From the NCBI RefSeq assembly GCF_013205025.1, contig NZ_JABMLE010000002.1, positions 514,353-578,352 on the forward strand: a stretch of 64,000 bases of DNA. The letters run 5' to 3'. The DNA comes from Rathayibacter sp. VKM Ac-2857. Its GTDB lineage: Bacteria > Actinomycetota > Actinomycetes > Actinomycetales > Microbacteriaceae. Position numbers and translations under genes: made by a program. Below are positions 1 through 64,000 of this stretch, in pieces; position 1 is the stretch's first letter, and each line of letters opens with the position of its first letter. The notes under the pieces were generated by a model. That model searched no databases and had not been told where the DNA came from. It was given only the letters and a program-made list of their open reading frames with translations.

Positions 1-2058
1 CTTGATGCCCTTGCGCCAGGCGTAGATCTGCGCGCGGTTGATGTCGCGGGTGGTCGCGGTGTCCTTGAAGAACAGCGTCAGCGAGAGGCCCTGGTCGACG
101 TGCTGCGTCGCCGCGGCGTAGGTGTCGATGATCTTCTCGTAGCCGATCTCGTACGCGTCCTGGTAGTACTCCAGGTTGTCGTTCGTCATGAACGGCGCCG
201 GGTAGTAGACGCGGCCGAGCTTGCCCTCCTTGCGGATCTCGATCTTCGACGCGATCGGGTGGATCGAGGACGTCGAGTTGTTGATGTACGAGATCGAGCC
301 GGTCGGCGGGACGGCCTGCAGGTTCTGGTTGTAGATGCCGTGCTCCATGACCGAGGCCTTGAGCGCACGCCAGTCGTCCTGGGTGGGGACGGCGATGCCG
401 GCCTCGGAGAAGAGGCGGGAGACGCGCTCGGTGGAGGGCGCCCACTCCTTCTCGGTGTAGGTGTCGAAGAACTCACCCGAGGCGTACTTCGAGTCGGCGA
501 AACCGTCGAAGGTGGTGCCGCGCTCGATCGAGATGCTGTTAGAGGCGCGCAGGGCGTGGAAGAGCACCGAGTAGAAGTAGATGTTGGTGAAGTCGATGCC
601 CTCCTCGGATCCGTAGTGGATCCGCTCGCGGGCGAGGTAGCCGTGCAGGTTCATCTGGCCGAGGCCGATGGCGTGCGACTTGTCGTTGCCGTCCTCGATG
701 GAGCGCACCGAGGTGATGTGCGACTGGTCGGACACCGAGGTGAGGCCGCGGATCGCGGTCTCGATGGTGCGGCCGAAGTCGGGCGAGTCCATCGTCAGCG
801 CGATGTTCAGCGAGCCGAGGTTGCAGGAGATGTCCTTGCCGATGCTGTTGTAGGAGAGGTCCTCGTTGTAGGTCGTGGGGGTGTTGACCTGGAGGATCTC
901 GGAGCACAGGTTGGACATGTTGATGCGGCCCTTGATCGGGTTCGCCTTGTTCACCGTGTCCTCGAACACGATGTAGGGGTAGCCCGACTCGAACTGGATC
1001 TCCGCGATGGTCTGGAAGAACTCGCGCGCCGAGATCTTGGTCTTCTTGATGCGCGGGTCGTCGACCATCTCGCGGTACTTCTCGGAGATCGAGATGTCGC
1101 CGAAGGGCAGGCCGTAGACGCGCTCGACGTCGTACGGGGAGAAGAGGTACATGTCCTCGTTGTTCTTCGCGAGCTCGAACGTGATGTCGGGCACGACGAC
1201 GCCGAGGGAGAGCGTCTTGATGCGGATCTTCTCGTCGGCGTTCTCGCGCTTGGTGTCGAGGAAGCGCAGGATGTCCGGGTGGTGCGCCGAGAGGTACACC
1301 GCTCCCGCACCCTGGCGGGCGCCGAGCTGGTTCGCGTAGCTGAAGCTGTCCTCGAGGAGCTTCATCACGGGGATGATGCCCGAGGACTGGTTCTCGATCT
1401 GCTTGATCGGCGCGCCGGCCTCGCGGATGTTGGAGAGCGAGAGGGCGACGCCGCCGCCGCGCTTGGAGAGCTGCAGCGCGGAGTTGATGCCGCGGGCGAT
1501 CGACTCCATGTTGTCCTCGATGCGGAGGAGGAAGCAGGAGACGAGCTCGCCGCGCTGGGCCTTGCCCGTGTTGAGGAAGGTGGGGGTCGCGGGCTGGAAG
1601 CGGCCGGCCACGATCTCCTCGACGAGGGCGATCGCGAGCTTCTCGTCGCCCTGGGCGAGGCCGAGGGCCGACATGACGACGCGGTCCTCGAAGCGCTCGA
1701 GGTAGCGCTTCCCGTCGAAGGTCTTCAGCGTGTACGACGTGTAGTACTTGAAGGCGCCGAGGAAGGTCGCGAAGCGGAACTTCTTCGAGTAGGCGAGGTC
1801 GTTCAGCTCCTGGATGAAGTCGAACGAGTACTGGTCGAGGACGGCCTTCTCGTAGTACTCCTTCTCGACCAGGTAGTCGAGGCGCTCCTTGAGGGAGTGG
1901 AAGAAGACGGTGTTCTGGTTGACGTGCTGCAGGAAGTACTCGCGCGCCGCCTCGCGGTCCTTGTCGAACTGGATCTCCCCGTTCGGGCCGTACAGGTTCA
2001 GCATCGCGTTGAGCGAGTGGTAGTCCATCTGCGCGGCGTCCCGGGGGGCGTCGATCAC
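1..2058 (-). CDS. nrdE: Ribonucleotide reductase class Ib, large subunit NrdE (partial, 3' end cut off)
   Basis: Alpha subunit of the class Ib ribonucleotide reductase, which reduces ribonucleoside diphosphates to deoxyribonucleotides in the cytoplasm. Near the N-terminus it reads [46 protein letters not shown] and the catalytic-type NLCSEI motif follow in order. It leaves the left edge in [16 protein letters not shown], so about 30 residues of a usual ~715 are missing. The start chosen is GTG at 2058, which overlaps the nrdI stop as GTGA; the in-frame ATG at 2028 is the alternative. It is third in nrdHIE. nrdF, the radical-generating subunit, would be expected just past the left edge. Confidence 0.95.
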
Positions 2059-2471
2059 TGCTGCGTCCAAAACGAGTCCAATCCTTCGTCGACGGCGCGG
2101 ACGTCGTCGGGTGTGCCGAATACTTCGAAACGGTAGAGGTGCGGCACCTCGCACTTGCGGGCGATGATGTCGCCGGCGAGGCAGTAGGCCTCGCCGAAGT
2201 TGGTGTTGCCGGCGCCGATGACGCCGCGGAGCAGGGCGCGGTTGCGCGGGACGTTCAGGAAGCGGATGACCTGCTTGGGGACCGCTCCCCCGCCGTTCCC
2301 CCCGCCGTAGGTGGGGAGCACGAGCACGTACGGCTCGTCGACGTGGAGCGTGTCGACCGCGGCGCCGTCCCGCCGGGAGTGCAGGGGGATCTGCTGCGCG
2401 GGCCGCCCGAGCTTCTGCATGAAGCGGTGGGTGTTGCCCGAGCTGCTCGAGAAGTACACGAGTCCGCTCAT
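2055..2471 (-). CDS. nrdI: NrdI flavodoxin-like protein of class Ib ribonucleotide reductase
   Basis: Small FMN-binding flavodoxin-like protein (138 residues) that supplies the oxidant for assembling the dimanganese-tyrosyl radical cofactor of NrdF. The N-terminal [16 protein letters not shown] is the phosphate-binding loop region. [20 protein letters not shown] and the [18 protein letters not shown] segment are typical of NrdI. ATG at 2471 gives the normal N-terminus MSGLVYFSS; the open frame runs further upstream, but the extra sequence is low-complexity and falls in the intergenic hairpin region. It overlaps nrdE by 4 bp, so the two are probably translationally coupled. It is separated from nrdH by 250 bp containing a long structured repeat. 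Confidence 0.95.
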
Positions 2472-2623
2472 CGCACGCCTCCCCCCGTCTTTCCGTCGTC
2501 CGCCCTCTCGGGCCTTGCGGACCCGCTCCCGCGGATCCTCCGCCGGCCCGGGGCAGAACCTGCACACCCGGACCGGCGAAGCTGTGTGCTCTGCTCCTCC
2601 CGCTGCATCCCCATCAGCACCCG

Positions 2624-2727
2624 CTCTGGGGCGGCTGGATGGTGAGCTGCAAGGCGGAGGAGGAAGCCGTAGCTGCGCTACGGCGCCCGACGACAACGCC
2701 GCAGATCGCCGTCCAGACGCCTCAGAG
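2624..2727 (-). repeat. Structured dispersed repeat, copy 1 (long imperfect hairpin, nrdH-nrdI)
   Basis: A 104-nt sequence folds into one long interrupted hairpin. The outer arm 2624-2640 pairs with 2711-2727 (16 of 17, counting G-T wobbles). The next helix, 2641-2650 with 2701-2710, pairs 9 of 10. GGCG pairs with CGCC after an AA bulge, and an 8-bp apical stem (GCCGTAGC/GCTACGGC) closes a 3-nt loop. The 70-nt core 2641-2710 aligns without gaps to 6061-6130. It covers the last codons and stop of nrdH, so it would be transcribed in the nrdHIE mRNA. Attenuation, RNA processing or a mobile palindrome are all possible. Confidence 0.8.
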
Positions 2728-2940
2728 AGCGGAGATCTTGTCGGGGCGGAAGCCGGACCAGTGATCGTCGTCCGTGATGACGACCGGCGCCTGGAGGTAG
2801 CCGAGGGCCTTGACGGCGTCGAGGGCCTTCTCGTCGACGGAGAGGTCGAAGATCTCGTAGTCGATGCCCTTGCTGTCGAGGGCCCGGTAGGTCGCGGTGC
2901 ACTGCACGCAGGAGGGCTTGGTGTAGACCGTCACAGCCAT
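2722..2940 (-). CDS. nrdH: NrdH glutaredoxin-like redoxin
   Basis: A 72-residue glutaredoxin-like protein with thioredoxin-like activity that delivers electrons to NrdE. The active site CVQC lies at residues 11-14 in [14 protein letters not shown], and the substrate-side motif WSGFRPDKI near the C-terminus is diagnostic of NrdH. It is first gene of the nrdHIE operon, with AAGGA just upstream of the ATG at 2940. The stop codon lies inside the base of the 104-nt hairpin described separately. The protein ends at SAL, a few residues earlier than many homologues; whether the repeat trimmed the gene is inference. Confidence 0.95.
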
Positions 2941-3110
2941 GGGTGTCGTCCTTTCGGAAGGAGGTGTCCCGAGGGCCGGATCCGGTGCCGCGCCGGGGGT
3001 CCGGGCGGGCGGGGAGGCGGTCGTGGGGAGTTCTGATGTGGGGTGGTGCGGGGCGCTCGGCGACCGAGCGGCGGTGCCGGCGGGGCTCTCGGCCCGACCT
3101 GCTCAGCAAT

Positions 3111-3154
3111 ACTACATATAGTGGGCCGCCCGGCGGCAGCCCACTAGGAGTAGT
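3111..3154. promoter_or_regulatory. Candidate paired NrdR boxes
   Basis: ACTACATATAGTGG (3111-3124) closely resembles the known NrdR box (consensus acaCWATATWtGtgt-like, core CTATATAG-type). A weaker partner, CCACTAGGAGTAGT, lies at 3141-3154. Their centres are 30 bp apart, close to the three-turn spacing typical of NrdR box pairs. They lie 170-215 bp upstream of nrdH, where an NrdR-controlled promoter would be expected. Confidence 0.65.
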
Positions 3155-3170
3155 AGTTACATCCGTGTAG

Positions 3171-3266
3171 TTATCCACCGGTCCTCCCCCGATCCATCCA
3201 CAGGCCGGGGCCCGCGGACCCGCGGAAGGACGCGGATCTTCCGGAGTTATCCACCGCTGTGGACAG
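3171..3266. promoter_or_regulatory. Cluster of DnaA-box-like sites upstream of nrdHIE
   Basis: Four sites resemble the DnaA box TTATCCACA. TTATCCACC occurs at 3171-3179 and again at 3247-3255, each one mismatch away. CCATCCACA is at 3194-3202, and on the other strand CTGTCCACA is at 3258-3266. They lie just upstream of the candidate NrdR boxes. DnaA control of nrd genes is established in E. coli; it is only inferred here. Confidence 0.45.
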
Positions 3267-3488
3267 TCGCGACGGGTTCCCTGGGTACAACGTTCCCCGG
3301 CGTGTCGGCATGCCCGACATGCGGGTGCCCGGGCGCGATCGGACCACTACATGTGGGGGTCGTGCCGCTGCCGGGGCCATACGTCGACGGTACGTCCGAC
3401 CACCGACATCCGCCCGGTCGCGGAGGGCCGCTGACCGGTCGGCGACGAGCCGTCCGACGGCTCGGCGAACGCGCTCGGGAGGCGCGGC

Positions 3489-4583
3489 TCAGGAGGCGCG
3501 CGCCAGCTCCGCCGCGACCGCGCGCAGGTGCGGCAGCGGGTCGGCGATGGCCGCCGCCGCCGAGCCGGCCGCCTCGGTGAGCGAGGCCGCCGCGGCGAAC
3601 GCGGTGGTCGGCGCCTGGATCGCGCCGGCGACGAGCATCGCCCTGGCACCCGCCGCCACCGCCAGCCCGAGCAGGTAGGAGGGGACCTTGCCCGCCATCG
3701 ACTGCGCGTCGAAGCGGCCCTCGCCGGTGAGCACGACGTCGGCGCCGGCGACGAGTGCCGGGAGTCCGAGCGCCTCGCCGACCGCGGCCGAGCCGGGAGC
3801 CAGGCGCGCGCCCCAGGCGAGCAGGCCGAAGCCGGTGCCGCCGGCCGCGCCGGTGCCCGCCTCCTCCGGGTCGGCGTCGAGGTGCGCCGCGAGGTGGCGG
3901 AGGCCGTCGTCGAGGCGGAGCACGTCGTCGAGGCCGGCGCCCTTCTGCGGTCCGAAGACGTGCGCGGCCCCGGAGTCGCCGAGCAGCGGGTTGGTGACGT
4001 CGCTGAGGATGCGCGCGCCGCCCGCGGGCACGGGGCGCAGCGCGTGCCGGTCGACGACCGCGAGCTCGTGCAGCGCGCCGCCGCCGTCGCCGAGGTCGTG
4101 CCCGGAGACGGTGAGGAAGCGCGCGCCGAGCTCGCGCAGGGCTCCGACGCCGCCGTCGGTCGAGGAGCTGCCGCCGATCGCGAGCAGGAGCGCCCGGGCT
4201 CCGGCGTCGAGCGCGGCGGCGATCGCCCGGCCGAAGCCGCGGGTGTGCGCGGTGAGCGGGCGCAGCGGGTCGAGCAGCGTGATGCCGCTCGCAGAGGCCA
4301 GCTCGACGACCGCGGTGCCGTCCGGCAGCAGCAGCCAGGACGTCTCGACGGGGCGGTCGTCGGGGCCGACCACGGTGAGACTGTGGCGCTGCGCCTCCGG
4401 CACCGCGACCGCGAAGGCGTCGACCGTGCCCTCGCCGCCGTCGGCCATCGGAGCGAGCACCACGTCGTCGCCCGGCCGCACGCTGCGCCAGCCCTCGGCG
4501 AGCGCCTCCGCCACCTCGACGGCGGTCGCCGACCCCTTGAAGGAGTCGGGCGCGATGATCACTCTCAGGGCTCCGCTGCTCAT
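3489..4583 (-). CDS. Glycerate kinase (GarK/GlxK family)
   Basis: Predicted ATP-dependent kinase of D-glycerate (364 residues; the family is usually ~370-380), feeding glycerate into glycolysis. The N-terminus reads IIAPDSFKGSATAVEVAEAL, the family signature. PMADGGEGTVDAF, IGGSSSTDGGVGAL and VLTGEGRFDAQSMAGKVP follow in canonical order. ATG at 4583 places the conserved strand near the N-terminus; the longer open frame upstream lacks family sequence. The gene appears monocistronic, convergent to none and divergent from the DUF559 gene. The 2- versus 3-phosphoglycerate product cannot be told from sequence. Confidence 0.92.
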   Translation of the reverse strand: MSSGALRVIIAPDSFKGSATAVEVAEALAEGWRSVRPGDDVVLAPMADGGEGTVDAFAVAVPEAQRHSLTVVGPDDRPVETSWLLLPDGTAVVELASASGITLLDPLRPLTAHTRGFGRAIAAALDAGARALLLAIGGSSSTDGGVGALRELGARFLTVSGHDLGDGGGALHELAVVDRHALRPVPAGGARILSDVTNPLLGDSGAAHVFGPQKGAGLDDVLRLDDGLRHLAAHLDADPEEAGTGAAGGTGFGLLAWGARLAPGSAAVGEALGLPALVAGADVVLTGEGRFDAQSMAGKVPSYLLGLAVAAGARAMLVAGAIQAPTTAFAAAASLTEAAGSAAAAIADPLPHLRAVAAELARAS

Positions 4584-4740
4584 GCGCTCCAGTCTGGCAG
4601 CGCGCCGCCCGGACGCGGACAGGCCGCGAGCGGACGCCCGAAGGGGTGCAGGCATGCAGCAGGGCCCGTTCCGCGTCCACTCGCGCGCCGCCTGTGGACA
4701 ACGCGAGCGGGCCTCTCCAGCCTTCGGGCAGGATGGCGCG

Positions 4741-5667
4741 ATGCCGCGGCCCGCACCCCTTCCTCCCGCACTCGCGGGCCGGGCGTTCTCGGTGCGGGAC
4801 GCGCTGGCAGCGGGGGTCGGCATCGAGCGGCTGCGCGCGAGCGATCTCGAGGCGCCGTTCCGGGGAGTCCGCGTTCCCCGGGGCGAGGCCGTGACCGTGG
4901 CTCAGCGCGCTCGCGCCTACGCGACCGTCATGGAGGGGGCGGTCTTCTGCGGCATCACCGCCGCCCGACTGTGGCCGCTCGATCTGCAGCGGGAACCGCC
5001 GGGCGAGCCGCTGCACGTCGCGGTGCGGCCGCCGGCCCACGCTCCGCGCGGACGCGGTCTCATCGGCCACTCCCTCGGGGACCCCCGGCTGCGCGCCGTC
5101 CGCCGCGGCGGACTCCTCCTCGCGGACGGAGCGAGTCTGTTCCTCCAGCTCGCCTCCGTGCTGTCGCTGGAGGACCTCGTCGCCGTCGGCGATGCGCTGG
5201 TGCTGGCCCCGGTCCGGCCTCGACCGGGGCGACCGTGGGTTCCGCTGCGCGAGCTGCGGAGGCGGATCGAGGGTCACGAGGGGCGGGGCGCCCGCGCGGC
5301 CCGACGTGCGCTGGAGCTCGTCCGCGAAGGTGCGGAGTCGCGTCGCGAGACCCTCCTGCGCCTCGCGCTCGCAGCCGCCGGTCTCCCCGAGCCCGAGCTG
5401 CAGGCGGAGCTCTTCGACGCCGACGGGAGGATCGGGCGGGTCGACCTGCTGTTCCGCCGGTGGCGGGTGGTCGTCGAGTACGAGGGCGACCACCATCGCA
5501 CCGACCGAGCGCAGTGGGACCGCGACCTGATCCGCTACGAGCGCCTCGCCGCCGCCGGGTGGACCGTCGTGCGCATCGCCTCCGCCTCCTTCGACGCGGA
5601 CCTCTCCGGCTGCGCTGACCGCGTCCGCCGAGCCCTGCTGGCCGGCGGCTGGCGCCCGTCCCGCTGA
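4741..5667 (+). CDS. DUF559 (Vsr-like endonuclease fold) protein
   Basis: A 308-residue protein of a type common in Actinobacteria. The first ~230 residues contain a helical part and the string GITAARLWPLDL, reminiscent of the AbiEi-like N-terminal regions often seen in this group. The C-terminus carries a DUF559 domain: GRIGRVDLLFRRWRVVVEYEG, then DHHRTDRAQWDRD and RLAAAGWTVVRI. The Asp of RVDLLF and the Glu of VEYEG are candidate metal ligands of a PD-(D/E)XK/Vsr-like nuclease fold. No partner gene is adjacent. Nuclease activity is inferred from fold only, and the biological role is unknown. Confidence 0.8.
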   Translation: MPRPAPLPPALAGRAFSVRDALAAGVGIERLRASDLEAPFRGVRVPRGEAVTVAQRARAYATVMEGAVFCGITAARLWPLDLQREPPGEPLHVAVRPPAHAPRGRGLIGHSLGDPRLRAVRRGGLLLADGASLFLQLASVLSLEDLVAVGDALVLAPVRPRPGRPWVPLRELRRRIEGHEGRGARAARRALELVREGAESRRETLLRLALAAAGLPEPELQAELFDADGRIGRVDLLFRRWRVVVEYEGDHHRTDRAQWDRDLIRYERLAAAGWTVVRIASASFDADLSGCADRVRRALLAGGWRPSR

Positions 5668-6042
5668 CCGCACTCGTCCCGCCGCGTCCACTCGCAGACC
5701 GACTCGCCAGCAGCTTCACGAACAGACGCCGAACGGGCTCCGGCTCGCGCACACAGCCCGTTCTGCGTCCATTCGACGTCCACACGCCGCACGAACGGAC
5801 GCGAACTGGGGGCCGACACTCGCGCATGCCCCGGCACGCGTCCACTCGCGGATCGACCCGTCGCCGCCTCCTCGAAGAGACTCGACATGGGGTCCGTCTC
5901 GTGCGCAGACCCCCGCACGCGTCCACTCGACGGCCACGGCCCGCACGAATGGACCCGATCGGGGCGCAGGTAGACGTGCAGACCCCATCGCGCATCCGAT
6001 GGTTCCCACGGCGGGCGGCAGGCGGCCCGACTCCGGCAAACC
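5668..6042. repeat. Decayed short interspersed repeats
   Basis: No credible gene. The stretch contains several degenerate copies of an approximately 75-bp motif that reads either GCGTCCACTCG or its complement-like CGAACGGACGCGAA. Copies of the GCGTCCA motif are near 5687, 5766, 5838 and 5919. Related wording recurs at about 4665 and in 17640-17930. The copies are too diverged to give exact unit borders. Confidence 0.5.
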
Positions 6043-6148
6043 GCCCGCGGGTCTCCGCGCGGTGAGCCGCAAGGCGGAGGAGGGCGCGATACCGGCGGTA
6101 TCGCGCCCGACGACAACGCCGCGGATCGCCGTGCGGAGGCCCGCGGGC
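6043..6148 (-). repeat. Structured dispersed repeat, copy 2 (3' end of HemD-like gene)
   Basis: A 106-nt partner of the repeat at 2624-2727. The core 6061-6130 matches 2641-2710 in length and at most positions outside the apical stem. The apical stem here is GCGATACC/GGTATCGC extended by two G-C pairs, so base pairing is kept although the sequence differs. The outer arms (6043-6060 with 6131-6148) pair almost perfectly but are unlike those of copy 1. The hairpin begins immediately after the TAG stop (6149-6151) of the minus-strand gene. Confidence 0.8.
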
Positions 6149-7330
6149 CTAAAGCGGAGTGGCGAGGCGGAAGCCGCGCTTGATCACGGTGGCGACGAGG
6201 CGGGGCTCCGGGAGGGCCTGGCGGAGGCGGCTGATCGCGACGTCGACGGCGTGGTCGTCGAGGGGCTCGGGGGCGGCGGCGGCGAGGACGGCGCGGGCGA
6301 CGGTGGCGCCCTCGGCGGCGACCAGGGTGCGGAAGAGGGCGAGGGCGACGGGGGTGAGGGCGACGCGGGTGCCCGCGAGCACCGCGTGCCGACCGCGCAG
6401 CTCGAGGGGGCCGAAGTCGGTGTCGATGCGGGGGGCGGACTGCTCGAGGTGCTCGCAGGTGAGGCGGATGAGCGCGCCCATCCGGAAGCGGTCGGGGACG
6501 ATCGGCAGAATCTGCGCCTCGACGAGCGGGGCGGCGGTGACCGGGCCGACGGCGGCCGCGACGACGGTCTCGCGGAAGGCGGCCTGGAGCTCGTCGAGCC
6601 GGCCGGCCGCCTCCGCGACGGTGAACAGCGCCTCGACGGCGGGCGCGCTGGTGAAGGTGACGGCGTCGAGGCCGCCGCAGCAGATCGCCTCGATCAGCCG
6701 GAGGACGCGGGCCGAGTCCTCGTGCGCGCTCCAGCGGTAGGGGGCGGCGGTGAGGACGGTCGCGCCGGCGTCGGTGAGGCGCTGCAGCTGCGCCGGGTCG
6801 GTGAAGCCGTGCAGCTGGACCGCGACGGTGCGGCCGGCGGCGCCCTCGCGCAGGGCGAGGTCGACGAGGGAGGTGGTGGTCTCGCGCTCGCTCATGCCGT
6901 GGTCGTCGAGGCCGGCGGCGCGGATCGCCCCGCGCGCCTTCGGGCCGCGGACGAGGATCCGGGCGTCGGAGAGCGCGTCGGTCAGGTCGTCGCCGAGGCC
7001 CGCGGCGTCGGCCGCCTCGAGCCAGCGGCGCATGCCGTAGGAGGTGGTCGCGAGCAGGACGTCGGGGCGCGCGGCGACGATCGCGCGGGTCTCCGCCTCG
7101 AGGACGCCCTCGGTGTCGACGCCGCGCATCCGGATGGTGGGCGCGTGGGTGACGTCGGCGCCGCGGCGCTCGAAGGCGGCGATCAGGTCCTCGGAGCGGC
7201 GGTCGGAGGTGACGCCGATGCGGAAGCCGACGAGCTGGTCGGCGCGGAAGCCGGGCGACGCGGCGTCGGGATCGGGTCCGTCGGCGCCGGTCGCCGGCGC
7301 GCCGGCCGCTCTCGCCTCGGTGCCGGTCAT
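6149..7330 (-). CDS. Uroporphyrinogen-III synthase-like protein with C-terminal winged-helix domain
   Basis: A 393-residue two-domain protein. Residues ~30-290 match the HemD fold (GFRIGVTSDRRSEDLIAAFERRGA; TFTSAPAVEALF). Residues ~300-393 form an OmpR/PhoB-type DNA-binding domain (VALTPVALALFRTLVAAEG ... DVAISRLRQALPEPRLVATVIKRGFRL). Such fusions are known in Actinobacteria beside nitrite/nitrate assimilation genes and are usually treated as regulators. It lies 19 bp upstream of cobA's stop side, downstream in the nirB-cobA direction. Whether it still makes uroporphyrinogen III is unclear. Regulation of the neighbouring nitrate genes is inferred from position. Confidence 0.85.
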   Translation of the reverse strand: MTGTEARAAGAPATGADGPDPDAASPGFRADQLVGFRIGVTSDRRSEDLIAAFERRGADVTHAPTIRMRGVDTEGVLEAETRAIVAARPDVLLATTSYGMRRWLEAADAAGLGDDLTDALSDARILVRGPKARGAIRAAGLDDHGMSERETTTSLVDLALREGAAGRTVAVQLHGFTDPAQLQRLTDAGATVLTAAPYRWSAHEDSARVLRLIEAICCGGLDAVTFTSAPAVEALFTVAEAAGRLDELQAAFRETVVAAAVGPVTAAPLVEAQILPIVPDRFRMGALIRLTCEHLEQSAPRIDTDFGPLELRGRHAVLAGTRVALTPVALALFRTLVAAEGATVARAVLAAAAPEPLDDHAVDVAISRLRQALPEPRLVATVIKRGFRLATPL

Positions 7331-7349
7331 CAGCGGCCCCCTCGGGCGG

Positions 7350-8405
7350 TCACAGGGTGAGCGCATCGACCGCGCGGGCGATGCTCTCGGGATCCTGAGC
7401 ATCATCGCACGCCGCCTGGCGCACGACCTCGCCGATCACGATGACCGCTGGCGAGCGCGGAGCCAGCTCGGCGAGCAGGCCGAGCACCCCGCCGACCGAG
7501 GAGATCGTGGTGCGCTGAGCGTGCGACCAGCCGCGCTCGACGATCGCGAGCGGCATGCCGGCCGGCATCCCGGCGCGCTGCAGCCCCGCGACGAGGTGCG
7601 GGAGCGTGTTCACGCCCATCAGCACGACCAGCGTCCCGCCGAGTCCGGCCAGGTGACCGAGCTCCTCCTCGCTGAAGGGCGCGTGGCCCGAGACCACGGT
7701 GAACGCGCGGCTGACCTCGCGGTGCGTGACCGGGATGCCGGCGGCGGCCGGGACCGAGATCGCGCTCGTGACACCGGGAACGATCGTGAACGGCACGCCG
7801 GCGACGCGGCAGGCGCGCACCTCCTCCGACCCGCGGCCGAAGACGAACGGGTCGCCGCCCTTCAGCCGGACGACGTCGAGCCCGTCGAGGGCGCGGGCGA
7901 CCATCAGCCGCTCGATCTCGTGCTGCGGCACGGCGTGGTGCCCGGGCGTCTTGCCGACGTCGATCAGCTCGGCGCCGGGCGCCCAGTCGGCGAGGCCGTC
8001 GTGCGGGCCGAGGCGGTCGAAGAGCACGACGTCGGCCTCGCGGAGGGCCCGGTGGGCGGCGAGCGTCATCAGCTCGGGGTCGCCGGGTCCGCCGCCGACG
8101 ATGCTCACGTGCCCGACGGGGCGGTGCGCGGCGGGCGCCTCGTCGACGACCCAGACACCGTGCCGGGTGGCCTCCGCGGCCGCGGCCGAGCGGAGCGACG
8201 CGGCGCCCTCGACCCAGGCGAGCAGGGCGGGACGGCCCGCGGGCAGGAGCGACGCGGAGGCGAGGCGCAGGCAGAGCGCGTCGTCCGCGTCCCAGCGCTC
8301 CACGAGCGCGCCGGCCGTGCGGTAGCGGGCGAGGACGCGGCGGGTGCCGACGACGCTGCCGACGACGAGGACGCGGCGGCCGGTGAGATCGACGGAGAGC
8401 TGCAT
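7350..8405 (-). CDS. cobA: Uroporphyrinogen-III C-methyltransferase with shortened CysG-like N-domain
   Basis: A 351-residue protein. Residues ~100-345 are a complete SUMT domain that methylates uroporphyrinogen III at C2 and C7 with SAM to give precorrin-2. It has VSIVGGGPGDPELMTLAA, RLKGGDPFVFGRGSEE, VPGVTSAISVPAAAGIPVTH and VLMGV. Residues 1-~95 look like a Rossmann remnant of the CysG precorrin-2 dehydrogenase (LTGRRVLVVGSVVGTRRVLA). This part is short and lacks the usual GGG-x-V-A dinucleotide motif. ATG at 8405 overlaps the nirB stop as TGATG, implying coupling. Role: siroheme for NirB. Confidence 0.9.
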   Translation of the reverse strand: MQLSVDLTGRRVLVVGSVVGTRRVLARYRTAGALVERWDADDALCLRLASASLLPAGRPALLAWVEGAASLRSAAAAEATRHGVWVVDEAPAAHRPVGHVSIVGGGPGDPELMTLAAHRALREADVVLFDRLGPHDGLADWAPGAELIDVGKTPGHHAVPQHEIERLMVARALDGLDVVRLKGGDPFVFGRGSEEVRACRVAGVPFTIVPGVTSAISVPAAAGIPVTHREVSRAFTVVSGHAPFSEEELGHLAGLGGTLVVLMGVNTLPHLVAGLQRAGMPAGMPLAIVERGWSHAQRTTISSVGGVLGLLAELAPRSPAVIVIGEVVRQAACDDAQDPESIARAVDALTL

Positions 8406-11092
8406 CACGCCTCCGATCCGGGCACGGCGGAGGCGGCAGAAGCAGCGGAGCCAGAGGGAGCGAACGGCGCGAGCGTCGCGGGCGCCGGCACCGAGGACGA
8501 CGGCCCCACGACCGAGACCGCGCCCGGCCCGATCGGGATCGACGTCCCGGCCACGAGCACCGGCCCGTCCGAGCGCTCGTCGCTCCCCGCCGGCCTGCTC
8601 TGCCCGCGCTCGCGGACCGTGCTCACCCGCGGATCCGCGGTGTCGGGCGCGTTGACGAACGAGCGGAAGCGGCGCAGCCGGTCCGGGTCCGCGAGCGTCG
8701 CCGCCCACTCGTCCACGTAGGTGTCGACGTGGGTCGCCATCGCCGCCTCCAGCTCGGCCGCGATCCCGAGCGAGTCCTCGCAGACCACCTCCTTGACGTG
8801 GTCGAGGCCGCCGGGCAGGTCCTCCTGCCAGCGCGCGGTCCGCTGCAGGCGCTCGGCCGTGCGGACGTAGTACATGACGTAGCGGTCGATGTAGCGGACG
8901 AGCGTCTCGTCGTCGAGGTCCTGCGCGAGCAGCTGGGCGTGGGCGGGCTGGTAGCCGCCGTTGCCGCCGACGTAGAGGTTCCAGCCGGTGTCGGTCGCGA
9001 TCACGCCGATGTCCTTCCCGCGCGCCTCGGCGCACTCCCGGGCGCAGCCGCTGACCCCGAGCTTGAACTTGTGCGGCGAGCGCAGGCCGCGGTAGCGCTC
9101 CTCCAGGAAGATCGCCATGCCGACCGCGTCCTGCACGCCGTAGCGGCACCAGGTCGAGCCGACGCAGGACTTCACGGTGCGCAGCGACTTGCCGTAGGCC
9201 TGGCCCGACTCCATCCCGGCGTCGACGAGGATCCGCCAGATCTCGGGAAGCTGCTCGAGGCGGGCGCCGAACATGTCGATCCGCTGGCCGCCGGTGATCT
9301 TCGTGTAGAGGCCGTACTGCTCGGCGACCTCGGCGATCACCTTGAGCTTCGCCGGCGTGATCTCACCGCCCGGCACCCGCGGGACGACGGAGTAGGTGCC
9401 GTCCTTCTGCATGTTGGCGAGCGCGCGGTCGTTGGTGTCCTGGAGCGGCGCCTGGCCGGCGTCGAGGATGTAGCCGTTGGTCTGGGTCGCGAGCACGGAG
9501 GCGATCACCGGCTTGCAGACGTCGCAGCCCAGGCCCGAGCCGAAGCGCTCCATCACCTGCTCCGCCGAGGACAGGCCGAGGATCCGGACCGACTCGAACA
9601 GCTCGCTCCGGCTCAGCGAGACGTGCTCGCAGAGGGCGCGCGACACCTCGACGCCGGCGCGGGTGAGCTCGGTGTCGAGCAGCTTCTTCACCAGCGGCAC
9701 GCAGGAGCCGCACTGGGTGCCGGCGCGGGTGCAGGCCTTCAGCGGACCGAGCTCGGTGCAGCCCTCGCCGATCGCGTGGCGCACGTCGCCGACGGAGACG
9801 TTGTTGCAGGAGCAGAGCTGCGCGTCGTCGGGCAGGTCGCCCGAGGGCGCCTCGGCGCCGGCCGCCGCGAGGTAGGCGCTGGGCTCCGCGGGCAGCTCGC
9901 GGCCGAGCAGCGGGCGGAGCGAGGAGTAGGGGCCCGCGTCGCCGACGAACATGCCGCCCAGCAGGGTGCGCGCGTCGTCCGAGACGACGATCTTCTGGTA
10001 GAGCCCGCGGGCGGGATCGGCGTAGACGACCTCGAGCGCCCCCTCCCCCGCGCCGAGCGCGTCGCCGAAGCTGGCGACCTCGACCCCGGAGAGCTTGAGC
10101 TTGGTCGCGTCGTCGACGCCGGGGAAGGTCGCGTCGCCGCCGAGCAGGCGGTCGGCGACGACCTCGGCCATCGCGTTGGCTGGGGCGACGAGGCCGACGG
10201 TGCGGCCGTCGATCGCGGCGACCTCGCCGATCGCCCAGACGTGCGGGCGGCTGGTGCGGCAGGCCTCGTCGACGACGACGCCGCCGCGGGGCGCGACCTC
10301 GATGCCGACCGCGCGGGCGAGCTCGTCGCGCGCCGTGATGCCGATCGAGAAGACGACCATGTCGGCGCCGATGCTGCTGCCGTCGGTCATCGTGACGCCG
10401 AGCACCGTGCCCTGCGGCGAGGTGAGGACAGCGGTGGGCCGGTTGCCCAGGTGCAGGGTGACGCCCTGCGCCGCGATGATGCGGCCGAGCGCCTGCCCCG
10501 CGCCCTCGTCGAGCTGGGCGCTCATCAGCCAGCGGCCGGAGTGGATCAGCGCGGTGCGCGCGCCGAGCCGGTGCGCGCCGCCCGCGGCCTCGAGGCCGAG
10601 CAGTCCGCCGCCGACGACGACCACGCTGGCCGGGCGGCCGCGGCGGGCGCGGAAGGCGGCGAGGTCGGCGACGAGGCCGTCGACGTCCTCGAGGGTGCGG
10701 TAGACGCGGCCGTGCTCGGCGCCCTCGATCGGCGGCACGGTGGCGGAGGAGCCGGTGGCCAGCACGATCTCGTCCCCCTCGAACCAGCGGCCGTCGGCGA
10801 GCTGCAGGCGGCAGTGCTCCGGGTCGAGCGCGACGACGCGGGAGGAGGTGACGAGCGTCGCCGACTCCCAGAGCGCGCCGTCGCCGAGGGTGAGGTCGGT
10901 CATCCCCTCGAGGCGCTTCGAGAGCGCGACGCGGTCGTAGGGGTGGTGCGCCTCCTCGCCGAAGACGGTGATCGCGAGGGCGGTGGCGCCGGCACGGGCG
11001 ACGAGCGCGTCGACCAGGCGGTGGGCGGCGGGGCCGGCGCCGACGACGAGCACGCGTCGGGGGCCGGTGGGGGTCGCTCCTCGGGATGTCAT
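8405..11092 (-). CDS. nirB: Assimilatory NAD(P)H nitrite reductase, large subunit NirB
   Basis: Reduces nitrite to ammonium with NAD(P)H in the cytoplasm (895 residues; typical ~830-860). Residues ~12-400 form the FAD/NAD-binding module (RVLVVGAGPAAHRLVDAL; VVVVGGGLLGLEAAGG). A BFD-like [2Fe-2S] site follows with C427, C429, C461 and C464, then a second CDVC pair at 523-526. The siroheme/[4Fe-4S] domain has C643, C649, C683 and C687 in CVGSTWC and SGCAREC. The last ~55 residues are an Ala/Ser/Pro-rich tail. Start ATG 11092 fits the FAD-domain N-terminus. It is divergent from the nirD fusion and followed by cobA. Confidence 0.96.
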   Translation of the reverse strand: MTSRGATPTGPRRVLVVGAGPAAHRLVDALVARAGATALAITVFGEEAHHPYDRVALSKRLEGMTDLTLGDGALWESATLVTSSRVVALDPEHCRLQLADGRWFEGDEIVLATGSSATVPPIEGAEHGRVYRTLEDVDGLVADLAAFRARRGRPASVVVVGGGLLGLEAAGGAHRLGARTALIHSGRWLMSAQLDEGAGQALGRIIAAQGVTLHLGNRPTAVLTSPQGTVLGVTMTDGSSIGADMVVFSIGITARDELARAVGIEVAPRGGVVVDEACRTSRPHVWAIGEVAAIDGRTVGLVAPANAMAEVVADRLLGGDATFPGVDDATKLKLSGVEVASFGDALGAGEGALEVVYADPARGLYQKIVVSDDARTLLGGMFVGDAGPYSSLRPLLGRELPAEPSAYLAAAGAEAPSGDLPDDAQLCSCNNVSVGDVRHAIGEGCTELGPLKACTRAGTQCGSCVPLVKKLLDTELTRAGVEVSRALCEHVSLSRSELFESVRILGLSSAEQVMERFGSGLGCDVCKPVIASVLATQTNGYILDAGQAPLQDTNDRALANMQKDGTYSVVPRVPGGEITPAKLKVIAEVAEQYGLYTKITGGQRIDMFGARLEQLPEIWRILVDAGMESGQAYGKSLRTVKSCVGSTWCRYGVQDAVGMAIFLEERYRGLRSPHKFKLGVSGCARECAEARGKDIGVIATDTGWNLYVGGNGGYQPAHAQLLAQDLDDETLVRYIDRYVMYYVRTAERLQRTARWQEDLPGGLDHVKEVVCEDSLGIAAELEAAMATHVDTYVDEWAATLADPDRLRRFRSFVNAPDTADPRVSTVRERGQSRPAGSDERSDGPVLVAGTSIPIGPGAVSVVGPSSSVPAPATLAPFAPSGSAASAASAVPGSEA

Positions 11093-11300
11093 GGGCTCCA
11101 CCGTAGGCAGCCGCGGTTTCGCCCCCGTTGCCCCTGCGTAACGTCGTGTGACCGACCTCTCACGACAGCGGACCGGCATCGTGAGGGCTTCGTTACCCCC
11201 GTGACTCCGGAGGCGTGCTCCCGCGAAACGTGGGCTCTCTACCGTGGGGCTCACCGCCGCCGACCGGCCGCGGGCAGCACTCCTCTCGGAAGGCGGGACG
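11093..11300. promoter_or_regulatory. Divergent nirB / nirD promoter region with candidate GlnR-like site
   Basis: This 208-bp divergent spacer must carry promoters for both nitrite-reductase transcripts. GTTAC (11192-11196), a 6-nt gap, then GACTC (11203-11207) resembles one half of the actinobacterial GlnR box GTnAC-n6-GaAAC. GTAAC at 11140-11144 with following TGACC may be another degenerate half. The site is weak, and GlnR control is inferred from gene function. Confidence 0.35.
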
Positions 11301-12383
11301 ATGACCCTCCTCGATCAGCACGTCGCGGCCCGCACCCCGCCGGCCGGCACCGCCCCGGCCGCGGCCTGGGTTCCCGTCTGCAACCGGCTCGAGCTGGAGC
11401 CGCTCTGGGGCGAGGCCGCGCTCGTCGGCGGCGTGCAGCTCGCGCTGTTCCTCCTCCCCGACGGCCGCGTCTTCGCCGTCTCCAACCTCGACCCGGCGAC
11501 CGGCGCGGCCGTGCTCTCCCGCGGCATCGTCGGCTCCCGCGCCGTCGACGGCGTGCAGCGGGCGACGATCGCCTCGCCCCTGCACAAGGACGTCTTCGAC
11601 CTCGAGACGGGCGTCTGCTACACCTCGCCGCGGCTGCACCTCGCCACCTGGAGCGTGCGGGAGACGGGCGGTGTGATCGAGGTCGCGCAGCGGACGGCGC
11701 TGGTCTGCGCCTCGCACGGCACCTCCGACGACGACGGCCGCACGGCGGTCGCCGCGCTCGTGCAGGCGGTCCGCGAGGCGAACCCCGCCGCGGACGTGCT
11801 CGACTCCTTCGTCGACGTGCAGCAGCCCGACGTCCCGGCCTCGCTCGGCACCCTCGAGACCGATCGCCCGGCCGTCGTCGTGCCGCTGCTGCTCTCGGCC
11901 GGCTACCACGTGCACGTCGACCTCGCCGAGGCCGCGGCGGAGGCGGACCGCCCCGTCCGCGTGACCGGCGCCCTGGGCCCGGATCCGCGGCTCGCCCGCG
12001 TGCTGGCCCGACGCCTGCGCGAAGCCGGCCTCGCCGACGGCGACCGCGTCGTGCTGGCCGCGGCCGGCTCGAGCGACGCCGGTGCGGTCGCCGACTGCTG
12101 GGCCACCGGCCGCCTCCTGGCCGCCGAGCTCGGCCGCGAGGTCGCCGTCTCCTTCATCTCGGCCGCCGAGCCGCGCGTCCCGGAGGCGGTGGCCGCCGAG
12201 CGCGCCGCCCACCCCGGCGCCCGCGTGCTCGTCTCCACCTACCTCCTCGCCCCCGGCTACTTCGCCTCGCTCGCCGCCTCGGCGGGAGCCGACCTCGCCA
12301 CCGCCCCGCTGCTCACCGCCGTCGACCCGCCCGCGCGCGAGCTGGTCGACATCGTCTCCGAGCTCTTCGGCCGCAGCGCGTAA
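11301..12383 (+). CDS. nirD: Fusion of nitrite reductase small subunit NirD with CbiX/SirB-type sirohydrochlorin chelatase
   Basis: A 360-residue two-domain protein. Residues ~20-130 are NirD, the Rieske-fold small subunit of the NADH nitrite reductase (WVPVCNRLELEPLWGEAALV; IASPLHKDVFDLETGVCY). Residues ~132-355 are a CbiX/SirB-type chelatase: VCASHGTSDDDGR with H139, and PLLLSAGYHVHVDL with H203 as likely second metal ligand. The chelatase part appears as two tandem halves. It would insert iron into sirohydrochlorin to make siroheme, the cofactor of the partner NirB. GGAAGGCGGG precedes ATG 11301. It starts the nirD-narK-nitrate reductase transcript, divergent from nirB. Confidence 0.9.
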   Translation: MTLLDQHVAARTPPAGTAPAAAWVPVCNRLELEPLWGEAALVGGVQLALFLLPDGRVFAVSNLDPATGAAVLSRGIVGSRAVDGVQRATIASPLHKDVFDLETGVCYTSPRLHLATWSVRETGGVIEVAQRTALVCASHGTSDDDGRTAVAALVQAVREANPAADVLDSFVDVQQPDVPASLGTLETDRPAVVVPLLLSAGYHVHVDLAEAAAEADRPVRVTGALGPDPRLARVLARRLREAGLADGDRVVLAAAGSSDAGAVADCWATGRLLAAELGREVAVSFISAAEPRVPEAVAAERAAHPGARVLVSTYLLAPGYFASLAASAGADLATAPLLTAVDPPARELVDIVSELFGRSA

Positions 12384-12469
12384 GCGCTCGGCCGCCCGAC
12401 CCACTCCCGCCCCGCTCTCTCGCCCCGCACTCTCTTCGGCGCGCCCGCGCCCACTCCCCGGAGGATCCG

Positions 12470-13870
12470 ATGACTGCTGCACCGCCCACCACCGCCCCCG
12501 CCACTACAGGCACCGCGACGACCACCCCGTCGGGCCTCACCCGCCGCCCCGGCCGCTGGATCGACGGCTGGAACCCCGAGGACCCCGCGCAATGGCAGGC
12601 GGAGGGGCGCCGGGTCGCCGGCCGCAACCTGCGCTGGTCGATCTTCGCCGAGTTCCTCGGCTTCGTCGTCTGGCAGCTCTGGTCGGTCGTGGTCGTCCAG
12701 CTGCCGGCGGCCGGCTTCGACTTCAGCACCGGCGAGATCTTCTGGCTGATCTCGATGCCGAGCCTCGTCGGCGCGACGCTGCGGATCCCGTACACCTTCA
12801 TGGTCCCCCGCTTCGGCGGACGGAACTGGACGATCGTCTCGGCGGGCCTCCTGCTCATCCCGAGCATCGGACTCGCGATCGCGGTGGGGAATCCGGACAC
12901 GCCCTTCGGCGTGATGCTCCTCGTCGCCGCACTGGCCGGCTTCGGCGGCGGCAACTTCGCCAGCTCGATGGCCAACATCACCTTCTTCTACCCGTACGCG
13001 CAGAAGGGCTACGCGCTCGGCCTGAACGCCGCGGGCGGCAACCTCGGCGCCTCGGTGGCTCAGCTGATCGTGCCGATCGCCGTCACGATCGGCGCCGCGG
13101 CCACGGTGAACCTGCCGCTCGCCGGCCTCATCTGGGTGCCGCTGATCGTGGTCGCGATGATCGGGGCCTGGAAGCGGATGGACAACCTCTCGACCGCGAA
13201 GGCCGACGTCGCCGCCTCGCTCGCCGCGCTGCGCGAGCCGCACCTCTGGCTGCTGGCGGTGCTCTACATCGGCACCTTCGGCTCGTTCATCGGCTTCGCC
13301 GGCGTCTTCCCCAAGCTGATCGTCGACACCTTCCCCGAGTTCTCCGGCTTCACCGTCGGCTCCGCGACGCTCACGCTCGCCTTCCTCGGTGCCCTGGTCG
13401 GCTCGCTCTCGCGGCCCTACGGCGGCCGGCTCGCCGACCGCTTCGGCGGGGCACCCGTGACCATCGCCGCGTTCGTCGCCATGGGCGCCGGCATCCTCTT
13501 CGTCATCGCGACACTGCCGCTCGGCAGCTTCTGGCTGTTCCTCCTCGGCTTCCTCGTGCTGTTCGCCTCGGCGGGCATCGGCAACGGCGCCACCTACCGG
13601 ATGATCCCGACCGTCTTCGCCCTCCGCGCCCGCCAGAAGGGCGACGACGGGGTCGGCGCGCAGCGCACCTCCGCCGCGGCCCTCGGACTGATCTCGGCGA
13701 TCGGCGCCTACGGCGGGTTCGTCATCCCGCAGCTGCTCGGCTACTCGAAGACGACCTTCGGCGACTACACGACGGCGCTCGGCTGGTTCGTCGCCGCCTA
13801 CGCGGTGATGCTCGCGATCACGGCGGGCGTCTACCTCCGCCTGGCCGCGAAGACGGGGACCCGGATCTGA
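12470..13870 (+). CDS. narK: Nitrate/nitrite transporter, NarK-type MFS protein
   Basis: A 466-residue major facilitator of the nitrate/nitrite porter family with about 12 membrane segments. A hydrophilic N-terminus contains WIDGWNPEDPAQWQAEGR, a common start for this group. Transport motifs include RIPYTFMVPRFGGRNWT and the Gly-rich nitrate signature ALAGFGGGNFASSMANITFF. A second Gly-rich segment is FASAGIGNGATYRMIP. GGAGGA precedes ATG 12470. It lies between nirD and the nitrate reductase gene, two bases short of the latter's start. Nitrate uptake is the likely role; the direction of transport cannot be read from sequence. Confidence 0.93.
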   Translation: MTAAPPTTAPATTGTATTTPSGLTRRPGRWIDGWNPEDPAQWQAEGRRVAGRNLRWSIFAEFLGFVVWQLWSVVVVQLPAAGFDFSTGEIFWLISMPSLVGATLRIPYTFMVPRFGGRNWTIVSAGLLLIPSIGLAIAVGNPDTPFGVMLLVAALAGFGGGNFASSMANITFFYPYAQKGYALGLNAAGGNLGASVAQLIVPIAVTIGAAATVNLPLAGLIWVPLIVVAMIGAWKRMDNLSTAKADVAASLAALREPHLWLLAVLYIGTFGSFIGFAGVFPKLIVDTFPEFSGFTVGSATLTLAFLGALVGSLSRPYGGRLADRFGGAPVTIAAFVAMGAGILFVIATLPLGSFWLFLLGFLVLFASAGIGNGATYRMIPTVFALRARQKGDDGVGAQRTSAAALGLISAIGAYGGFVIPQLLGYSKTTFGDYTTALGWFVAAYAVMLAITAGVYLRLAAKTGTRI

Positions 13871-13872
13871 CG

Positions 13873-15963
13873 ATGACCGCCGCACCCGCTCCGACCGACT
13901 CGCACTGCCCGTACTGCGCCCTGCAGTGCGCGATGACGCTGACCCGGGTCGACGACCCGACGCCGGTGAGCATCGCGGGGCGGGAGTTCCCGACCAACCG
14001 GGGCGGGCTCTGCGCGAAGGGCTGGACGGCCGCGGAACTGCTCGCGAGCGGGCAGCGACTGCGCGCACCGCTGATGCGCGGGGCGGACGGCACCTTCACC
14101 GAGGTGACGTGGGCGGAGGCGCTCGACGCGGTCGCGGCGGCCGTCACGACCGCTCAGGAGCGGCACGGAGCGGACGCGGTCGCGGTCTTCGGCGGCGGCG
14201 GGCTGACCAACGAGAAGGCCTACCAGCTCGGCAAGTTCGCCCGGATCGCGCTCGGCACCTCGCGGATCGACTACAACGGCCGGTTCTGCATGTCCTCGGC
14301 CGCCGCCGCCGGCAACCGGGCCTTCGGGGTCGACCGCGGGCTACCGTTCCCGGTGACCGACCTCGACGAGGCCGACACGATCCTGCTGCTGGGCTCGAAC
14401 GTCGCGGCGACCATGCCGCCGTTCCTGGCGCACCTGGCCGGGGCGCGCTCGCGCGGCGGGCTGATCGTCGTCGATCCGCGCCGCTCCGCCACCGCCCGGC
14501 TCACCGAGGACGGCGCCGGACTGCACCTGCAGCCCGCGCCGGGCACCGACCTCGCGCTGCTGCTCGGCCTCACCCACCTCGTGCTCGCCGAGGAGCTGGC
14601 CGACCGCGACTACCTCGCCGCGCGCACGACCGGGTTCGACGCGGTGCGCAGGAGTGTCGCGTCCTGGTGGCCGGAGCGCACCGCCTCCGTCACGGGCGTG
14701 CCGACCGAGCTGCTCCGTCGCACCGCCCGCCGCCTCGCCACCGGTCGCGCCTTCGTGCTGACCGGCCGCGGGGTCGAGCAGCACGTGGACGGCACCGACA
14801 TCGCGACCGCGGCGATCAACCTCGCGCTCGTGCTCGGGCTGGTCGGGCGGCCGGGCTCCGGCTACGGCACCCTCACCGGCCAGGGCAACGGCCAGGGCGG
14901 CCGCGAGCACGGGCAGAAGGCCGACCAGCTGCCCGGCTACCGCTCGATCCGCGACCCGGAGGCGCGGCGCCACGTCGCCGGCGTCTGGGGCGTGGATCCC
15001 GCGACGATCCCCGGACCCGGGCTGCCGGCCGTCGCGCTGCTCGCCGAGCTAGGCCGCTCGGTGCGCTGCCTGCTCGTGCACGGCTCGAACGTGGTCGTCT
15101 CGGCGCCCGACGTCGACGCGGTGCGGGCCGGGCTCTCGGCGCTGGACACGCTCGTCGTCTGCGACTTCTTCCTCTCCGAGACCGCGGCGCTGGCCGACAT
15201 CGTGCTGCCGGTGCCGCAGTGGGCGGAGGAGGAGGGGACGATGACCTCGCTCGAGGGCCGCGTCCTGCGCCGCCGCCGCGCGATCGACCCGCCCGCAGGG
15301 GTCCGCAGCGAGCTGTGGATCCTGAGCGAGCTCGCCCGCCGCCTCGCCGCGCCCTCGACCTGGTCGACCGAGCCGGCGGAGGTGTTCGACGAGCTGGCCC
15401 GCGCCTCGGCCGGCGGCGTCGCGGACTACTCCGGGCTCTCCCACGCGCTGCTCGACACCGGGGTCGCCGCGTACTGGCCGTATCCCGCCGGCAGCACCGG
15501 CACTCCGCGGCTCTTCGGCGAGCGCTTCGGCCACGCCGACGGCCGGGCCAGGATGGTCGCGGTCAGCACCGCTCCCCCGGCGCCGGTCGACGTCGGCGAC
15601 GAGCTGACGCTGATCACCGGCCGCTACCTGCAGCAGTACCAGTCGGGCACGCAGACCCGGCGGGTCGCCGAGCTCGACGCGGCGCGGCCCGAGGCGCGGC
15701 TCGAGATCCACCCGGCCACCGCCTCCCGGCTCGGCGTGCGCGACGGCGGGCCGGTCTCGGTCGGCAACGCGCGCGGAGTGGTGCGAGCGCGCGCGAGCGT
15801 CACGGCCGACATCCGGCACGACACGGTGTTCCTGCCGTTCCACTACGCGGGCGAGCAGTGCGCCAACCTGCTGACCGAGGCGGTCGTCGATCCGATCTCC
15901 TCGATGCCGGAGTTCAAGCGGACGCGGGTCTGGATCCGCGCGGAAGGAGGGCTCGATGTCTGA
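13873..15963 (+). CDS. Assimilatory nitrate reductase, molybdopterin catalytic subunit
   Basis: Reduces nitrate to nitrite using a bis-MGD molybdenum cofactor (696 residues, NasA/NarB type). An N-terminal [4Fe-4S] motif has C12, C15, C19 and C47 (HCPYCALQC ... GGLCAKG). The molybdopterin domains carry YNGRFCMSSAAAA, LLLGSNVAATMPPF, GLIVVDPRRSATA and GQGNGQGGREHGQKADQLPGY. A C-terminal molydopterin-dinucleotide-binding region (LITGRYLQQYQSGTQTRR) closes the protein. C in NGRFCMSS is the probable Mo ligand. It follows narK by 2 bp and overlaps the FAD subunit by 8 bp. No signal peptide is present, agreeing with a cytoplasmic assimilatory enzyme. Confidence 0.94.
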   Translation: MTAAPAPTDSHCPYCALQCAMTLTRVDDPTPVSIAGREFPTNRGGLCAKGWTAAELLASGQRLRAPLMRGADGTFTEVTWAEALDAVAAAVTTAQERHGADAVAVFGGGGLTNEKAYQLGKFARIALGTSRIDYNGRFCMSSAAAAGNRAFGVDRGLPFPVTDLDEADTILLLGSNVAATMPPFLAHLAGARSRGGLIVVDPRRSATARLTEDGAGLHLQPAPGTDLALLLGLTHLVLAEELADRDYLAARTTGFDAVRRSVASWWPERTASVTGVPTELLRRTARRLATGRAFVLTGRGVEQHVDGTDIATAAINLALVLGLVGRPGSGYGTLTGQGNGQGGREHGQKADQLPGYRSIRDPEARRHVAGVWGVDPATIPGPGLPAVALLAELGRSVRCLLVHGSNVVVSAPDVDAVRAGLSALDTLVVCDFFLSETAALADIVLPVPQWAEEEGTMTSLEGRVLRRRRAIDPPAGVRSELWILSELARRLAAPSTWSTEPAEVFDELARASAGGVADYSGLSHALLDTGVAAYWPYPAGSTGTPRLFGERFGHADGRARMVAVSTAPPAPVDVGDELTLITGRYLQQYQSGTQTRRVAELDAARPEARLEIHPATASRLGVRDGGPVSVGNARGVVRARASVTADIRHDTVFLPFHYAGEQCANLLTEAVVDPISSMPEFKRTRVWIRAEGGLDV

Positions 15964-17575
15964 GACCGTGTCGCCGCCGGAGAGCGGAGCCGCCGCCCCC
16001 GAGCGGATCGTCCTGCTCGGCTACGGGCCGGTGGGCGCGCGCTTCGTCGAGGAGCTGCTGCCGGCCGTCCGTGCCGGGTCGGTCGCGCTGACCGTGGTCG
16101 GCGCGGAATCCGCCGACGCCTACAACCGCGTGCTGCTGGCCGAGTACGCCGTCGGGCGGGCGACCCGCGAGCGGCTCGACCTCGGCGACCGCGCCACGGC
16201 CGAGGCGGCCGGAGTCGTCTTCCGCCTCGGTGCCGCCGCCGTCGGCCTCGACCGCGCGCGCGGGGTCGTCCGCCTGCACGACGACGAGCGCCTCCCCTAC
16301 GACCGCCTGGTCTTCGCGACCGGCGCCCGGGCGAACGTGCCGACCCTCGCCGGGATGGAGCGCTCGCGGCGCGACCGGCGGGTGCGCTCGGCACTGCCCG
16401 CGACGCTCGACCAGGGTGCGAGCCCGCTGCCCGAGCGCGTGGTCGCGCTGCGCGACCTCGACGACGCGCACGTCGTACTCGACGCGGTGCGCGCCCGCTC
16501 CCGCATCGTGGTGCTCGGCGCCGGAGTGCTCGGGGTCGAGTTCGCGCTCGCCGCCGCCGAGCAGGGCGCCGACGTCGTGGTCGTCTACCACGGCGACATC
16601 CCGATGGGGCGGAACCTCGATCACGGCGGCGGGCGGATGCTCGCCGCGGCCGCCCGCACCTCCGGCGTCGACATGGTGTCGCACGCCCGCTCCGAGAGCA
16701 TCCTGCTCGCCCACGACGACCTCGGCCGCGCGCACTTCCAGGCGCTGGTCTGCGCGGACGGCAAGCAGATCGAGGGCGACCTGCTCGTGCTGTCCTGCGG
16801 CGTCGGGGCGCGCACCGAGCTCGCGGCGAGCGCCGACCTCGCGGTCTCGACCGGGATCCTGGTCGACGAGCACCAGCGCAGCTGGACGGATCCGCGCGTC
16901 TTCGCGATCGGCGACTGCGCCCACGTCGCGACCCGCGGCTCGGCGCTGCCGGACGGGCGCGTGCCCGGCGGGCCGAGCGGCCTGATCGGCCCGGGCTGGC
17001 AGCAGGCCGACCGCCTCGCGGCCCGCATCACGGCGGAGGCGGCGGGCCGCCACGCCGACGAGCGCGTGCCGGCCGCGCGCCCCGCCGTGGTGATGCTGAA
17101 GGCCGAGGGCGTCGACCTGGTGGCGGGCGGCGATCCGACGGCCGAGCCCTGGGACGCCTGCGACGGCGCCCCGCACCCCGAGGTGACCGTCTGGGCGGAT
17201 CCCGCCCGGGGCGGCTACGCCAAGCTCGTCACGGTCGGCGGAGTGCTGCGCGGCTTCGTCTCGGTCGGCCTGCCGCGGGTCGGCGCCGAGCTGACGCTGC
17301 TGTTCGAGCGCGGCTCCGAGCTGCCGGCCGACCGCTCGAGCCTGCTGCGGCTCGACGCTCCGGACGCGGGTGCGGCGCCGACCGGCGACCCGTTCGCTCC
17401 GGACGCGACGGTCTGCTGGTGCAACGGCGTCTCGGCCGGCACGATCGCGGAGGCGGCCGCCGCGGGCCACGACACGGTCGCCTGCATCGGCTCGGCCACC
17501 CGCGCCGGCACCGGCTGCGGCGGCTGCACGGGCCGGATCGCGGAGCTGCTGGCCCGCACGGCCGTCCCGGCCTGA
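15956..17575 (+). CDS. FAD-dependent electron-transfer subunit of assimilatory nitrate reductase (NasB/NirB-like)
   Basis: A 539-residue protein homologous to the N-terminal half of NirB. An FAD-binding Rossmann fold (RIVLLGYGPVGARFVEEL) comes first, then a pyridine-nucleotide fold (RIVVLGAGVLGVEFALAAAEQG) and FAIGDCAHV. A C-terminal BFD-like [2Fe-2S] domain has C487, C489, C521 and C524. It lacks the siroheme domain, so it is taken as the NAD(P)H-oxidising partner of the upstream nitrate reductase, not a nitrite reductase. Start ATG 15956 overlaps the preceding gene. It is last in the nirD-narK-nitrate reductase operon. Confidence 0.9.
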   Translation: MSETVSPPESGAAAPERIVLLGYGPVGARFVEELLPAVRAGSVALTVVGAESADAYNRVLLAEYAVGRATRERLDLGDRATAEAAGVVFRLGAAAVGLDRARGVVRLHDDERLPYDRLVFATGARANVPTLAGMERSRRDRRVRSALPATLDQGASPLPERVVALRDLDDAHVVLDAVRARSRIVVLGAGVLGVEFALAAAEQGADVVVVYHGDIPMGRNLDHGGGRMLAAAARTSGVDMVSHARSESILLAHDDLGRAHFQALVCADGKQIEGDLLVLSCGVGARTELAASADLAVSTGILVDEHQRSWTDPRVFAIGDCAHVATRGSALPDGRVPGGPSGLIGPGWQQADRLAARITAEAAGRHADERVPAARPAVVMLKAEGVDLVAGGDPTAEPWDACDGAPHPEVTVWADPARGGYAKLVTVGGVLRGFVSVGLPRVGAELTLLFERGSELPADRSSLLRLDAPDAGAAPTGDPFAPDATVCWCNGVSAGTIAEAAAAGHDTVACIGSATRAGTGCGGCTGRIAELLARTAVPA

Positions 17576-18012
17576 GAGCGGGCGACGGCGCCGCCCCGCC
17601 GTGTGCGGATTCTGCTGCCTCCGACGTCGCGGACCAGCAGAGATCGTCCGACGGGCTCGACCCCGAGGCGCCCAGGCGGTCGCGTCCAGCGCTTCCGCGA
17701 GGCGCCGCGTCACTCGCCGCGCAACGCGGGAGGACGTCCGCGAGCGGACCCGAACCGGGCGCCGGAGGCTGTGCAGAACCCGTTGCCCGTCGTCTCGCCC
17801 GCTGCGCCCCGCACGAGCGGACCCGAACGGGGCATCGGCAGAGGTGCAGGCCCCCGTGCGCGTCCAGTGGCCACGAAGGCGACGACCCGGAGCGCCTCCT
17901 CGACGCGGGCCGGCGCCCCGACCTGTGACCCGTTCGCCACTTTCTGCTGCTTCGGCCCCCGCATTCCAGCAGAGAGTGCCGAACGGATCACCGATACCTG
18001 AGGCTCGCGGGC
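17576..18012. repeat. Non-coding spacer with decayed short repeats
   Basis: This 437-bp convergent gap shows no credible gene. It contains degenerate copies of the motif family at 5668-6042: GCGAGCGGACCCGAACCGGG near 17739, CGAGCGGACCCGAACGGGGC near 17815, and GCGCGTCCAGTGG near 17860. The order resembles a partial unit of the same family. No clear terminator with a T tract was found here. Confidence 0.45.
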
Positions 18013-18456
18013 TCAGTCGGTCGCGTCCAGCGCCTCCGCGAGGCGCCGCGTCACCGCGCGCAGCTCGAGCTCGGCGCCGCGGACGCGCTCCTCGAGCTCC
18101 GCCGTCCGCGACTCGCCGGCGGTGAGCAGCGGCGGCGTGACGGCCAGCGACTCCTGGGCCTCTTGGCGGAACTCCGCGGCGGCGGCCCGGTCCTCGTCGA
18201 GCGCCGAGCGCAGCCCGGCCGTCTCCTCGCGCAGCGCCGCCGTCTCGGCGCGCACCGCCGCGAGCTCGTCCCGCAGCCCCGCGAGCTCGCCGCGGACGCC
18301 GGCGACCTCCTCGCGCACCTCCTCGGTCCGCAGCCGCGCCTGCTCGAAGTACGGCGCGACCAGCCGGTGCATCGCCTCGCGCAGTGCGACGCCGCCCCGG
18401 CCGAAGCGGGTCGGTGCGGAGGCGGGGTCGGCCTTGAAGTCGTGGTCGTCGGTCAT
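18013..18456 (-). CDS. Small coiled-coil protein linked to glycosyltransferases
   Basis: A 147-residue hypothetical protein. The first ~45 residues include RFGRGGVALREAMHRLVAPYF. Residues ~45-110 form heptad-like repeats (EEVAGVRGELAGLRDELAAV, then AETAALREETAGLRSAL), a strong coiled-coil prediction. A second coil lies near the C-terminus (TAELEERVRGAELELRAVTR). No signal peptide or membrane segment is visible. Its ATG overlaps the upstream glycosyltransferase stop as ATGA, so it belongs to the same operon. Such coils often scaffold polysaccharide enzymes, but that is inference; the function is unknown. Confidence 0.8.
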   Translation of the reverse strand: MTDDHDFKADPASAPTRFGRGGVALREAMHRLVAPYFEQARLRTEEVREEVAGVRGELAGLRDELAAVRAETAALREETAGLRSALDEDRAAAAEFRQEAQESLAVTPPLLTAGESRTAELEERVRGAELELRAVTRRLAEALDATD

Positions 18457-19727
18457 TCGTCGTCCCGTCCGGAGAAGCGGCGGTGGAGCACGTCCATCGC
18501 GCGGTGGTCCTTGTCCATGATCTCGGCCTCGAGGGCCGTGTCGGCCGCGCGCTCGGCGAGGCCCGGCCGCGAGCGGCGCTCCAGCGACTGCTCGAGCAGC
18601 TCGATCGAGCGCTCGAAGGAGAGCGGTCCTCGGGCCGCCGCGCGCCCCCGGCGACCGAGAGCCTCCAGGTCGGCCGCGCCCGTCACCACGTCGCTCATCG
18701 CCGCGAGCAGCGCGGGCACCGAGCGTCGGATCTTGATGCAGTCGACGCCGTCGACGAGGAACTCGGCGACTCCGCTCGCGGCGGTCACGATCGGCACGCA
18801 GCCGGCCGCGGCCGCCTCCACCGGGGCGACGCCGAACGGCTCGCCCGCCCAGGTGGGGAAGAGGAAGGCGTCGGCGCGGCGGTGCGCGGCCAGCACCTCG
18901 TCGCGGGGGCGCGCGCCGTGGAAGGTCACGACGCCGTCGAGCCCGGCCGCCTCGGCCCGGGCGCGGTAGCCGTCCACGTCGCCGTCGCCGTAGAGGTCGA
19001 CCCGGAAGTCGCGGGTCCGCTCCGCGAGCGCGGCCGACGCCTCGAGCACGAGGTCGACGCCCTTGTGCTCGCCGAGCGAGGCCGCGAAGGTGAAGCGCGT
19101 GACGCCGCCCTCGCGGTAGCTCCGCAGGCCGTCGTCGGCGGGCACGACGACACCGCGCCCGATCACCTCGACGTCGCCGAGCTGCAGCCCGCCCGCCTCG
19201 ATCGACTCGACGAGCGAACGGCTGACGGCCACGATCTCGCCGCGGTCGAAGTGGTCCGGCTCGTCCGCTCCGTAGACCGACAGCACCTTGGCGGGCAGCC
19301 CGTCGACGAGCGCGTTCGGCGTCCGGTCGCCGAGGTTCCACATCCAGCCCGCCTCGACGCGGCGCAGCAGATCGACGAGCGCGAGCCCGCCGAGGCCCAG
19401 CAGATTGAAGGCGACGACGTGCGTCGGGGCGAAGTCGCGCAGCTCCTCGAGCAGGATCCGGGTGTTCTCGAACCGCGACACCGCGCTCTCGTGGTGCATC
19501 AGCTGGGCGATCTCGCCGCCGGTCTGCGGCAGCGGGAAGTAGGTGCGCAGGCTCAGTGTGCGGTGCACCTCGACGGCGGACGGCTCCGGCGGCAGGTAGG
19601 TCGGTGTGGTCAGCACCCGCACGTCGTGGCCTCGCGCGGCCATCGCCTCGGCGACGCGGGCGCAGGTCATCTCGTAGCCGCCGAGCACCTGCGGCGGGTA
19701 GAGGTTGCTGAGGAAGAGGAGTCTCAC
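18453..19727 (-). CDS. Glycosyltransferase family 4 protein
   Basis: A 424-residue GT-B fold glycosyltransferase. The N-terminal acceptor half has LLFLSNLYPPQVLGGYEMTCARVAEAMAARGH cut here to its signature LYPPQVLGGYE. The C-terminal nucleotide-sugar half has FTFAASLGEHKGVDLVLEA, the loop GARPRDEVLAAHRRADAFLFPT and the GT4 E-x7-E motif within EPFGVAPVEAAAAG. The donor and acceptor are unknown. It sits between a DDD-type glycosyltransferase (upstream, ATGA overlap) and a coiled-coil protein (downstream, ATGA overlap). That arrangement suggests a small cell-surface glycan operon. Confidence 0.9.
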   Translation of the reverse strand: MRLLFLSNLYPPQVLGGYEMTCARVAEAMAARGHDVRVLTTPTYLPPEPSAVEVHRTLSLRTYFPLPQTGGEIAQLMHHESAVSRFENTRILLEELRDFAPTHVVAFNLLGLGGLALVDLLRRVEAGWMWNLGDRTPNALVDGLPAKVLSVYGADEPDHFDRGEIVAVSRSLVESIEAGGLQLGDVEVIGRGVVVPADDGLRSYREGGVTRFTFAASLGEHKGVDLVLEASAALAERTRDFRVDLYGDGDVDGYRARAEAAGLDGVVTFHGARPRDEVLAAHRRADAFLFPTWAGEPFGVAPVEAAAAGCVPIVTAASGVAEFLVDGVDCIKIRRSVPALLAAMSDVVTGAADLEALGRRGRAAARGPLSFERSIELLEQSLERRSRPGLAERAADTALEAEIMDKDHRAMDVLHRRFSGRDDE

Positions 19728-20755
19728 GCGGTCGCCCCCTGACGGTCGGCGTCCGCGGCGATGCGGGCGGTGACCTCGGGCGTGTAGCTCGCCCCGACCT
19801 GGCGGTCGTTGCCGCCGTCCCAGTAGTTGACGAGGTACAGGCCGGTCTGCTGCGTGCGCGGCACGAACGGGAAGAGCTCGGCGGCCGGCTCGATCTGCGC
19901 GACGCGGTAGCCCGCGTCGACCGCGCGCACGTGCAGCCAGATGTCGTCGGCGTCGGGAGCGACCTCGCGGAAGGCGTCGCCGTGCCCCGCGATCGCGACC
20001 ATCAGCTCGCTCGGGAAGAGCTGCCCGGAGACCGACGTGCCGAAGACGTCGTAGCCCGCCCGGGTGTCCGCGACGGGCGGCCAGCTCGTGTACGGAGCGA
20101 CGCCGCCGTCCGCGACGAGCACCCGGTGCGCGCGATAGCAGAGCACCGTCTCGCCCGGGTAGCGCGAGCGGGCGTCGAGCAGGCCCCGGAGCCAGGTGCG
20201 CGGGTAGACGATGTCATCGTCGGAGGTGACCAGGTCGCGCTCCCCCGCGCGCCCGGAGAGCAGGTGCGGGTAGTACTTGGTGTGCACGCGGTAGCCGTCG
20301 ACCAGCCTGATCTCGAGGCCGCGGCGGCGCAGGCGCTCGAGGCTCGCGGGCAGCGCGGCGAACAGCGCCGGGTCGTCGAGCCAGAGCACGAGCCGGGCCG
20401 GGCGGACGGATCCGCGAGCGATCGACTCGATCGCGACGTGCACGCGCCGGATCCGCTCGCCGTGGGTGGTCATCGTGACGACGACCTCGCCGGCCGGGTC
20501 GACGACGGGGCGGCGGGAGACGCGGTTCGCGAGGTCGAGGCCGAGCAGCTCGCGGCGGAAGGCGAGCGAGCGCGGGTGGTCGATCGGACGGGCGGCGACG
20601 GCCGCGGCGCGGCGCTCGCGGAGGCTCTGCGGCGCGGATCGGGCGCGGCGCGCGAGGCGGAGCAGGCGGGTGCGCGGGCGGAGCCGGGCCCCCAGCGCGG
20701 CGAGGCGCGTGCGGGGCCGGAGACGTCGGCCGAGCGCGGCGAGGGCGGAGTGCAT
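19724..20755 (-). CDS. Putative glycosyltransferase (GT-A type, DxD motif)
   Basis: A 343-residue protein. A basic N-terminus contains an internal duplication of RLRPRTRL (residues ~11-32). The catalytic-like part begins at VVVTMTTHGERIRRVHVAIE, followed by RLVLWLDDPALF and the acidic motif TSDDDIVYP, a candidate nucleotide-sugar/metal site. GYRVAQIEP and YLVNYWDGGNDRQ mark the C-terminal part. This resembles uncharacterised glycosyltransferases near surface-polysaccharide genes; substrate unknown. ATG 20755 was chosen because the longer open frame is low-complexity. It is first of a three-gene ATGA-coupled operon. Confidence 0.75.
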   Translation of the reverse strand: MHSALAALGRRLRPRTRLAALGARLRPRTRLLRLARRARSAPQSLRERRAAAVAARPIDHPRSLAFRRELLGLDLANRVSRRPVVDPAGEVVVTMTTHGERIRRVHVAIESIARGSVRPARLVLWLDDPALFAALPASLERLRRRGLEIRLVDGYRVHTKYYPHLLSGRAGERDLVTSDDDIVYPRTWLRGLLDARSRYPGETVLCYRAHRVLVADGGVAPYTSWPPVADTRAGYDVFGTSVSGQLFPSELMVAIAGHGDAFREVAPDADDIWLHVRAVDAGYRVAQIEPAAELFPFVPRTQQTGLYLVNYWDGGNDRQVGASYTPEVTARIAADADRQGATA

Positions 20756-20795
20756 CGATCCAGGATAGCCAGGCGCCCCTGGACGCCCGGTGGTC

Positions 20796-21476
20796 TCAGC
20801 GGCCGCCGACGACCGCGTAGGCCCGCACCGGGAAGGTGCCGAAGCCGCGCACCTTGGGCGGCACCGCGGTGAAGCAGGCGCCCGTGGCGGGGAGCTGCTC
20901 GAGGCCGGTGAGGTGCTCGACGACGTGCACTCCCGCGGCGAGGAGCAGGCTGTGGGCGGGCCGCTCGCCGGCACCCTCGACGTCGTCGATGTTGAGCGAG
21001 TCGATCCCGACGAGCACCGCGCCGCCGGCGATCAGCGCCTCGGCACCGCCGGCCGTGAGGAAGGGCGCGCCGCTCGCGTACCCGGGCGTGGCGAAGTGCG
21101 CGTCCCAGCCGGTCGAGAGCAGCACGGCGGCGCCGGAGACGTCGAGGCCGTCGAACGCCGTGCCGTCGATCCCGCGCTCCGCGGCCCGGCGCGCGTCGAC
21201 CACGACGGCGGGGAGGTCGACGAGCGTCTCGAGGTCGAGCCCGGCCAGGTCGGTGCCGCCCTCGTAGCGGTGGAACGGGCTGTCGAGGTAGGTGCCGGTG
21301 TTGCCGATCATCTCGATGACGTCCAGCGCGAACTCGGTGCCCGGCGCGTACGCGGCGCGCGAGGCCTCGCGGGTGAGGTGCGGCCGGATCCGCGGGGCCG
21401 GCAGACCGGGGTAGGTCACCAGTCCGTCCGCGACGGTGTAGCTGAGATCGACGATGCGGCGCGCGGAGGAGGTCAT
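20796..21476 (-). CDS. Cyclase-family protein (KynB-like fold) with altered metal-ligand motif
   Basis: A 226-residue protein of the cyclase/arylformamidase-like family (IVDLSYTVADGLVTYPGLP at the N-terminus). The family metal motif H-x-G-T-H-x-D-x-P-x-H is here N59-T-G-T-Y63-L-D65-S-P-F-H69. The first two histidines are therefore replaced while Asp and the last His remain. The C-terminal PPKVRGFGTFPVRAYAVV is typical. I recognise this NTGTYLD variant as a recurrent subgroup, so it need not be inactive. Substrate unknown. It lies downstream of metB on the same strand but is separated by a hairpin. Confidence 0.8.
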   Translation of the reverse strand: MTSSARRIVDLSYTVADGLVTYPGLPAPRIRPHLTREASRAAYAPGTEFALDVIEMIGNTGTYLDSPFHRYEGGTDLAGLDLETLVDLPAVVVDARRAAERGIDGTAFDGLDVSGAAVLLSTGWDAHFATPGYASGAPFLTAGGAEALIAGGAVLVGIDSLNIDDVEGAGERPAHSLLLAAGVHVVEHLTGLEQLPATGACFTAVPPKVRGFGTFPVRAYAVVGGR

Positions 21477-21533
21477 GCCTCTGATCCTGGCAGTGGCAGG
21501 ATCACCGCGTCCCACGAAGAACTGCCACGGGCC

Positions 21534-21567
21534 GCCGGAGGAGCGCCAGTCCGCACGCTCCTCCGGC
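21534..21567 (-). terminator. Hairpin terminator of cbs-metB
   Basis: The 12-bp arms at 21534-21545 (GCCGGAGGAGCG) and 21556-21567 (CGCTCCTCCGGC) pair perfectly around a 10-nt loop. The hairpin starts 7 bp past the metB stop. There is no T tract, so it may act as an mRNA 3' stabiliser or an intrinsic terminator of the GC-rich type. Confidence 0.6.
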
Positions 21568-21574
21568 ACCGCCG

Positions 21575-22726
21575 CTACTTCTTCGGCAGGGCCGCCGCGA
21601 GGTCCGCGATCAGGTCGCTCGGGTCCTCGATGCCGACGGAGAGCCGCACCAGCGACTCCGACACCTCGAGCGGCGTGCCCTTCACGGACGCGTGGGTCAT
21701 CTCGCTCGGGTAGCCGATCAGCGACTCCACGCCGCCCAGCGACTCCGCCAGCTGGAACAGCTCGGTCGACTCCGCGAACTTCCGCGCCGCGCGCGGGGTC
21801 GCCAGCTCGACCGACAGCATGCCGCCGAAGCCCGACATCTGGCGCTTCGCCAGCTCGTGGCCCGGGTGGGTGGGCAGGCCGGGGTAGTGCACGGCCGTGA
21901 CGGCGGAGTGCTCGGCGAGGAACTCGGCGACCGCCTGCGCGTTCTTCGAGTGCCGCTCCATCCGGATCGCGAGCGTCTTGATGCCGCGCACGGTCAGCCA
22001 GGCGTCCATCGGTCCCGAGATCGCGCCGACCGCGAACTGCAGGAAGGCGACCTTCTCCGCGAGCGGGCCCGAGCGCAGCGCGAGCGCCCCGCCGACCACG
22101 TCCGAGTGCCCGCCGAGGTACTTCGTCGTCGAGTGCACGACCACGTCGGCGCCGAGCGCGAGCGGCTGCTGCAGCGCCGAGGACGCGAAGGTGTTGTCGA
22201 CGACCACGATCAGGTCGTGCGCGTGGGCCAGGTCGGCCAGCTCCGCGATGTCGCTGATGGTCATCAGCGGGTTCGACGGCGTCTCGACCCAGAGCATCTT
22301 GGTCTCGCCGGGGCGGATCGCGTGCTGCACCTCGCGCAGGTTCGACATGTCGACGGCGGTGTTGGTGATGCCCCAGGCCGCGTGCACCCGGTCGATCAGG
22401 CGGTGGCTTCCGCCGTAGGCGTCGTTGCCGAGCACGATGTGGTCGCCGGGGGCGAGCGCCGCGCGGATCAGCGTGTCCTCGGCGGCGAGGCCGGAGGAGA
22501 ACGAGTAGGCGACGTCGGCGCCCTCGAGCGAGGCGATCAGCTCCTGCAGCGAGTCGCGGGTCGGGTTCGCCGAGCGGGCGTACTCGTAGCCGCCGCGGAA
22601 GCCGCCGATCCCGTCCTGGACGAAGGTCGACGTCATGTAGACGGGCGGGACGACGGCGCCGGTGGTCGGGTCGAACTCCTGACCGGCGTGGATGGCGCGG
22701 GTGTCGAAGTGCTGCTTCTTGGGCAT
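21575..22726 (-). CDS. metB: Cystathionine gamma-synthase / gamma-lyase type PLP enzyme
   Basis: A 383-residue Cys/Met-metabolism PLP enzyme. It has GGYEYARSANPTRDSLQ, SFSSGLAAEDTLI, LWVETPSNPLM, VVDNTFASS and the PLP lysine K202 in HSTTKYLGGHSDVVGG. It would join an activated homoserine with cysteine to form cystathionine, or cleave cystathionine; sequence alone does not separate gamma-synthase from gamma-lyase. It is preceded on the same strand by cbs with a 54-bp gap, so both form a transsulfuration operon. In that context reverse transsulfuration (lyase) is as plausible as methionine synthesis. Confidence 0.9.
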   Translation of the reverse strand: MPKKQHFDTRAIHAGQEFDPTTGAVVPPVYMTSTFVQDGIGGFRGGYEYARSANPTRDSLQELIASLEGADVAYSFSSGLAAEDTLIRAALAPGDHIVLGNDAYGGSHRLIDRVHAAWGITNTAVDMSNLREVQHAIRPGETKMLWVETPSNPLMTISDIAELADLAHAHDLIVVVDNTFASSALQQPLALGADVVVHSTTKYLGGHSDVVGGALALRSGPLAEKVAFLQFAVGAISGPMDAWLTVRGIKTLAIRMERHSKNAQAVAEFLAEHSAVTAVHYPGLPTHPGHELAKRQMSGFGGMLSVELATPRAARKFAESTELFQLAESLGGVESLIGYPSEMTHASVKGTPLEVSESLVRLSVGIEDPSDLIADLAAALPKK

Positions 22727-22780
22727 GATCGCGGGGCTTTCCTGGTCGAGGGGGTGGAGAAGAAGGGGAGAGGGCGGCGC

Positions 22781-24202
<1,422 letters not shown>

Positions 24203-24360
24203 GCGGCCAGCGTATCAACCGCGGATCGGCGGATGACGGGGGTCGCCGAGACGCTCGCGGGCGGCTCCCGCGCGGCCCGCGAGGGAGTGACTCGGCGCAG
24301 AGGAGTGCCCTATCGTGGGGGTCCTCGCGTCACCGCCGACCGGAACGGACAACACCTGCA

Positions 24361-25605
24361 ATGACCCCTCCGATCACCGCCACGACGCGGGGTCCGGCCG
24401 ATGCACGCCTGCTCAGACTGCTCGGCCCCGCCATGGTCGCCGGAGTCGCCTACCTCGATCCGGGCAATGTCGCCAGCAATATGACGGCAGGCGCCCGCTT
24501 CGGCTACCTGCTCGTCTGGGTGGTCGTCCTCGGGAACCTGATGGCCTGGCTGATCCAGTACCTCTCGGCCAAGCTCGGCCTGATGACGGGCAAGAGCCTG
24601 CCCGAGCTGCTCGGCGAGCGCCTCCGCGGCCGCTGGGGCCGCCGCGCCTACTGGCTGCAGGCCGAGACGGTCGCGATCGCCACCGACCTCGCCGAGGTCA
24701 TCGGCGGGGCGATCGCGCTGAACCTGCTGTTCGGGCTGCCGCTGCTCGCGGGCGGACTCGTCACCGGGGCCGTCTCGCTGGTGCTCCTGGTGATCCAGAC
24801 CCGCGGCGGGGCGCAGCCGTTCGAGCGCGTGATCACGGCGCTGATGGTCGTCATCGCGGTCGGCTTCACCGTGGGCGTCGTCGTCGATCCGCCGGACGCG
24901 GGCGCGGCCGCCGCCGGGCTCCTCCCCCGCTTCGACGGCTCGGAGTCGGTGCTCCTCGCCGCGTCGATCCTCGGCGCGACCGTGATGCCGCACGCGATCT
25001 ACGCGCACTCCGCCCTCGCGCGGGACCGCTTCGGCCGCGTCGACGGAGTATCCGCCCGCCGGAGGATCCTCACGGCCACCCGGATCGACGTCACCGTCGC
25101 CCTCGCGATCGCCGGCACCGTGAACCTCGCGATCCTCCTGCTCGCCGCGCACTCGCTCTCCGGCGTCGCCGCCACCGACAGCTTGGAGGGTGCGCACGCC
25201 GCGATCGGCGCAGCACTCGGTCCGGTCGTCGCGACGCTCTTCGCGGTCGGCCTCCTCGCCTCCGGACTCGCCTCGACCTCGGTCGGCGCCTACGCCGGCG
25301 CGGAGATCATGCACGGGCTGCTGAACCTGCGGGTGCCGCTCGTCGCCCGCCGCCTCGTGACACTGATCCCGGCGCTGATCGTGCTCGGGATCGGCTTCGA
25401 CCCGACCCGCGCGCTCGTGCTGAGCCAGGTCGTGCTCTCGTTCGGCATCCCGTTCGCGCTCGTGCCGCTCGTCGCCCTCACCCGGAACCGCACCCTGATG
25501 GGCGACCAGGCGAACCGCTGGTTCACCACCCTCGGCGCGATCCTCGCCGCCCTCTTCCTCATCGTCCTCAACGGCCTGCTCCTCTGGCTGACCTTCACCG
25601 GCTGA
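24361..25605 (+). CDS. mntH: Nramp-family manganese/iron transporter MntH
   Basis: A proton-coupled divalent metal transporter in the cytoplasmic membrane (414 residues, about 11 membrane segments). The family metal-site motifs are present: DPGN in VAYLDPGNVASNM (segment 1) and MPH in GATVMPHAIYAHSAL (segment 6). AETVAIATDLAEVIGGAIAL corresponds to segment 3. The ATG is at 24361; only a weak ribosome-binding site is visible. Manganese uptake would fit the need of the class Ib reductase elsewhere in the window, but no MntR box was identified. Confidence 0.93.
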   Translation: MTPPITATTRGPADARLLRLLGPAMVAGVAYLDPGNVASNMTAGARFGYLLVWVVVLGNLMAWLIQYLSAKLGLMTGKSLPELLGERLRGRWGRRAYWLQAETVAIATDLAEVIGGAIALNLLFGLPLLAGGLVTGAVSLVLLVIQTRGGAQPFERVITALMVVIAVGFTVGVVVDPPDAGAAAAGLLPRFDGSESVLLAASILGATVMPHAIYAHSALARDRFGRVDGVSARRRILTATRIDVTVALAIAGTVNLAILLLAAHSLSGVAATDSLEGAHAAIGAALGPVVATLFAVGLLASGLASTSVGAYAGAEIMHGLLNLRVPLVARRLVTLIPALIVLGIGFDPTRALVLSQVVLSFGIPFALVPLVALTRNRTLMGDQANRWFTTLGAILAALFLIVLNGLLLWLTFTG

Positions 25606-25957
25606 CCCCGGCGCTGCATGCTCACCGGCCGACCCGCAGGCGCCGCATGCTGGTCGAGTAGCCCCGGAGGGGCGTATCGAGACCCACCCGCTGCAGAACG
25701 GCGGATCTCGATACGCCCTCTGCGAGGGCTACTCGATCAACATGAAGAGACGCCCTCTGCGAGCGCGGCTCGATCACCATGCAGGCGGATCATGCTGGTC
25801 GAGTAGCCCGCAGGGCGTATCGAGACCCGCCCCCGCCAGCACTCCCACCCCGCATTGATCCGATCCGGAGCCTCGCTCGTTATCCTCTGAGAGCGCCTCT
25901 CAGGCGTCTGCGCCCTCCCCGGCGCGCCACCCCGCGATCAGAACGAGAGACGCCACC
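25606..25957. repeat. Palindromic REP-like elements between mntH and the DUF3105 gene
   Basis: This 352-bp gap holds one short inverted pair (25646-25744), starting CATGCTGGTCGAGTAG and ending CTACTCGATCAACATG with only a ~35-bp spacer. A single half-element lies at 25791-25829, and a degenerate piece at 25751-25780. The last ~100 bp carries the promoter of the following gene; I see no other feature. Confidence 0.8.
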
Positions 25958-26587
25958 GTGCCCAAAGACACGATGTCCGCCAAGAACCGCGCCCGCCAGG
26001 ACAAGGTCGAGGCCTACAAGCGCGAGCAGGCCAAGCGCAAGCGCAGCGGCCGGATCTGGATCTGGTCGCTCTCGGCCCTCGCCGTCGTCGCGATCGGCGG
26101 CATCGTCGCGGTCACCGTCCTCGGCAACCAGCAGATCGTCGAGGCCCGGCAGATCGACGGCCTGCAGACCTTCGAGAACGACGCGACCCACGTCGCCGGC
26201 CCCGTCGAGTACGAGCAGACGCCCCCCGCGGGCGGCCCGCACAACGCCGTCTGGATGAACTGCGGCGTCTACAACGAGCCCGTCCCGAACGAGAACGCCG
26301 TGCACGACCTCGAGCACGGCGCCGTCTGGGCGACCTACGACCCGTCGCTCCCGCAGAGCGAGGTCGACGCCCTGATCGCCGCGATGCCCGAGACCTACGC
26401 GGTCGTCTCGCCCTACGAGGGCCTCGAGTCGCCGATCGTGCTCAGCGCCTGGGACGCCCAGGTCGCCATCGACTCCCCCGAGGACCCGCGCATCGACGCG
26501 TTCATCGAGCGCTTCTGGCAGGCCTCGACCGCGCCCGAGCCCGGTGCCCCGTGCACCGGAGGCATCGATGCGCCCGGCAAGCAGTAG
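25958..26587 (+). CDS. DUF3105 membrane-anchored protein
   Basis: A 209-residue protein. A basic N-terminus (SAKNRARQDKVEAYKREQAK) is followed by one membrane segment (~residues 34-56). The extracytoplasmic part has the DUF3105 signature: YEQTPPAGGPHNAVWMNCGVY and AVHDLEHGAVWATYDP. Conserved His and Cys residues suggest metal or redox chemistry, but the family function is unknown. The start is GTG 25958, with GAACGAGAGA upstream; ATG 25973 is the alternative. It overlaps the DUF305 gene by 20 bp. DUF3105/DUF305 pairs recur in Actinobacteria. Confidence 0.88.
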   Translation: MPKDTMSAKNRARQDKVEAYKREQAKRKRSGRIWIWSLSALAVVAIGGIVAVTVLGNQQIVEARQIDGLQTFENDATHVAGPVEYEQTPPAGGPHNAVWMNCGVYNEPVPNENAVHDLEHGAVWATYDPSLPQSEVDALIAAMPETYAVVSPYEGLESPIVLSAWDAQVAIDSPEDPRIDAFIERFWQASTAPEPGAPCTGGIDAPGKQ

Positions 26588-27242
26588 GGGCCGCCTCCTC
26601 GTCGCGGCCGTCGCCGTCGTCGCCCTGCTCCTGGGCGCGGCGGGCGGGTACCTCTTCGGCGCCCTCGCCCCGTTCTCCTCCTCGGCCACCCCGTCGACGA
26701 CGAGCGCCGAGGCCGGCTTCGCCCGCGACATGCAGGTGCACCACCTCCAGGGCGCCGAGCTGGCGATGATCGCGCGCGACCGCAGCGCCGACGACGAGGT
26801 CCGCACCGTCTCGAAGGACATCCTGCTCACCCAGCAGCAGCAGGCCGGCCAGCTCTTCGGCTGGCTGAACTCCTGGGGCCTCCCGCAGGCGGCTCCCGAG
26901 CCGTCGATGACCTGGATGGGCCGGCCGACCCTCGCCGGCGCCGCCGACGAGCACTCCTCGATGGGCATGTCCACGGAGGAGGACGTCGTCCCGGAGAGCA
27001 TGCCCGGCCTCGCGACGCCCGAGCAGATCACCGAGCTCAGCACGCTGACCGGCCGCGACTTCGACCGCAGGTTCCTCGAACTGATGATCGCCCACCACCG
27101 CGGCGCGATCGACATGGCCGAGGCCCTGCTCGCCCGCAGCCGCGCCACGGTCGCCACCGACTTCGCCTCCTCCGTCGTGAAGGCACAGGAGGCCGAGATC
27201 TCCCTGATGGAGCAGATGCTCGAGGACCGCCCGGCCGCCTGA
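26568..27242 (+). CDS. DUF305 ferritin-like secreted/anchored protein
   Basis: A 224-residue protein with an N-terminal membrane anchor or signal (residues ~8-32). Two DUF305 helical repeats follow, each with the FxxxMxxHH-like motif: GFARDMQVHHLQGAELAMIA and RRFLELMIAHHRGAIDMAEAL. The His and Met residues may bind metal, copper being proposed for related proteins, but this is unproven. A Met-rich stretch (DEHSSMGMSTEE) lies between the repeats. ATG 26568 has GGAGG five bases upstream and is preferred over the longer frame. It is translated with the overlapping DUF3105 gene. Confidence 0.88.
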   Translation: MRPASSRGRLLVAAVAVVALLLGAAGGYLFGALAPFSSSATPSTTSAEAGFARDMQVHHLQGAELAMIARDRSADDEVRTVSKDILLTQQQQAGQLFGWLNSWGLPQAAPEPSMTWMGRPTLAGAADEHSSMGMSTEEDVVPESMPGLATPEQITELSTLTGRDFDRRFLELMIAHHRGAIDMAEALLARSRATVATDFASSVVKAQEAEISLMEQMLEDRPAA

Positions 27243-27263
27243 TCACGAATCTCTGTCGGGTCC

Positions 27264-27308
27264 GTCTCAGCAGTGAGACGAATCGGAGTAGTGTCTCAGT
27301 CATGAGAC
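27264..27308 (+). promoter_or_regulatory. Twin perfect palindromes at the XRE-AbiEi/Fic promoter
   Basis: Two identical inverted repeats GTCTCA-N4-TGAGAC lie at 27264-27279 and 27293-27308, centres 29 bp apart. The second covers the ATG (27302) of the XRE gene. TAGTGT at 27289 is a possible -10, which would put the transcript start almost at the ATG. There is no ribosome-binding site, so the mRNA is probably leaderless. The layout is that of an autorepressor operator pair. Confidence 0.75.
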
Positions 27309-28036
27309 TCAGCGAGCTGGAGACGGCGCAGAAGGAGCTCGGCTACTCCGTCGATCTCCTCGCCTCCCGCGCGGGTCTCTCGCGTGCCACCGGCTACCGG
27401 ATCCTCTCGGGGCAGACCGACCCGCGCCTCGACGACCTGCGGGAGCTCCTGCTCGCGGCGGGCCTCGATCTCGATCTGTCGGTCCGACCCCTCTCCGATC
27501 CGCACGCGGCGTCGGCCGCGCGGGCGATGCTCGGAGATCTCTCGGCGGACCGGGACGACGAGGAGATCGCGGCCTGGACCGCTCGGCTCACCCGGTACTC
27601 ACGCGGGGAGACGGCGCTCCTCCTCGGCGAGGCCGGTCGAGCGTCCGCGCCGCAGCACCGGCCGGGTGCGATCGCCCTCGCCGGCTCGCGCTGGAGCATG
27701 GACCGCCTCGCCTCCGCGGGGCACGCCTCCGAGAAGCCGTGGGCGCTCTCCGGATCAGCAGCCTTCGACGCGATGGGGTACGACCCGCAGGGCGTCTCGG
27801 TGCTCTGGACTCCGGACCCGCGCCGGGTCGCCCAGCTGCTCGCCGACACTCTGACGCCGACGACCACCGAGCACGCCGACGTCCTCGTGGTCCGCGCGCC
27901 CGCGGCACTGTTCCAGGGCGCGGTCGACGTGGAGGGACTCGTCCTGGTGTCACCGCTGCAGGCGGTGCTCGACGGCATCGGCCTCGGCGGCGACCTGGCG
28001 GCGATCGCCTCGGAGCTGGGACGGGAGTGGTCGTGA
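27302..28036 (+). CDS. XRE-family HTH protein with AbiEi-like C-terminal part
   Basis: A 244-residue protein. Residues ~4-60 form a Cro/C1-type helix-turn-helix (LASRAGLSRATGYRILSGQT). Residues ~120-240 resemble the C-terminal half of AbiEi-type antitoxins/regulators, ending VSPLQAVLDGIGLGG. It likely represses its own operon through the palindromes around its start codon. The stop overlaps the following Fic gene as GTGA. By analogy with antitoxin-toxin order it may be the antidote or regulator of the Fic protein; this is inference. The ATG start lacks a ribosome-binding site. Confidence 0.75.
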   Translation: MRLSELETAQKELGYSVDLLASRAGLSRATGYRILSGQTDPRLDDLRELLLAAGLDLDLSVRPLSDPHAASAARAMLGDLSADRDDEEIAAWTARLTRYSRGETALLLGEAGRASAPQHRPGAIALAGSRWSMDRLASAGHASEKPWALSGSAAFDAMGYDPQGVSVLWTPDPRRVAQLLADTLTPTTTEHADVLVVRAPAALFQGAVDVEGLVLVSPLQAVLDGIGLGGDLAAIASELGREWS

Positions 28037-28869
28037 CCGACGAGCAGGGACCCGGACCCGGCTACCGGCGTCGCCCGACCGGCGGACGGACCGAAGGACC
28101 GGCGGACCGCTCACTCCCCGCCGCGGACAGCGCCCTCCTGCGCGAGCGGACCGGCATCGTCTGGACCGCGTCCTCGATCGAGTGGCACCGCCTCGTGGCG
28201 ACCACCACCGAGCGCGCCCGCTTCCGCTTCCGCGCCTCGCTGCCCGACCTGATCTGGAACGCCGCGGCGCTCGAGGGCAACACCTTCACCCTCCCCGAGG
28301 TGCGGACCCTCCTCGAGGGCGTGACCGTCGGCGGCAAGCCGCTGGCCGACGAGGAGCAGGTCCTGGCGTTGAGCGAGGCCTACAGCGATCTGGACCAGCT
28401 GGTCGGCCGGAGCGCCTTCGCCCTCCGCAATGACGTGTCGGACGCCCTCCACACAACGGTCGCGGCGAAGGAGGCGATCGAGTCCGGCCACTTCCGCGGC
28501 GAGGGAGCCGTCTCCGGCGGCGGCAGCGTCCGCCTCGCCAACGGCGGCTTCGTGGCCGGGGTCGAGCACGGGCCCGAGGGCGGGGCACTGATCGAGCGCT
28601 TCGACTCTCTCGTCCGCTTCCTCGAGACCCTCCCCGACCCGCGCGAGCGCGCGGTGGCCTACTTCGCCGCCGCAACGCGCAGCCAGTTCTACTTCGACGG
28701 CAACAAGCGCACGGCGAGGCTGATGATGTCGGGAGTGCTGATGAGCGCCGGCGTGGACGCCGTCAACATCCCCTACAGCCGCCGCCTCGAGTTCAACCGG
28801 GCTCTCGACGAGCTGTTCGAGACGGACGACGCGACCGCCCTGATGCGCTTCGTCGTCGACTGCGCCTGA
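28033..28869 (+). CDS. Fic/DOC-family protein with non-canonical catalytic motif
   Basis: A 278-residue Fic-domain protein. Fic enzymes transfer AMP or other phosphate groups to target proteins through the motif HPFx(D/E)GNGRxxR. Here the motif reads Q218-F-Y-F-D222-G-N-K-R-T-A-R229: the catalytic His is Gln and the NKR part is Doc-like. An inhibitory-helix-like motif (S/T)xxxE(G/N) appears as AAALEGN with E81, the Ser/Thr replaced. The start GTG 28033 overlaps the XRE gene. The protein may be catalytically altered, use another chemistry, or be a pseudo-enzyme. Confidence 0.8.
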   Translation: MTDEQGPGPGYRRRPTGGRTEGPADRSLPAADSALLRERTGIVWTASSIEWHRLVATTTERARFRFRASLPDLIWNAAALEGNTFTLPEVRTLLEGVTVGGKPLADEEQVLALSEAYSDLDQLVGRSAFALRNDVSDALHTTVAAKEAIESGHFRGEGAVSGGGSVRLANGGFVAGVEHGPEGGALIERFDSLVRFLETLPDPRERAVAYFAAATRSQFYFDGNKRTARLMMSGVLMSAGVDAVNIPYSRRLEFNRALDELFETDDATALMRFVVDCA

Positions 28870-28901
28870 ACCGGACACCGGCCTCGCGGCCGACGGCGTC
28901 G

Positions 28902-30788
28902 TCAGGAGCTGAGGGCCGTCTCGACCTGCTGGGCGTAGAGGGAGGCGTAGAGGCCGCGGCGCTCCAGCAGCTCGAGGTGGGTGCCCGATTCGACGATGCG
29001 TCCACCGTCGACGACGTGGATGACGTCGGCCGAGACGACCGTCGAGAGGCGGTGCGCGATCGCGATGGTGGTGCGGCCGCGGGCGGCGTCGTCGAGGGCG
29101 GTCTGCACGATCCGCTCCGAGACGGTGTCCAGCGCGCTGGTCGCCTCGTCGAGGATGAGCACGGCCGGGTCCTTCAGCAGCACGCGCGCGATCGCGAGGC
29201 GCTGCTTCTCGCCGCCGGAGAGCCGGTAGCCGCGCTCGCCGACGAGGGTGTCGTAGCCGTCGGGGAAGGACGCGATCGTGTCGTGGATGTTCGCGGACCG
29301 CGCGGCCGCCTCCAGCTCCTCCTGCGTCGCGTCGGGGCGGGCGTAGCGGAGATTGTCGGCGATCGTCGCGTGGAAGAGGTAGGTCTCCTGGCTGACGATG
29401 CCGATGTGCGAGACGAGCGACTCCTGACGGAGCTCGCGGACGTCCGTGCCGGCGAAGCGGACGGAGCCGCCGCTGACGTCGTAGAGGCGGGGCACCAGGT
29501 ACGAGATCGTCGTCTTGCCCGCGCCGGAGGGCCCGACGAAGGCGACGAACTGGCCCGGCGCGATCGAGACCGAGACGCGGTCGAGGGTCGGCCGGACGTC
29601 GTCGGTCTGGTCGGGGTAGCGGAAGACGACCTCGTCCAGCTCGACGCGGCCGAGCTCGCCGTCGACGTCGCGGGCGCCCGCGCGGTCGGCGATCGCGGGC
29701 CGCAGGTCGAGGTACTCGAAGATGCGGGCGAAGAGGGCACCCGCGGTCTGCAGGTCGAGTGCGACCCGCATCAGGCCGAGCAGCGGCCACATCAGCCGCG
29801 CCTGCACGGTCGTGAAGGCGACGACGGTCCCGGCGGTCACGGTCGTCCCGCCGAGGATCAGCCACGCGGCGACGAGGTAGACGACCACGGGGATCACCGA
29901 GAGGAAGATCTGCACGGTCGCGAAGAACCACTGCCCGGACATCTGCTGGCGGACCTGGAGCTCGATCTGCCGGCCGTTCTCGTCGGCGTAGCGGGTGACC
30001 TCCGACTCCTGGCGGCCGAAGCTCTTGGCGAGCAGGATGCCGGAGACGCTCAGCGTCTCCTGCGTGATCGCCGTCATCTCGGACAGCGACTCCTGCGTCT
30101 TGGTGGCGATCCGGGCGCGGACCTGGCCGACCCGGCGCTGCGCGATCACGAGCACCGGAGTGAGCACCACCGCGACGATCGTCATCTGCCAGGAGAGCAG
30201 GAGCATCGCGACGACGGCCGCGATCACGGTGACGGTGTTGCCGAGGACGCTCGAGACGGTGTTGGTGAGGACGCTGGCCACGCCGCCGACATCGTTCGCG
30301 AGGCGCGACTGGATCACGCCGGTGCGGGTGCGGGTGAAGAAGCCGAGCTCCATCGCCTGGAGGTGGCGGAACAGCCGGATGCGCAGCTCGCCCATCACGC
30401 TGTTGCCGACGGTGGCGGTGAGGAAGGTCTGCCAGACGCCGAGCACCGCGGAGACCACCCAGATCAGCACCATCACGCCGACGAGCTCGAGCAGGACGGG
30501 GAAGTTCGGACGGCCGCTCTCGGGGAACAGCCCGCGGTCGAAGGCGAGCTGGGTGAGCAGCGGCGGCACGACGGTGAGCGCGGCGCCGACGAGCACGAGG
30601 GCGACGGTGAGCATCAGCTTGGTGCGGTGAGCGCGGAAGAGCGAGGCGATCCGCGAGAAGAGGTGGTCGATCCTCGGGGCGTCGGAGTTCTTCCGCCGCT
30701 GGGCGTCGGGGTCGCTGCTGGAGATCTTGCCGCGCACCGCACCGGCGCGCATCCCGCCGCCGCTCGCGACGTCACCCATCCTGCTCAT
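28902..30788 (-). CDS. ABC exporter, fused permease and ATPase (ABCB type)
   Basis: A 628-residue half-transporter: about six membrane segments (residues ~55-340) and a nucleotide-binding domain (~385-625). Walker A is GPSGAGKTT, the signature LSGGEKQR, Walker B VLILDEATSALD and the switch His is in AIAHRLSTV. It would act as a homodimeric exporter of lipids, drugs or peptides; substrate not deducible. The start ATG 30788 is used, and ATG 30779 is possible. It is transcribed toward the Fic gene, with the two 3' ends 32 bp apart. Confidence 0.92.
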   Translation of the reverse strand: MSRMGDVASGGGMRAGAVRGKISSSDPDAQRRKNSDAPRIDHLFSRIASLFRAHRTKLMLTVALVLVGAALTVVPPLLTQLAFDRGLFPESGRPNFPVLLELVGVMVLIWVVSAVLGVWQTFLTATVGNSVMGELRIRLFRHLQAMELGFFTRTRTGVIQSRLANDVGGVASVLTNTVSSVLGNTVTVIAAVVAMLLLSWQMTIVAVVLTPVLVIAQRRVGQVRARIATKTQESLSEMTAITQETLSVSGILLAKSFGRQESEVTRYADENGRQIELQVRQQMSGQWFFATVQIFLSVIPVVVYLVAAWLILGGTTVTAGTVVAFTTVQARLMWPLLGLMRVALDLQTAGALFARIFEYLDLRPAIADRAGARDVDGELGRVELDEVVFRYPDQTDDVRPTLDRVSVSIAPGQFVAFVGPSGAGKTTISYLVPRLYDVSGGSVRFAGTDVRELRQESLVSHIGIVSQETYLFHATIADNLRYARPDATQEELEAAARSANIHDTIASFPDGYDTLVGERGYRLSGGEKQRLAIARVLLKDPAVLILDEATSALDTVSERIVQTALDDAARGRTTIAIAHRLSTVVSADVIHVVDGGRIVESGTHLELLERRGLYASLYAQQVETALSS

Positions 30789-31266
30789 CGCTCGACCATA
30801 ACCCCGGCCGCCGACACCGCCCGCGGCTTCCGCCCACGGCGAAGATGTGCTCAGCGGCGCGCGCTCGGCGGCTGCCCGGCCGGCCATGACGGGCCGCCTT
30901 CCGCGGACTCCGCTCACCGGGTCTCGATACGCCGCGTCCCGCGGCTACTCGACCAGCATGGAAGGCGTGCGGTCCGGCTGACCGCAGACCTGCTGCCGGA
31001 TCATGCTGGTCGAGTAGCCGCCGCCGGCGGCGCATCGAGACCCGGAGGCAGCCGCGCAGCGCCCACAGCATGCTGGTCGAGTAGCCCCGCAGGGGCGTAT
31101 CGAGACCCGCCGTCACCAGCACGGCGGGTCTGCAGACTCGCGTTCTGACGCTGGTGGATCTCGATACGCCCGCTTCGCGGGCTACTCGATCAACATGAGC
31201 GGCCCGCGATGCGGGCTACTCGATCAGCATGGGGGCACCCCCGTACCGACGAGCCAGGGAACGACA
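30789..31266. repeat. Cluster of REP-like palindromic elements
   Basis: The gap before the exporter gene holds several elements of the GTCGAGTAGCCC family. Single halves are at 30921-30960 and 31002-31045, a complete inverted pair at 31069-31198, and a partial half at 31201-31231. The full pair starts CATGCTGGTCGAGTAG and ends CTACTCGATCAACATG. The exporter promoter must lie at the left end (about 30789-30900). No gene was found. Confidence 0.8.
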
Positions 31267-31304
31267 GAAGGCCCGGGCGCTGCGTGAGCAGGACCCGGGC
31301 CTTC
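31267..31304 (-). terminator. Terminator of the sugar ABC importer operon
   Basis: GAAGGCCCGGG (31267-31277) pairs perfectly with CCCGGGCCTTC (31294-31304). It lies 11 bp after the stop of the last permease gene on the minus strand and is followed by a short T-rich stretch (TGTCGTTC). Confidence 0.8.
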
Positions 31305-31314
31305 CGTGAGAGCG

Positions 31315-32298
31315 TCAGCCCTTGGTCGCGCCGGCGAGCAGGCCGCGGACGAAGAAGCGCTGGAGGGCGAAGAACACGATCAGCGGGACGATGATCGAGA
31401 TGAACGCGCCGGCCGTGAGGAGCTCCCACGACTGGCCGTACGAGCCCGACAGATCCTGCAGCGCCTTCGTGATCGGCAAGCCCTGCCCGGAGGTGAAGAC
31501 CGTCGCGACCAGCAGGTCGTTCCAGACCCAGAGGAACTGGAAGATGCCGAACGAGGCGATCGCCGGGACGGACAGCGGCAGCACGATGCGGAAGAAGATC
31601 TGGCCGTGGCCGGCTCCGTCCACGCGGGCCGCCTCGATGACCTCGCCGGGGATCTCCGAGATGAAGTTGTGCAGCATGAAGATCGCCAGCGGGAGCGCGA
31701 AGATCGTGTGCGCGATCCACACCTTCGCGTACGAGCCGTCCAACCCGTTCACCCCGAGTCCGGGAAGGATGTAGAGGTTGCCGATGCGCAGGCCGTCCGA
31801 GAACAGCTGCAGCAGCGGCACGAGGGCCATCTGGATCGGCACGATCTGCAGCGAGAACACGAGCACGAAGAGCGTGTTGCGGCCCTTGAAGTCGATCCAC
31901 GCGAACGCGTAGGCCGCGAGGCTGGCGATCGTGATCGGGATCAGCGCCGCCGGCAGCGTGATGACCAGCGAGTTCACGAACGCCTTGCCCAGGGTCAGGC
32001 TGTCGCCGGAGTTGAGCGCGTTCGCGTAGTTGTCGAGGGTGAAGCCGGGGTTGGCGAAGATCGTCCACCAGCCGGTCGTCTTGATGTCGTTCGCGGGACG
32101 GAACGAGGAGATGAACAGCCCGAGGGTCGGGATGGTCCAGATCGCCGCGATGATCGCGGCCGCGAGGGTCGCTCCGCGCGAGGTGGTCGCCTTGCGGACC
32201 TTGCCGCTGGCCGCCTCGATCTTCGACTCGCCGCGGGCGAGCGCGCGCTCGGTGCTGCGGTCGACCGGAACCTGGATCGGAGTGGGCGTGACGCTCAT
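31315..32298 (-). CDS. Carbohydrate ABC transporter permease (MalG/AglG type)
   Basis: A 327-residue inner-membrane permease. After a cytoplasmic ~45-residue N-terminus come about six membrane segments. The ATPase-contact EAA loop is visible as EVIEAARVDGAGHGQIFFRIVLP. It pairs with the upstream permease to carry a sugar delivered by the binding protein. Its ATG overlaps the upstream stop as ATGA. It resembles alpha-glucoside transporters (Agl), but specificity is inference. No ATPase gene lies in the operon; a shared MsiK-type ATPase elsewhere is usual in Actinobacteria. Confidence 0.9.
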   Translation of the reverse strand: MSVTPTPIQVPVDRSTERALARGESKIEAASGKVRKATTSRGATLAAAIIAAIWTIPTLGLFISSFRPANDIKTTGWWTIFANPGFTLDNYANALNSGDSLTLGKAFVNSLVITLPAALIPITIASLAAYAFAWIDFKGRNTLFVLVFSLQIVPIQMALVPLLQLFSDGLRIGNLYILPGLGVNGLDGSYAKVWIAHTIFALPLAIFMLHNFISEIPGEVIEAARVDGAGHGQIFFRIVLPLSVPAIASFGIFQFLWVWNDLLVATVFTSGQGLPITKALQDLSGSYGQSWELLTAGAFISIIVPLIVFFALQRFFVRGLLAGATKG

Positions 32299-33434
32299 CG
32301 GATCTCCCTCTGCTTGGCGAGCTGGCGGGCGTTGTAGACGACGATCGGGAGCACGAGCAGGAACAGGATGACCGCGAGGGCCGCGCTGTAGCCGCTGCGG
32401 GCGCCGAGCTGGAACTGGCGGACCATCTCGAAGGCGAGGACGGTGGTGTCGGAGCGACCGCCGGTCATCGCCGAGACGATGTCGAAGACCTTCAGCGACG
32501 CGATCGAGATCGTGGTCAGCACGACCACGATCGAGGAGCGGATCCCCGGGACGACGACGTTCCAGAACGACTGCCAGGCGTTGGTGCCGTCGAGCGACGC
32601 CGCCTCCAGCTGCTCGGAGGGCACGCCCTTGATGGCGGCCGAGAGGACCGTCATCGCGAAGCCGGCCTGGGTCCAGATCAGCACGACGACCAGGAACAGC
32701 GTGTTCCACGGCTCGAGACCCAGCCAGTCGACGGGAGAGCCGCCGAACGCGGTGAGGATGCCGTTGAGGACACCGATCTGCTCGCCCTGGCGGGTGTCGT
32801 AGAAGAACTTGAAGATGATCGACGCGCCGACGAACGAGATCGCCATCGGCATGAAGACCAGCAGCTTGAAGAACTTCTCGCCGCGGCTCTTGTCGATGAA
32901 GACCGCGTAGGCGAGGCCGATCGCAGTGGCGGTGATCGGGGCGAGGAGCACCCAGACCACGGTGTTGAGGAAGGCGGTGACGCCGTCCGGGCTGGTGAAG
33001 ACCCAGATGAAGTTGTCGAGGCCGGCGAATCCGGAGCCGTCGTTCTTCACGAAGGCGTTCAGCGCCGTCGTGATCGTCGGGTAGATCAGGCCGATCAGGA
33101 TGAAGAAGGCGGCCGGAGCCATGAACGCGATCAGCTGCAGTCCGTAGCCCGCGCCTTTGCGGGACCGGAAGTCGAGCAGGAAGAGGATGCCGCCGAGGAC
33201 GGCCGCGACGACCGCGACCCACATGACGGAGTTGTACAGGCCGAACGCGAGGAGGAGGACCACCGGGAGGAGGACGGTGATGGCGAGACGGAGGACCGTG
33301 TAGCCGGTGCCGCGCCGCGGGGCGATCTCGACGAAGAAGAGGATGATCGCGACGACCGCCGCGAACGCCAGAAGGATGATGGGGATCTGCGCGAGCGGGG
33401 GGATGCTCGCCAGCCACTGGAAGAAGCCGGACAT
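32295..33434 (-). CDS. Carbohydrate ABC transporter permease (MalF/AglF type)
   Basis: A 379-residue permease, longer than usual because three additional hydrophobic segments precede the core (residues ~15-110). The core has the EAA loop EQLEAASLDGTNAWQSFWNVVVP. It forms the translocation pore with the downstream MalG-type protein. It is second in the SBP-permease-permease operon, 130 bp after the binding-protein stop, with a strong hairpin in that gap. The extra N-terminal membrane region is like that of AglF-type permeases. Confidence 0.9.
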   Translation of the reverse strand: MSGFFQWLASIPPLAQIPIILLAFAAVVAIILFFVEIAPRRGTGYTVLRLAITVLLPVVLLLAFGLYNSVMWVAVVAAVLGGILFLLDFRSRKGAGYGLQLIAFMAPAAFFILIGLIYPTITTALNAFVKNDGSGFAGLDNFIWVFTSPDGVTAFLNTVVWVLLAPITATAIGLAYAVFIDKSRGEKFFKLLVFMPMAISFVGASIIFKFFYDTRQGEQIGVLNGILTAFGGSPVDWLGLEPWNTLFLVVVLIWTQAGFAMTVLSAAIKGVPSEQLEAASLDGTNAWQSFWNVVVPGIRSSIVVVLTTISIASLKVFDIVSAMTGGRSDTTVLAFEMVRQFQLGARSGYSAALAVILFLLVLPIVVYNARQLAKQREIR

Positions 33435-33521
33435 GGACGCCCTTTCGAGTGCGACTCTGAACTCTGGTGAGGCCCGGTCCGGCCGGACCGCGGGTGCGAT
33501 CCGGCCGGACGGGCATCGGTC

Positions 33522-33553
33522 GAGGGCCGCCGCTCCGAGAAGCGGCGGCCCTC
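33522..33553 (-). terminator. Intercistronic hairpin between binding protein and permease genes
   Basis: GAGGGCCGCCGCT (33522-33534) pairs fully with AGCGGCGGCCCTC (33541-33553) around a 6-nt loop. It begins 10 bp after the binding-protein stop. Such hairpins in sugar ABC operons keep the binding-protein mRNA more abundant than the permease mRNA; that role is inferred here. Confidence 0.7.
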
Positions 33554-33563
33554 CACCTGACTG

Positions 33564-34907
33564 CTAGGAGGTGTAGCCGGCCTGGATCTCCTCGAGGACC
33601 TGATCGGTGCTCGAGCCGTCGATCCAGTCGACCATGCCCTTCCAGAAGCTGTCAGCACCGACGGACTTCGGCATGAGGTCCGAGCCGTCGAAGCGGAACG
33701 TGGTGTCCGGGTCCTGGAGGATGCCGATGGAGTCCTTCAGGATGTCGCTGCCGGCGTTGGCGGCGTCGAGGCCCGTGTTGGCCGAGATGACTCCGCCGAG
33801 CTTGACGCGGCTGTTGGCCCAGTCGGCGCTGGCCAGGTACTCCTGGACCTTCGCGGTGTCCTCGTCGTTCGAGAACGCGGCGACCATCTCGCCACCACCG
33901 GTGACGGCCTGGGCGTCGTCGGCGCTGGCCGGCGGGGTGAGGAAGGCCCACACGTCGCCGTCCTCGGCCACGTTGGCGCCGGCCGAGATCAGGAAGCCCT
34001 CGAAGAACGAGGCCTGGTGGGTCAGTGCGCAGGTGCCGTTGGCGACGTTCTGCGCGACATCGCCGAAGGCGGTCGAGTTGATCGAGGAGACGTCGCCGTA
34101 GCCGGCGTTGACCAGCGTCGGGTCGAGGAGGATCGAGCCGACCTTGTCGAAGGCCGCCTTGATCTCGGGGTCGGTGAACGGGGTGTCGCCCGCGACCCAG
34201 GAGTCGTAGACGTCGGGGCCGGCCTCGCGGAGGACGGCGTCCTCGATCCAGTCGGTGCCCGGCCAGCCGGATGCCTCACCGGAGTTGAAGCCCGCGCACC
34301 AGGACGGTCCGCCGGTCTTCTCGGCGATGGTCTTGCCCAGCGCCTCCATCTCGTCCCAGGTGGTGGGAACGGAGACGCCCCACTCCTTGAACTTCGCCGG
34401 CGAGTACCAGATGTAGCCCTTGACGGACGCCATCAGCGGCGCGCCGTACTGGGTGCCATCGACCTGGCCGTACTTCTGCCAGTCCTCGGACCAGTTGTTC
34501 TGGACGTTCGTCAGGGCGCCCTCGGGCAGCTCCTGGACCTTGCCCGAGGCGACGGTGTCGGCGAGCAGACCCGGCTGCGGGAAGATCGCGAGGTCCGGTG
34601 TGTCGCCACCCTGGACCTTGATGCCGATCTGCTTCTCGAACTCCTTGTCGCCGGTGTACTTGATGTCGATGCCCGACTCCTTCTCCCAGTCCGCCCAGGA
34701 CTGCTCGAGAAGGGTGGCCTCGTCGCCGTTGATGGTGCCGTAGACGTTGACGACGCCGTCAGCGGTGCCGACAGTGCCGGCGGAGCTGCCGCCGCCGGCG
34801 TTGGGGTCGTTCGGGTCGCTGCTGCTCGAGCAGCCGGCGAGGGCGATCCCGGCCGCTGCGAGAACGGCGACGGGAAGGGTGATACGGCGGTGCAGGGATG
34901 ACCGCAT
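33564..34907 (-). CDS. Sugar ABC transporter substrate-binding lipoprotein
   Basis: A 447-residue extracellular solute-binding protein (family 1, AglE-like). A lipoprotein signal peptide ends in the lipobox LAGC with C26, then a Ser/Asp/Gly-rich linker. The mature part has LEQSWADWEKESGIDIKYTG, GDTPDLAIFPQPGLLAD and ASVKGYIWYSPAKFKEWGV. Aromatic residues such as WCAGFNSGEASGWPGTDW suggest a sugar pocket. It is first gene of the importer operon, divergent from the LacI regulator. Start ATG 34907 is followed directly by basic residues, and AGGAGGAA precedes it. Confidence 0.92.
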   Translation of the reverse strand: MRSSLHRRITLPVAVLAAAGIALAGCSSSSDPNDPNAGGGSSAGTVGTADGVVNVYGTINGDEATLLEQSWADWEKESGIDIKYTGDKEFEKQIGIKVQGGDTPDLAIFPQPGLLADTVASGKVQELPEGALTNVQNNWSEDWQKYGQVDGTQYGAPLMASVKGYIWYSPAKFKEWGVSVPTTWDEMEALGKTIAEKTGGPSWCAGFNSGEASGWPGTDWIEDAVLREAGPDVYDSWVAGDTPFTDPEIKAAFDKVGSILLDPTLVNAGYGDVSSINSTAFGDVAQNVANGTCALTHQASFFEGFLISAGANVAEDGDVWAFLTPPASADDAQAVTGGGEMVAAFSNDEDTAKVQEYLASADWANSRVKLGGVISANTGLDAANAGSDILKDSIGILQDPDTTFRFDGSDLMPKSVGADSFWKGMVDWIDGSSTDQVLEEIQAGYTS

Positions 34908-35279
34908 GGTTCCTCCTCATTGAGTGGTGGTTCAGCCGAGGGCCGGTGCCGTCCGGCGGGCCGGCGGGCTGAGGCGACTCGAAGCAGGTGCTGCGACGAC
35001 TCGGATGCTGTTGGTGGTTCCGTGCGAAGACTCTCCGAGCGGAACACCGGGTTCGTGTGGGCTCGGGCCTCCACGGAGGGAAACCTTTCCACAAGTTCGA
35101 TGAAAGCACAACGGCGCCGATAGAGCGCTCTCTGAGATAACGATCCGGCGACGAACCGCGGGAAATCGGGCCGACCGCCACGGGAGATCGATCTCGACGC
35201 TCCCGGTCGCGTCGCGCCCGGGGTATAACTTTCTGGAACCGTTTCCAGCATCGACGCCGGACGGACCGGGAGGAACGCC
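34908..35279. promoter_or_regulatory. Divergent regulatory region between sugar importer and LacI gene
   Basis: This 372-bp gap contains no gene. Two LacI-type palindromes are visible: GGAAACCTTTCC (35079-35090), about 170 bp before the importer start, and CTGGAACCGTTTCCAG (35233-35248), 32 bp before the regulator's GTG. The arms GGAAA/TTTCC are shared. The simplest reading is that the regulator represses both the importer and itself. Promoter boxes were not fixed. Confidence 0.7.
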
Positions 35280-36320
35280 GTGCCAGGCATCGAAGAGGTC
35301 GCCGAACTCGCCGGGGTGTCGAAGGCGACCGTGTCGCGCGCGCTCAGCGGCCGCGGCTACGTCTCCGCCGGCACGAAGCAGCGGGTCGAGCGCGCCGCCG
35401 CCAGCCTCGGCTACGTCGTCTCGGCCAACGCCTCGAGCCTGGTCACCGGCCGCAGCAACAACGTCGCCGTGATCATCCCGGTGATCAACCAGTGGTTCTT
35501 CGGCGGCATCATCGAGGGCATCGAGCACGCCCTCCTCGCCGCCGGCTACGACGTGCTCCTCTACAACATCGACAAGCACCACGACGCGCGCCGCAGCGTC
35601 TTCGAGTACTACCTGGTCCGCAAGCGCGTCGATGCGATCGTCGCGGTGACCCTCGAGATCTCGCCCGACGAGACGGAGGCGCTGCTCGCGCTCGGCAAGC
35701 CGATCGTCGGGATCGGCGGCTCGCTCCCCGGCATCCCGACCTTCAGCATCGACGACGTCGCCGCGGCCCGCCTCGCCACCGAGCACCTGCTCTCGCTCGG
35801 GCACGAGCGCGTCGTGCACATCGGCGGCCTGAGGGAGGAGGAGATGGACTTCCACGTGCACACCAAGCGGCACGAGGGGTTCTGCCAGGCGCTGACCGCG
35901 GCGGGCCTCGACCGGGGACCCGGCCACTTCGTGCCGACCCGCTTCGACATCCCGGGCGGGCACCGCGCGGGGCGGCAGGTGCTCGGCGATCCGCGGACCC
36001 GGCCGACCGCGATCTTCGCCGCGTCCGATGAGATCGCGATCGGAATCATCCTCGCCGCGCGCGAGCTCGGGCTGTCGGTGCCGGAGGACGTCTCGATCAT
36101 CGGGATCGACGACCACCCGCTCGCCGAGCTGTTCGGGCTGAGCTCGATCCGGCAGGACCCGCGGCAGCAGGGCGAGCTGGCGGTCGCGCTGGTGCTGGAG
36201 GCGCTGGCGGCGCTGGCCCGGGGCGAGGCCCCGCCGCCCGCCCGGCACACGACCATCCCCGCCTCCCTCGTCATCCGCACCAGCACGTCGGCGCCGCGGG
36301 GCGCGAGAATCGGAGCATGA
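35280..36320 (+). CDS. LacI-family transcriptional repressor
   Basis: A 346-residue regulator. The N-terminal LacI helix-turn-helix is IEEVAELAGVSKATVSRALS (residues ~4-24), followed by the hinge region. The periplasmic-binding-like sensor domain has VAVIIPVINQWFFGGIIEGI, TEHLLSLGHERVVHIGG and IFAASDEIAIGIILAAREL. A GTG start at 35280 is preceded by GGGAGGAA. It is divergent from the sugar importer, which it most likely controls through GGAAA/TTTCC palindromes in the shared promoter. The inducer is presumably the imported sugar. Confidence 0.93.
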   Translation: MPGIEEVAELAGVSKATVSRALSGRGYVSAGTKQRVERAAASLGYVVSANASSLVTGRSNNVAVIIPVINQWFFGGIIEGIEHALLAAGYDVLLYNIDKHHDARRSVFEYYLVRKRVDAIVAVTLEISPDETEALLALGKPIVGIGGSLPGIPTFSIDDVAAARLATEHLLSLGHERVVHIGGLREEEMDFHVHTKRHEGFCQALTAAGLDRGPGHFVPTRFDIPGGHRAGRQVLGDPRTRPTAIFAASDEIAIGIILAARELGLSVPEDVSIIGIDDHPLAELFGLSSIRQDPRQQGELAVALVLEALAALARGEAPPPARHTTIPASLVIRTSTSAPRGARIGA

Positions 36321-36625
36321 GCGACTCCGCCGCCCCCTCCCCCGTCGTCCGCGATGCGCCCGAGCGCTCCCGCTTCGAGATCTCCGTCGGCGGCGAGGTC
36401 GCGGGCTTCGCCGCCTACGTCCGCCGCGGCGACGAGGTGGTGCTGACGCACACCGTCGTCTTCGACGCGTGGGAGGGGCACGGCCTCGGCAGCGTCCTCG
36501 CCCGCGCCGCGGTGCTCGCGGTGACGGAGGGGGGCGGCACGGTCGTCCCCCGCTGCCCCTTCGTCGCGGCCTGGCTGCGCAAGCACCCCGGCACCGGCGC
36601 CCGCGTCCGCTGGCCCGAGGACTGA
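36317..36625 (+). CDS. GNAT-like N-acetyltransferase (YjdJ family)
   Basis: A 102-residue small acetyltransferase-like protein. It has SRFEISVGGEVAGFAAYVRR, then VVLTHTVVFDAWEGHGLGSV with the acetyl-CoA loop EGHGLGSVLARAAV, and VVPRCPFVAAWLRKHP. These are typical of the short GCN5-related family whose acceptors are unknown. It overlaps the LacI gene as ATGA and is probably co-expressed, although no functional link to sugar uptake is apparent. Confidence 0.88.
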   Translation: MSDSAAPSPVVRDAPERSRFEISVGGEVAGFAAYVRRGDEVVLTHTVVFDAWEGHGLGSVLARAAVLAVTEGGGTVVPRCPFVAAWLRKHPGTGARVRWPED

Positions 36626-36691
36626 CGCGAGGCGGACGCTCCTCCCGGCGCGCGCACCCCATGCCGACGCGCCTCGCGGCGCCGGTCTTCT

Positions 36692-36981
36692 TGTTGATCG
36701 AGTAGCCCGCGCAGCGGGCGTATCGAGATCCACCACCGTCAGAACGCGAGTCTGCAGCCCCGCCGTGCTGGTGACGGTGGGTCTCGATACGCCCCTGCGG
36801 GGCTACTCGACCAGCAAAGCCGCGCCCGGGCTCCGTCTGCGGCGCGGCGCCTCATGTTGATCGAGTAGCCCGCGCAGCGGGCGTATCGAGATCCCCCAGC
36901 ATCAGAACAGGAGTCTGCAGACCCGTCGTACTGAGGACCGCGGGTCTCGATACGCCCCTTCGGGGCTACTCGACCAGCATG
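36692..36981. repeat. Two REP-like inverted pairs (convergent gap before the VOC gene)
   Basis: Two full ~125-bp elements occur at 36692-36817 and 36855-36981. Each begins TTGATCGAGTAGCCCGCGCA and ends with GGGGCTACTCGACCAGCA. Both share the middle wording GAGTCTGCAG and a CACCGTC/GACGGTG inner pair. They fill the 36626-36998 gap between two convergent genes; nothing else is visible there. Confidence 0.85.
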
Positions 36982-36998
36982 AAGGCGAACTCCACCGC

Positions 36999-37376
36999 TC
37001 AGGCCGGCGGGGTGCGCGAGCCGATCTCCTGCAGGGACCAGGTGTTGCCGTCCGGGTCGGCGAAGTGGGCGTACTTCACGCCGCCCATGTCCTGCACGTC
37101 CGAGAGCTCGAGCCCGCGCCCGACCAGCTCGGCGCGCACGGCGTCGATGTCGTCGACGACGAGGTGCAGCCCGCGGACGACGCCGTCCTCCGGCCCGGGC
37201 CCCATCCCGGTGCCGATCACGATCGAGCAGGCGGAGCCGGGCGGCGTCAGCTGGACGATCCGCATCGACGGCGACGGCCGGACGTCGTGGTCGACGTGGA
37301 AGCCGACGACGTCCGCGTAGAACGCCAGCGCCCGATCCACATCGGAGACGGGCACGGGAACGAGTTCGAGTCGCAT
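36999..37376 (-). CDS. VOC-family protein (glyoxalase/bleomycin-resistance fold)
   Basis: A 125-residue single-domain vicinal-oxygen-chelate protein. The N-terminus LELVPVPVSDVDRALAFYAD and the C-terminal VKYAHFADPDGNTWSLQEIG are typical. The final Glu of LQE is a usual metal-ligand position. Start ATG 37376 matches the family N-terminus; the frame extends 20 codons further into a repeated 45-bp element that is not family sequence. Substrate unknown. Confidence 0.88.
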   Translation of the reverse strand: MRLELVPVPVSDVDRALAFYADVVGFHVDHDVRPSPSMRIVQLTPPGSACSIVIGTGMGPGPEDGVVRGLHLVVDDIDAVRAELVGRGLELSDVQDMGGVKYAHFADPDGNTWSLQEIGSRTPPA

Positions 37377-37741
37377 CTGCACGCGCTCATCCTGCACCGA
37401 GCCGCTGACGACCGTGGGTCTCTTAGGAAAGATCACCTAGTACGTATGGGGAAAGCCATGTTGATCGAGTAGCCCGCGGAGCGGGCGTATCGAGCGGAGG
37501 GGGCGCCTTCGGCGCCAGCGCAGGGCGGGGAAGAGACCGACGTTCATGCGGTGGTGGGTCTCGATACGCCCCTTCGGGGCTACTCGACCAGCATGCTGCG
37601 GGCGTCTCTTCCAAGTAGATCCACCACCGTCGGCGGTCACGGCTGACGACCGCGGGTCTCGGTGCGCCCCTCCGGGGCTACTCGACCAGCATGGACGAGC
37701 ACGCGGGGCGGCCTGCTCGAGATCCGCAGACGGGGGCGGGG
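37377..37741. repeat. Repeat-filled gap: 45-bp element plus REP-like halves
   Basis: This 365-bp gap contains a 45-bp element at 37416-37460 that recurs inverted at 55437-55481 (41 of 45 identical). It is followed by REP-like halves at 37457-37497, 37556-37594 and 37655-37692. The VOC promoter must lie here. No gene was found. Confidence 0.75.
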
Positions 37742-38227
37742 TCAGTCGCGGGGGGCGACGACGAGGCGCTCGTGCATGATCTCGACGGCGCGCTCGAGGA
37801 CGCGGCGGTCCTCGGGGCGGAGGTCGGCGAAGATCGGCGTGAGGGCGTCGCCCAGCTGGGTGCGCCACGCACTGAGCGCGGCGGCGCCGTCGGGGGCGAG
37901 GCGGATCTGCCAGGCCCGGGCGTCAACCGGATCGGCGATGCGGTCGAGCCAGCCGGCCTCGACGAGGTTCTTCACGATCTTGGTCATCGTGGGCTGCGAG
38001 ACGCGGCTCTGCGTCGCCAGCTCGCCCAGGCGCATCGGCCCCATCGACAGCAGCACCGAGAGGGTGCGCCAGACCGCCTGCGACTCCTGGTTGTCGGTGG
38101 CCTGCGCGGCGAGGCGGGTGATCCGGTGCGTCACCGAGACGAAGTCGCTCAGCAGCTCGCTCAGCGAGACCTCGCTGGGCGGCACGTCGCGCGCCGGAAG
38201 GCCTGCGAGCGGGTCGATTGCAGTCAC
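37742..38227 (-). CDS. MarR-family transcriptional regulator
   Basis: A 161-residue winged-helix regulator. The core has RTLSVLLSMGPMRLGELATQ, then SRVSQPTMTKIVKNLVEAGWL (recognition region) and the wing DRIADPVDARAWQIRLAPDG. N- and C-terminal helices would form the dimer interface. It stands alone between repeats and the ribosomal operon. Target genes and ligand are unknown; a palindromic operator was not identified. Confidence 0.9.
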   Translation of the reverse strand: MTAIDPLAGLPARDVPPSEVSLSELLSDFVSVTHRITRLAAQATDNQESQAVWRTLSVLLSMGPMRLGELATQSRVSQPTMTKIVKNLVEAGWLDRIADPVDARAWQIRLAPDGAAALSAWRTQLGDALTPIFADLRPEDRRVLERAVEIMHERLVVAPRD

Positions 38228-38268
38228 CCGCCGATTCTAGAGGCTGCGTCGCACGAGACCGGGTCCGG

Positions 38269-38316
38269 CACTGCGCCGGGTCCCGCACGGCGCCGGGAAC
38301 GACACTGCGCCGGGAA
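38269..38316. repeat. Short imperfect tandem repeats CACTGCGCCGGG
   Basis: Three related units of about 24 bp (CACTGCGCCGGG, CACGGCGCCGGG, CACTGCGCCGGG, each followed by A/T-C-rich spacer) lie between the MarR start and the rplL terminator. Function unknown. Confidence 0.5.
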
Positions 38317-38323
38317 CGACGAA

Positions 38324-38351
38324 GGGCGCCGCCTCCGAGGAGACGACGCCC
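38324..38351 (-). terminator. Terminator of rplJ-rplL
   Basis: GGGCGCCGCCTCC pairs imperfectly with GGAGACGACGCCC across 38324-38351. On the minus strand a T-containing tail (TTCGTCGTT) follows. It is 57 bp past the rplL stop. Confidence 0.65.
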
Positions 38352-38407
38352 TGCGCCGGTGGACCCGCCGGAGGCGGATCCGTGCACCCGAAGCGGGTGC
38401 GAGGGGA

Positions 38408-38791
38408 TTACTTGACGGTGACGGTCGCGCCGGCGGCCTCGAGCTGGGCCTTGGCCTTCTCGGCGGTCTCCTTGTTGACGGCCTCGAGGACAGCCTTGGG
38501 GGCGCCGTCGACGACAGCCTTCGCCTCGCCGAGGCCGAGGCTCGTGAGCGCGCGGACCTCCTTGATGACCTGGATCTTCTTCTCGCCGGCGGCCTCGAGC
38601 ACGACGTCGAACTCGGTCTGCTCCTCGACCTCTTCGGCCGGGGCGGCCGGGCCGGCGACACCAGCAGCGGCGACGGGCGCGGCGGCGGTGACCTCGAAGA
38701 CCTCTTCGAACTTCTTCACGAACTCAGAGAGCTCGATGAGCGTGAGCTCCTTGAAGGCCTCGATGAGCTCGTCCTGCGTGAGCTTTGCCAT
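38408..38791 (-). CDS. rplL: 50S ribosomal protein L7/L12
   Basis: Ribosomal stalk protein (127 residues, normal length) recruiting translation factors. The N-terminal dimerisation helix region is [21 protein letters not shown]. An Ala/Pro-rich hinge follows, then the C-terminal domain with [20 protein letters not shown] and [27 protein letters not shown] precedes the ATG. It is downstream of rplJ in the same operon, 63 bp after its stop. Confidence 0.98.
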
Positions 38792-38854
38792 GATTTTTCT
38801 CCTTGTTGTTTCTTGTCTACGAACCGCGTGCGCACTGCCTCCCGGAGGGAAGCG

Positions 38855-39370
38855 TCAGCTCGCGGACTCCTGCTTCTCGCGCAGTGCCTCGACCGTGCGA
38901 ACGGCCTTGGACAGCGGCGCCTGGAACAGGTAAGCGGCACCGAAGAGCGAGGCCTTGAAGGCGCCGGCGAGCTTGCCGAGCAGCACTTCACGGGACTCGA
39001 GGTCGGCGAGCTTTCCCACCTCTTCCGCGGTCAGCGGGTTACCGTCGAAGTAACCGCCCTTGACCACGAGGAGAGGGTTTGCCTTGGCGAAGGCACGCAG
39101 CGACTTCGCGACGGCGACGGGGTCGCCGTGCACGAACGCGATGGCCGAAGGGCCAGCGAGCTCGGCGTCGAAGGACGAGATACCGGCGTTGTTCGCCGCG
39201 ATCTTGGTCAGCGTGTTCTTCACCACGGCGTAGGTCGCGTGCTCACTGATGTCCTTGCGCAGCGTCTTGAGCTGAGCAACAGTGAGACCGCGGTACTCGG
39301 TCAGCAGAACGGCGGTCGAACTCTGGAACTTCTCCGTGAGTTCGGCGACCGAGGCTTCCTTGTTCGCCAT
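38855..39370 (-). CDS. rplJ: 50S ribosomal protein L10
   Basis: Ribosomal stalk base protein (171 residues) that binds 23S rRNA and holds L7/L12 dimers through its C-terminal helix. The N-terminus [17 protein letters not shown], then [20 protein letters not shown] and [12 protein letters not shown] are diagnostic. CAGGAGTAGCC precedes ATG 39370. The upstream leader carries an L10-leader-like attenuator, the known autogenous control site for L10/L12 synthesis. Confidence 0.98.
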
Positions 39371-39600
39371 GGCTACTCCTGTGAATTCTCGTGCCGGTAG
39401 CCCGAAGGCACGCAAAGAAAAAGGCTCCGGCGCAGGAGCGCGGGAGCCTGGGGATCGCGATGAACGCGGAACTAGTCTCTTGCACACCTGCGCGGGCCAT
39501 TCGCTTCGCGAATCCTTCGTCCGGTGGCGATCCGCGGGGCCTGGGCCCTGCTCGTGCGCACACCGGAAACCGGCGGTCTTTGGCTTCGGGAAGCGTACGA
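39371..39600 (-). ncRNA. L10 (rplJ) leader RNA with attenuator hairpin
   Basis: The rplJ 5' region contains a hairpin AGGCTCC/GGAGCCT at 39422-39449. On the minus strand it is followed by TTTTTCTTT, an intrinsic-terminator form. Upstream segments such as CGCAGGTGTGCAAGAGAC resemble the L10-binding part of ribosomal L10 leaders. The 5' boundary is approximate. L10 feedback on its own transcript is established for this leader class. Confidence 0.7.
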
Positions 39601-39648
39601 CGTGAACGGGCCCGTGCGCAAGTCCGCCGCACACGCGATGCTGGAGGG

Positions 39649-40200
39649 ATGACCGGTCCGTCATCCCCTCCCGACCCCGAGCCCGGCCTGCACCACGACG
39701 CCGACAGCGCCGCCGATGCCGCGATCGCCGCCGTCGAGGGCGAGCTGAGCACCCTCTTCAACCGGGTGCGCGACGCGCTGCGCTCCGCGGCCGAGCGCCT
39801 GCATCCCGACCTCGGCACCGCGGGTTACCGGACGCTCGCCGCCCTCGAGCGGCGCGGGCCGATGCACGCCGGCGCCCTGGCCGAGCTGCTCGAGACGGAC
39901 AAGTCGTCGATCAGCCGGCAGATCTCGGCGCTGGACCGTCTCGGTCTGCTGCAGCGCTCCCCCGACCCCGACGACGGGCGCGCGACGATCCTCTCGGTGC
40001 CGCCGGAGACGGCCGAGCGGATGCGGGCGATCCGCAGCTCCCGCCAGGCGCTGATGCACGAGGAGCTGCGCCGCTGGGAGGCGGGCGACGTCGAGCTCTT
40101 CGCCGTCCTGCTCCGACGCATCACGGCCCTCGACATGCGCGCCGCTACCACCGAGCCCGCCGACGGACAATCGGGCGCGGGCCCCACGCCGACCGCGTAG
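39649..40200 (+). CDS. MarR-family transcriptional regulator
   Basis: A 183-residue regulator. The winged helix has [20 protein letters not shown], then [21 protein letters not shown] and the wing [17 protein letters not shown]. An Asp-rich N-terminus and a C-terminal tail with Thr/Pro complete it. ATG 39649 is only one base after GGAGGG, unusually close. A tiny reading frame ATGCTGGAGGGATGA overlaps the start. It lies immediately upstream of the four-gene ACAD cluster, starting 11 bp before it, and may regulate it. Confidence 0.88.
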
Positions 40201-40211
40201 CGTCCAGCGGG

Positions 40212-41210
40212 ATGGAATCGCTCGCCCCTCCCTCCCTCCCGGACGACGTCGACGGCGCCCTGGCCCTCGCCCGCACCCTCTCCGCCGACCCGCCGCGACC
40301 CGGCACCGGCCGCACCGCCGAGCTGCACGACCTGCTCGAGCGCCTCGCCCGGCACGACCTCGGCGTCGCCCGCACGATCGAGCCGCACCTCGACGCGCTC
40401 GCGATCTTGGGCGAGGCGGGGCTGAGCGCCCGGGACGTCGGAGTCGACGCCGACGCGGTCTGGGGCGTCTTCGCAGCGGAGGGCGGCGACGAGCCGCTGG
40501 TCGCGACTCCCGACGGCGACGCCTGGCGCCTGAACGGCGTGAAGCCCTGGTGCTCGCTGGCCGGCCGCCTCGACGCCGCACTGATCACGGCGCACGTCGG
40601 CGACGGCTCCGGCGAGCGCCGCCTCTTCGCGGTGCGCCTCGGCGACGGCACCGCGACGCCGGAGCAGAACGCCTGGCACGCCCGCGGGCTGACCGAGATC
40701 CCCAGCGGACCGGTGCGATTCTCCGGCACCCGGGCTCAGGAGGTCGGCGCTCCCGGCTGGTACCTCTCGCGTCCGGGCTTCGCCTGGGGCGGGATCGGCG
40801 TGGCCGCCTGCTGGCTCGGCGGGGCCCGGGGGGTCGCCGCGACGCTGGCTCGCGCGGCCGCCCGCCGCGAGGATCCGCATCTGCTCGCGCACCTCGGCGC
40901 GGTGGACACGGCACTGTCGGCCGGGCGGCGCGCGCTCGACGAGGCGTCGGCGCTGATCGACGCGGGCGAGGCTGAGGGCGCTCGCGGCGCGCTGCTGGCC
41001 GAGCGGGTCCGCGGCACGGTCGCGAGCGCCGTGGAGGAGATCCTGCTGCGCGCCGGTCGCGCCCTCGGGCCGGCACCGCTCGCCCTCGACGCCGAGCACG
41101 CCAAGCGGGTCGCCGATCTCGCCCTCTACGTCCGCCAGCACCACGCCGAGCGCGACGACGCGGCGCTCGGGCGCGCGGTCCTCGCCAGCGGCGAGACGGA
41201 GGAGTGGTGA
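40212..41210 (+). CDS. Acyl-CoA dehydrogenase-like protein
   Basis: A 332-residue flavoprotein-like member of the acyl-CoA dehydrogenase family. Recognisable parts are DAWRLNGVKPWCSLAGRLDAALI (middle beta domain), GLTEIPSGPVRFSGT, GFAWGGIGVAACWLGGARGV and the C-terminal helical domain with EEILLRAGRALGPAPLALD. It is shorter than classical ACADs (~380) and lacks an obvious catalytic Glu that I can fix. It is first of a tightly packed quartet with PIG-L, NodS-like and GT2 genes, overlapping the next by GTGA. Substrate unknown. Confidence 0.82.
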   Translation: MESLAPPSLPDDVDGALALARTLSADPPRPGTGRTAELHDLLERLARHDLGVARTIEPHLDALAILGEAGLSARDVGVDADAVWGVFAAEGGDEPLVATPDGDAWRLNGVKPWCSLAGRLDAALITAHVGDGSGERRLFAVRLGDGTATPEQNAWHARGLTEIPSGPVRFSGTRAQEVGAPGWYLSRPGFAWGGIGVAACWLGGARGVAATLARAAARREDPHLLAHLGAVDTALSAGRRALDEASALIDAGEAEGARGALLAERVRGTVASAVEEILLRAGRALGPAPLALDAEHAKRVADLALYVRQHHAERDDAALGRAVLASGETEEW

Positions 41211-41971
41211 GCCGCGTCATCGCGTTCGACGGACACCTCGAGGGCACGCCCGTGGAGCGCTGGCGGGAGGACGGCCGGCTCGACCGGCTGCCGGTCCTGC
41301 CGGAGGACGCGCTCCTCGCCGTCGACCGCGTGCTCGTCGTCGTCGCGCACGCCGACGACGAGACGCTCGGCTGCGGCGGCACGATCGCGCTGGCGCGACG
41401 CCTCGGCGTCCCCGTCGACGTCGTGATCGTGACCGACGGCGGCGCGGCCCACGGCGCCTCCTCCCCCGGCGCCGCGTCCGCCCTGGTCGCCGAGCGCCGC
41501 GCGGAGGCGCGGACGGCGCTCGACGAGCTCGGCGCGGGGATCGGCCTCGCCTTCCTCGACGTGCCCGACTCCGGCACCCCCGAGCACCGCGACCGGATCC
41601 TCGCCGAGGTGCTCGCCCGCGCCGCCGCCGACCCCGGCCGGGTCCTCCTCCTCTCCACCTGGACCGGCGACGGCCACCGCGACCACCGCGTCGTCGGCGA
41701 GGTCTGCACCGAGGCGGCCGACGCCCTGGGCCACCCGCTGCTCGCCGCGCCGATCTGGCTCTGGCACTGGTCCGAGCCCGACGACGCCGAGGTGCCGTGG
41801 CCGGCGCTCGTGCGCGTCGAGGCCGACGACGACCTGCGGGAGCGGAAGGCGCTCGCCCGCGAGCGCTACCCGAGCCAGACCGCGCCAGGACCCGACGGGA
41901 CGGCCGCGGTGCTCCATCCGCGCTTCGTCCGGGCCTTCGCCGGCGACGACCGCCTGATCCGGGTCCGCTGA
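41207..41971 (+). CDS. PIG-L/LmbE-family N-deacetylase
   Basis: A 254-residue zinc-dependent deacetylase of GlcNAc-containing or related amide substrates. Zinc motif AHADDE has H48 and D51; the second part GDGHRDHR contributes H157/H160. TDGGAAHGASSPG is the substrate loop. GTG 41207 overlaps the preceding stop (GTGA); GTG 41204 is the neighbouring alternative. The stop overlaps a possible ATG of the next gene. Family function is known; the substrate in this cluster is not. Confidence 0.9.
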   Translation: MSRVIAFDGHLEGTPVERWREDGRLDRLPVLPEDALLAVDRVLVVVAHADDETLGCGGTIALARRLGVPVDVVIVTDGGAAHGASSPGAASALVAERRAEARTALDELGAGIGLAFLDVPDSGTPEHRDRILAEVLARAAADPGRVLLLSTWTGDGHRDHRVVGEVCTEAADALGHPLLAAPIWLWHWSEPDDAEVPWPALVRVEADDDLRERKALARERYPSQTAPGPDGTAAVLHPRFVRAFAGDDRLIRVR

Positions 41972-42087
41972 TGCTGCGCGGGGAGCTAGCGCACGGCGAT
42001 CCGACCGACAAGTGGCGGAGAGGAGCCGCGATCCTGCCTAGAGTCGGGGAGACGAGCGGGCGCGGCCCCGGCGACGAGGACACGGGG

Positions 42088-42672
42088 ATGAGCTACTTCG
42101 ACGAGCTGTACGAGCGGCACGAGGACCCCTGGGGGTACACCAGCCGCTGGTACGAGGAGCGCAAGCGCGCCCTCACGCTCGCCAGCCTGCCCGAGCGGCG
42201 CTACGGCTCCGTGCTCGAGATCGGCTCGTCGATCGGCGTGCTGGCCGAGGCCCTCGCCGCCCGGGCCGAGCGCCTGCTGGCGATCGACGTCTCCGCGGCC
42301 GCGGTGGAGCGGGCCGCCCGGCGGCTGACGCCGCTCCCGCACGTGCGGGTCGAGCACCACGACATCACGCGCGGGGTCCCGGAGGGTCCGTTCGACCTGA
42401 TCGTGCTCTCGGAGGTCGGCTACTACCTCGGCCGCGAGACGCTCGAGCGCACGCTCCGCGGCGTGCGCGACCGGCTGACCGCGGCGGGCGAGCTGGTCAC
42501 CGTGCACTGGCGGCACCCCATCGACGGACTCGAGCTCGACGGCGACGCGGTGCAGAGCGCCGTCGCCGGCCTCGGGCTGCGGCGGATCGCCCGGCACGAG
42601 GAGGAGGATCTGCTCCTCGAGGTGCACTCGCGCGACGGCCGCTCGGTCGCCCGGCGGACGGGGCTGCTGTGA
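42088..42672 (+). CDS. NodS-like SAM-dependent methyltransferase
   Basis: A 194-residue class I methyltransferase. MSYFDELYERHEDPWGY and SRWYEERKRALTLASLP are hallmarks of the NodS group (NodS N-methylates the deacetylated end of lipochitin oligosaccharides). The SAM site is VLEIGSSIGVLAEALAARA, with DVSAAAVERAARRL and FDLIVLSEVGYYLG. Start ATG 42088 matches the family N-terminus. An in-frame ATG at 41971 (TGATG overlap) would add 39 unconserved residues. A possible -10 (TAGAGT, near 42039) lies in that stretch. An N-methyl acceptor in this organism is unknown. Confidence 0.88.
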   Translation: MSYFDELYERHEDPWGYTSRWYEERKRALTLASLPERRYGSVLEIGSSIGVLAEALAARAERLLAIDVSAAAVERAARRLTPLPHVRVEHHDITRGVPEGPFDLIVLSEVGYYLGRETLERTLRGVRDRLTAAGELVTVHWRHPIDGLELDGDAVQSAVAGLGLRRIARHEEEDLLLEVHSRDGRSVARRTGLL

Positions 42673-43373
42673 CCCGGATCGAGCACGTGCTCGCGGTCGT
42701 GCCGGCGCACGACGAGGAGGAGCGGATCGGCGACGCCGTCGCGTCGGTGCTGCGCAGCGCCGAGCAGCTCGCGCTGGCGCACCCGTCGGTCGTGGTCCGG
42801 CTGATCGTCGTGGCCGACGGCTGCACGGACGCGACCGTCGAGCGCGCCCGCGCAGCGGGCGCCGAGGTGCTCGAGCTGGCGCGCTGCGGGGTCGGCGCGG
42901 CGCGGGCCGCCGGGATCGCCTACGCCCTCGGCACCGTCTCGGCTCCGGACGACCTGGTCTGGGTCGCCAACACCGACGCCGACACCGTCGTGCCGCAGGA
43001 CTGGCTGCTCGAGCACGTCGAGCACGCCCGGCTGCACGACGCACTGGTCGGCACGGTGCGGCCGGACCCCGCGGACCTCTCCCCCGAGATGTACCGGCGC
43101 TGGCGCCGCACCCGCGAGCGCGAGGAGTCGATCGGCAGCATCCACGGCGCGAACCTCGGCGTGCGCGCGAGCGCCTACCTGGCTGCCGGCGGCTTCGGCG
43201 GCGAGCCGCTGCACGAGGACGTCCTGCTGGTGGAGCGCCTGCACGCCGCGGGCGCCCGGGTCGGAGCGACCGACCGCGGCGAGGTGACCACCTCCGGTCG
43301 CCGCCGCAACCGCGTGGACGGCGGCTACGGACCGTATCTGCACGACCGGTTCGCGGCCGCTCCGGTGCACTGA
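42669..43373 (+). CDS. Glycosyltransferase family 2
   Basis: A 234-residue GT-A glycosyltransferase. VLAVVPAHDEEERIGDAVAS is the nucleotide-sugar strand, VVADGCTDATVERARAAGAE the second, and ANTDADTVVPQDWL the DxD metal site. IHGANLGVRASAYLAAGGF and EDVLLVERL belong to the acceptor part. No membrane segments. GTG 42669 overlaps the methyltransferase stop as GTGA. It is last of the ACAD-deacetylase-methyltransferase-GT2 quartet, implying a small modified glycoside product. Confidence 0.9.
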   Translation: MTRIEHVLAVVPAHDEEERIGDAVASVLRSAEQLALAHPSVVVRLIVVADGCTDATVERARAAGAEVLELARCGVGAARAAGIAYALGTVSAPDDLVWVANTDADTVVPQDWLLEHVEHARLHDALVGTVRPDPADLSPEMYRRWRRTREREESIGSIHGANLGVRASAYLAAGGFGGEPLHEDVLLVERLHAAGARVGATDRGEVTTSGRRRNRVDGGYGPYLHDRFAAAPVH

Positions 43374-43533
43374 CGCTCCTCCGAGCGCGCCGACCTCTGC
43401 TACAACGCGCGGGCGCAAGCAGATCTGCGAGGCGGTTGTCAACGGTCCGGCCCTGAATTGTCACGGCATCCGCAGGAGAGTGGAATGGGGGCCGAGCACG
43501 ACCCTGTGCTCTCTCCGATGGAAGGGTCACCGC

Positions 43534-43767
43534 ATGAATCCCCGCCTCGTCCTGCTGGCGCTCGTCGCCCTCGCCGCGTACGTCTTCGGCGCCCGCGCCG
43601 GTCGCGGACGCTACGAAGAGCTCCGCCATCTCGCACTCGGTGTGTGGAACGACCCCGCCACGAAGAAGACGCGCAAGAAGCTCAAGAAGACCTCGAAGCG
43701 CGAGGCGAAGCACTTCTCCGCGGTCGCCGACAAGGCCCGCGCGAAGGTGCAGCGCTCACTCCGCTGA
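43534..43767 (+). CDS. Small basic membrane-anchored protein
   Basis: A 77-residue protein with one N-terminal hydrophobic segment (NPRLVLLALVALAAYVFGA). A Lys/Arg-rich cytoplasmic-looking tail follows (ATKKTRKKLKKTSKREAK). No family recognised beyond similarity in shape to small actinobacterial membrane proteins. ATG 43534 has GAAGGG upstream. It precedes the GlsB-type gene by 88 bp and may be co-transcribed. Confidence 0.75.
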   Translation: MNPRLVLLALVALAAYVFGARAGRGRYEELRHLALGVWNDPATKKTRKKLKKTSKREAKHFSAVADKARAKVQRSLR

Positions 43768-43855
43768 TCGGCAACAACTGCAAGGACGCCTTCACGACAG
43801 GCGTTGACGCTCGCATCGGAACGGCCGGTCGAGCACTCTACGAAGGAGACACATC

Positions 43856-44122
43856 ATGGGCATCATCGGTTGGATCGTTCTCGGCCTCATCGCCGGCGCA
43901 CTCGCAAAGCTCATCCTCCCCGGCAAGCAGGGCGGCGGATGGATCATCACTATCATCCTCGGCATCGTCGGAGCCCTCCTCGGAGGATTCATCGGCGGCG
44001 CGCTCTTCGGGCGCGACGACCCGATGGGCTTCAACCTCGTCAGCATCATCCTCGCCGTCGTCGGCGCGATCATCGTGCTGCTGATCTACGGCGCGATCAC
44101 CGGCCGCAAGTCCCGCGCGTAG
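43856..44122 (+). CDS. GlsB/YeaQ/YmgE-family small membrane protein
   Basis: An 88-residue protein with three hydrophobic segments: MGIIGWIVLGLIAGALAKLI, then ITIILGIVGALLGGFIGGAL and VSIILAVVGAIIVLLIYGA. The Gly-rich helices and the short PGKQGGG loop are typical of this family, which is stress-associated in enterics but of unknown mechanism. GAAGGAG precedes the ATG at 43856. A strong terminator follows 13 bp after the stop. Confidence 0.92.
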   Translation: MGIIGWIVLGLIAGALAKLILPGKQGGGWIITIILGIVGALLGGFIGGALFGRDDPMGFNLVSIILAVVGAIIVLLIYGAITGRKSRA

Positions 44123-44135
44123 TCACGCGACCCTC

Positions 44136-44166
44136 GAAGGCCCCCGGCATCCGTGCCGGGGGCCTT
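44136..44166 (+). terminator. Terminator after the GlsB-type gene
   Basis: GAAGGCCCCCGGC (44136-44148) pairs perfectly with GCCGGGGGCCTTC (44154-44166), loop 5 nt, followed by GTCGTT. It starts 13 bp after the stop. Confidence 0.85.
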
Positions 44167-44317
44167 CGTCGTTCCCTGCGGGCGTGACGGCGCGGGACGA
44201 CCGCCGATGTTCGCGGGCCGCGCAAGGCCTTGCACCTGGGAGGCCCCGGGGCGTGGACTGTACTTCGGCCGCATGCTCTCCGATGCGGTCGATCCCCGGA
44301 CGAAAGGACGCTCGAGT

Positions 44318-45166
44318 ATGAGCACGGACGCGAACACGGTCCCCACGATCACCCTCAACAACGGAGTCGAGATCCCGCAGCTGGGCTTCGGTGTCTTCCA
44401 GATCGACCCCGCCGAGACCAAGGACGCGACGCTCGCCGCCCTCGAGGTCGGCTACCGCCACATCGACACCGCCGAGATGTACGGCAACGAGGCCGGCGTC
44501 GGCGAGGCCGTGCGCGCCTCCGGCCTCGACCGCTCCGAGGTGTTCGTCACCTCGAAGCTGAACAACGGCTTCCACGCCCGCGAGGACGCGCTACAGGCGA
44601 TCGACGACACCCTCGCCGAGCTGAAGTTCGACTACGTCGACCTCTTCCTCATCCACTGGCCGCTGCCGAAGGTCGGCGACTACCTGGAGACCTGGAAGGC
44701 GATGGAGGAGATCTACCGCAGCGGCAAGGCGAAGGCGATCGGCGTCTCCAACTTCCAGACCAACCACCTCAACCGGCTCCGCGCCGAGGCGACGATCGTC
44801 CCGGCCGTGAACCAGATCGAGGTGCACCCCTTCCTCACCCAGGACGAGCTCCGCGCCTACGGCGTCGAGCACGGCATCGCGACCGAGGCCTGGTCGCCGA
44901 TCGCGCAGGGCAAGGTCCTGGACGACGAGGCGATCGTCCGCATCGCGAGCAGCGTCGACCGCTCCCCCGCGCAGGTCGTCCTGCGCTGGCACATCCAGCG
45001 CGGCGACATCGTCTTCCCGAAGTCGGTCACCCGCAAGCGCGTGGAGGAGAACTTCGCCCTCTTCGACTTCGAGCTGGACGACGAGTCGATGACCGCGATC
45101 TCCGCGCTCAACCGCGACGAGCGCACCGGCCCGAACCCGGACGAGTTCAACTACATCCCGAGCTGA
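44318..45166 (+). CDS. Aldo/keto reductase
   Basis: A 282-residue NADPH-dependent oxidoreductase with a TIM-barrel fold (2,5-diketo-gluconate reductase-like group). The catalytic tetrad is D50, Y55, K80 and H113 (GYRHIDTAEMYGNE; VTSKL; LIHWPLP). The NADPH-binding C-terminal region has VFPKSVTRKRVEENFALFDF. ATG 44318 is preceded by GAAAGGACG. The longer open frame upstream has no family sequence. Substrate is not predictable. Confidence 0.93.
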   Translation: MSTDANTVPTITLNNGVEIPQLGFGVFQIDPAETKDATLAALEVGYRHIDTAEMYGNEAGVGEAVRASGLDRSEVFVTSKLNNGFHAREDALQAIDDTLAELKFDYVDLFLIHWPLPKVGDYLETWKAMEEIYRSGKAKAIGVSNFQTNHLNRLRAEATIVPAVNQIEVHPFLTQDELRAYGVEHGIATEAWSPIAQGKVLDDEAIVRIASSVDRSPAQVVLRWHIQRGDIVFPKSVTRKRVEENFALFDFELDDESMTAISALNRDERTGPNPDEFNYIPS

Positions 45167-45203
45167 CCCTCGGCGCCTGAGCCGGTACCTCCGGCTCGCC
45201 CTC

Positions 45204-45250
45204 ACGCCTCCGGCTCGCGGGATCCTCGGATCCCCGCGAGCCGGAGGCGT
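45204..45250. terminator. Bidirectional terminator between convergent genes
   Basis: Arms 45204-45221 and 45233-45250 pair over 18 bp (ACGCCTCCGGCTCGCGGG and its complement) around an 11-nt loop, followed on the + strand by TTCTG. It separates the aldo/keto reductase from the convergent epimerase gene. Confidence 0.85.
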
Positions 45251-45273
45251 TTCTGCGTGCCGGGCGTTGGTGG

Positions 45274-46119
45274 CTACTGCGAGTCGCGCCAGGAGTGCTC
45301 GGGGGCGTAGCCGAGGACCTCGCGGGCGTGGTCGATCGAGAGCAGCGTGTCGTTCACGCCGAGCTCGCCGCGCAGCTCGACGCCGGGGAAGACCTCGGCG
45401 ACCAGCTCGTCGTTCGGGCGGGTCATCACGGTGTCGGCCGCCGCGATGATGAAGCGGTCGAAGCCGGGCTCGCGGTGCGCGAGGGCCTTCTCGACCGCCT
45501 GGGCGCCGTCGCGGCCGTCGATGTAGCCCCAGAGGTTCCACTTGCGCAGCGTCGCGTCCGCGTCGAAGGACGGGAACTCGGCGTAGTCCTCCTCGTTCAT
45601 CACGTTGGAGAAGCGCAGGCCGATGATCGTGAGGTCCTCGTGCCAGCGGCAGAGCTCGATCGCCAGCTGCTCCTCGAGGTGCTTGGTGAGCGAGTAGACC
45701 GACTCCGGGCGGGCCGGGTACTTCTCGTCGACCGGGATGTAGGGCGGCGGCACGTCGAACGGCAGGCCGAGCACGGTCTCGCTGGACGCGTAGACGATGC
45801 TGCGGATGCCCGCACGGATCGCCGCGTGGAAGACGTTGAAGGTCGACGACATGTTGTTCTGGAAGGTCGCGATGTCCGGGACGATGCCCGGCGCCGGGAC
45901 GGCCGCGAGGTGCACGACCGCGTCGATCCCCTCGTAGCGGTCGCCCACGGCCTGCAGGGCGTCGACGACCTGCCCGTAGTCGGTGATGTCGATGCTGATG
46001 ACGCCCTCGCCGCGGGTTCCCGCGCGGTCGAGGACGAAGACGTCGTGGCCGGACTCGCGGAGGCGGGTGACGACGCTGCGGCCGAGTTTCCCGGATCCAC
46101 CGGTGACTGCGATTCTCAT
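45274..46119 (-). CDS. NAD-dependent epimerase/dehydratase (extended SDR)
   Basis: A 281-residue SDR. MRIAVTGGSGKLGRSVVTRL is the NAD-binding motif (TGGSGKLG). VVHLAAVPAPG and a YxxxK catalytic pair in SVYSLTKHLEEQLA follow, with upstream Ser in VYASSETVLG. It may act on a nucleotide sugar or sugar acid (uronate dehydrogenase-like), but the substrate is unknown. The start codon ATG at 46119 is unambiguous. It stands alone on the minus strand. Confidence 0.9.
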   Translation of the reverse strand: MRIAVTGGSGKLGRSVVTRLRESGHDVFVLDRAGTRGEGVISIDITDYGQVVDALQAVGDRYEGIDAVVHLAAVPAPGIVPDIATFQNNMSSTFNVFHAAIRAGIRSIVYASSETVLGLPFDVPPPYIPVDEKYPARPESVYSLTKHLEEQLAIELCRWHEDLTIIGLRFSNVMNEEDYAEFPSFDADATLRKWNLWGYIDGRDGAQAVEKALAHREPGFDRFIIAAADTVMTRPNDELVAEVFPGVELRGELGVNDTLLSIDHAREVLGYAPEHSWRDSQ

Positions 46120-46167
46120 GCCTCGAACGCTAACGGGCCCGAGGCCTGCGGACGAGGGGCTGGCGGA

Positions 46168-47094
46168 TCAGCCCGCGACGTGGAGGGAGATGCCGCCGCC
46201 GACCTCGGGCGTGGTCTCGTCGGCGACGAGCTCGGTCCAGCGGCGCAGCACGGCGGCGCCGGCCTCGTCGTTGATCGCGCCGTCGACCACCAGGATCGGG
46301 TACGGCTTGTCCGGAACGCCCTCCGCGGGGCGGACGTCCACGTGGGCGACGTCGTAGGCGTGCTCGGAGAGCCAGTCGGCCATCGCGTAGTCGCTGCGGG
46401 AGTCGCCGACCGTGCGCCAGCGCTGCGGGATCGGGCCGGTGGCGCCGAGCAGCTCGACGGCGCGCTGGGCGCCGAGGTCCTTGCCGAGGCGGTTCGACTC
46501 GATGTCGGTGGAGATCACGGTCGGGTCGATGCGGTACTCGACGGCGCCGGTGTCGTTCGGGTAGCGGATGCCGCGGCGCTCGACACCGAGGCCGGCCGCG
46601 GTCATGATCTGCAGGGCGTCGGCGTCGAAGACGAGCTGGCGCTCGAGGTAGTCCTCACTCGAGAGGTCGACGAGCTGCTCCGCCGAGACCATCGCGCGCT
46701 TGGTCTCGTCGAAGAAGACCAGGTCGTCGTAGTCCTCGCGGATCATCCGCTCGAGGTCGCGGGCGACCGCCTCCGGGATCGCGAGCGACTCGTCGACGAT
46801 CGGCTCGGAGGTGCCGCGGTAGTCGACGGTGAACCAGACGGCGCCCTTCTCGCAGACGCAGACGATGCGCGCATCGGCCGAGACGCCGCGCTCGAGCAGC
46901 GCCGGCAGCACGCGCTCACGCAGGAACGCGTCGGAGCGGCCGGTGTTGAAGACGAGCGGGATGCCCGCGTTCGCGAGGGTGACGAGGTCGTCGGCGATCG
47001 AGTCAATGGCGATCGTGCGGCTGATCGGGCTGGCGATCGGCCCGTCGACGTCGAGGAGCAGGCCGAGCGGAGGTGTGGAGGTCATCGGGTCCAT
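46168..47094 (-). CDS. HAD-family hydrolase
   Basis: A ~308-residue HAD-superfamily protein. Motif I is GLLLDVDGPIA (nucleophile Asp of DVDG). Motif II is probably VFNTGRS, and motif IV WRTVGDSRSDYAMADWL. A cap region lies between (residues ~85-200). The arrangement resembles sugar-phosphate phosphatases of the Cof/SPP type. ATG 47094 (MDPMTS) and 47085 (MTSTPP) are both possible, neither with a clear ribosome-binding site. A 60-bp perfect hairpin lies upstream of the gene. Confidence 0.82.
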   Translation of the reverse strand: MDPMTSTPPLGLLLDVDGPIASPISRTIAIDSIADDLVTLANAGIPLVFNTGRSDAFLRERVLPALLERGVSADARIVCVCEKGAVWFTVDYRGTSEPIVDESLAIPEAVARDLERMIREDYDDLVFFDETKRAMVSAEQLVDLSSEDYLERQLVFDADALQIMTAAGLGVERRGIRYPNDTGAVEYRIDPTVISTDIESNRLGKDLGAQRAVELLGATGPIPQRWRTVGDSRSDYAMADWLSEHAYDVAHVDVRPAEGVPDKPYPILVVDGAINDEAGAAVLRRWTELVADETTPEVGGGISLHVAG

Positions 47095-47123
47095 TCTGCC
47101 GTGCGCGCGCGTCCGGCCGTCCC

Positions 47124-47184
47124 CGCGAGATGCCACTTGTGCACGCCTTTCACGGCGTGTCGCGTGCACAAGTGGCATCTCGCG
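47124..47184. repeat. 60-bp hairpin repeat, copy 1
   Basis: Arms 47124-47146 and 47162-47184 are perfect 23-bp complements (core GAGATGCCACTTGTGCACGC) around a 15-nt loop. It lies 12 bp after the stop of the 47197-47766 gene (minus strand). A near-identical copy is at 51076-51132. It may terminate transcription despite the missing T tract. Confidence 0.85.
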
Positions 47185-47196
47185 GAGGGGAGGAGG

Positions 47197-47766
47197 TCAG
47201 TCCGTGGGGAGGACGAGGGTGCGTTGCGTGAGGGTGCCGTCGGGGGACTCGACGGCGAGGGTGATCAGGGTCTCGGCGTCGCGGCAGGGGACGGAGAGGG
47301 CGGTGTAGCCGGTCGCGGAGAGGTCGACGGGGTCGCCGGCCCGGGCGTCGGTCGTGCCGACGGCGAGGCGGGCGGTGACGCCGCCCTCGGTCTGCCAGGA
47401 GAGCGCGACGGGGACGGAGGCGGTGCGGTCGCCGGCGCAGTCGATCGTCGCGGGCGAGGCGGTGAAGGAGACGACGGCGGGCGCGGCGGCGGTGCCGGGA
47501 GCGGCGGTGACGACGACGCCCTCGGTCGGGGAGGTCTCCGCGGGGGCATCGGTGGCCGTCGGTTCCGTCGCGGTCTCCGTGGACTCGGCCTCGGTGGGCG
47601 CGGTCGACGGGGCGGCGGCGGCCGAGGCGGAGGGGGCGACCGGGGTGGAGGTCGGGGCTCCGGCGCCGTCGGCGGGGCGGACGAGGAGGACGATCGCGAC
47701 GATCACGGCGACGAGGCCGAGGACGGCCAGGACGATCCCGAGGGTGCGGGCGGTACGGGGCGGCAT
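47197..47766 (-). CDS. Membrane-anchored protein with Ala/Thr/Pro linker
   Basis: A 189-residue protein of unknown family. One N-terminal membrane segment (residues ~8-29, GIVLAVLGLVAVIVAIVLLV) is followed by ~60 residues of Ala/Thr/Ser/Pro/Glu linker. A C-terminal ~100-residue domain has two Cys (TIDCAGD and SVPCRD) that may form a disulfide. It probably sits on the outer face of the membrane. No functional motif seen. It is followed by the 60-bp hairpin repeat. Confidence 0.8.
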   Translation of the reverse strand: MPPRTARTLGIVLAVLGLVAVIVAIVLLVRPADGAGAPTSTPVAPSASAAAAPSTAPTEAESTETATEPTATDAPAETSPTEGVVVTAAPGTAAAPAVVSFTASPATIDCAGDRTASVPVALSWQTEGGVTARLAVGTTDARAGDPVDLSATGYTALSVPCRDAETLITLAVESPDGTLTQRTLVLPTD

Positions 47767-47781
47767 CGGGACTCCTCGATG

Positions 47782-47878
47782 GTGCGGGTGCGGTGGTGCG
47801 GCGGTGCGGAAGTGCGGCGTTGCGGAGGTGCGGTCGTGCGGCGTTGCGGTCGTGCGGCGTTGGGGTCGTGCGGGGAGA
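47782..47878. repeat. 8-bp tandem repeat GTGCGGNN
   Basis: About eleven units of a degenerate 8-bp repeat (GTGCGGCG, GTGCGGAA, TTGCGGAG, GTGCGGTC and variants) lie between the start of the membrane-anchored gene and the terminator of the carboxypeptidase. Because it sits upstream of that start, copy-number change could alter its expression. Confidence 0.8.
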
Positions 47879-47883
47879 GCAGG

Positions 47884-47922
47884 GCGGGAGGGCCGGCGGA
47901 TCGTGCTCGCCGGCCCTCCCGC
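47884..47922 (-). terminator. Terminator of the M14 carboxypeptidase gene
   Basis: GCGGGAGGGCCGGCG (47884-47898) pairs perfectly with CGCCGGCCCTCCCGC (47908-47922). It begins 8 bp past the stop codon of the minus-strand gene. Confidence 0.8.
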
Positions 47923-47930
47923 GGCGGAGG

Positions 47931-50900
47931 CTACGCCTCCTCGACCTCGCGGCGGCTGCGGGCGATCAGCAGGGCGCCGAGACCGAGCACGACAGCACCT
48001 CCCGAGAGCAGCAGCCAGGGGCCGGTCTCGACGCCGGTCGACGCGAGGCCGCCGGTGCCGGGCGTCGCGACGGGAGCCGCGGTCGCCGTGGCGGTGGGCT
48101 CCGGAGCCGAGGTGGGCGCGGCCGTCGGCGTGGCGGTCGCGGTCGGCTCCGGCGTCGCGGAGGGCTCCGGAGTCGCGGTCGGCTCCGGGGTCACCGTCGG
48201 CTCAGGAGTCGCGGTCGGCTCCGGCGTCGCCGTCGGCTCAGGCGTGGCCGTGGGCTCGGGAGTCGCAGTCGGCTCAGGAGTCGCGGTCGGCGTCGCCGTC
48301 GGCTCCGGCGTCCCCGGCAGCTCGACGGCCGCGCCCTCGGGCGCCACGGCGAGCAGTGCCCGGGCGACGTCGCTGAACGCGCCGACCGGGTGGTTGCGGA
48401 AGACCGGCGAGGTGCCGAAGAGGAAGCCCTCGGTGCCCGACTCCGTCGCGAACGAGACGGCCGAGGCCTGCCCGGCCGCGTCGCTCCGGGACTGCCCCTC
48501 GGCAGCGACCCAGTGCCCGGCGACGAAGGTGTCCTCGGCGGCATAGCTCTGCTCCACCGTCACGGACTCGTCGAAGCCCTCGAACCACAGCGCGGGCGAG
48601 ACGAAGGCGGTGTCCTGCGGGTAGTCGCCCAGGATCCCGTCGGCCGGTGTCTCGACCGAGACGATGCCGTTGGAGCCACTGGTGCCGGTCTGAGCGGTCA
48701 GCGTCGCGAGGCCGAAGTCGGTCGCGAAGGCCGCTCCCGCTCCGCCGCGGCCGACCACGTCGCCGCCCGCCGCGAGGAACTCCTCGACGGCGGTGCGGCC
48801 CGCGGCCTGCTCCGGGGTGAAGGACAGCGCGCGGCCGAGGAGCAGCACGTCGGCGTCGGTCAGGACGGTCTCGCCCGAGGCGAGCGTGTCCGCGGTGACG
48901 GCGACCGCGTCGGCGAAGCCGAGCTTGGCCAGCGCGTCGCGGTCCTCGTGCGAGCCGGAGTAGGCGACGCGGACGGCGGAGAGCGCGGTGCCGTCCTCGT
49001 CCTCGATCCGCTCGGCCGTGGTGGCCGTGAAGTCGACGCCGAACTCGGCGGCGGCGGCCTTCGCGGCGGCGAGGCCGTCGGCGTCGGCGCGGAGGGCGAT
49101 CGTGCCGTCGGCGAACTGCTCGAGCGCGATGCCGGCGCCCAGGAGCGCGTTCACCGCCTGGTACTCGAGCACGCCGCGCGGCTCGAAGGCGACGTAGTCG
49201 GCGTCGGCGGGGACGCTGCCGCTCGGGGCGACGGCGGTGACGGGCTCGAGCTCGACGGCGGGCATCGGGTCGAGCGTCGATCCGACCGGGACCACGTCGG
49301 CGCCCCAGAGCAGCGAGAGGCTCCAGGCCGAGACGTCGTACATCTCGGGCACGCGGTCGGAGATGTCGGTTCCGTCGGCGAGCAGCACGTTCGCGAGGCC
49401 GCGGACGGGCTGGTGCATGTCGACGACGTAGGAGCCCGCGGCGTAGGTCGTTCCGCCCGCGGTCATCGCCGTGGTGGTGCGGTCGACCTCGACGCCGTGC
49501 GCGAGCAGCTGCGCGACGAGGGTCTCGGCGTCGGAGGAGGAGCGCTGCGCGTCACCGGCGGGGATGACGTAGGCGCGGGGGTACTCGGTCGTGTAGACGT
49601 CGGTCTCGTCCCAGATCTCGGTCCACTCGGTCGGCGTGCCGGCCGGCAGGTCGGACGCGGCGACGTCGGCGGGGATCTCGACGGCCGGGGCGCCGGTGAC
49701 GCCGCGCTCGAAGATCTGCACCTGGTTGCTCAGCAGGGCGTCGCGGTTGGCCTCGATGTAGTCGACCGAGGCGTCCATGACGATCCCGGCGACCTCGATG
49801 TCGATGTCGGCGTTGGCCTGGCCCTCGGCGATCTCCTCGGGCGTCTCGTTCGCCGTGCGGCCCAGCGGCAGCTCGACCGTGTTGGTGATCGCGCCCTGGA
49901 AGGCGACGTACTGCGGCGCGAAGATCGGAGGCCAGTCGTCCCAGCCCGCACGGATGTCGCGGTAGGGGATCAGGATCTGGCCGGTGTTCTCGGTCGTGAC
50001 GCTGCCGTCGGCCGCCTTGTAGGTGTTGCCGGGCACGTCCGCCTCGACGACGCGGCGCTCGATCTCGAGCGCGGTCGCGTAGGCGTGCGGCAGGAACAGG
50101 TCGTACTCGTAGTTCTCGCCGTGCGGCGGGCCGCAGGGCTCGACCTGGAGGATGCCGGTGTAGCCGTGGATGTCGATGAAGTAGGTCGGCTGCAGGACGC
50201 TGGAGAGGTCGCGGATGACGGCCGCCTCGTTGGTCGCGCCCGTGATCATGTCGCGGTTGGGGTCGTAGCCGGCCGCGACGGCGCGCTGGCCGAGGGCCCG
50301 GCCGTCGGGGTTGTTGGTGACCGTGAAGTAGAGGCGGTTGCCCTCCAGGAGCGCCTCGGTCTCGGCGTCCTCGGCGGTGGCGACCTTCTCGATGTAGTTC
50401 AGGATCGCGTCGGATCCCTCCCACTCGTTGCCGTGGATGTTGCCGTTGAACCAGGTCGGCACCTTGTACTCGGCCATCAGCTCGGCGTCGGCGGCGGCCG
50501 CCTCCGGCTCGTTCTTCAGGCGGTCGCGCCACTCGGCCTGCTGCGCGGTCTCGGCGGCGGACTCGGGAGCGGTGACGGTGACCAGGTAGATGTCGCGGCC
50601 GAGGCCGGACTTCCCGACCACCTGGGTCGAGACGCGGTCGGAGCGGGCGGCGAGGTCGTTCAGCGCCGGGGCGATCCGGTCGTACGGCGTGACGCCGCGG
50701 GTCAGCGAGGCGTCGGTCGGGTCGACCGCGACCTCGGTGAGGGCTTCCCGGTAGGGGTAGCTCGCGGGCTCGGTGATCGGCGCCGAGGCGGGGCGGACGA
50801 GGTCCACCCGCTCGAAGGCGGAGGTCGCGGTCGGAGTCGCGGTGGTCGCTGTCGCGGCGGGCGCGATCAGCAGACCGCCGGCGGCGAGCGCGAGGGCTGC

Positions 50901-50933
50901 GCAGCCGGAGGTCAGGGCGGTGCGTGTTCTCAA
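47931..50933 (-). CDS. Secreted, cell-wall-anchored M14-family zinc carboxypeptidase
   Basis: A 1000-residue extracellular peptidase. A signal peptide spans residues 1-~30. The M14 zinc ligands are H167 and E170 (HGNEWEGS) and H256 (YFIDIHGYTG); E354 in NTVELPLGRT is the likely catalytic Glu. The middle ~500 residues hold further, unassigned domains. A PT-rich stalk repeats P-E-P-T-A-T at ~880-960. The sorting signal LASTG (963-967), a membrane helix and RSRR end the protein, as for class E (LAxTG) sortase substrates. A stalk on the wall displays the enzyme outside the cell. The peptide or peptidoglycan substrate is unknown. Confidence 0.9.
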   Translation of the reverse strand: MRTRTALTSGCAALALAAGGLLIAPAATATTATPTATSAFERVDLVRPASAPITEPASYPYREALTEVAVDPTDASLTRGVTPYDRIAPALNDLAARSDRVSTQVVGKSGLGRDIYLVTVTAPESAAETAQQAEWRDRLKNEPEAAAADAELMAEYKVPTWFNGNIHGNEWEGSDAILNYIEKVATAEDAETEALLEGNRLYFTVTNNPDGRALGQRAVAAGYDPNRDMITGATNEAAVIRDLSSVLQPTYFIDIHGYTGILQVEPCGPPHGENYEYDLFLPHAYATALEIERRVVEADVPGNTYKAADGSVTTENTGQILIPYRDIRAGWDDWPPIFAPQYVAFQGAITNTVELPLGRTANETPEEIAEGQANADIDIEVAGIVMDASVDYIEANRDALLSNQVQIFERGVTGAPAVEIPADVAASDLPAGTPTEWTEIWDETDVYTTEYPRAYVIPAGDAQRSSSDAETLVAQLLAHGVEVDRTTTAMTAGGTTYAAGSYVVDMHQPVRGLANVLLADGTDISDRVPEMYDVSAWSLSLLWGADVVPVGSTLDPMPAVELEPVTAVAPSGSVPADADYVAFEPRGVLEYQAVNALLGAGIALEQFADGTIALRADADGLAAAKAAAAEFGVDFTATTAERIEDEDGTALSAVRVAYSGSHEDRDALAKLGFADAVAVTADTLASGETVLTDADVLLLGRALSFTPEQAAGRTAVEEFLAAGGDVVGRGGAGAAFATDFGLATLTAQTGTSGSNGIVSVETPADGILGDYPQDTAFVSPALWFEGFDESVTVEQSYAAEDTFVAGHWVAAEGQSRSDAAGQASAVSFATESGTEGFLFGTSPVFRNHPVGAFSDVARALLAVAPEGAAVELPGTPEPTATPTATPEPTATPEPTATPEPTATPEPTATPEPTVTPEPTATPEPSATPEPTATATPTAAPTSAPEPTATATAAPVATPGTGGLASTGVETGPWLLLSGGAVVLGLGALLIARSRREVEEA

Positions 50934-51075
50934 TCGGAGATCTTTCGTGTCGGAGGTCGGCGCGGACGAGGCTCCGCGCTCGCTCCTGCGTCATCGACCT
51001 CGGAGCAACGTGTGAACCCTCTCAGGAACCTAGGCCACCCGTGTTTCCGGCACGTGTCACGCCCGGCCCCCTCCA

Positions 51076-51132
51076 CGAGATGCCACTTGTGCACGCTTTT
51101 CACGGCGTGTCGCGTGCACAAGTGGCATCTCG
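51076..51132. repeat. 60-bp hairpin repeat, copy 2
   Basis: Arms 51076-51096 and 51112-51132 are perfect 21-bp complements with a 15-nt loop; sequence is nearly identical to 47124-47184 (one loop substitution). It lies 20 bp after the stop of the GntP-type permease gene and upstream of the carboxypeptidase gene. Confidence 0.85.
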
Positions 51133-51151
51133 CGGCGGGGAGCAGCGGGGG

Positions 51152-52630
51152 TCAGCCGAGGAAGAGGGAGAGGAGGAGGACCATGCCGAGGGCGAGGACG
51201 GAGGCGAGGGAGACGCCGACCGTCACCGACTTGAGGGCGCCGCGGACCGACTGGCCGAGGAAGCTCTGCAGCAGCCAGAAGGTGTTCGAGGTGACGTGGA
51301 TGCAGAACAGCGCGCCGGAGCCGGCGGCCAGCGCGATCAGCAGCGGGTCGAGACCGAGGGTCGCGGCGACGGGGGCCACGACGCCCGCCGCGGTGATCGC
51401 CGAGAGGGTCACCGAGCCGACGGCGATGTGCAGCACGGCCGCCATCACCCAGACCAGCAGCAGCGGCGCCGAGGCGTTCGCCGAGAAGTAGCCCTTGAGC
51501 ACCTCGCCGAGGTCGCCCTCCGCGATGACCGCGGCGAGCGCCCCGCCGACGCCGGTGAGCAGGAAGATCTGGCCGCCGTCCTGGAAGCCCTTCGCGACCG
51601 CCTTCTCCATCCGCGCCGTGCCGGCGACCGAGCGGCCGACGAGTCCGGTGGCGATCACGGCGAGCAGCAGCGCGATCACCGGGTTGCCCAGGAACTGCAG
51701 CACCGGCACCTCCGCGCCCGCGACCGAGAGCACGGCCTGCGCGGCGATGAGCAGCAGGGCGAGGAGCATCGGGGCGAACAGCAGGAGCAGCGGGCGCTCG
51801 CGCGGGGCGTCGGCGGTGAGCGCGCCGGCGGAGTCGCGTCCACCGTCCGTCCCGCGCCCGCCGCCGTCCGACGAGCCTCCCGCGGACCGCGCGGACCCCG
51901 CCGCGCCCGACCCGCCGGCCCCCTCGCCCTCCGCCCGCTCCCCCGCCGGCACCGTCGCGAGCCCGGCCGTCTCGTCGCGGACGACGAGCTGCTCGTCGCG
52001 CGCCGGGTCCCAGAAGCCCATCCGGAAGGCGAGCGACATCAGCAGGATCGTGAGGACGACGGTCGGCGCGACCACGGCGAATCCGCCCAGCATCATCACG
52101 CCGAGCGGCACGCCGAGCAGCCCCGCGAGCGCCACGGCCGCGAAGCCCGGCACCATCATCACGATGCCCATCTCGAGGCCGACGGCGAAGGTGACCGCGA
52201 TGATGCCGGTGCCGTTCCGGCCGAGCCGCGGCGCGATCCTCCGGGCGAGCGGCGCCGCGATGACGATCAGGGCGTCGACGAAGATCGTCTGCAGGTAGGT
52301 GGCGAAGGACAGCCCCAGCGCATACGGGATGCCGCGCTTGCCGAAGACGCGCAGCAGCCCCTCGACCAGGCGCACGACCGCGCCCATCTCGTTGAGCATC
52401 GCGCCGATCAGCACGCCCCAGCCGATCAGGAGGCCCGCCTCCATCATCACCTCGCCGAAGCCGCGGGTCATCGTCGAGACGGTGTCGACGGGACCGAGTC
52501 CGGTCAGCAGGCCGATGGCCGCGGCGCCCACGGCGAGCGCGAGCACCGGATTGAAGCGGTAGCGGACGATCGCGACGACGACCACGATGATGACCAGGGC
52601 GACGACGCCGAGGGTGTACCACTCCGGCAT
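51152..52630 (-). CDS. GntP-family gluconate/organic acid permease
   Basis: A 492-residue inner-membrane transporter with about 12 hydrophobic segments. It shows LGVVALVIIVVVVAIVRYRF at the N-terminus, GLLIGWGVLIGAMLNEMGAV, and GSVTLSAITAAGVVAPV near the C-terminus. A long Gly/Ser/Ala-rich hydrophilic loop (~residues 225-275) separates two halves. GGAGGAGGCGTC precedes ATG 52630. Gluconate or a similar sugar acid is the family's usual substrate. The glycerate kinase at 3.5 kb is too distant to infer a link. Confidence 0.9.
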   Translation of the reverse strand: MPEWYTLGVVALVIIVVVVAIVRYRFNPVLALAVGAAAIGLLTGLGPVDTVSTMTRGFGEVMMEAGLLIGWGVLIGAMLNEMGAVVRLVEGLLRVFGKRGIPYALGLSFATYLQTIFVDALIVIAAPLARRIAPRLGRNGTGIIAVTFAVGLEMGIVMMVPGFAAVALAGLLGVPLGVMMLGGFAVVAPTVVLTILLMSLAFRMGFWDPARDEQLVVRDETAGLATVPAGERAEGEGAGGSGAAGSARSAGGSSDGGGRGTDGGRDSAGALTADAPRERPLLLLFAPMLLALLLIAAQAVLSVAGAEVPVLQFLGNPVIALLLAVIATGLVGRSVAGTARMEKAVAKGFQDGGQIFLLTGVGGALAAVIAEGDLGEVLKGYFSANASAPLLLVWVMAAVLHIAVGSVTLSAITAAGVVAPVAATLGLDPLLIALAAGSGALFCIHVTSNTFWLLQSFLGQSVRGALKSVTVGVSLASVLALGMVLLLSLFLG

Positions 52631-52868
52631 GACGCCTCCTCCGCCCGCGGCGGCGCGGGCTCTCACACCCTAGGGGCGCGGAGGATCCGACGCGGGAACC
52701 GCGCGCCGCCGCGCGCATCTGCCGCGTCGCAGGCTCCGCCCCATGGACTCCTGGCCACCGCGGTCCTACGGTGTGCCCATCGGCGATTCCCGTCGCCGCG
52801 GTCGGAGCCGCGGATCGTTCGACCCGCAGCACTGCTCTGCCCGCACCCCGAGTGCAAAGGAGCACCTC

Positions 52869-54023
52869 GTGAACAAACGCCTCCTCCTCACCGCGGCCGC
52901 CGCCGTCGCGGTCACGACTCTCGTCTCGGCCCCCGTCGCCCAGGCCACCCCCTCCCCGCTGTCCTTCGTCTCCGTCACCGATCGAGCGACAGGACTCGTC
53001 TCGCCGCTCAGCTTCGCCGTCGACGCCGGCGGCACCGCCTTCGTCGCGCAGAACTTCGCCGGAATGCTGACCAAGGTCGCTCCCTCCGGCGCCACCTCGA
53101 CCCTGGTCAGCGCGCCCGGAACCGAGATCGGAGCCGTCTCGGTCCGCGGCTCCACCGTCTACTACAGCGAGGGCGTCCAGGAGGAGGGCCAGGCGCTGCT
53201 GCGCTCCGTGCCGGCCGGCGGCGGAGTGCCGACGACCCTCGCCGACCTCGGCGCGTACGAGGCGAGCGCGAACCCCGACGCGGGCAACAGCTACGGCTTC
53301 CTCGGCCTGCCCGCCGACTGCGCCGCCCAGGTGGACCCGGAGACCGCCGGTCCCGCTTCCTACACCGGCCGGATCGACGTGCACCCCTACGCGTCGGCCG
53401 CGACCAGCGCCGGTGTCTACGTCGCCGACGCGGCCGGCAACGCGATCCTGAAGGTCGCGAACGGCGTCGTCTCGACCGTGGCGGTGCTGCCGCCCACGGC
53501 CCCGATCACGATCACGGCGGAGCAGGCGGCGGCCTTCGGCTTCCCGGCCTGCACGGCCGGCTACCGCTACTCGTTCGAGCCCGTCCCGACCGACGTCGAG
53601 GTCGGCCCCGGCGGCTGGCTCTACGTGTCGACGCTGCCCGGCGGACCGGAGGACGCCAGCCTCGGCGCCCGCGGCTCCGTCGTCAGGGTGAACCCGGCGA
53701 CCGGGGAGATCCGCACCGTGGCCACCGGCCTGCTGAGCGCGACCGGGCTCGCGGTCGATCGCGTCACCGGCACCGTCGTGGTGACCGAGCTGTTCGGCGG
53801 CCCGAACGGCACGGGACGCGTGGCGCTGATCCTGCCGCGCACCTCGACGCCGATCACCGGACTCGCGGTCGTCTCGCCCGCGGCGATCGAGCTGCGCGAC
53901 GGCGCTCTCTACGTCGCCCGGAACGCGTTCGTCCTCTCACCGGAGGGCGCCCCGCAGCCGATCGGCACCCTGACGGTCGCGCGGCTGCGCGGCTTCGGAG
54001 CGGCGATGACCGCGGTCGACTGA
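52869..54023 (+). CDS. Secreted ScyD/ScyE-type beta-propeller protein
   Basis: A 384-residue secreted protein with a signal peptide (NKRLLLTAAAAVAVTTLVSA, cleaved after AQA). NHL/propeller-like repeats follow (SPLSFAVDAGGTAFVAQNFAG; DVEVGPGGWLYVSTLPGGP; VTGTVVVTELFGGPNGTGR). ScyD/ScyE homologues in other bacteria are secreted and of unknown role. GTG 52869 has AAAGGAG upstream. A large hairpin follows the stop by 23 bp. It is monocistronic. Confidence 0.85.
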   Translation: MNKRLLLTAAAAVAVTTLVSAPVAQATPSPLSFVSVTDRATGLVSPLSFAVDAGGTAFVAQNFAGMLTKVAPSGATSTLVSAPGTEIGAVSVRGSTVYYSEGVQEEGQALLRSVPAGGGVPTTLADLGAYEASANPDAGNSYGFLGLPADCAAQVDPETAGPASYTGRIDVHPYASAATSAGVYVADAAGNAILKVANGVVSTVAVLPPTAPITITAEQAAAFGFPACTAGYRYSFEPVPTDVEVGPGGWLYVSTLPGGPEDASLGARGSVVRVNPATGEIRTVATGLLSATGLAVDRVTGTVVVTELFGGPNGTGRVALILPRTSTPITGLAVVSPAAIELRDGALYVARNAFVLSPEGAPQPIGTLTVARLRGFGAAMTAVD

Positions 54024-54046
54024 GGCCCGCTGCACGCCCCTGAGGC

Positions 54047-54112
54047 CTGCTGAGTCGCCCGGGAAGGCTCGTTCTCCACGCCGGGAACGAGCCTTCTCGG
54101 GCGACTCAGCAG
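54047..54112 (+). terminator. 28-bp hairpin after the ScyD/ScyE gene
   Basis: Arms 54047-54074 and 54085-54112 pair over 28 bp with one G-T wobble and a 10-nt loop. It starts 23 bp after the stop. No T tract, so it is terminator-like but of unusual length. Confidence 0.75.
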
Positions 54113-54171
54113 CTCCGGGCCTGCGCGACGGGGGCTCGGCGTCGTGCAGGAGGAAGGAATAGCGTGGCGGG

Positions 54172-55194
54172 ATGGCACTGACGCTCCCCGAGCCCCGGCT
54201 CCCCTCCCTCCTCGACTCCCCGGTGCTGCGCTGGGGAGTCCTCGCCCCCGGCTCGATCGCCGGCACCTTCGTCGCCGCGCTGCAGAAGCACACCCGGCAG
54301 CGGGTGGTCGCGGTCGGCTCGCGCTCGCAGGAGCGCGCCGACGACTTCGCCCGGCGCTTCGGCGTCGATCGCGCCTCGGCCGGCTATGAGGCCGTCGTGA
54401 ACGACCCGGAGGTCGACGTCGTCTACATCGCGTCGCCGAACTCGGAGCACGCGCGGCAGGCCCTGCGCGCGATCGCCGCGGGCAAGCACGTCCTCGTCGA
54501 GAAGCCGTTCGCCACCACCGCGGGCGAGGCCGAGATGATCGTCCACGCGGCCCGGGACGCCGGCGTCTTCGCGATGGAGGCGATGTGGATGCGCTACCTG
54601 CCGCAGATGGACGTGGTGCGGCAGCTCCTCGCGGACGGCGCGGTCGGCGCTCCCGCGTTGGTCTCGGCGGACTTCGGCGCGGCGTTCGCGTTCGACCCGG
54701 CCAGCCGCATCTTCGACCCGGCGCTCGCGGGCGGCGGGCTGCTCGACGTCGGCGTCTACGCCTCGTCCTTCGTCTCGATGGTGGCCGGTGCGCCGCAGAA
54801 CACCGTCGTCGCCGGCGCCCTGACCTCGACCGGGGTGGACGCGATGGCGACGATCGTCGGGCGGCACGCGCACGGGATCCAGTCGGTCGCGACGTCGACC
54901 GTGCTCGCCGACACCCAGCACGCCGCGAGCGTCGCGGGCAGCGAGGGGCGGATCGACGTGCACCCGTCGTTCTGGACCCCGAGCGGCGTCACCCTGACCC
55001 GCGGCTCCGAGAGCGCCTCGTGGTGCGACGAGACCGGGCTGCAGGGCGGCGAGGGCCTCGCCTGGGAGGCGGTGCACCTCGCGCAGTACGTGGCCCAGGG
55101 GCGCACCGAGTCGCCGGTGCACCCGCTGGACGAGACGGTGCAGGTGGTGCGCACTCTCGACGAGGCGCGCCGCCGTCTGGGCGTCGAGGTCTGA
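54172..55194 (+). CDS. Gfo/Idh/MocA-family oxidoreductase
   Basis: A 340-residue NAD(P)-dependent dehydrogenase-type protein. LRWGVLAPGSIAGTFVAAL is the dinucleotide strand, DVVYIASPNSEHARQALRA and GKHVLVEKPFATTAGEAEM contain the EKP motif (catalytic Lys region). GGGLLDVGVYASSFVSMV is the C-terminal domain. Sugar, inositol or trans-dihydrodiol substrates occur in this family; the actual one is unknown. Two REP-like elements follow its 3' end. Confidence 0.92.
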   Translation: MALTLPEPRLPSLLDSPVLRWGVLAPGSIAGTFVAALQKHTRQRVVAVGSRSQERADDFARRFGVDRASAGYEAVVNDPEVDVVYIASPNSEHARQALRAIAAGKHVLVEKPFATTAGEAEMIVHAARDAGVFAMEAMWMRYLPQMDVVRQLLADGAVGAPALVSADFGAAFAFDPASRIFDPALAGGGLLDVGVYASSFVSMVAGAPQNTVVAGALTSTGVDAMATIVGRHAHGIQSVATSTVLADTQHAASVAGSEGRIDVHPSFWTPSGVTLTRGSESASWCDETGLQGGEGLAWEAVHLAQYVAQGRTESPVHPLDETVQVVRTLDEARRRLGVEV

Positions 55195-55219
55195 CGCGCA
55201 TCCGCGTTGCAGTCCTCTC

Positions 55220-55551
55220 CATGCTGGTCGAGTAGCCCCGCAGGGGCGTATCGAGCGGCGAAGCCGCTTCGCGTCTCGGTGGTGAGGGAAAGGACCCGGC
55301 TGCGCCGCGTCATGCTGGTCGAGTAGCCCCGCAGGGGCGTATCGAGACCCACCGTCACCAGCAGGACGGGTCTGCAGACTCAGCGTTCTGACGGTGGTGG
55401 ATCTCGATACGCCCGCTGCGCGGGCTACTCGATCAGCATGACTTTCCCCATACGGATGAGGTGATCTTTCCTAAGAGACCCGCTGTCACCTGCACGTCCG
55501 GCGGAAGTGGATCTCGATACGCCCGCTCCCCGGGCTGCTCGATCAGCAGGC
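55220..55551. repeat. REP-like elements and 45-bp element (55195-55557 gap)
   Basis: One half-element lies at 55220-55255, a complete ~130-bp inverted pair at 55311-55440 and a further half at 55510-55551. The 45-bp element at 55437-55481 abuts the pair's CATG end and matches 37416-37460 inverted. The gap separates two convergent genes; no other content was seen. Confidence 0.85.
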
Positions 55552-55557
55552 TGTTCG

Positions 55558-57114
55558 TCAGCCCGCGGGCAGCTCCACCCGGAAGCTCGTGCGCCCCGGC
55601 TCCGACTCGACCAGCACGCGCCCGCCGTGCGCGTCGACCACGGCCGCCACGATCGCCAGGCCCAGCCCGGTCGATCCGGTGGTCCGCGCCCGCGAGGAGT
55701 CGCCGCGGGCGAAGCGCTCGAACAGCACCGGCACCAGCGCCTCGTCGATCCCTGGACCGGAGTCGGTGACCGTCACCACCGCGATCGGCCGGCCGCGCTC
55801 GTCGCGGTCCTCGGCGAGCGCCGCGACGACCCGCGTGCCGGGCGGCGTGTGCACCGTGGCGTTGCGCAGCAGGTTCGCGACCACCTGGTGCAGCCGGAAG
55901 CCGTCGCCGCGGATCTCGATCGGCTCCTCGGGCAGGTCGAGGTCCCACTCGTGGTCCGGGCCGGCGACGTGGGCGTCCGAGACGGCCTCGATCAGCACCA
56001 TCGTCAGGTCGACCGGCTCCTTCTCCAGATCCCGGCCCTCGTCGAGGCGGGCGAGCAGCAGGAGGTCCTCGACGAGCGAGGTCATCCGGGTCGCCGCCGA
56101 CTCGATCCGGTCGAGCGAGTACTCCGCCGCCTCGGAGAGCTCGACGTCGCCGCGGCGGGGCAGCTCCGCATAGCCGCGGATCGCCGCGAGCGGCGTGCGC
56201 AGCTCGTGCGAGGCGTCGGCGACGAACTGCCGGACCTTGTTCTCGCTGGCCTGGCGCGACTCCAGCGCACCGCCGACGTGGTCGAGCATGCGGTTGAAGG
56301 CGGCGCCCACCCGGCCGACCTCGGTGCGGATGTCGGCGTCCTCTTCCGGGACCCGCTCGATCAGCTCGACCTCGCCGCGCTCGAGGGGCAGCTCGGCCAC
56401 ACGCGTCGCGGTCGCCTCCACGCGCTCGAGAGGGCGCAGCGCCACCCGGATGATCGCGGTCGCGATCAGGGCGACCAGCAGCATCGCGAGCAGGACGACG
56501 ACGACGACCACGGTGGTCAGGGTCCGGAGCGTGTCCTCGGCCTCGCCGAGGGGCACTCCGACGATGACGACCGAGCCGTCGATCACGCGCGCCTCGGCGC
56601 GGTACTGGCCGAGGGCTTCGCCGAGATCGAGGGTGGTCGCGTCACCGGCGTCGGCGACCGCGGCGGCCAGCACGGAGTCGGCCGGGTCAGCGAACTCCTG
56701 GCAGGCCCCGGAGCTGTCGATGTAGGCGCCGGTGAAGGCACCGCTGGCGCCGAGGACCGCGGTGATCGTCTCGGTGTCCTGGTTCGGCCGCCCCTCGTAG
56801 TCGCCGCTCGGGCAGGTGGTCGCCCGCTCGATCGCGCTGGAGCCGGCGAACCGGGTCGGGCCGTCGAAGCCGTCGAGGCGGTCGAGCGACTCGGTGAGCT
56901 GCGTCTCCGCGTTGCCGTAGAGGATCCCCCGCAGCGACAGCACGCTCACCGTGCCGACGATCCCCGCGGTCACCGCGACCAGCGCGACGACGGCGACGAC
57001 CATCCGGCGCCGGAGCGTCCAGGGCGTGCGGCGGGCGGTGTTCGTGCGCCGCAGCGCCGACCGGGTCGCGAAGTCGCCGAGTGTGGGCCGCAGCCGCCCG
57101 CCCTCGGTCGTCAC
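55558..57114 (-). CDS. Two-component sensor histidine kinase
   Basis: A 518-residue membrane sensor. Membrane segment 1 is about residues 38-60, an extracellular sensor region ~62-195, segment 2 ~200-222, then HAMP. The phospho-acceptor is H303 (DASHELRTPLAAIRG). The N box is NLLRNATVHTP, and the G box DSGPGIDEA with GSTGLGLAIV. A GTG start overlaps the response-regulator stop as GTGA. It resembles TcrY/PhoR-type kinases; stimulus unknown. Confidence 0.95.
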   Translation of the reverse strand: MTTEGGRLRPTLGDFATRSALRRTNTARRTPWTLRRRMVVAVVALVAVTAGIVGTVSVLSLRGILYGNAETQLTESLDRLDGFDGPTRFAGSSAIERATTCPSGDYEGRPNQDTETITAVLGASGAFTGAYIDSSGACQEFADPADSVLAAAVADAGDATTLDLGEALGQYRAEARVIDGSVVIVGVPLGEAEDTLRTLTTVVVVVVLLAMLLVALIATAIIRVALRPLERVEATATRVAELPLERGEVELIERVPEEDADIRTEVGRVGAAFNRMLDHVGGALESRQASENKVRQFVADASHELRTPLAAIRGYAELPRRGDVELSEAAEYSLDRIESAATRMTSLVEDLLLLARLDEGRDLEKEPVDLTMVLIEAVSDAHVAGPDHEWDLDLPEEPIEIRGDGFRLHQVVANLLRNATVHTPPGTRVVAALAEDRDERGRPIAVVTVTDSGPGIDEALVPVLFERFARGDSSRARTTGSTGLGLAIVAAVVDAHGGRVLVESEPGRTSFRVELPAG

Positions 57115-57872
57115 TGCTCGGCGGGCTTCAGCAGGTAGCCCGCGCCGCGGACCGTGTGGATCATCGGGGAGCGCCCGGCGTCGATCTTCTTGCGGAGGTA
57201 GGAGATGTAGATCTCGACCACGCTCGACTTGCCGCCGAAGTCGTACGACCAGACACGGTCGAGGATCTGCGCCTTGCTCAGCACGCGGCGGGGGTTGCGC
57301 ATCAGGAAGCGCAGGAGCTCGAACTCGGTCGCGGTCAGCTCGATGTCGGTGCCGGCCCGGCGCACCTCGTGGCTGTCCTCGTTCAGGACGAGGTCGCCCA
57401 CGACGACCTCGGGGTCGTCGACGTCGTTGGCGAGCAGGGTGGAGCGACGGATCAGCCCGCGCATCCGGGCGACGAGCTCCTCGAGCGAGAACGGCTTGGT
57501 GACGTAGTCGTCGCCGCCGGCGGTGAGCCCGGCGATCCGGTCGTCGAGCGCGTCCTTCGCGGTGAGGAAGAGGACCGGCGTCTCGCTGCCGTCGGCGCGG
57601 ATCCGCTGGAGCACCTGCAGCCCGTCGATGTCCGGCAGCATCACGTCGAGCACGATGACGTCGGGCCGGAACTCCCGGGTGATCGTGATCGCGGAGCGGC
57701 CCTCGGCGGCGGTGCGCACCTCCCAGCCCTCGTAGCGCAGCGCCATCTGCAGCAGATCGGTGAGGGTGCTCTCGTCGTCGACGACGAGGACGCGGATCGG
57801 CGTGCCGTCCGCTCGCTTGAGGCGGGTGCGCTGCGCGGAGGCGAGGTGCTTCGAGGGGGCCGGGGTGCTCAT
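57111..57872 (-). CDS. OmpR/PhoB-family response regulator
   Basis: A 253-residue regulator. The receiver domain has acidic pocket VVDDE (~35-39), phospho-Asp D76 (DVIVLDVMLPD) and K106 region LTAKDALDD. The C-terminal winged helix has ELTATEFELLRFLMRN and VVEIYISYLRKKID. A ~25-residue N-terminal extension precedes it. It forms an operon with the downstream sensor kinase (4-bp overlap) and presumably controls genes outside the window. Confidence 0.95.
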   Translation of the reverse strand: MSTPAPSKHLASAQRTRLKRADGTPIRVLVVDDESTLTDLLQMALRYEGWEVRTAAEGRSAITITREFRPDVIVLDVMLPDIDGLQVLQRIRADGSETPVLFLTAKDALDDRIAGLTAGGDDYVTKPFSLEELVARMRGLIRRSTLLANDVDDPEVVVGDLVLNEDSHEVRRAGTDIELTATEFELLRFLMRNPRRVLSKAQILDRVWSYDFGGKSSVVEIYISYLRKKIDAGRSPMIHTVRGAGYLLKPAEQ

Positions 57873-58054
57873 GACTCCCCAGTATCAGGAGTTTCCTATG
57901 AGCACGCTATGCCCGGACGATGGCCCGGCTGTGGGCGGCCGGAGGACGGCCTCGATACCGTCGACGCCGCGACACCGCGGCCCGGCACCCGATCGCCCGT
58001 CGCTATTCTGCGGCGGGCGCTCGGTTCCCGCGCCCGGAGGAACGGAGCAGAACG

Positions 58055-59374
58055 ATGCAGGACTCCTCGCGCGCGATCGTGCGGCCGCTGGACACCGCCG
58101 TCTCTGGCGCCGTCACGGTTCCTGGGAGCAAGAGCCAGACCAACCGGGCGATCGTCCTCGCCCTCGCCGCGCAGGGCACGTCAGTGCTGCGGCGCCCCCT
58201 CCGCAGCGACGACACCCGGCACGGCGCGGCAGTCGCGCGGGCCCTGGGCGCCACGGTCATCGACGAGGACGACACGATCTCGATCACCGGGCTCGGTGCG
58301 TCCCGCCCCGTCGACCGAGCCGAGCTCCACGTCGGCTCGGCGGGCACGATCGCCCGCTTCCTGCCCTGCTTCCTCGCCTTCGGCGGGCCGGGCGAATGGA
58401 CGCTGACCGCGAGCGAGCAGATGACGCGGCGCCCGATGGCCGGCCTGTTCGCCGCGCTGGAGTCGTTCCCCGGCGCGCTCACCGCCCTCGGCGCGCCCGA
58501 GCGCTACCCGCTGCGCGTCCGGGGCGGCGGCCGCGCGCCCGCGGCGATCGAGGTCGACGGCGGCGTCTCCAGCCAGTACCTCAGCGGGCTCCTCCTCTCG
58601 GCGCCGCTGCTCGACCGCGACGTCACCGTCCGTGCGCGGGGCGCCGTCGTCCAGGGCGCCTACGTCGACATGACCGTCGACTCGCTCCGCCGCTTCGGCG
58701 CGACCGTCGAGCGGAGCGCCGACCGCCGCGCGATCACCGTGCATGCGGGACCCACCGCGGCGACCGACCTCGAGATCGAGGCGGACGCGTCGACCGCCTC
58801 CTACTTCGCCGCGCTCCCCGCGATCCTCGGCGGGTCGATCCGCCTGCCGAACGTGTCGCGCGCGAGCCGGCAGCCGGACACGCGCTTCCTCGAGATCCTC
58901 GAGCGGTTCGGCTGCGAGACCGTGTGGGAGGACGGCGGTCGCGGCGCGACCGTCACGCGGCCCGGCGATCTCGACCGGTTGCGCGGTGGCGCGCGGCTCG
59001 ATCTGAACGACTGCTCCGACGTCGCGCTGACGACCGCCGCGCTCGCGGTCTTCGCCGACGCCCCGACCGAGATCGTCGGAGTGGAGCACATCCGCCAGCA
59101 CGAGTGCGACCGGATCGACGCCCTCACCGCCGCGCTGACCGCCTTCGGGATCGAGGTCGAGGAGCGCCCGGACGGCTGGCTGATCCACCCCGGCACCCCG
59201 CGCTTCGCCGCGATCGGCACCCGCGACGACCACCGCGTCGCCATGTCCACGGCCCTCGTCGCCCTCGGCGGCGCCGGCGCCTCCCTCGACCACCCGCGCT
59301 CCGTCGACAAGACCTGCCCCGAGTTCTGGGACCTCCTGACGGGCGTCGGAGCGGACGTCGAGCTGGTCGAGTAG
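58055..59374 (+). CDS. aroA: 3-Phosphoshikimate 1-carboxyvinyltransferase (EPSP synthase)
   Basis: Sixth enzyme of the shikimate pathway, joining shikimate-3-phosphate and PEP (439 residues). It has GSKSQTNRAIVLALAAQGTS, the PEP loop GSAGTIARFLPCF, EQMTRRPMAGLF, VSSQYLSGLLLSAPL and ASTASYFAALPAIL, with DDHRVAMSTALVA near the end. The residue equal to E. coli P101 is Phe, as is normal for actinobacterial AroA. ATG 58055 follows GGAGGAACGGAG. The stop codon TAG and the last residues ELVE are supplied by a palindromic repeat. Confidence 0.95.
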   Translation: MQDSSRAIVRPLDTAVSGAVTVPGSKSQTNRAIVLALAAQGTSVLRRPLRSDDTRHGAAVARALGATVIDEDDTISITGLGASRPVDRAELHVGSAGTIARFLPCFLAFGGPGEWTLTASEQMTRRPMAGLFAALESFPGALTALGAPERYPLRVRGGGRAPAAIEVDGGVSSQYLSGLLLSAPLLDRDVTVRARGAVVQGAYVDMTVDSLRRFGATVERSADRRAITVHAGPTAATDLEIEADASTASYFAALPAILGGSIRLPNVSRASRQPDTRFLEILERFGCETVWEDGGRGATVTRPGDLDRLRGGARLDLNDCSDVALTTAALAVFADAPTEIVGVEHIRQHECDRIDALTAALTAFGIEVEERPDGWLIHPGTPRFAAIGTRDDHRVAMSTALVALGGAGASLDHPRSVDKTCPEFWDLLTGVGADVELVE

Positions 59375-59776
59375 CCCCGCAGGAGCTTCTCGAGACCCGC
59401 CGCCCTCAGCAGAGCGGGTCTGCAGACTCGTCCTTCTGGCGGTGGGCGGATCTCGATACGCCCGCTCCGCGAGCTACTCGATCAGCATGGGGCGGCTCCC
59501 CCCACATGCTGGTCGAGTAGCCCCGCAGGGGCGTATCGAGACCCGCCGTCCTCAACAGACCGGATCTGCAAACTCGTCCTTCAGACGGTGGGCGGATCTC
59601 GATACGCCCGCTCCGCGGGCTACTCGATCAGCATGGGGCGGCTCCCCGACATGCTGGTCGAGTAGCCCCGCCGGGGCGTATCGAGACCCGCCGCCCCAGC
59701 AGGTCAGGTCTGCAGACTCGTCCTTCAGACGTGGGGGGGATCTCGATACGCCCGCTGCGCGGGCTACTCGATCAGC
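59361..59776. repeat. Three-unit array of REP-like palindromic elements after aroA
   Basis: Three consecutive ~130-bp elements lie at 59361-59489, 59505-59634 and 59650-59776. They are separated by nearly identical 15-bp linkers (GGGCGGCTCCCC core). Each starts with CTGGTCGAGTAGCCCCG and ends with GGGCTACTCGATCAGC, apart from one C-to-A change in the first. Inner parts contain GTCTGCAGACTCGTCCTT or a close variant. This occupies essentially all of the aroA-APC permease gap. Confidence 0.9.
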
Positions 59777-59790
59777 GGGGGCTTTCCGCC

Positions 59791-61239
59791 CTAGCGCTCC
59801 GGCTTCGGCGCCGGCTCGTCGGCCGGGTCGGCGTCGAGCGCCTCCGGGTCGACGACGGCCGAGCGGGCGTAGCCGCGCACGCGGCGGTCGATGAAGGTCG
59901 CGAACCAGAGCAGCACGCCGATCACGAGCAGCACGCCCGCGATCTCGTACTGCGCGAGGTCGCGGCCGGAGGTGATCGGCAGCACCAGATAGACGCAGGC
60001 GATCGCGCCGAGCACCGGCAGCACGGTCGGCGTCCTGAAGTGCTTGTGCTCCACCGGCTGGCGCCGCAGCACGAGCACCGCGACGTTCACCACCGCGAAG
60101 ACCGCGAGCAGCAGCAGCGACGTGGTGCCGCCGAGCAGGACCGCGATCGGGTCGGAGGGGTCGCGCGAGACGTACGCGGTGAGCAGCAGCGCGATGACCG
60201 TGGTGAACAGGATCGCCGCCCACGGGGTCCGGCGGCCGGCCAGCACGTTCTTCAGGAACGGCGGCAGCACGCCCTGCTTGCTCATCCCGTAGAGCAGGCG
60301 GCTGGCCATCATCATGTTGATCAGCGCGCTGTTGGCGACCGCGAAGAGCGAGATGAACGGCAGCAGCGTCGAGATCGGGAAGTCGGGCGCGGCCGTCTCG
60401 ACGACCGTGACGAGCGGGGTGTCGTTGCCGGCCAGCTCGCCGATCGGCACGATCGCGACGGCGAGCGTCGAGACCAGCACGTACACGACGGCGGTGATGC
60501 CGAGCCCGGTCAGCATCACCTTCGGGAAGATGCGGCTCGGCTCCTTGGTCTCCTCCGCCATGTTCACCGAGTCCTCGAAGCCGACCATCGCGAAGAAGGC
60601 CAGCGAGGTCGCGGTGCTGATCGCGAGCAGGAGCGACTTGTCCTCGGGCGTCTCGAAGGCCACGACCCGGGAGAAGTCGGCCTGGCCGCCGAAGACCGCG
60701 AAGAAGCAGACGAAGATCACCAGCAGCAGGCCCGACAGCTCGATCAGGGTGAGCACCACGTTCAGGCCGACGCTCTCGGCGACTCCGCGCAGATTCACCA
60801 GCGCGATGCAGACCATGAAGATCAGCGCGATGCTCAGCCGCGTGCCCGCGCCGTCGCCCAGGCCGAAGCCGATCGCGAAGTTGCTCGCGAACGCGCCGGA
60901 CGCGGCCGAAGCCGAGGTGATGCCGCTCGCCATCACGGTGAAGCAGACCAGGAACGTGACGAAGTGGATCCCGAACGCCTTGTGCGCGTAGAGCGCGGCA
61001 CCGGCGGCCTGCGGGAACTTGGTCACCAGCTCGAGGTAGGAGCAGGCGGTCAGCGTCGCGACGACGAAGGCGATCACGAAGGGCAGCCAGGCGGCGCCGC
61101 CCACCTCCGACGCGACCTGCCCGGTCAGGGCGTAGATGCCGGTGCCGAGGATGTCCCCGACGACGAAGAGCAGGAGGAGCTTGGGGCCGAGGACCCGCTT
61201 GAGCTCGGGAGGTGCCGTCTTCTCGCTGGTCGCCGTCAT
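59791..61239 (-). CDS. APC-family amino acid permease
   Basis: A 482-residue membrane transporter with about 12 segments. The first segment has LLFVVGDILGTGIYALTGQVA, the unwound Gly-rich motif of the family. GFEDSVNMAEETKEPSRIFP lies after segment 6, and SRLLYGMSKQGVLPPFL near segment 8. The C-terminus is hydrophilic. GGAGG precedes ATG 61239; the longer frame is low-complexity. Substrate not predictable. The PucR-type regulator at the right edge might control it. Confidence 0.92.
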   Translation of the reverse strand: MTATSEKTAPPELKRVLGPKLLLLFVVGDILGTGIYALTGQVASEVGGAAWLPFVIAFVVATLTACSYLELVTKFPQAAGAALYAHKAFGIHFVTFLVCFTVMASGITSASAASGAFASNFAIGFGLGDGAGTRLSIALIFMVCIALVNLRGVAESVGLNVVLTLIELSGLLLVIFVCFFAVFGGQADFSRVVAFETPEDKSLLLAISTATSLAFFAMVGFEDSVNMAEETKEPSRIFPKVMLTGLGITAVVYVLVSTLAVAIVPIGELAGNDTPLVTVVETAAPDFPISTLLPFISLFAVANSALINMMMASRLLYGMSKQGVLPPFLKNVLAGRRTPWAAILFTTVIALLLTAYVSRDPSDPIAVLLGGTTSLLLLAVFAVVNVAVLVLRRQPVEHKHFRTPTVLPVLGAIACVYLVLPITSGRDLAQYEIAGVLLVIGVLLWFATFIDRRVRGYARSAVVDPEALDADPADEPAPKPER

Positions 61240-61347
61240 GATCGCGCCTCCATCGGTTCGGTCCGGGTGGCGCGAGCCTAGGGCCGCGCGGGAGGCGGAG
61301 GGAAGCCCCGGGGACGGGAGCGACGGCACGGTCGCGCCCGGGAACGC

Positions 61348-61384
61348 AGAAGCGCCAGGACCCCGAACCGGTCCTGGCGCTTCT
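61348..61384 (-). terminator. Terminator of the small secreted-protein gene
   Basis: AGAAGCGCCAGGACC (61348-61362) pairs perfectly with GGTCCTGGCGCTTCT (61370-61384). It starts 12 bp after the stop of the minus-strand gene. Confidence 0.8.
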
Positions 61385-61396
61385 GTGGCAGTGGGG

Positions 61397-61912
61397 TCAG
61401 AGAGGCAGCAGGTTGCAGACCCCGGTGAAGCCGAGGGCCTGGTTGCCGAGACCGGTGAGGCGCGCGGTGGCGGAGTTGTTGCCGGCGTTCGACTCCGTGT
61501 ACCCGGCCGGGAGGCTGGCCAGCGACAGGGTGAAGTTCGTCGCGACGAAGGCGCCGAGGGCGCCGGTGAACTTCACGGTCGCCGAGGGGGTGGCGGCACC
61601 GATGGTGATCGTGCGGTTCGACCCGACGAGCACGCCGACGGTCGCGGCGGTCGAGGTGAGGGTGACGTCGGCGAGCGACGGACCGGAGAGCGTGAACGTC
61701 GTGCCCGCCGGGATGTTCCCGGAGGCGGCGCTGATCGTGAACTCGGGGAAGGTGCCGAGCAGGCCGACGGTGGGGCAGGTCTTGGAGACGACGATGTCGA
61801 CGGTCGCGTTCGACGCGGCGGCGGCGGGCGTGGCCATCGCCACGGCGACGACCGGGACGCTCCACGCAGCGGTCTTGGCGAGAGTGCGGCGGGAGAGGGA
61901 GTTCTCGGGCAC
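61397..61912 (-). CDS. Small secreted protein with Tat-like signal
   Basis: A 171-residue protein of unknown family. The N-terminus has a twin-arginine-like motif (SLSRRTLAKTAAWSVPVVAV) and an Ala cleavage site near ATPAAA. The mature ~140 residues are Thr/Ser/Gly-rich beta-strand-like sequence (GTTFTLSGPSLADVTLTST; NFTLSLASLPAGYTESNAG) with two Cys. GTG 61912, with GAAAGGGAAACC upstream, is preferred over the longer frame. Function unknown; a surface or extracellular adhesin-like role is speculation. Confidence 0.8.
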   Translation of the reverse strand: MPENSLSRRTLAKTAAWSVPVVAVAMATPAAAASNATVDIVVSKTCPTVGLLGTFPEFTISAASGNIPAGTTFTLSGPSLADVTLTSTAATVGVLVGSNRTITIGAATPSATVKFTGALGAFVATNFTLSLASLPAGYTESNAGNNSATARLTGLGNQALGFTGVCNLLPL

Positions 61913-62259
61913 GGTTTCCCTTTCGAGGAGAGTGGGGTCGGAAGCCGTGCGTCGGAGGAGCCCCCCACGTCCGGACAAGGGAAACCTAGGGAGATGTCCT
62001 CCTGCGGACTACACGCGCATCGGGGAACGAGGATCGCTCGAATCGGGAGTCGGCGGGGAGTCGCCTGAATGTCCGTCGGGAGATCGACCGGGCTGATCCG
62101 CGTCGTTCCGCGCATCGGCGCACCCGACCCTGCGGGCTCGCCCGTCCGCCGGGGCCCCGCCGGCGTGCGCGCCGGACCCCTGCGGCCCCTCGTCAGGTGG
62201 CGCGGAAGAGCGCACCGCTGTCGGCACCGGGCGGTTCCGCCGCCGGTCGCGTCGCCGGG
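61913..62259. other. Unassigned intergenic region
   Basis: No gene, repeat or strong palindrome was recognised in these 347 bp. The left end must carry the promoter of the small secreted-protein gene; the right end is the 3' side of the GAF regulator. Confidence 0.5.
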
Positions 62260-64000
62260 TCAGGCGTCGTCGAGGTCCTCCGCCGCACGGCGCAGCCGCA
62301 GCAGCACCTGGAGCTCCAGCGCCCTCTCCCGCCACTCCCCGCCGAGCAGCCGGTCGAGCGCCGCGAGCCGCTGATAGACGGTGTTGACGTGCACGCGCAG
62401 CACCGAGGCTGTGGCGGTGGGCCGGCGCCCCTGGTCGAGGAAGACCTCGAGCGTCCGGAGCAGGGGGACGCCCCGCGCGGACTCCTCGGCGAGCACCGGA
62501 CCGAGCTCGCGCGCCGTCTGGTCGCGCAGCTCCTGGCGGCCCGTCCGGCTGAGCAGGACCGCGAAGACGCCGAGGTCGGCGGCCCGCGCCAGCACGGCGG
62601 AGCGGCCGAGCGTCGTCATGACCCGGGCGGTCCTGCTGGCCTCCGCGTGCGCCGCCCGCAGCCCCGCCGGCTCGAGCACCGGCCCGGCCAGCCCCGCCGC
62701 CGGCGCCTCCGCGCCACCCCAGCGCGAGGAGGGGTCGAGCTCGGCCGGGACGACGAGCACCAGCTGACCGCGGTGCACCGCGGAGGCGACCCGCTCGCCG
62801 AGACGGAGCCCCTCCACGTACCGCCGGGCCCGCGCGGGATCGCCGCCCGCGACCACGACGAGGTGCGGCCGGCGGGGGTCGAGGCCCGCGCCCCACCAGC
62901 GCCGGCTCTCGGCGGCCGGGTCCTCCTCGCTCCGGCTGAGCAGGTCGATGGTGGCGATGTCGCGGCCGAGCTGCACCGCGCGGGCGGTCGCCCGGGCGCC
63001 GGCGAGGGTCAGCGCGATCAGCGGGGCCGCGCGCTCGACGAGCAGCGCCGCATCGACGGCGGGAGCAGCGGAGTCGACGGGCTCCGCGTCGTCGACGACC
63101 AGCGCGCCGAAGAGGGTGCCGGCCGCCAGCACCGGCTGCACGAGCGCGTCGCCCACCCGGATCCGGCCGGAGTCCCCCGACTCACCGGCCCGCGCGAGCG
63201 CCGCGCCGATCCACCCGTCACCGGGGTGCGCGAACCAGCGCACGGGCGCGGCGGTCATCGCCCGCACCCGCTCCACGAGGGAGTCCGGGTCGCCGCCCGC
63301 GAGCACCGCCGCGGTGAGCTCGGCGTCCAGGCGCAGCGTCGCCGCGAGCCCGTCGCGCGCGGTGCGCAGCTCCTGCGCTCGGCCGGCGTTGTCGAGTGCG
63401 ACCGCGGCGTGCGCGGCGAGCGCCGTCAGCAGGCTGATCTCGTGCGGGCCGAAGCGCCGCTCCTCCCGCTTGGCCGCGAGCAGCACGCCGAGGACCTGAC
63501 CGCGCACGCTCAGCGGCACGCCGAGCAGACCGCGGATCGACTCCGCGGCGGCCGCGCGATCGGCGCGCGCCTCGTGCACGAGGGTCGCGTCCGCCGCGTA
63601 GTCCGGCGTCCACCTGGGCGCGCCGGCCTCGAGCACCGCGCCCACGAGCCCGGCCGTGGTCGGCAGGCGCACGCCGACGAGGTGCGCGGAGCGGTCCCCG
63701 CTGGCGACCCGGATCTCGAGGTCGTCCTCCGCGAGCAGCACGACGTAGGTCAGATCGACGCCCAGAAGCCGCCGGGCCTGGTCCACCACCTCGACCAGCA
63801 GCTCGCCGGGGTCGACGACGGAGGCGAGCCGGCCGGCGATGTCGTTCAGCGCCGCCAGCTCGACCGCCCGGTGGCGCCGCTCCTGCAGCAGCACGGCGAT
63901 CTCGACGGCCGCCCGCGCCTCGGCGTCGACGACGGACTCCTCGCCGCCGGCCGCCAGCAGGGCGACGCGGTGCGCCTCGAGCGCGGGCACATCGGCCTGG
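62260..64000 (-). CDS. GAF-domain regulator with PucR-type helix-turn-helix (partial, 5' end at window edge)
   Basis: A regulator of at least 580 residues. A GAF domain lies at about residues 45-205 (LNDIAGRLASVVDPGELLVE; GVPLSVRGQVLGVLLAAKREER). A middle region has no clear family. The C-terminal PucR/CdaR-type helix-turn-helix is VFLDQGRRPTATASVLRVHV, then NTVYQRLAALDRLLGGEW. The frame remains open to position 64000, so the true start may be outside; GTG 63990 is the first start inside. PucR-type proteins often control neighbouring transport or catabolic genes. Confidence 0.85.
   Translation of the reverse strand, partial: QADVPALEAHRVALLAAGGEESVVDAEARAAVEIAVLLQERRHRAVELAALNDIAGRLASVVDPGELLVEVVDQARRLLGVDLTYVVLLAEDDLEIRVASGDRSAHLVGVRLPTTAGLVGAVLEAGAPRWTPDYAADATLVHEARADRAAAAESIRGLLGVPLSVRGQVLGVLLAAKREERRFGPHEISLLTALAAHAAVALDNAGRAQELRTARDGLAATLRLDAELTAAVLAGGDPDSLVERVRAMTAAPVRWFAHPGDGWIGAALARAGESGDSGRIRVGDALVQPVLAAGTLFGALVVDDAEPVDSAAPAVDAALLVERAAPLIALTLAGARATARAVQLGRDIATIDLLSRSEEDPAAESRRWWGAGLDPRRPHLVVVAGGDPARARRYVEGLRLGERVASAVHRGQLVLVVPAELDPSSRWGGAEAPAAGLAGPVLEPAGLRAAHAEASRTARVMTTLGRSAVLARAADLGVFAVLLSRTGRQELRDQTARELGPVLAEESARGVPLLRTLEVFLDQGRRPTATASVLRVHVNTVYQRLAALDRLLGGEWRERALELQVLLRLRRAAEDLDDA

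Follow-up and report, generated by a model that had tools for sequence, protein, structure and literature searches.

The hairpin that follows nrdH in the 64,000-nt stretch of Rathayibacter sp. VKM Ac-2857 analysed here (hereafter the window) belongs to a dispersed family of single hairpins whose pairing is preserved on one particular strand, whose bare copies join stop codons in one fixed orientation and whose sites are occupied in some genomes and empty in others. We propose, with a probability of roughly 0.6, that the family is non-autonomous and mobile, and that its folded '+' strand would be read through a conserved internal loop by a putative trans-acting factor.

Two copies stand in the window (Table 1), the first between nrdH and an nrdI-like gene (both names are taken over from the initial annotation) and the second against the stop codon of a 418-aa gene that we take to be HemD-like with a winged-helix end. 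They share one plan, namely a P1 stem of about 24 bp, an AA bulge, a 4-bp P2, GAGGA facing GACGACAA and an apical stem P3. Folded as RNA, the '+' strand reaches -71.0 kcal/mol in copy 1 (2624-2727; z -8.2) and -95.4 kcal/mol in copy 2 (6043-6148; z -11.2), and for either copy 0 of 200 dinucleotide shuffles were as good; since these folds far exceed the shuffles and compensatory changes are present, the hairpins are not a product of chance. The initial annotation had given the extent of the first copy as 2624-2727, which agrees with the model match, and had aligned the 70-nt cores 2641-2710 and 6061-6130 without gaps, an alignment that holds at an offset of 3420. It was equally right that the apical stems differ while every pair is kept (GCCGTAGC/GCTACGGC versus GCGATACC/GGTATCGC, with both partners changed in three pairs) and that core positions 8 and 63 are compensatory, T-A (2648/2703) standing against C-G (6068/6123). 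The statement that the outer arms are unrelated between copies was wrong: between the two window copies they show 60% identity, and among the eight of this genome's nine copies that are rows of alignment A1 arm identity is 59%, whereas shuffled arms give 36% (sd 1.3%). Within P1 of copy 1, G2646 lies opposite A2705, a purine-purine mismatch that is frequent at that position in our pair-by-pair tally of mismatches and wobbles, which covered 150 copies with full flanks plus the 71-copy alignment. A weak model match on the '-' strand at 28493-28562 (21.1 bits, E 0.0011) may be a decayed copy or chance.

Table 1. Features of the window; P1 to P3 are the stems of the hairpin, from its base to its tip.
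Feature	Position	Strand	Remarks
Element copy 1, whole hairpin, 102 nt	2625..2726	+	99.0 bits, E 7.9e-27 with model R1, which has copies 1 and 2 among its building sequences
P1 5' arm, copy 1	2625..2648	+	Partner is 2703-2726
5' core strand, GC-AA-GGCG-GAGGA (AA bulge, P2 stem, purine-rich internal loop)	2649..2661	+	Conserved
Apical stem P3, GCCGTAGC-TGC-GCTACGGC	2666..2684	+	Variable yet covarying
3' core strand, GACGACAA-CGCC-GC	2689..2702	+	Conserved
P1 3' arm, copy 1	2703..2726	+	Outer end overlaps nrdH stop codon
nrdH, 72 aa, glutaredoxin-like	2722..2940	-	Stop codon 2722-2724, within the outer arm of the element
nrdI-like gene, on far side of copy 1	2055..2471	-	Start 2471 counted from translation
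Element copy 2, whole hairpin, 102 nt	6045..6146	+	95.5 bits, E 8.6e-26 with model R1, which has copies 1 and 2 among its building sequences
Core of copy 2	6069..6122	+	P3 GCGATACC-GGC-GGTATCGC at 6086-6104
418-aa gene abutting copy 2	6149..7405	-	Stop codon 6149-6151
TCTCGATACGCCC...GGGCTACTCGAYCAGCATG repeat	25635-25842, 30903-31233, 36676-36990, 37410-37702, 55213-55551, 59352-59796		

The covariance-model search that the initial annotation had recommended did recover further copies, both within the genus and beyond it. A search of the window's own genome gave nine places, the query included, and all 15 Rathayibacter genomes hold matches, at least 4-20 each, these counts being lower bounds with 150 candidates scored per genome. 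Matches were present in 15 of 199 genomes drawn family-wide (the window's genome and three more Rathayibacter among them) and in 18 of 198 drawn phylum-wide (the window's genome included), under stricter filters that lose weak matches; three genomes in each wide draw match only at E 1e-5 to 1e-3, which may be chance, and some of the weak matches, for instance L252 and L253, are unlike the element in appearance. The exact-core pattern occurs in at least 117 stretches of named genomes, and 16 actinobacterial genera are represented among the 80 matches listed, including Streptomyces, Nocardioides, Pseudonocardia, Kribbella, Gordonia, Micromonospora, Frondihabitans and Subtercola. Outside the class, diverged relatives carry the core GCAAGGCGCGAGGAG ... 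CGACGAGCAACGC. The exact core was also seen in two contigs (L093 and L116) of a metagenome-assembled genome labelled uncultured Clostridiales, of about 63% GC and doubtful host assignment; in L116 it sits within a longer A+T-rich palindrome. A phage or viral origin was rejected, with no blastn match of the element to phages and 0 viral contigs carrying the main core. Two stretches of one viral contig (L295 and L296, IMGVR_UViG_3300022695_000189) match the diverged core pattern.

The initial annotation had read the pattern of changes as selection on structure and had asked for a statistical test of covariation. In alignment A1, which holds 71 of 76 non-redundant copies (four with long inserts and L155 were left out), the 39-pair structure is 84.3% paired and its covariation score is 0.559, compared with 0.183 (sd 0.008) after shuffling and 0.09-0.15 when the structure is slid along the alignment; cells with two-sided change number 663 as against 260 in shuffles, and for both measures 0 of 500 shuffles were as high. 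The count of pairs with two-sided change, 32 of 39, hardly separates from the shuffled mean of 30.1, being reached by 20 of 500 shuffles. These shuffles ignore phylogeny, a point answered in part by the slid control and by the nine orthologous copies of the nrdH site, which score 0.247, a level that none of 500 shuffles reached (0.133, sd 0.012, after shuffling; 0.025-0.048 after sliding), and show nine pairs with two-sided change versus 3.3 in shuffles. Score and two-sided cells are clearly above the controls, in the diverse copies and the nrdH orthologues alike, and selection on structure is thereby supported. Because the nine nrdH orthologues covary above controls, pairing appears to be kept in place, besides during spread, as judged by phylogeny-free statistics. 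The invariance of the core is inflated, as the exact search pattern used to gather copies imposes part of it.

The composition of P1 bears on which strand is folded. At P1 pairs 1-20 of the '+' strand, G-T pairs outnumber A-C by 168 to 7 in 64 Rathayibacter copies, a set that includes orthologues and tandem copies, so that its counts are not independent, and by 347 to 53 in 108 other copies; at some P1 positions a wobble is the commonest pair. The outermost four pairs are free of this excess (2 G-T to 8 A-C in Rathayibacter and 27 to 27 in the 108 other copies). The minimum free energy is lower on the '+' strand in 64 of 64 Rathayibacter copies and in 107 of the 108 others. Given that G-T outnumbers A-C and that '+' folds better, we regard the matter as decided in favour of '+' as the strand kept folded. 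Since RNA tolerates G-U pairs better than DNA does, this strand more likely acts as RNA than as single-stranded DNA.

Could the pairing persist with no selection at all? Imperfect palindromes are known to undergo arm-to-arm correction by template switching, and a process that keeps correcting one arm to the other would find a further argument in the tandem copies at rlmB and guaA. Yet it does not predict that one strand should favour G-T over A-C, and it leaves the fixed internal loop, the recurrent purine-purine mismatch and the wobble positions in P1 unexplained; we consider it highly improbable. The initial annotation had offered as its alternative a palindrome that spreads while its arms undergo gene conversion; of these the spread stands, copies being present in many genomes, whereas conversion alone is disfavoured because it should yield Watson-Crick pairs and no strand preference.

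The placement of the copies is as regular as their structure. Among the 64 Rathayibacter copies (those in the collected loci with at least 15 of 24 P1 pairs, decayed ones excluded), 58 have the stop codon of a '-' gene within 150 nt of the core, at 10-46 nt in 48 copies, at 68 nt in two and at 111-137 nt in eight, the last group lying at about the spacing expected of a second tandem copy. Of the six copies with no gene call, two are at nrdH, whose short gene did not pass the filter, and two are the third in a tandem array; the end of a '+' gene lies on the opposite side in nine of the 64. Bare copies meet the stop codon in one orientation, via the same hairpin end, and the better-folding '+' strand is antisense to the adjoining gene. 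A dedicated promoter for this antisense strand is not evident, since the TANNNT motif occurs upstream in only 1 of 62 stretches.

The same sites can be occupied or empty. Reading the printed sequence (the automatic flag misfired at L269, L270, L274 and L294), we found the nrdH site occupied in 9 of 15 Rathayibacter genomes, the rlmB site in 8 of 15 and the guaA site in 6 of 15, one guaA copy (L283) being decayed; the HemD-like gene site is likewise occupied in some genomes and empty in others. Some empty sites are losses, because one of the nine genomes unoccupied at guaA (L292) keeps a remnant of the element. No target-site duplication was demonstrated around the bare form. At the HemD-like gene end of another genome (L160, in G008) the gene-side arm stands alone, lacking core and second arm, and is ambiguous between a deletion scar and a pre-insertion site. 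That the element inserts into the tips of terminator hairpins already in place was rejected as a general rule: by eye, the empty nrdH, guaA and rlmB ends hold no matching palindrome, and the arms of different loci are related to each other.

A constant place and orientation after the stop codon is also what might be expected of an RNA element that serves the host at gene 3' ends, by protecting or tuning the mRNA end or by blocking antisense transcription, and that is kept for the host's benefit. The order at guaA and rlmB, where by eye the stop codon is followed by the element (present there in tandem copies) and then by an intrinsic terminator, and the compensatory change in place at nrdH would suit such a role. 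So would the position of 42 of 45 array loci beside leading-strand genes, as against 81 of 124 sampled genes (origin by dnaA), although this is suggestive only: one position was counted per array, loci common to several genomes are not independent, contig extents are approximate for G006, G011 and G002, and one locus each in G003 and G002 was left out. Against it, the strand kept paired is antisense to the mRNA with no antisense promoter visible, presence is patchy with empty sites in sister species, and the adjoining genes examined, presumably nrdH, guaA, an rlmB-like gene and one for an ABC permease, are without evident common function. We find a role in the service of the host unlikely, if the most serious of the competing explanations.

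Beyond Rathayibacter the hairpin tends to be part of something longer. With the 99th percentile of shuffled flanks as cut-off, and for copies of known genus whose flanks were long enough, the palindrome extends past P1 in 35 of 36 Streptomyces copies and 16 of 28 copies from other genera, compared with 2 of 63 from Rathayibacter. CTAG-bordered terminal repeats, by a strict criterion, frame 36 of 108 exact-pattern copies (34 of these 108 have no genus label) versus 0 of 64 in Rathayibacter, and the window copies belong to the bare form. S. griseofuscus DSM 40191, for instance, carries a framed copy (L089). By eye, the diverged relatives of distant actinobacteria likewise lie in CTAG-bordered frames, and the CTAG frequently overlaps a stop codon. 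All this is reminiscent of an ordinary MITE-like palindrome of the DDE-transposase type with a CTAG target, in which the core would have no role of its own. But the core persists while the frame sequences differ between genera, the bare Rathayibacter copies keep core and structure with no frame at all, and the frames in Streptomyces plasmids that lack an intact core (L298, L299 and L302) are apparently deletions; we judge this account quite improbable. Streptomyces ends far from any core were not found in the 8-kb loci, a search of low power. In Streptomyces we also observed another palindromic repeat (..CCCCCTG..GAGCGAAGCCGAGA..TTGGGGGA..) lying within the element, in its apical loop or in an arm (L303 2001-2240, also L056 and L101).

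The genes near the copies were surveyed for a possible mover. No protein cluster (ORFs of at least 80 aa passing a codon filter) keeps a constant place near the copies among 107 loci, the largest cluster reaching 14 loci at scattered distances, and a nearby protein partner was rejected on that ground. Seven of 31 PLSDB plasmid records matching one Streptomyces end were examined, and six have no annotated transposase within 2 kb, the seventh being unannotated, in a database whose annotation is incomplete. A RAYT-type Y1 transposase (Y1_Tnp, PF01797) was found in 0 of 15 Rathayibacter genomes and in 5 of 14 control genomes, and a REP-RAYT system was rejected accordingly.

Exactly one reverse transcriptase match was found in 12 of the 15 Rathayibacter genomes; the one protein tested is of retron type by PADLOC and stays below the cut-offs of the NCBIfam retron models. 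Such an enzyme might copy the '+' RNA by reverse transcription, with a nick behind the stop codon as the priming site, and it would fit this that bare copies join the stop by the same end and that one copy in G009 is located about 1 kb from the enzyme gene. The element was sought at 11 of the 12 enzyme loci, with one strong match (L350) and four weak ones (E 0.006-0.86), so that proximity is seen for one of more than 150 copies, and three genomes with no enzyme match still carry 11 (G001), 12 (G002) and 20 copies (G014, a draft). The enzyme moreover has an msr-msd-like stretch of its own, unlike the element: by eye, inverted repeats CCTCCGGGCGA / TCGCCCGGAGG lie upstream of it at 9 of 11 loci, and the hairpin is not what precedes the enzyme as its msr-msd. 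We retain the retron enzyme as a weak lead only and rejected it as the mover, copying by reverse transcription seeming scarcely credible. Among the enzyme loci (L346-L356) is L348, which lies near 646163 of contig C3 in G000; at two others, L347 and L350, the comparable inverted-repeat stretch seems oppositely oriented.

The element is filed under no known family: neither REP-RAYT nor any Rfam family matched, and MITEs are no match for the bare form, in which terminal inverted repeats at CTAG were absent. The whole window gave 0 matches to Rfam 15 (4227 models) at the gathering threshold, the best sub-threshold match of 2600-2750 being to a miRNA model (22.1 of 80 bits), and 20 further loci gave one gathering-level match, a tRNA elsewhere in L311 and off the element. 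With no Rfam match and no RAYT in 15 genomes, the earlier suggestion of an undescribed element has held against described RNA families and REP. A full-text literature search that included the core strings returned no description as judged by title or start of abstract, and the core strings do occur in papers that by their titles concern unrelated topics; subscription papers, preprints and ISfinder may hold a description.

Several systems invite comparison. REP and REPIN sequences with their RAYT (Y1) are dispersed extragenic hairpins, often behind genes, with stem mismatches and wobbles and some of them in tandem, traits that the element shares; it differs in forming a single long hairpin whose internal loop is fixed and whose stems covary freely, and in the absence of a Y1 transposase. 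The framed copies recall MITEs with CTAG or TA targets, which we take to be of the IS630-like kind, in having inverted ends bordered by CTAG, whereas the bare copies are unframed, the core stays constant across differing frames and the structure is strand-specific. BOX, ERIC and RUP are structured, non-coding, multicopy and patchy repeats of about 100-150 nt, and our element of about 100 nt is likewise non-coding, structured, multicopy and patchy, but its core is common to much of the phylum, its antisense placement at stops is fixed and its stems covary on both sides. By analogy one may also think of integron attC sites, which fold as single strands with bulged bases, an unpaired spacer and variable stem sequences, features that the element would match in its own single-stranded fold. 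As a stable hairpin directly after a stop codon it resembles an intrinsic terminator, from which it differs by the separate terminator beyond it at guaA and rlmB and by a better-paired strand that is antisense, the sense strand giving the less stable fold in 64 of 64 Rathayibacter copies. An intrinsic terminator was rejected, there being by eye no T run after the element at these two sites.

We come back to the proposal of a mobile, non-autonomous hairpin. A single '+' strand would be its working form and would fold, as RNA or else as single-stranded DNA; P1 would be free to vary provided that its pairing stays, P2 and the internal loop would be fixed and P3 variable, and a putative trans-acting factor would read the bulge and the internal loop while tolerating nearly any sequence in the helix that carries them. 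Copies would arise at new sites, bare ones directly after a stop codon with '+' antisense to the gene, and elsewhere in actinobacteria the hairpin unit of about 102 nt would sit at the tip of longer MITE-like palindromes, often bordered by CTAG. This proposal has its own difficulties, for no autonomous partner was found and maintenance in place exceeds the needs of a purely selfish repeat. It is tempting, if still doubtful, to go one step further and to see the core as a portable RNA module that several unrelated families of mobile palindromes would have adopted, that would also move by itself to gene ends and that a conserved protein of actinobacteria would read. If this were true, one nucleic-acid domain would recur in different mobile elements and be recognised by its shape, the internal loop being the only part with a fixed sequence. 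The usual explanation of dispersed hairpins in bacteria is a transposase that recognises their sequence, while here the stem sequences are nearly free and what is kept is a shape and a small loop. The conservation of this shape on one strand, across many actinobacterial genera and at one site in nine genomes, points to a putative protein or process of Streptomyces and related bacteria, and the covariance model, the many natural variants and the occupied and empty sites would offer a handle for finding that factor.

The window holds other repeats as well. The palindromic TCTCGATACGCCC...GGGCTACTCGAYCAGCATG repeat is commoner there than the hairpin; its copies face either way, and some of them stand in tandem. 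Two further places, 5719-6002 and 17741-17870, contain imperfect direct repeats of about 57 nt (CGAACGGACGC...CGTCCACTCG) at a spacing of 73-81 nt, and the first of these groups adjoins copy 2 of the hairpin.
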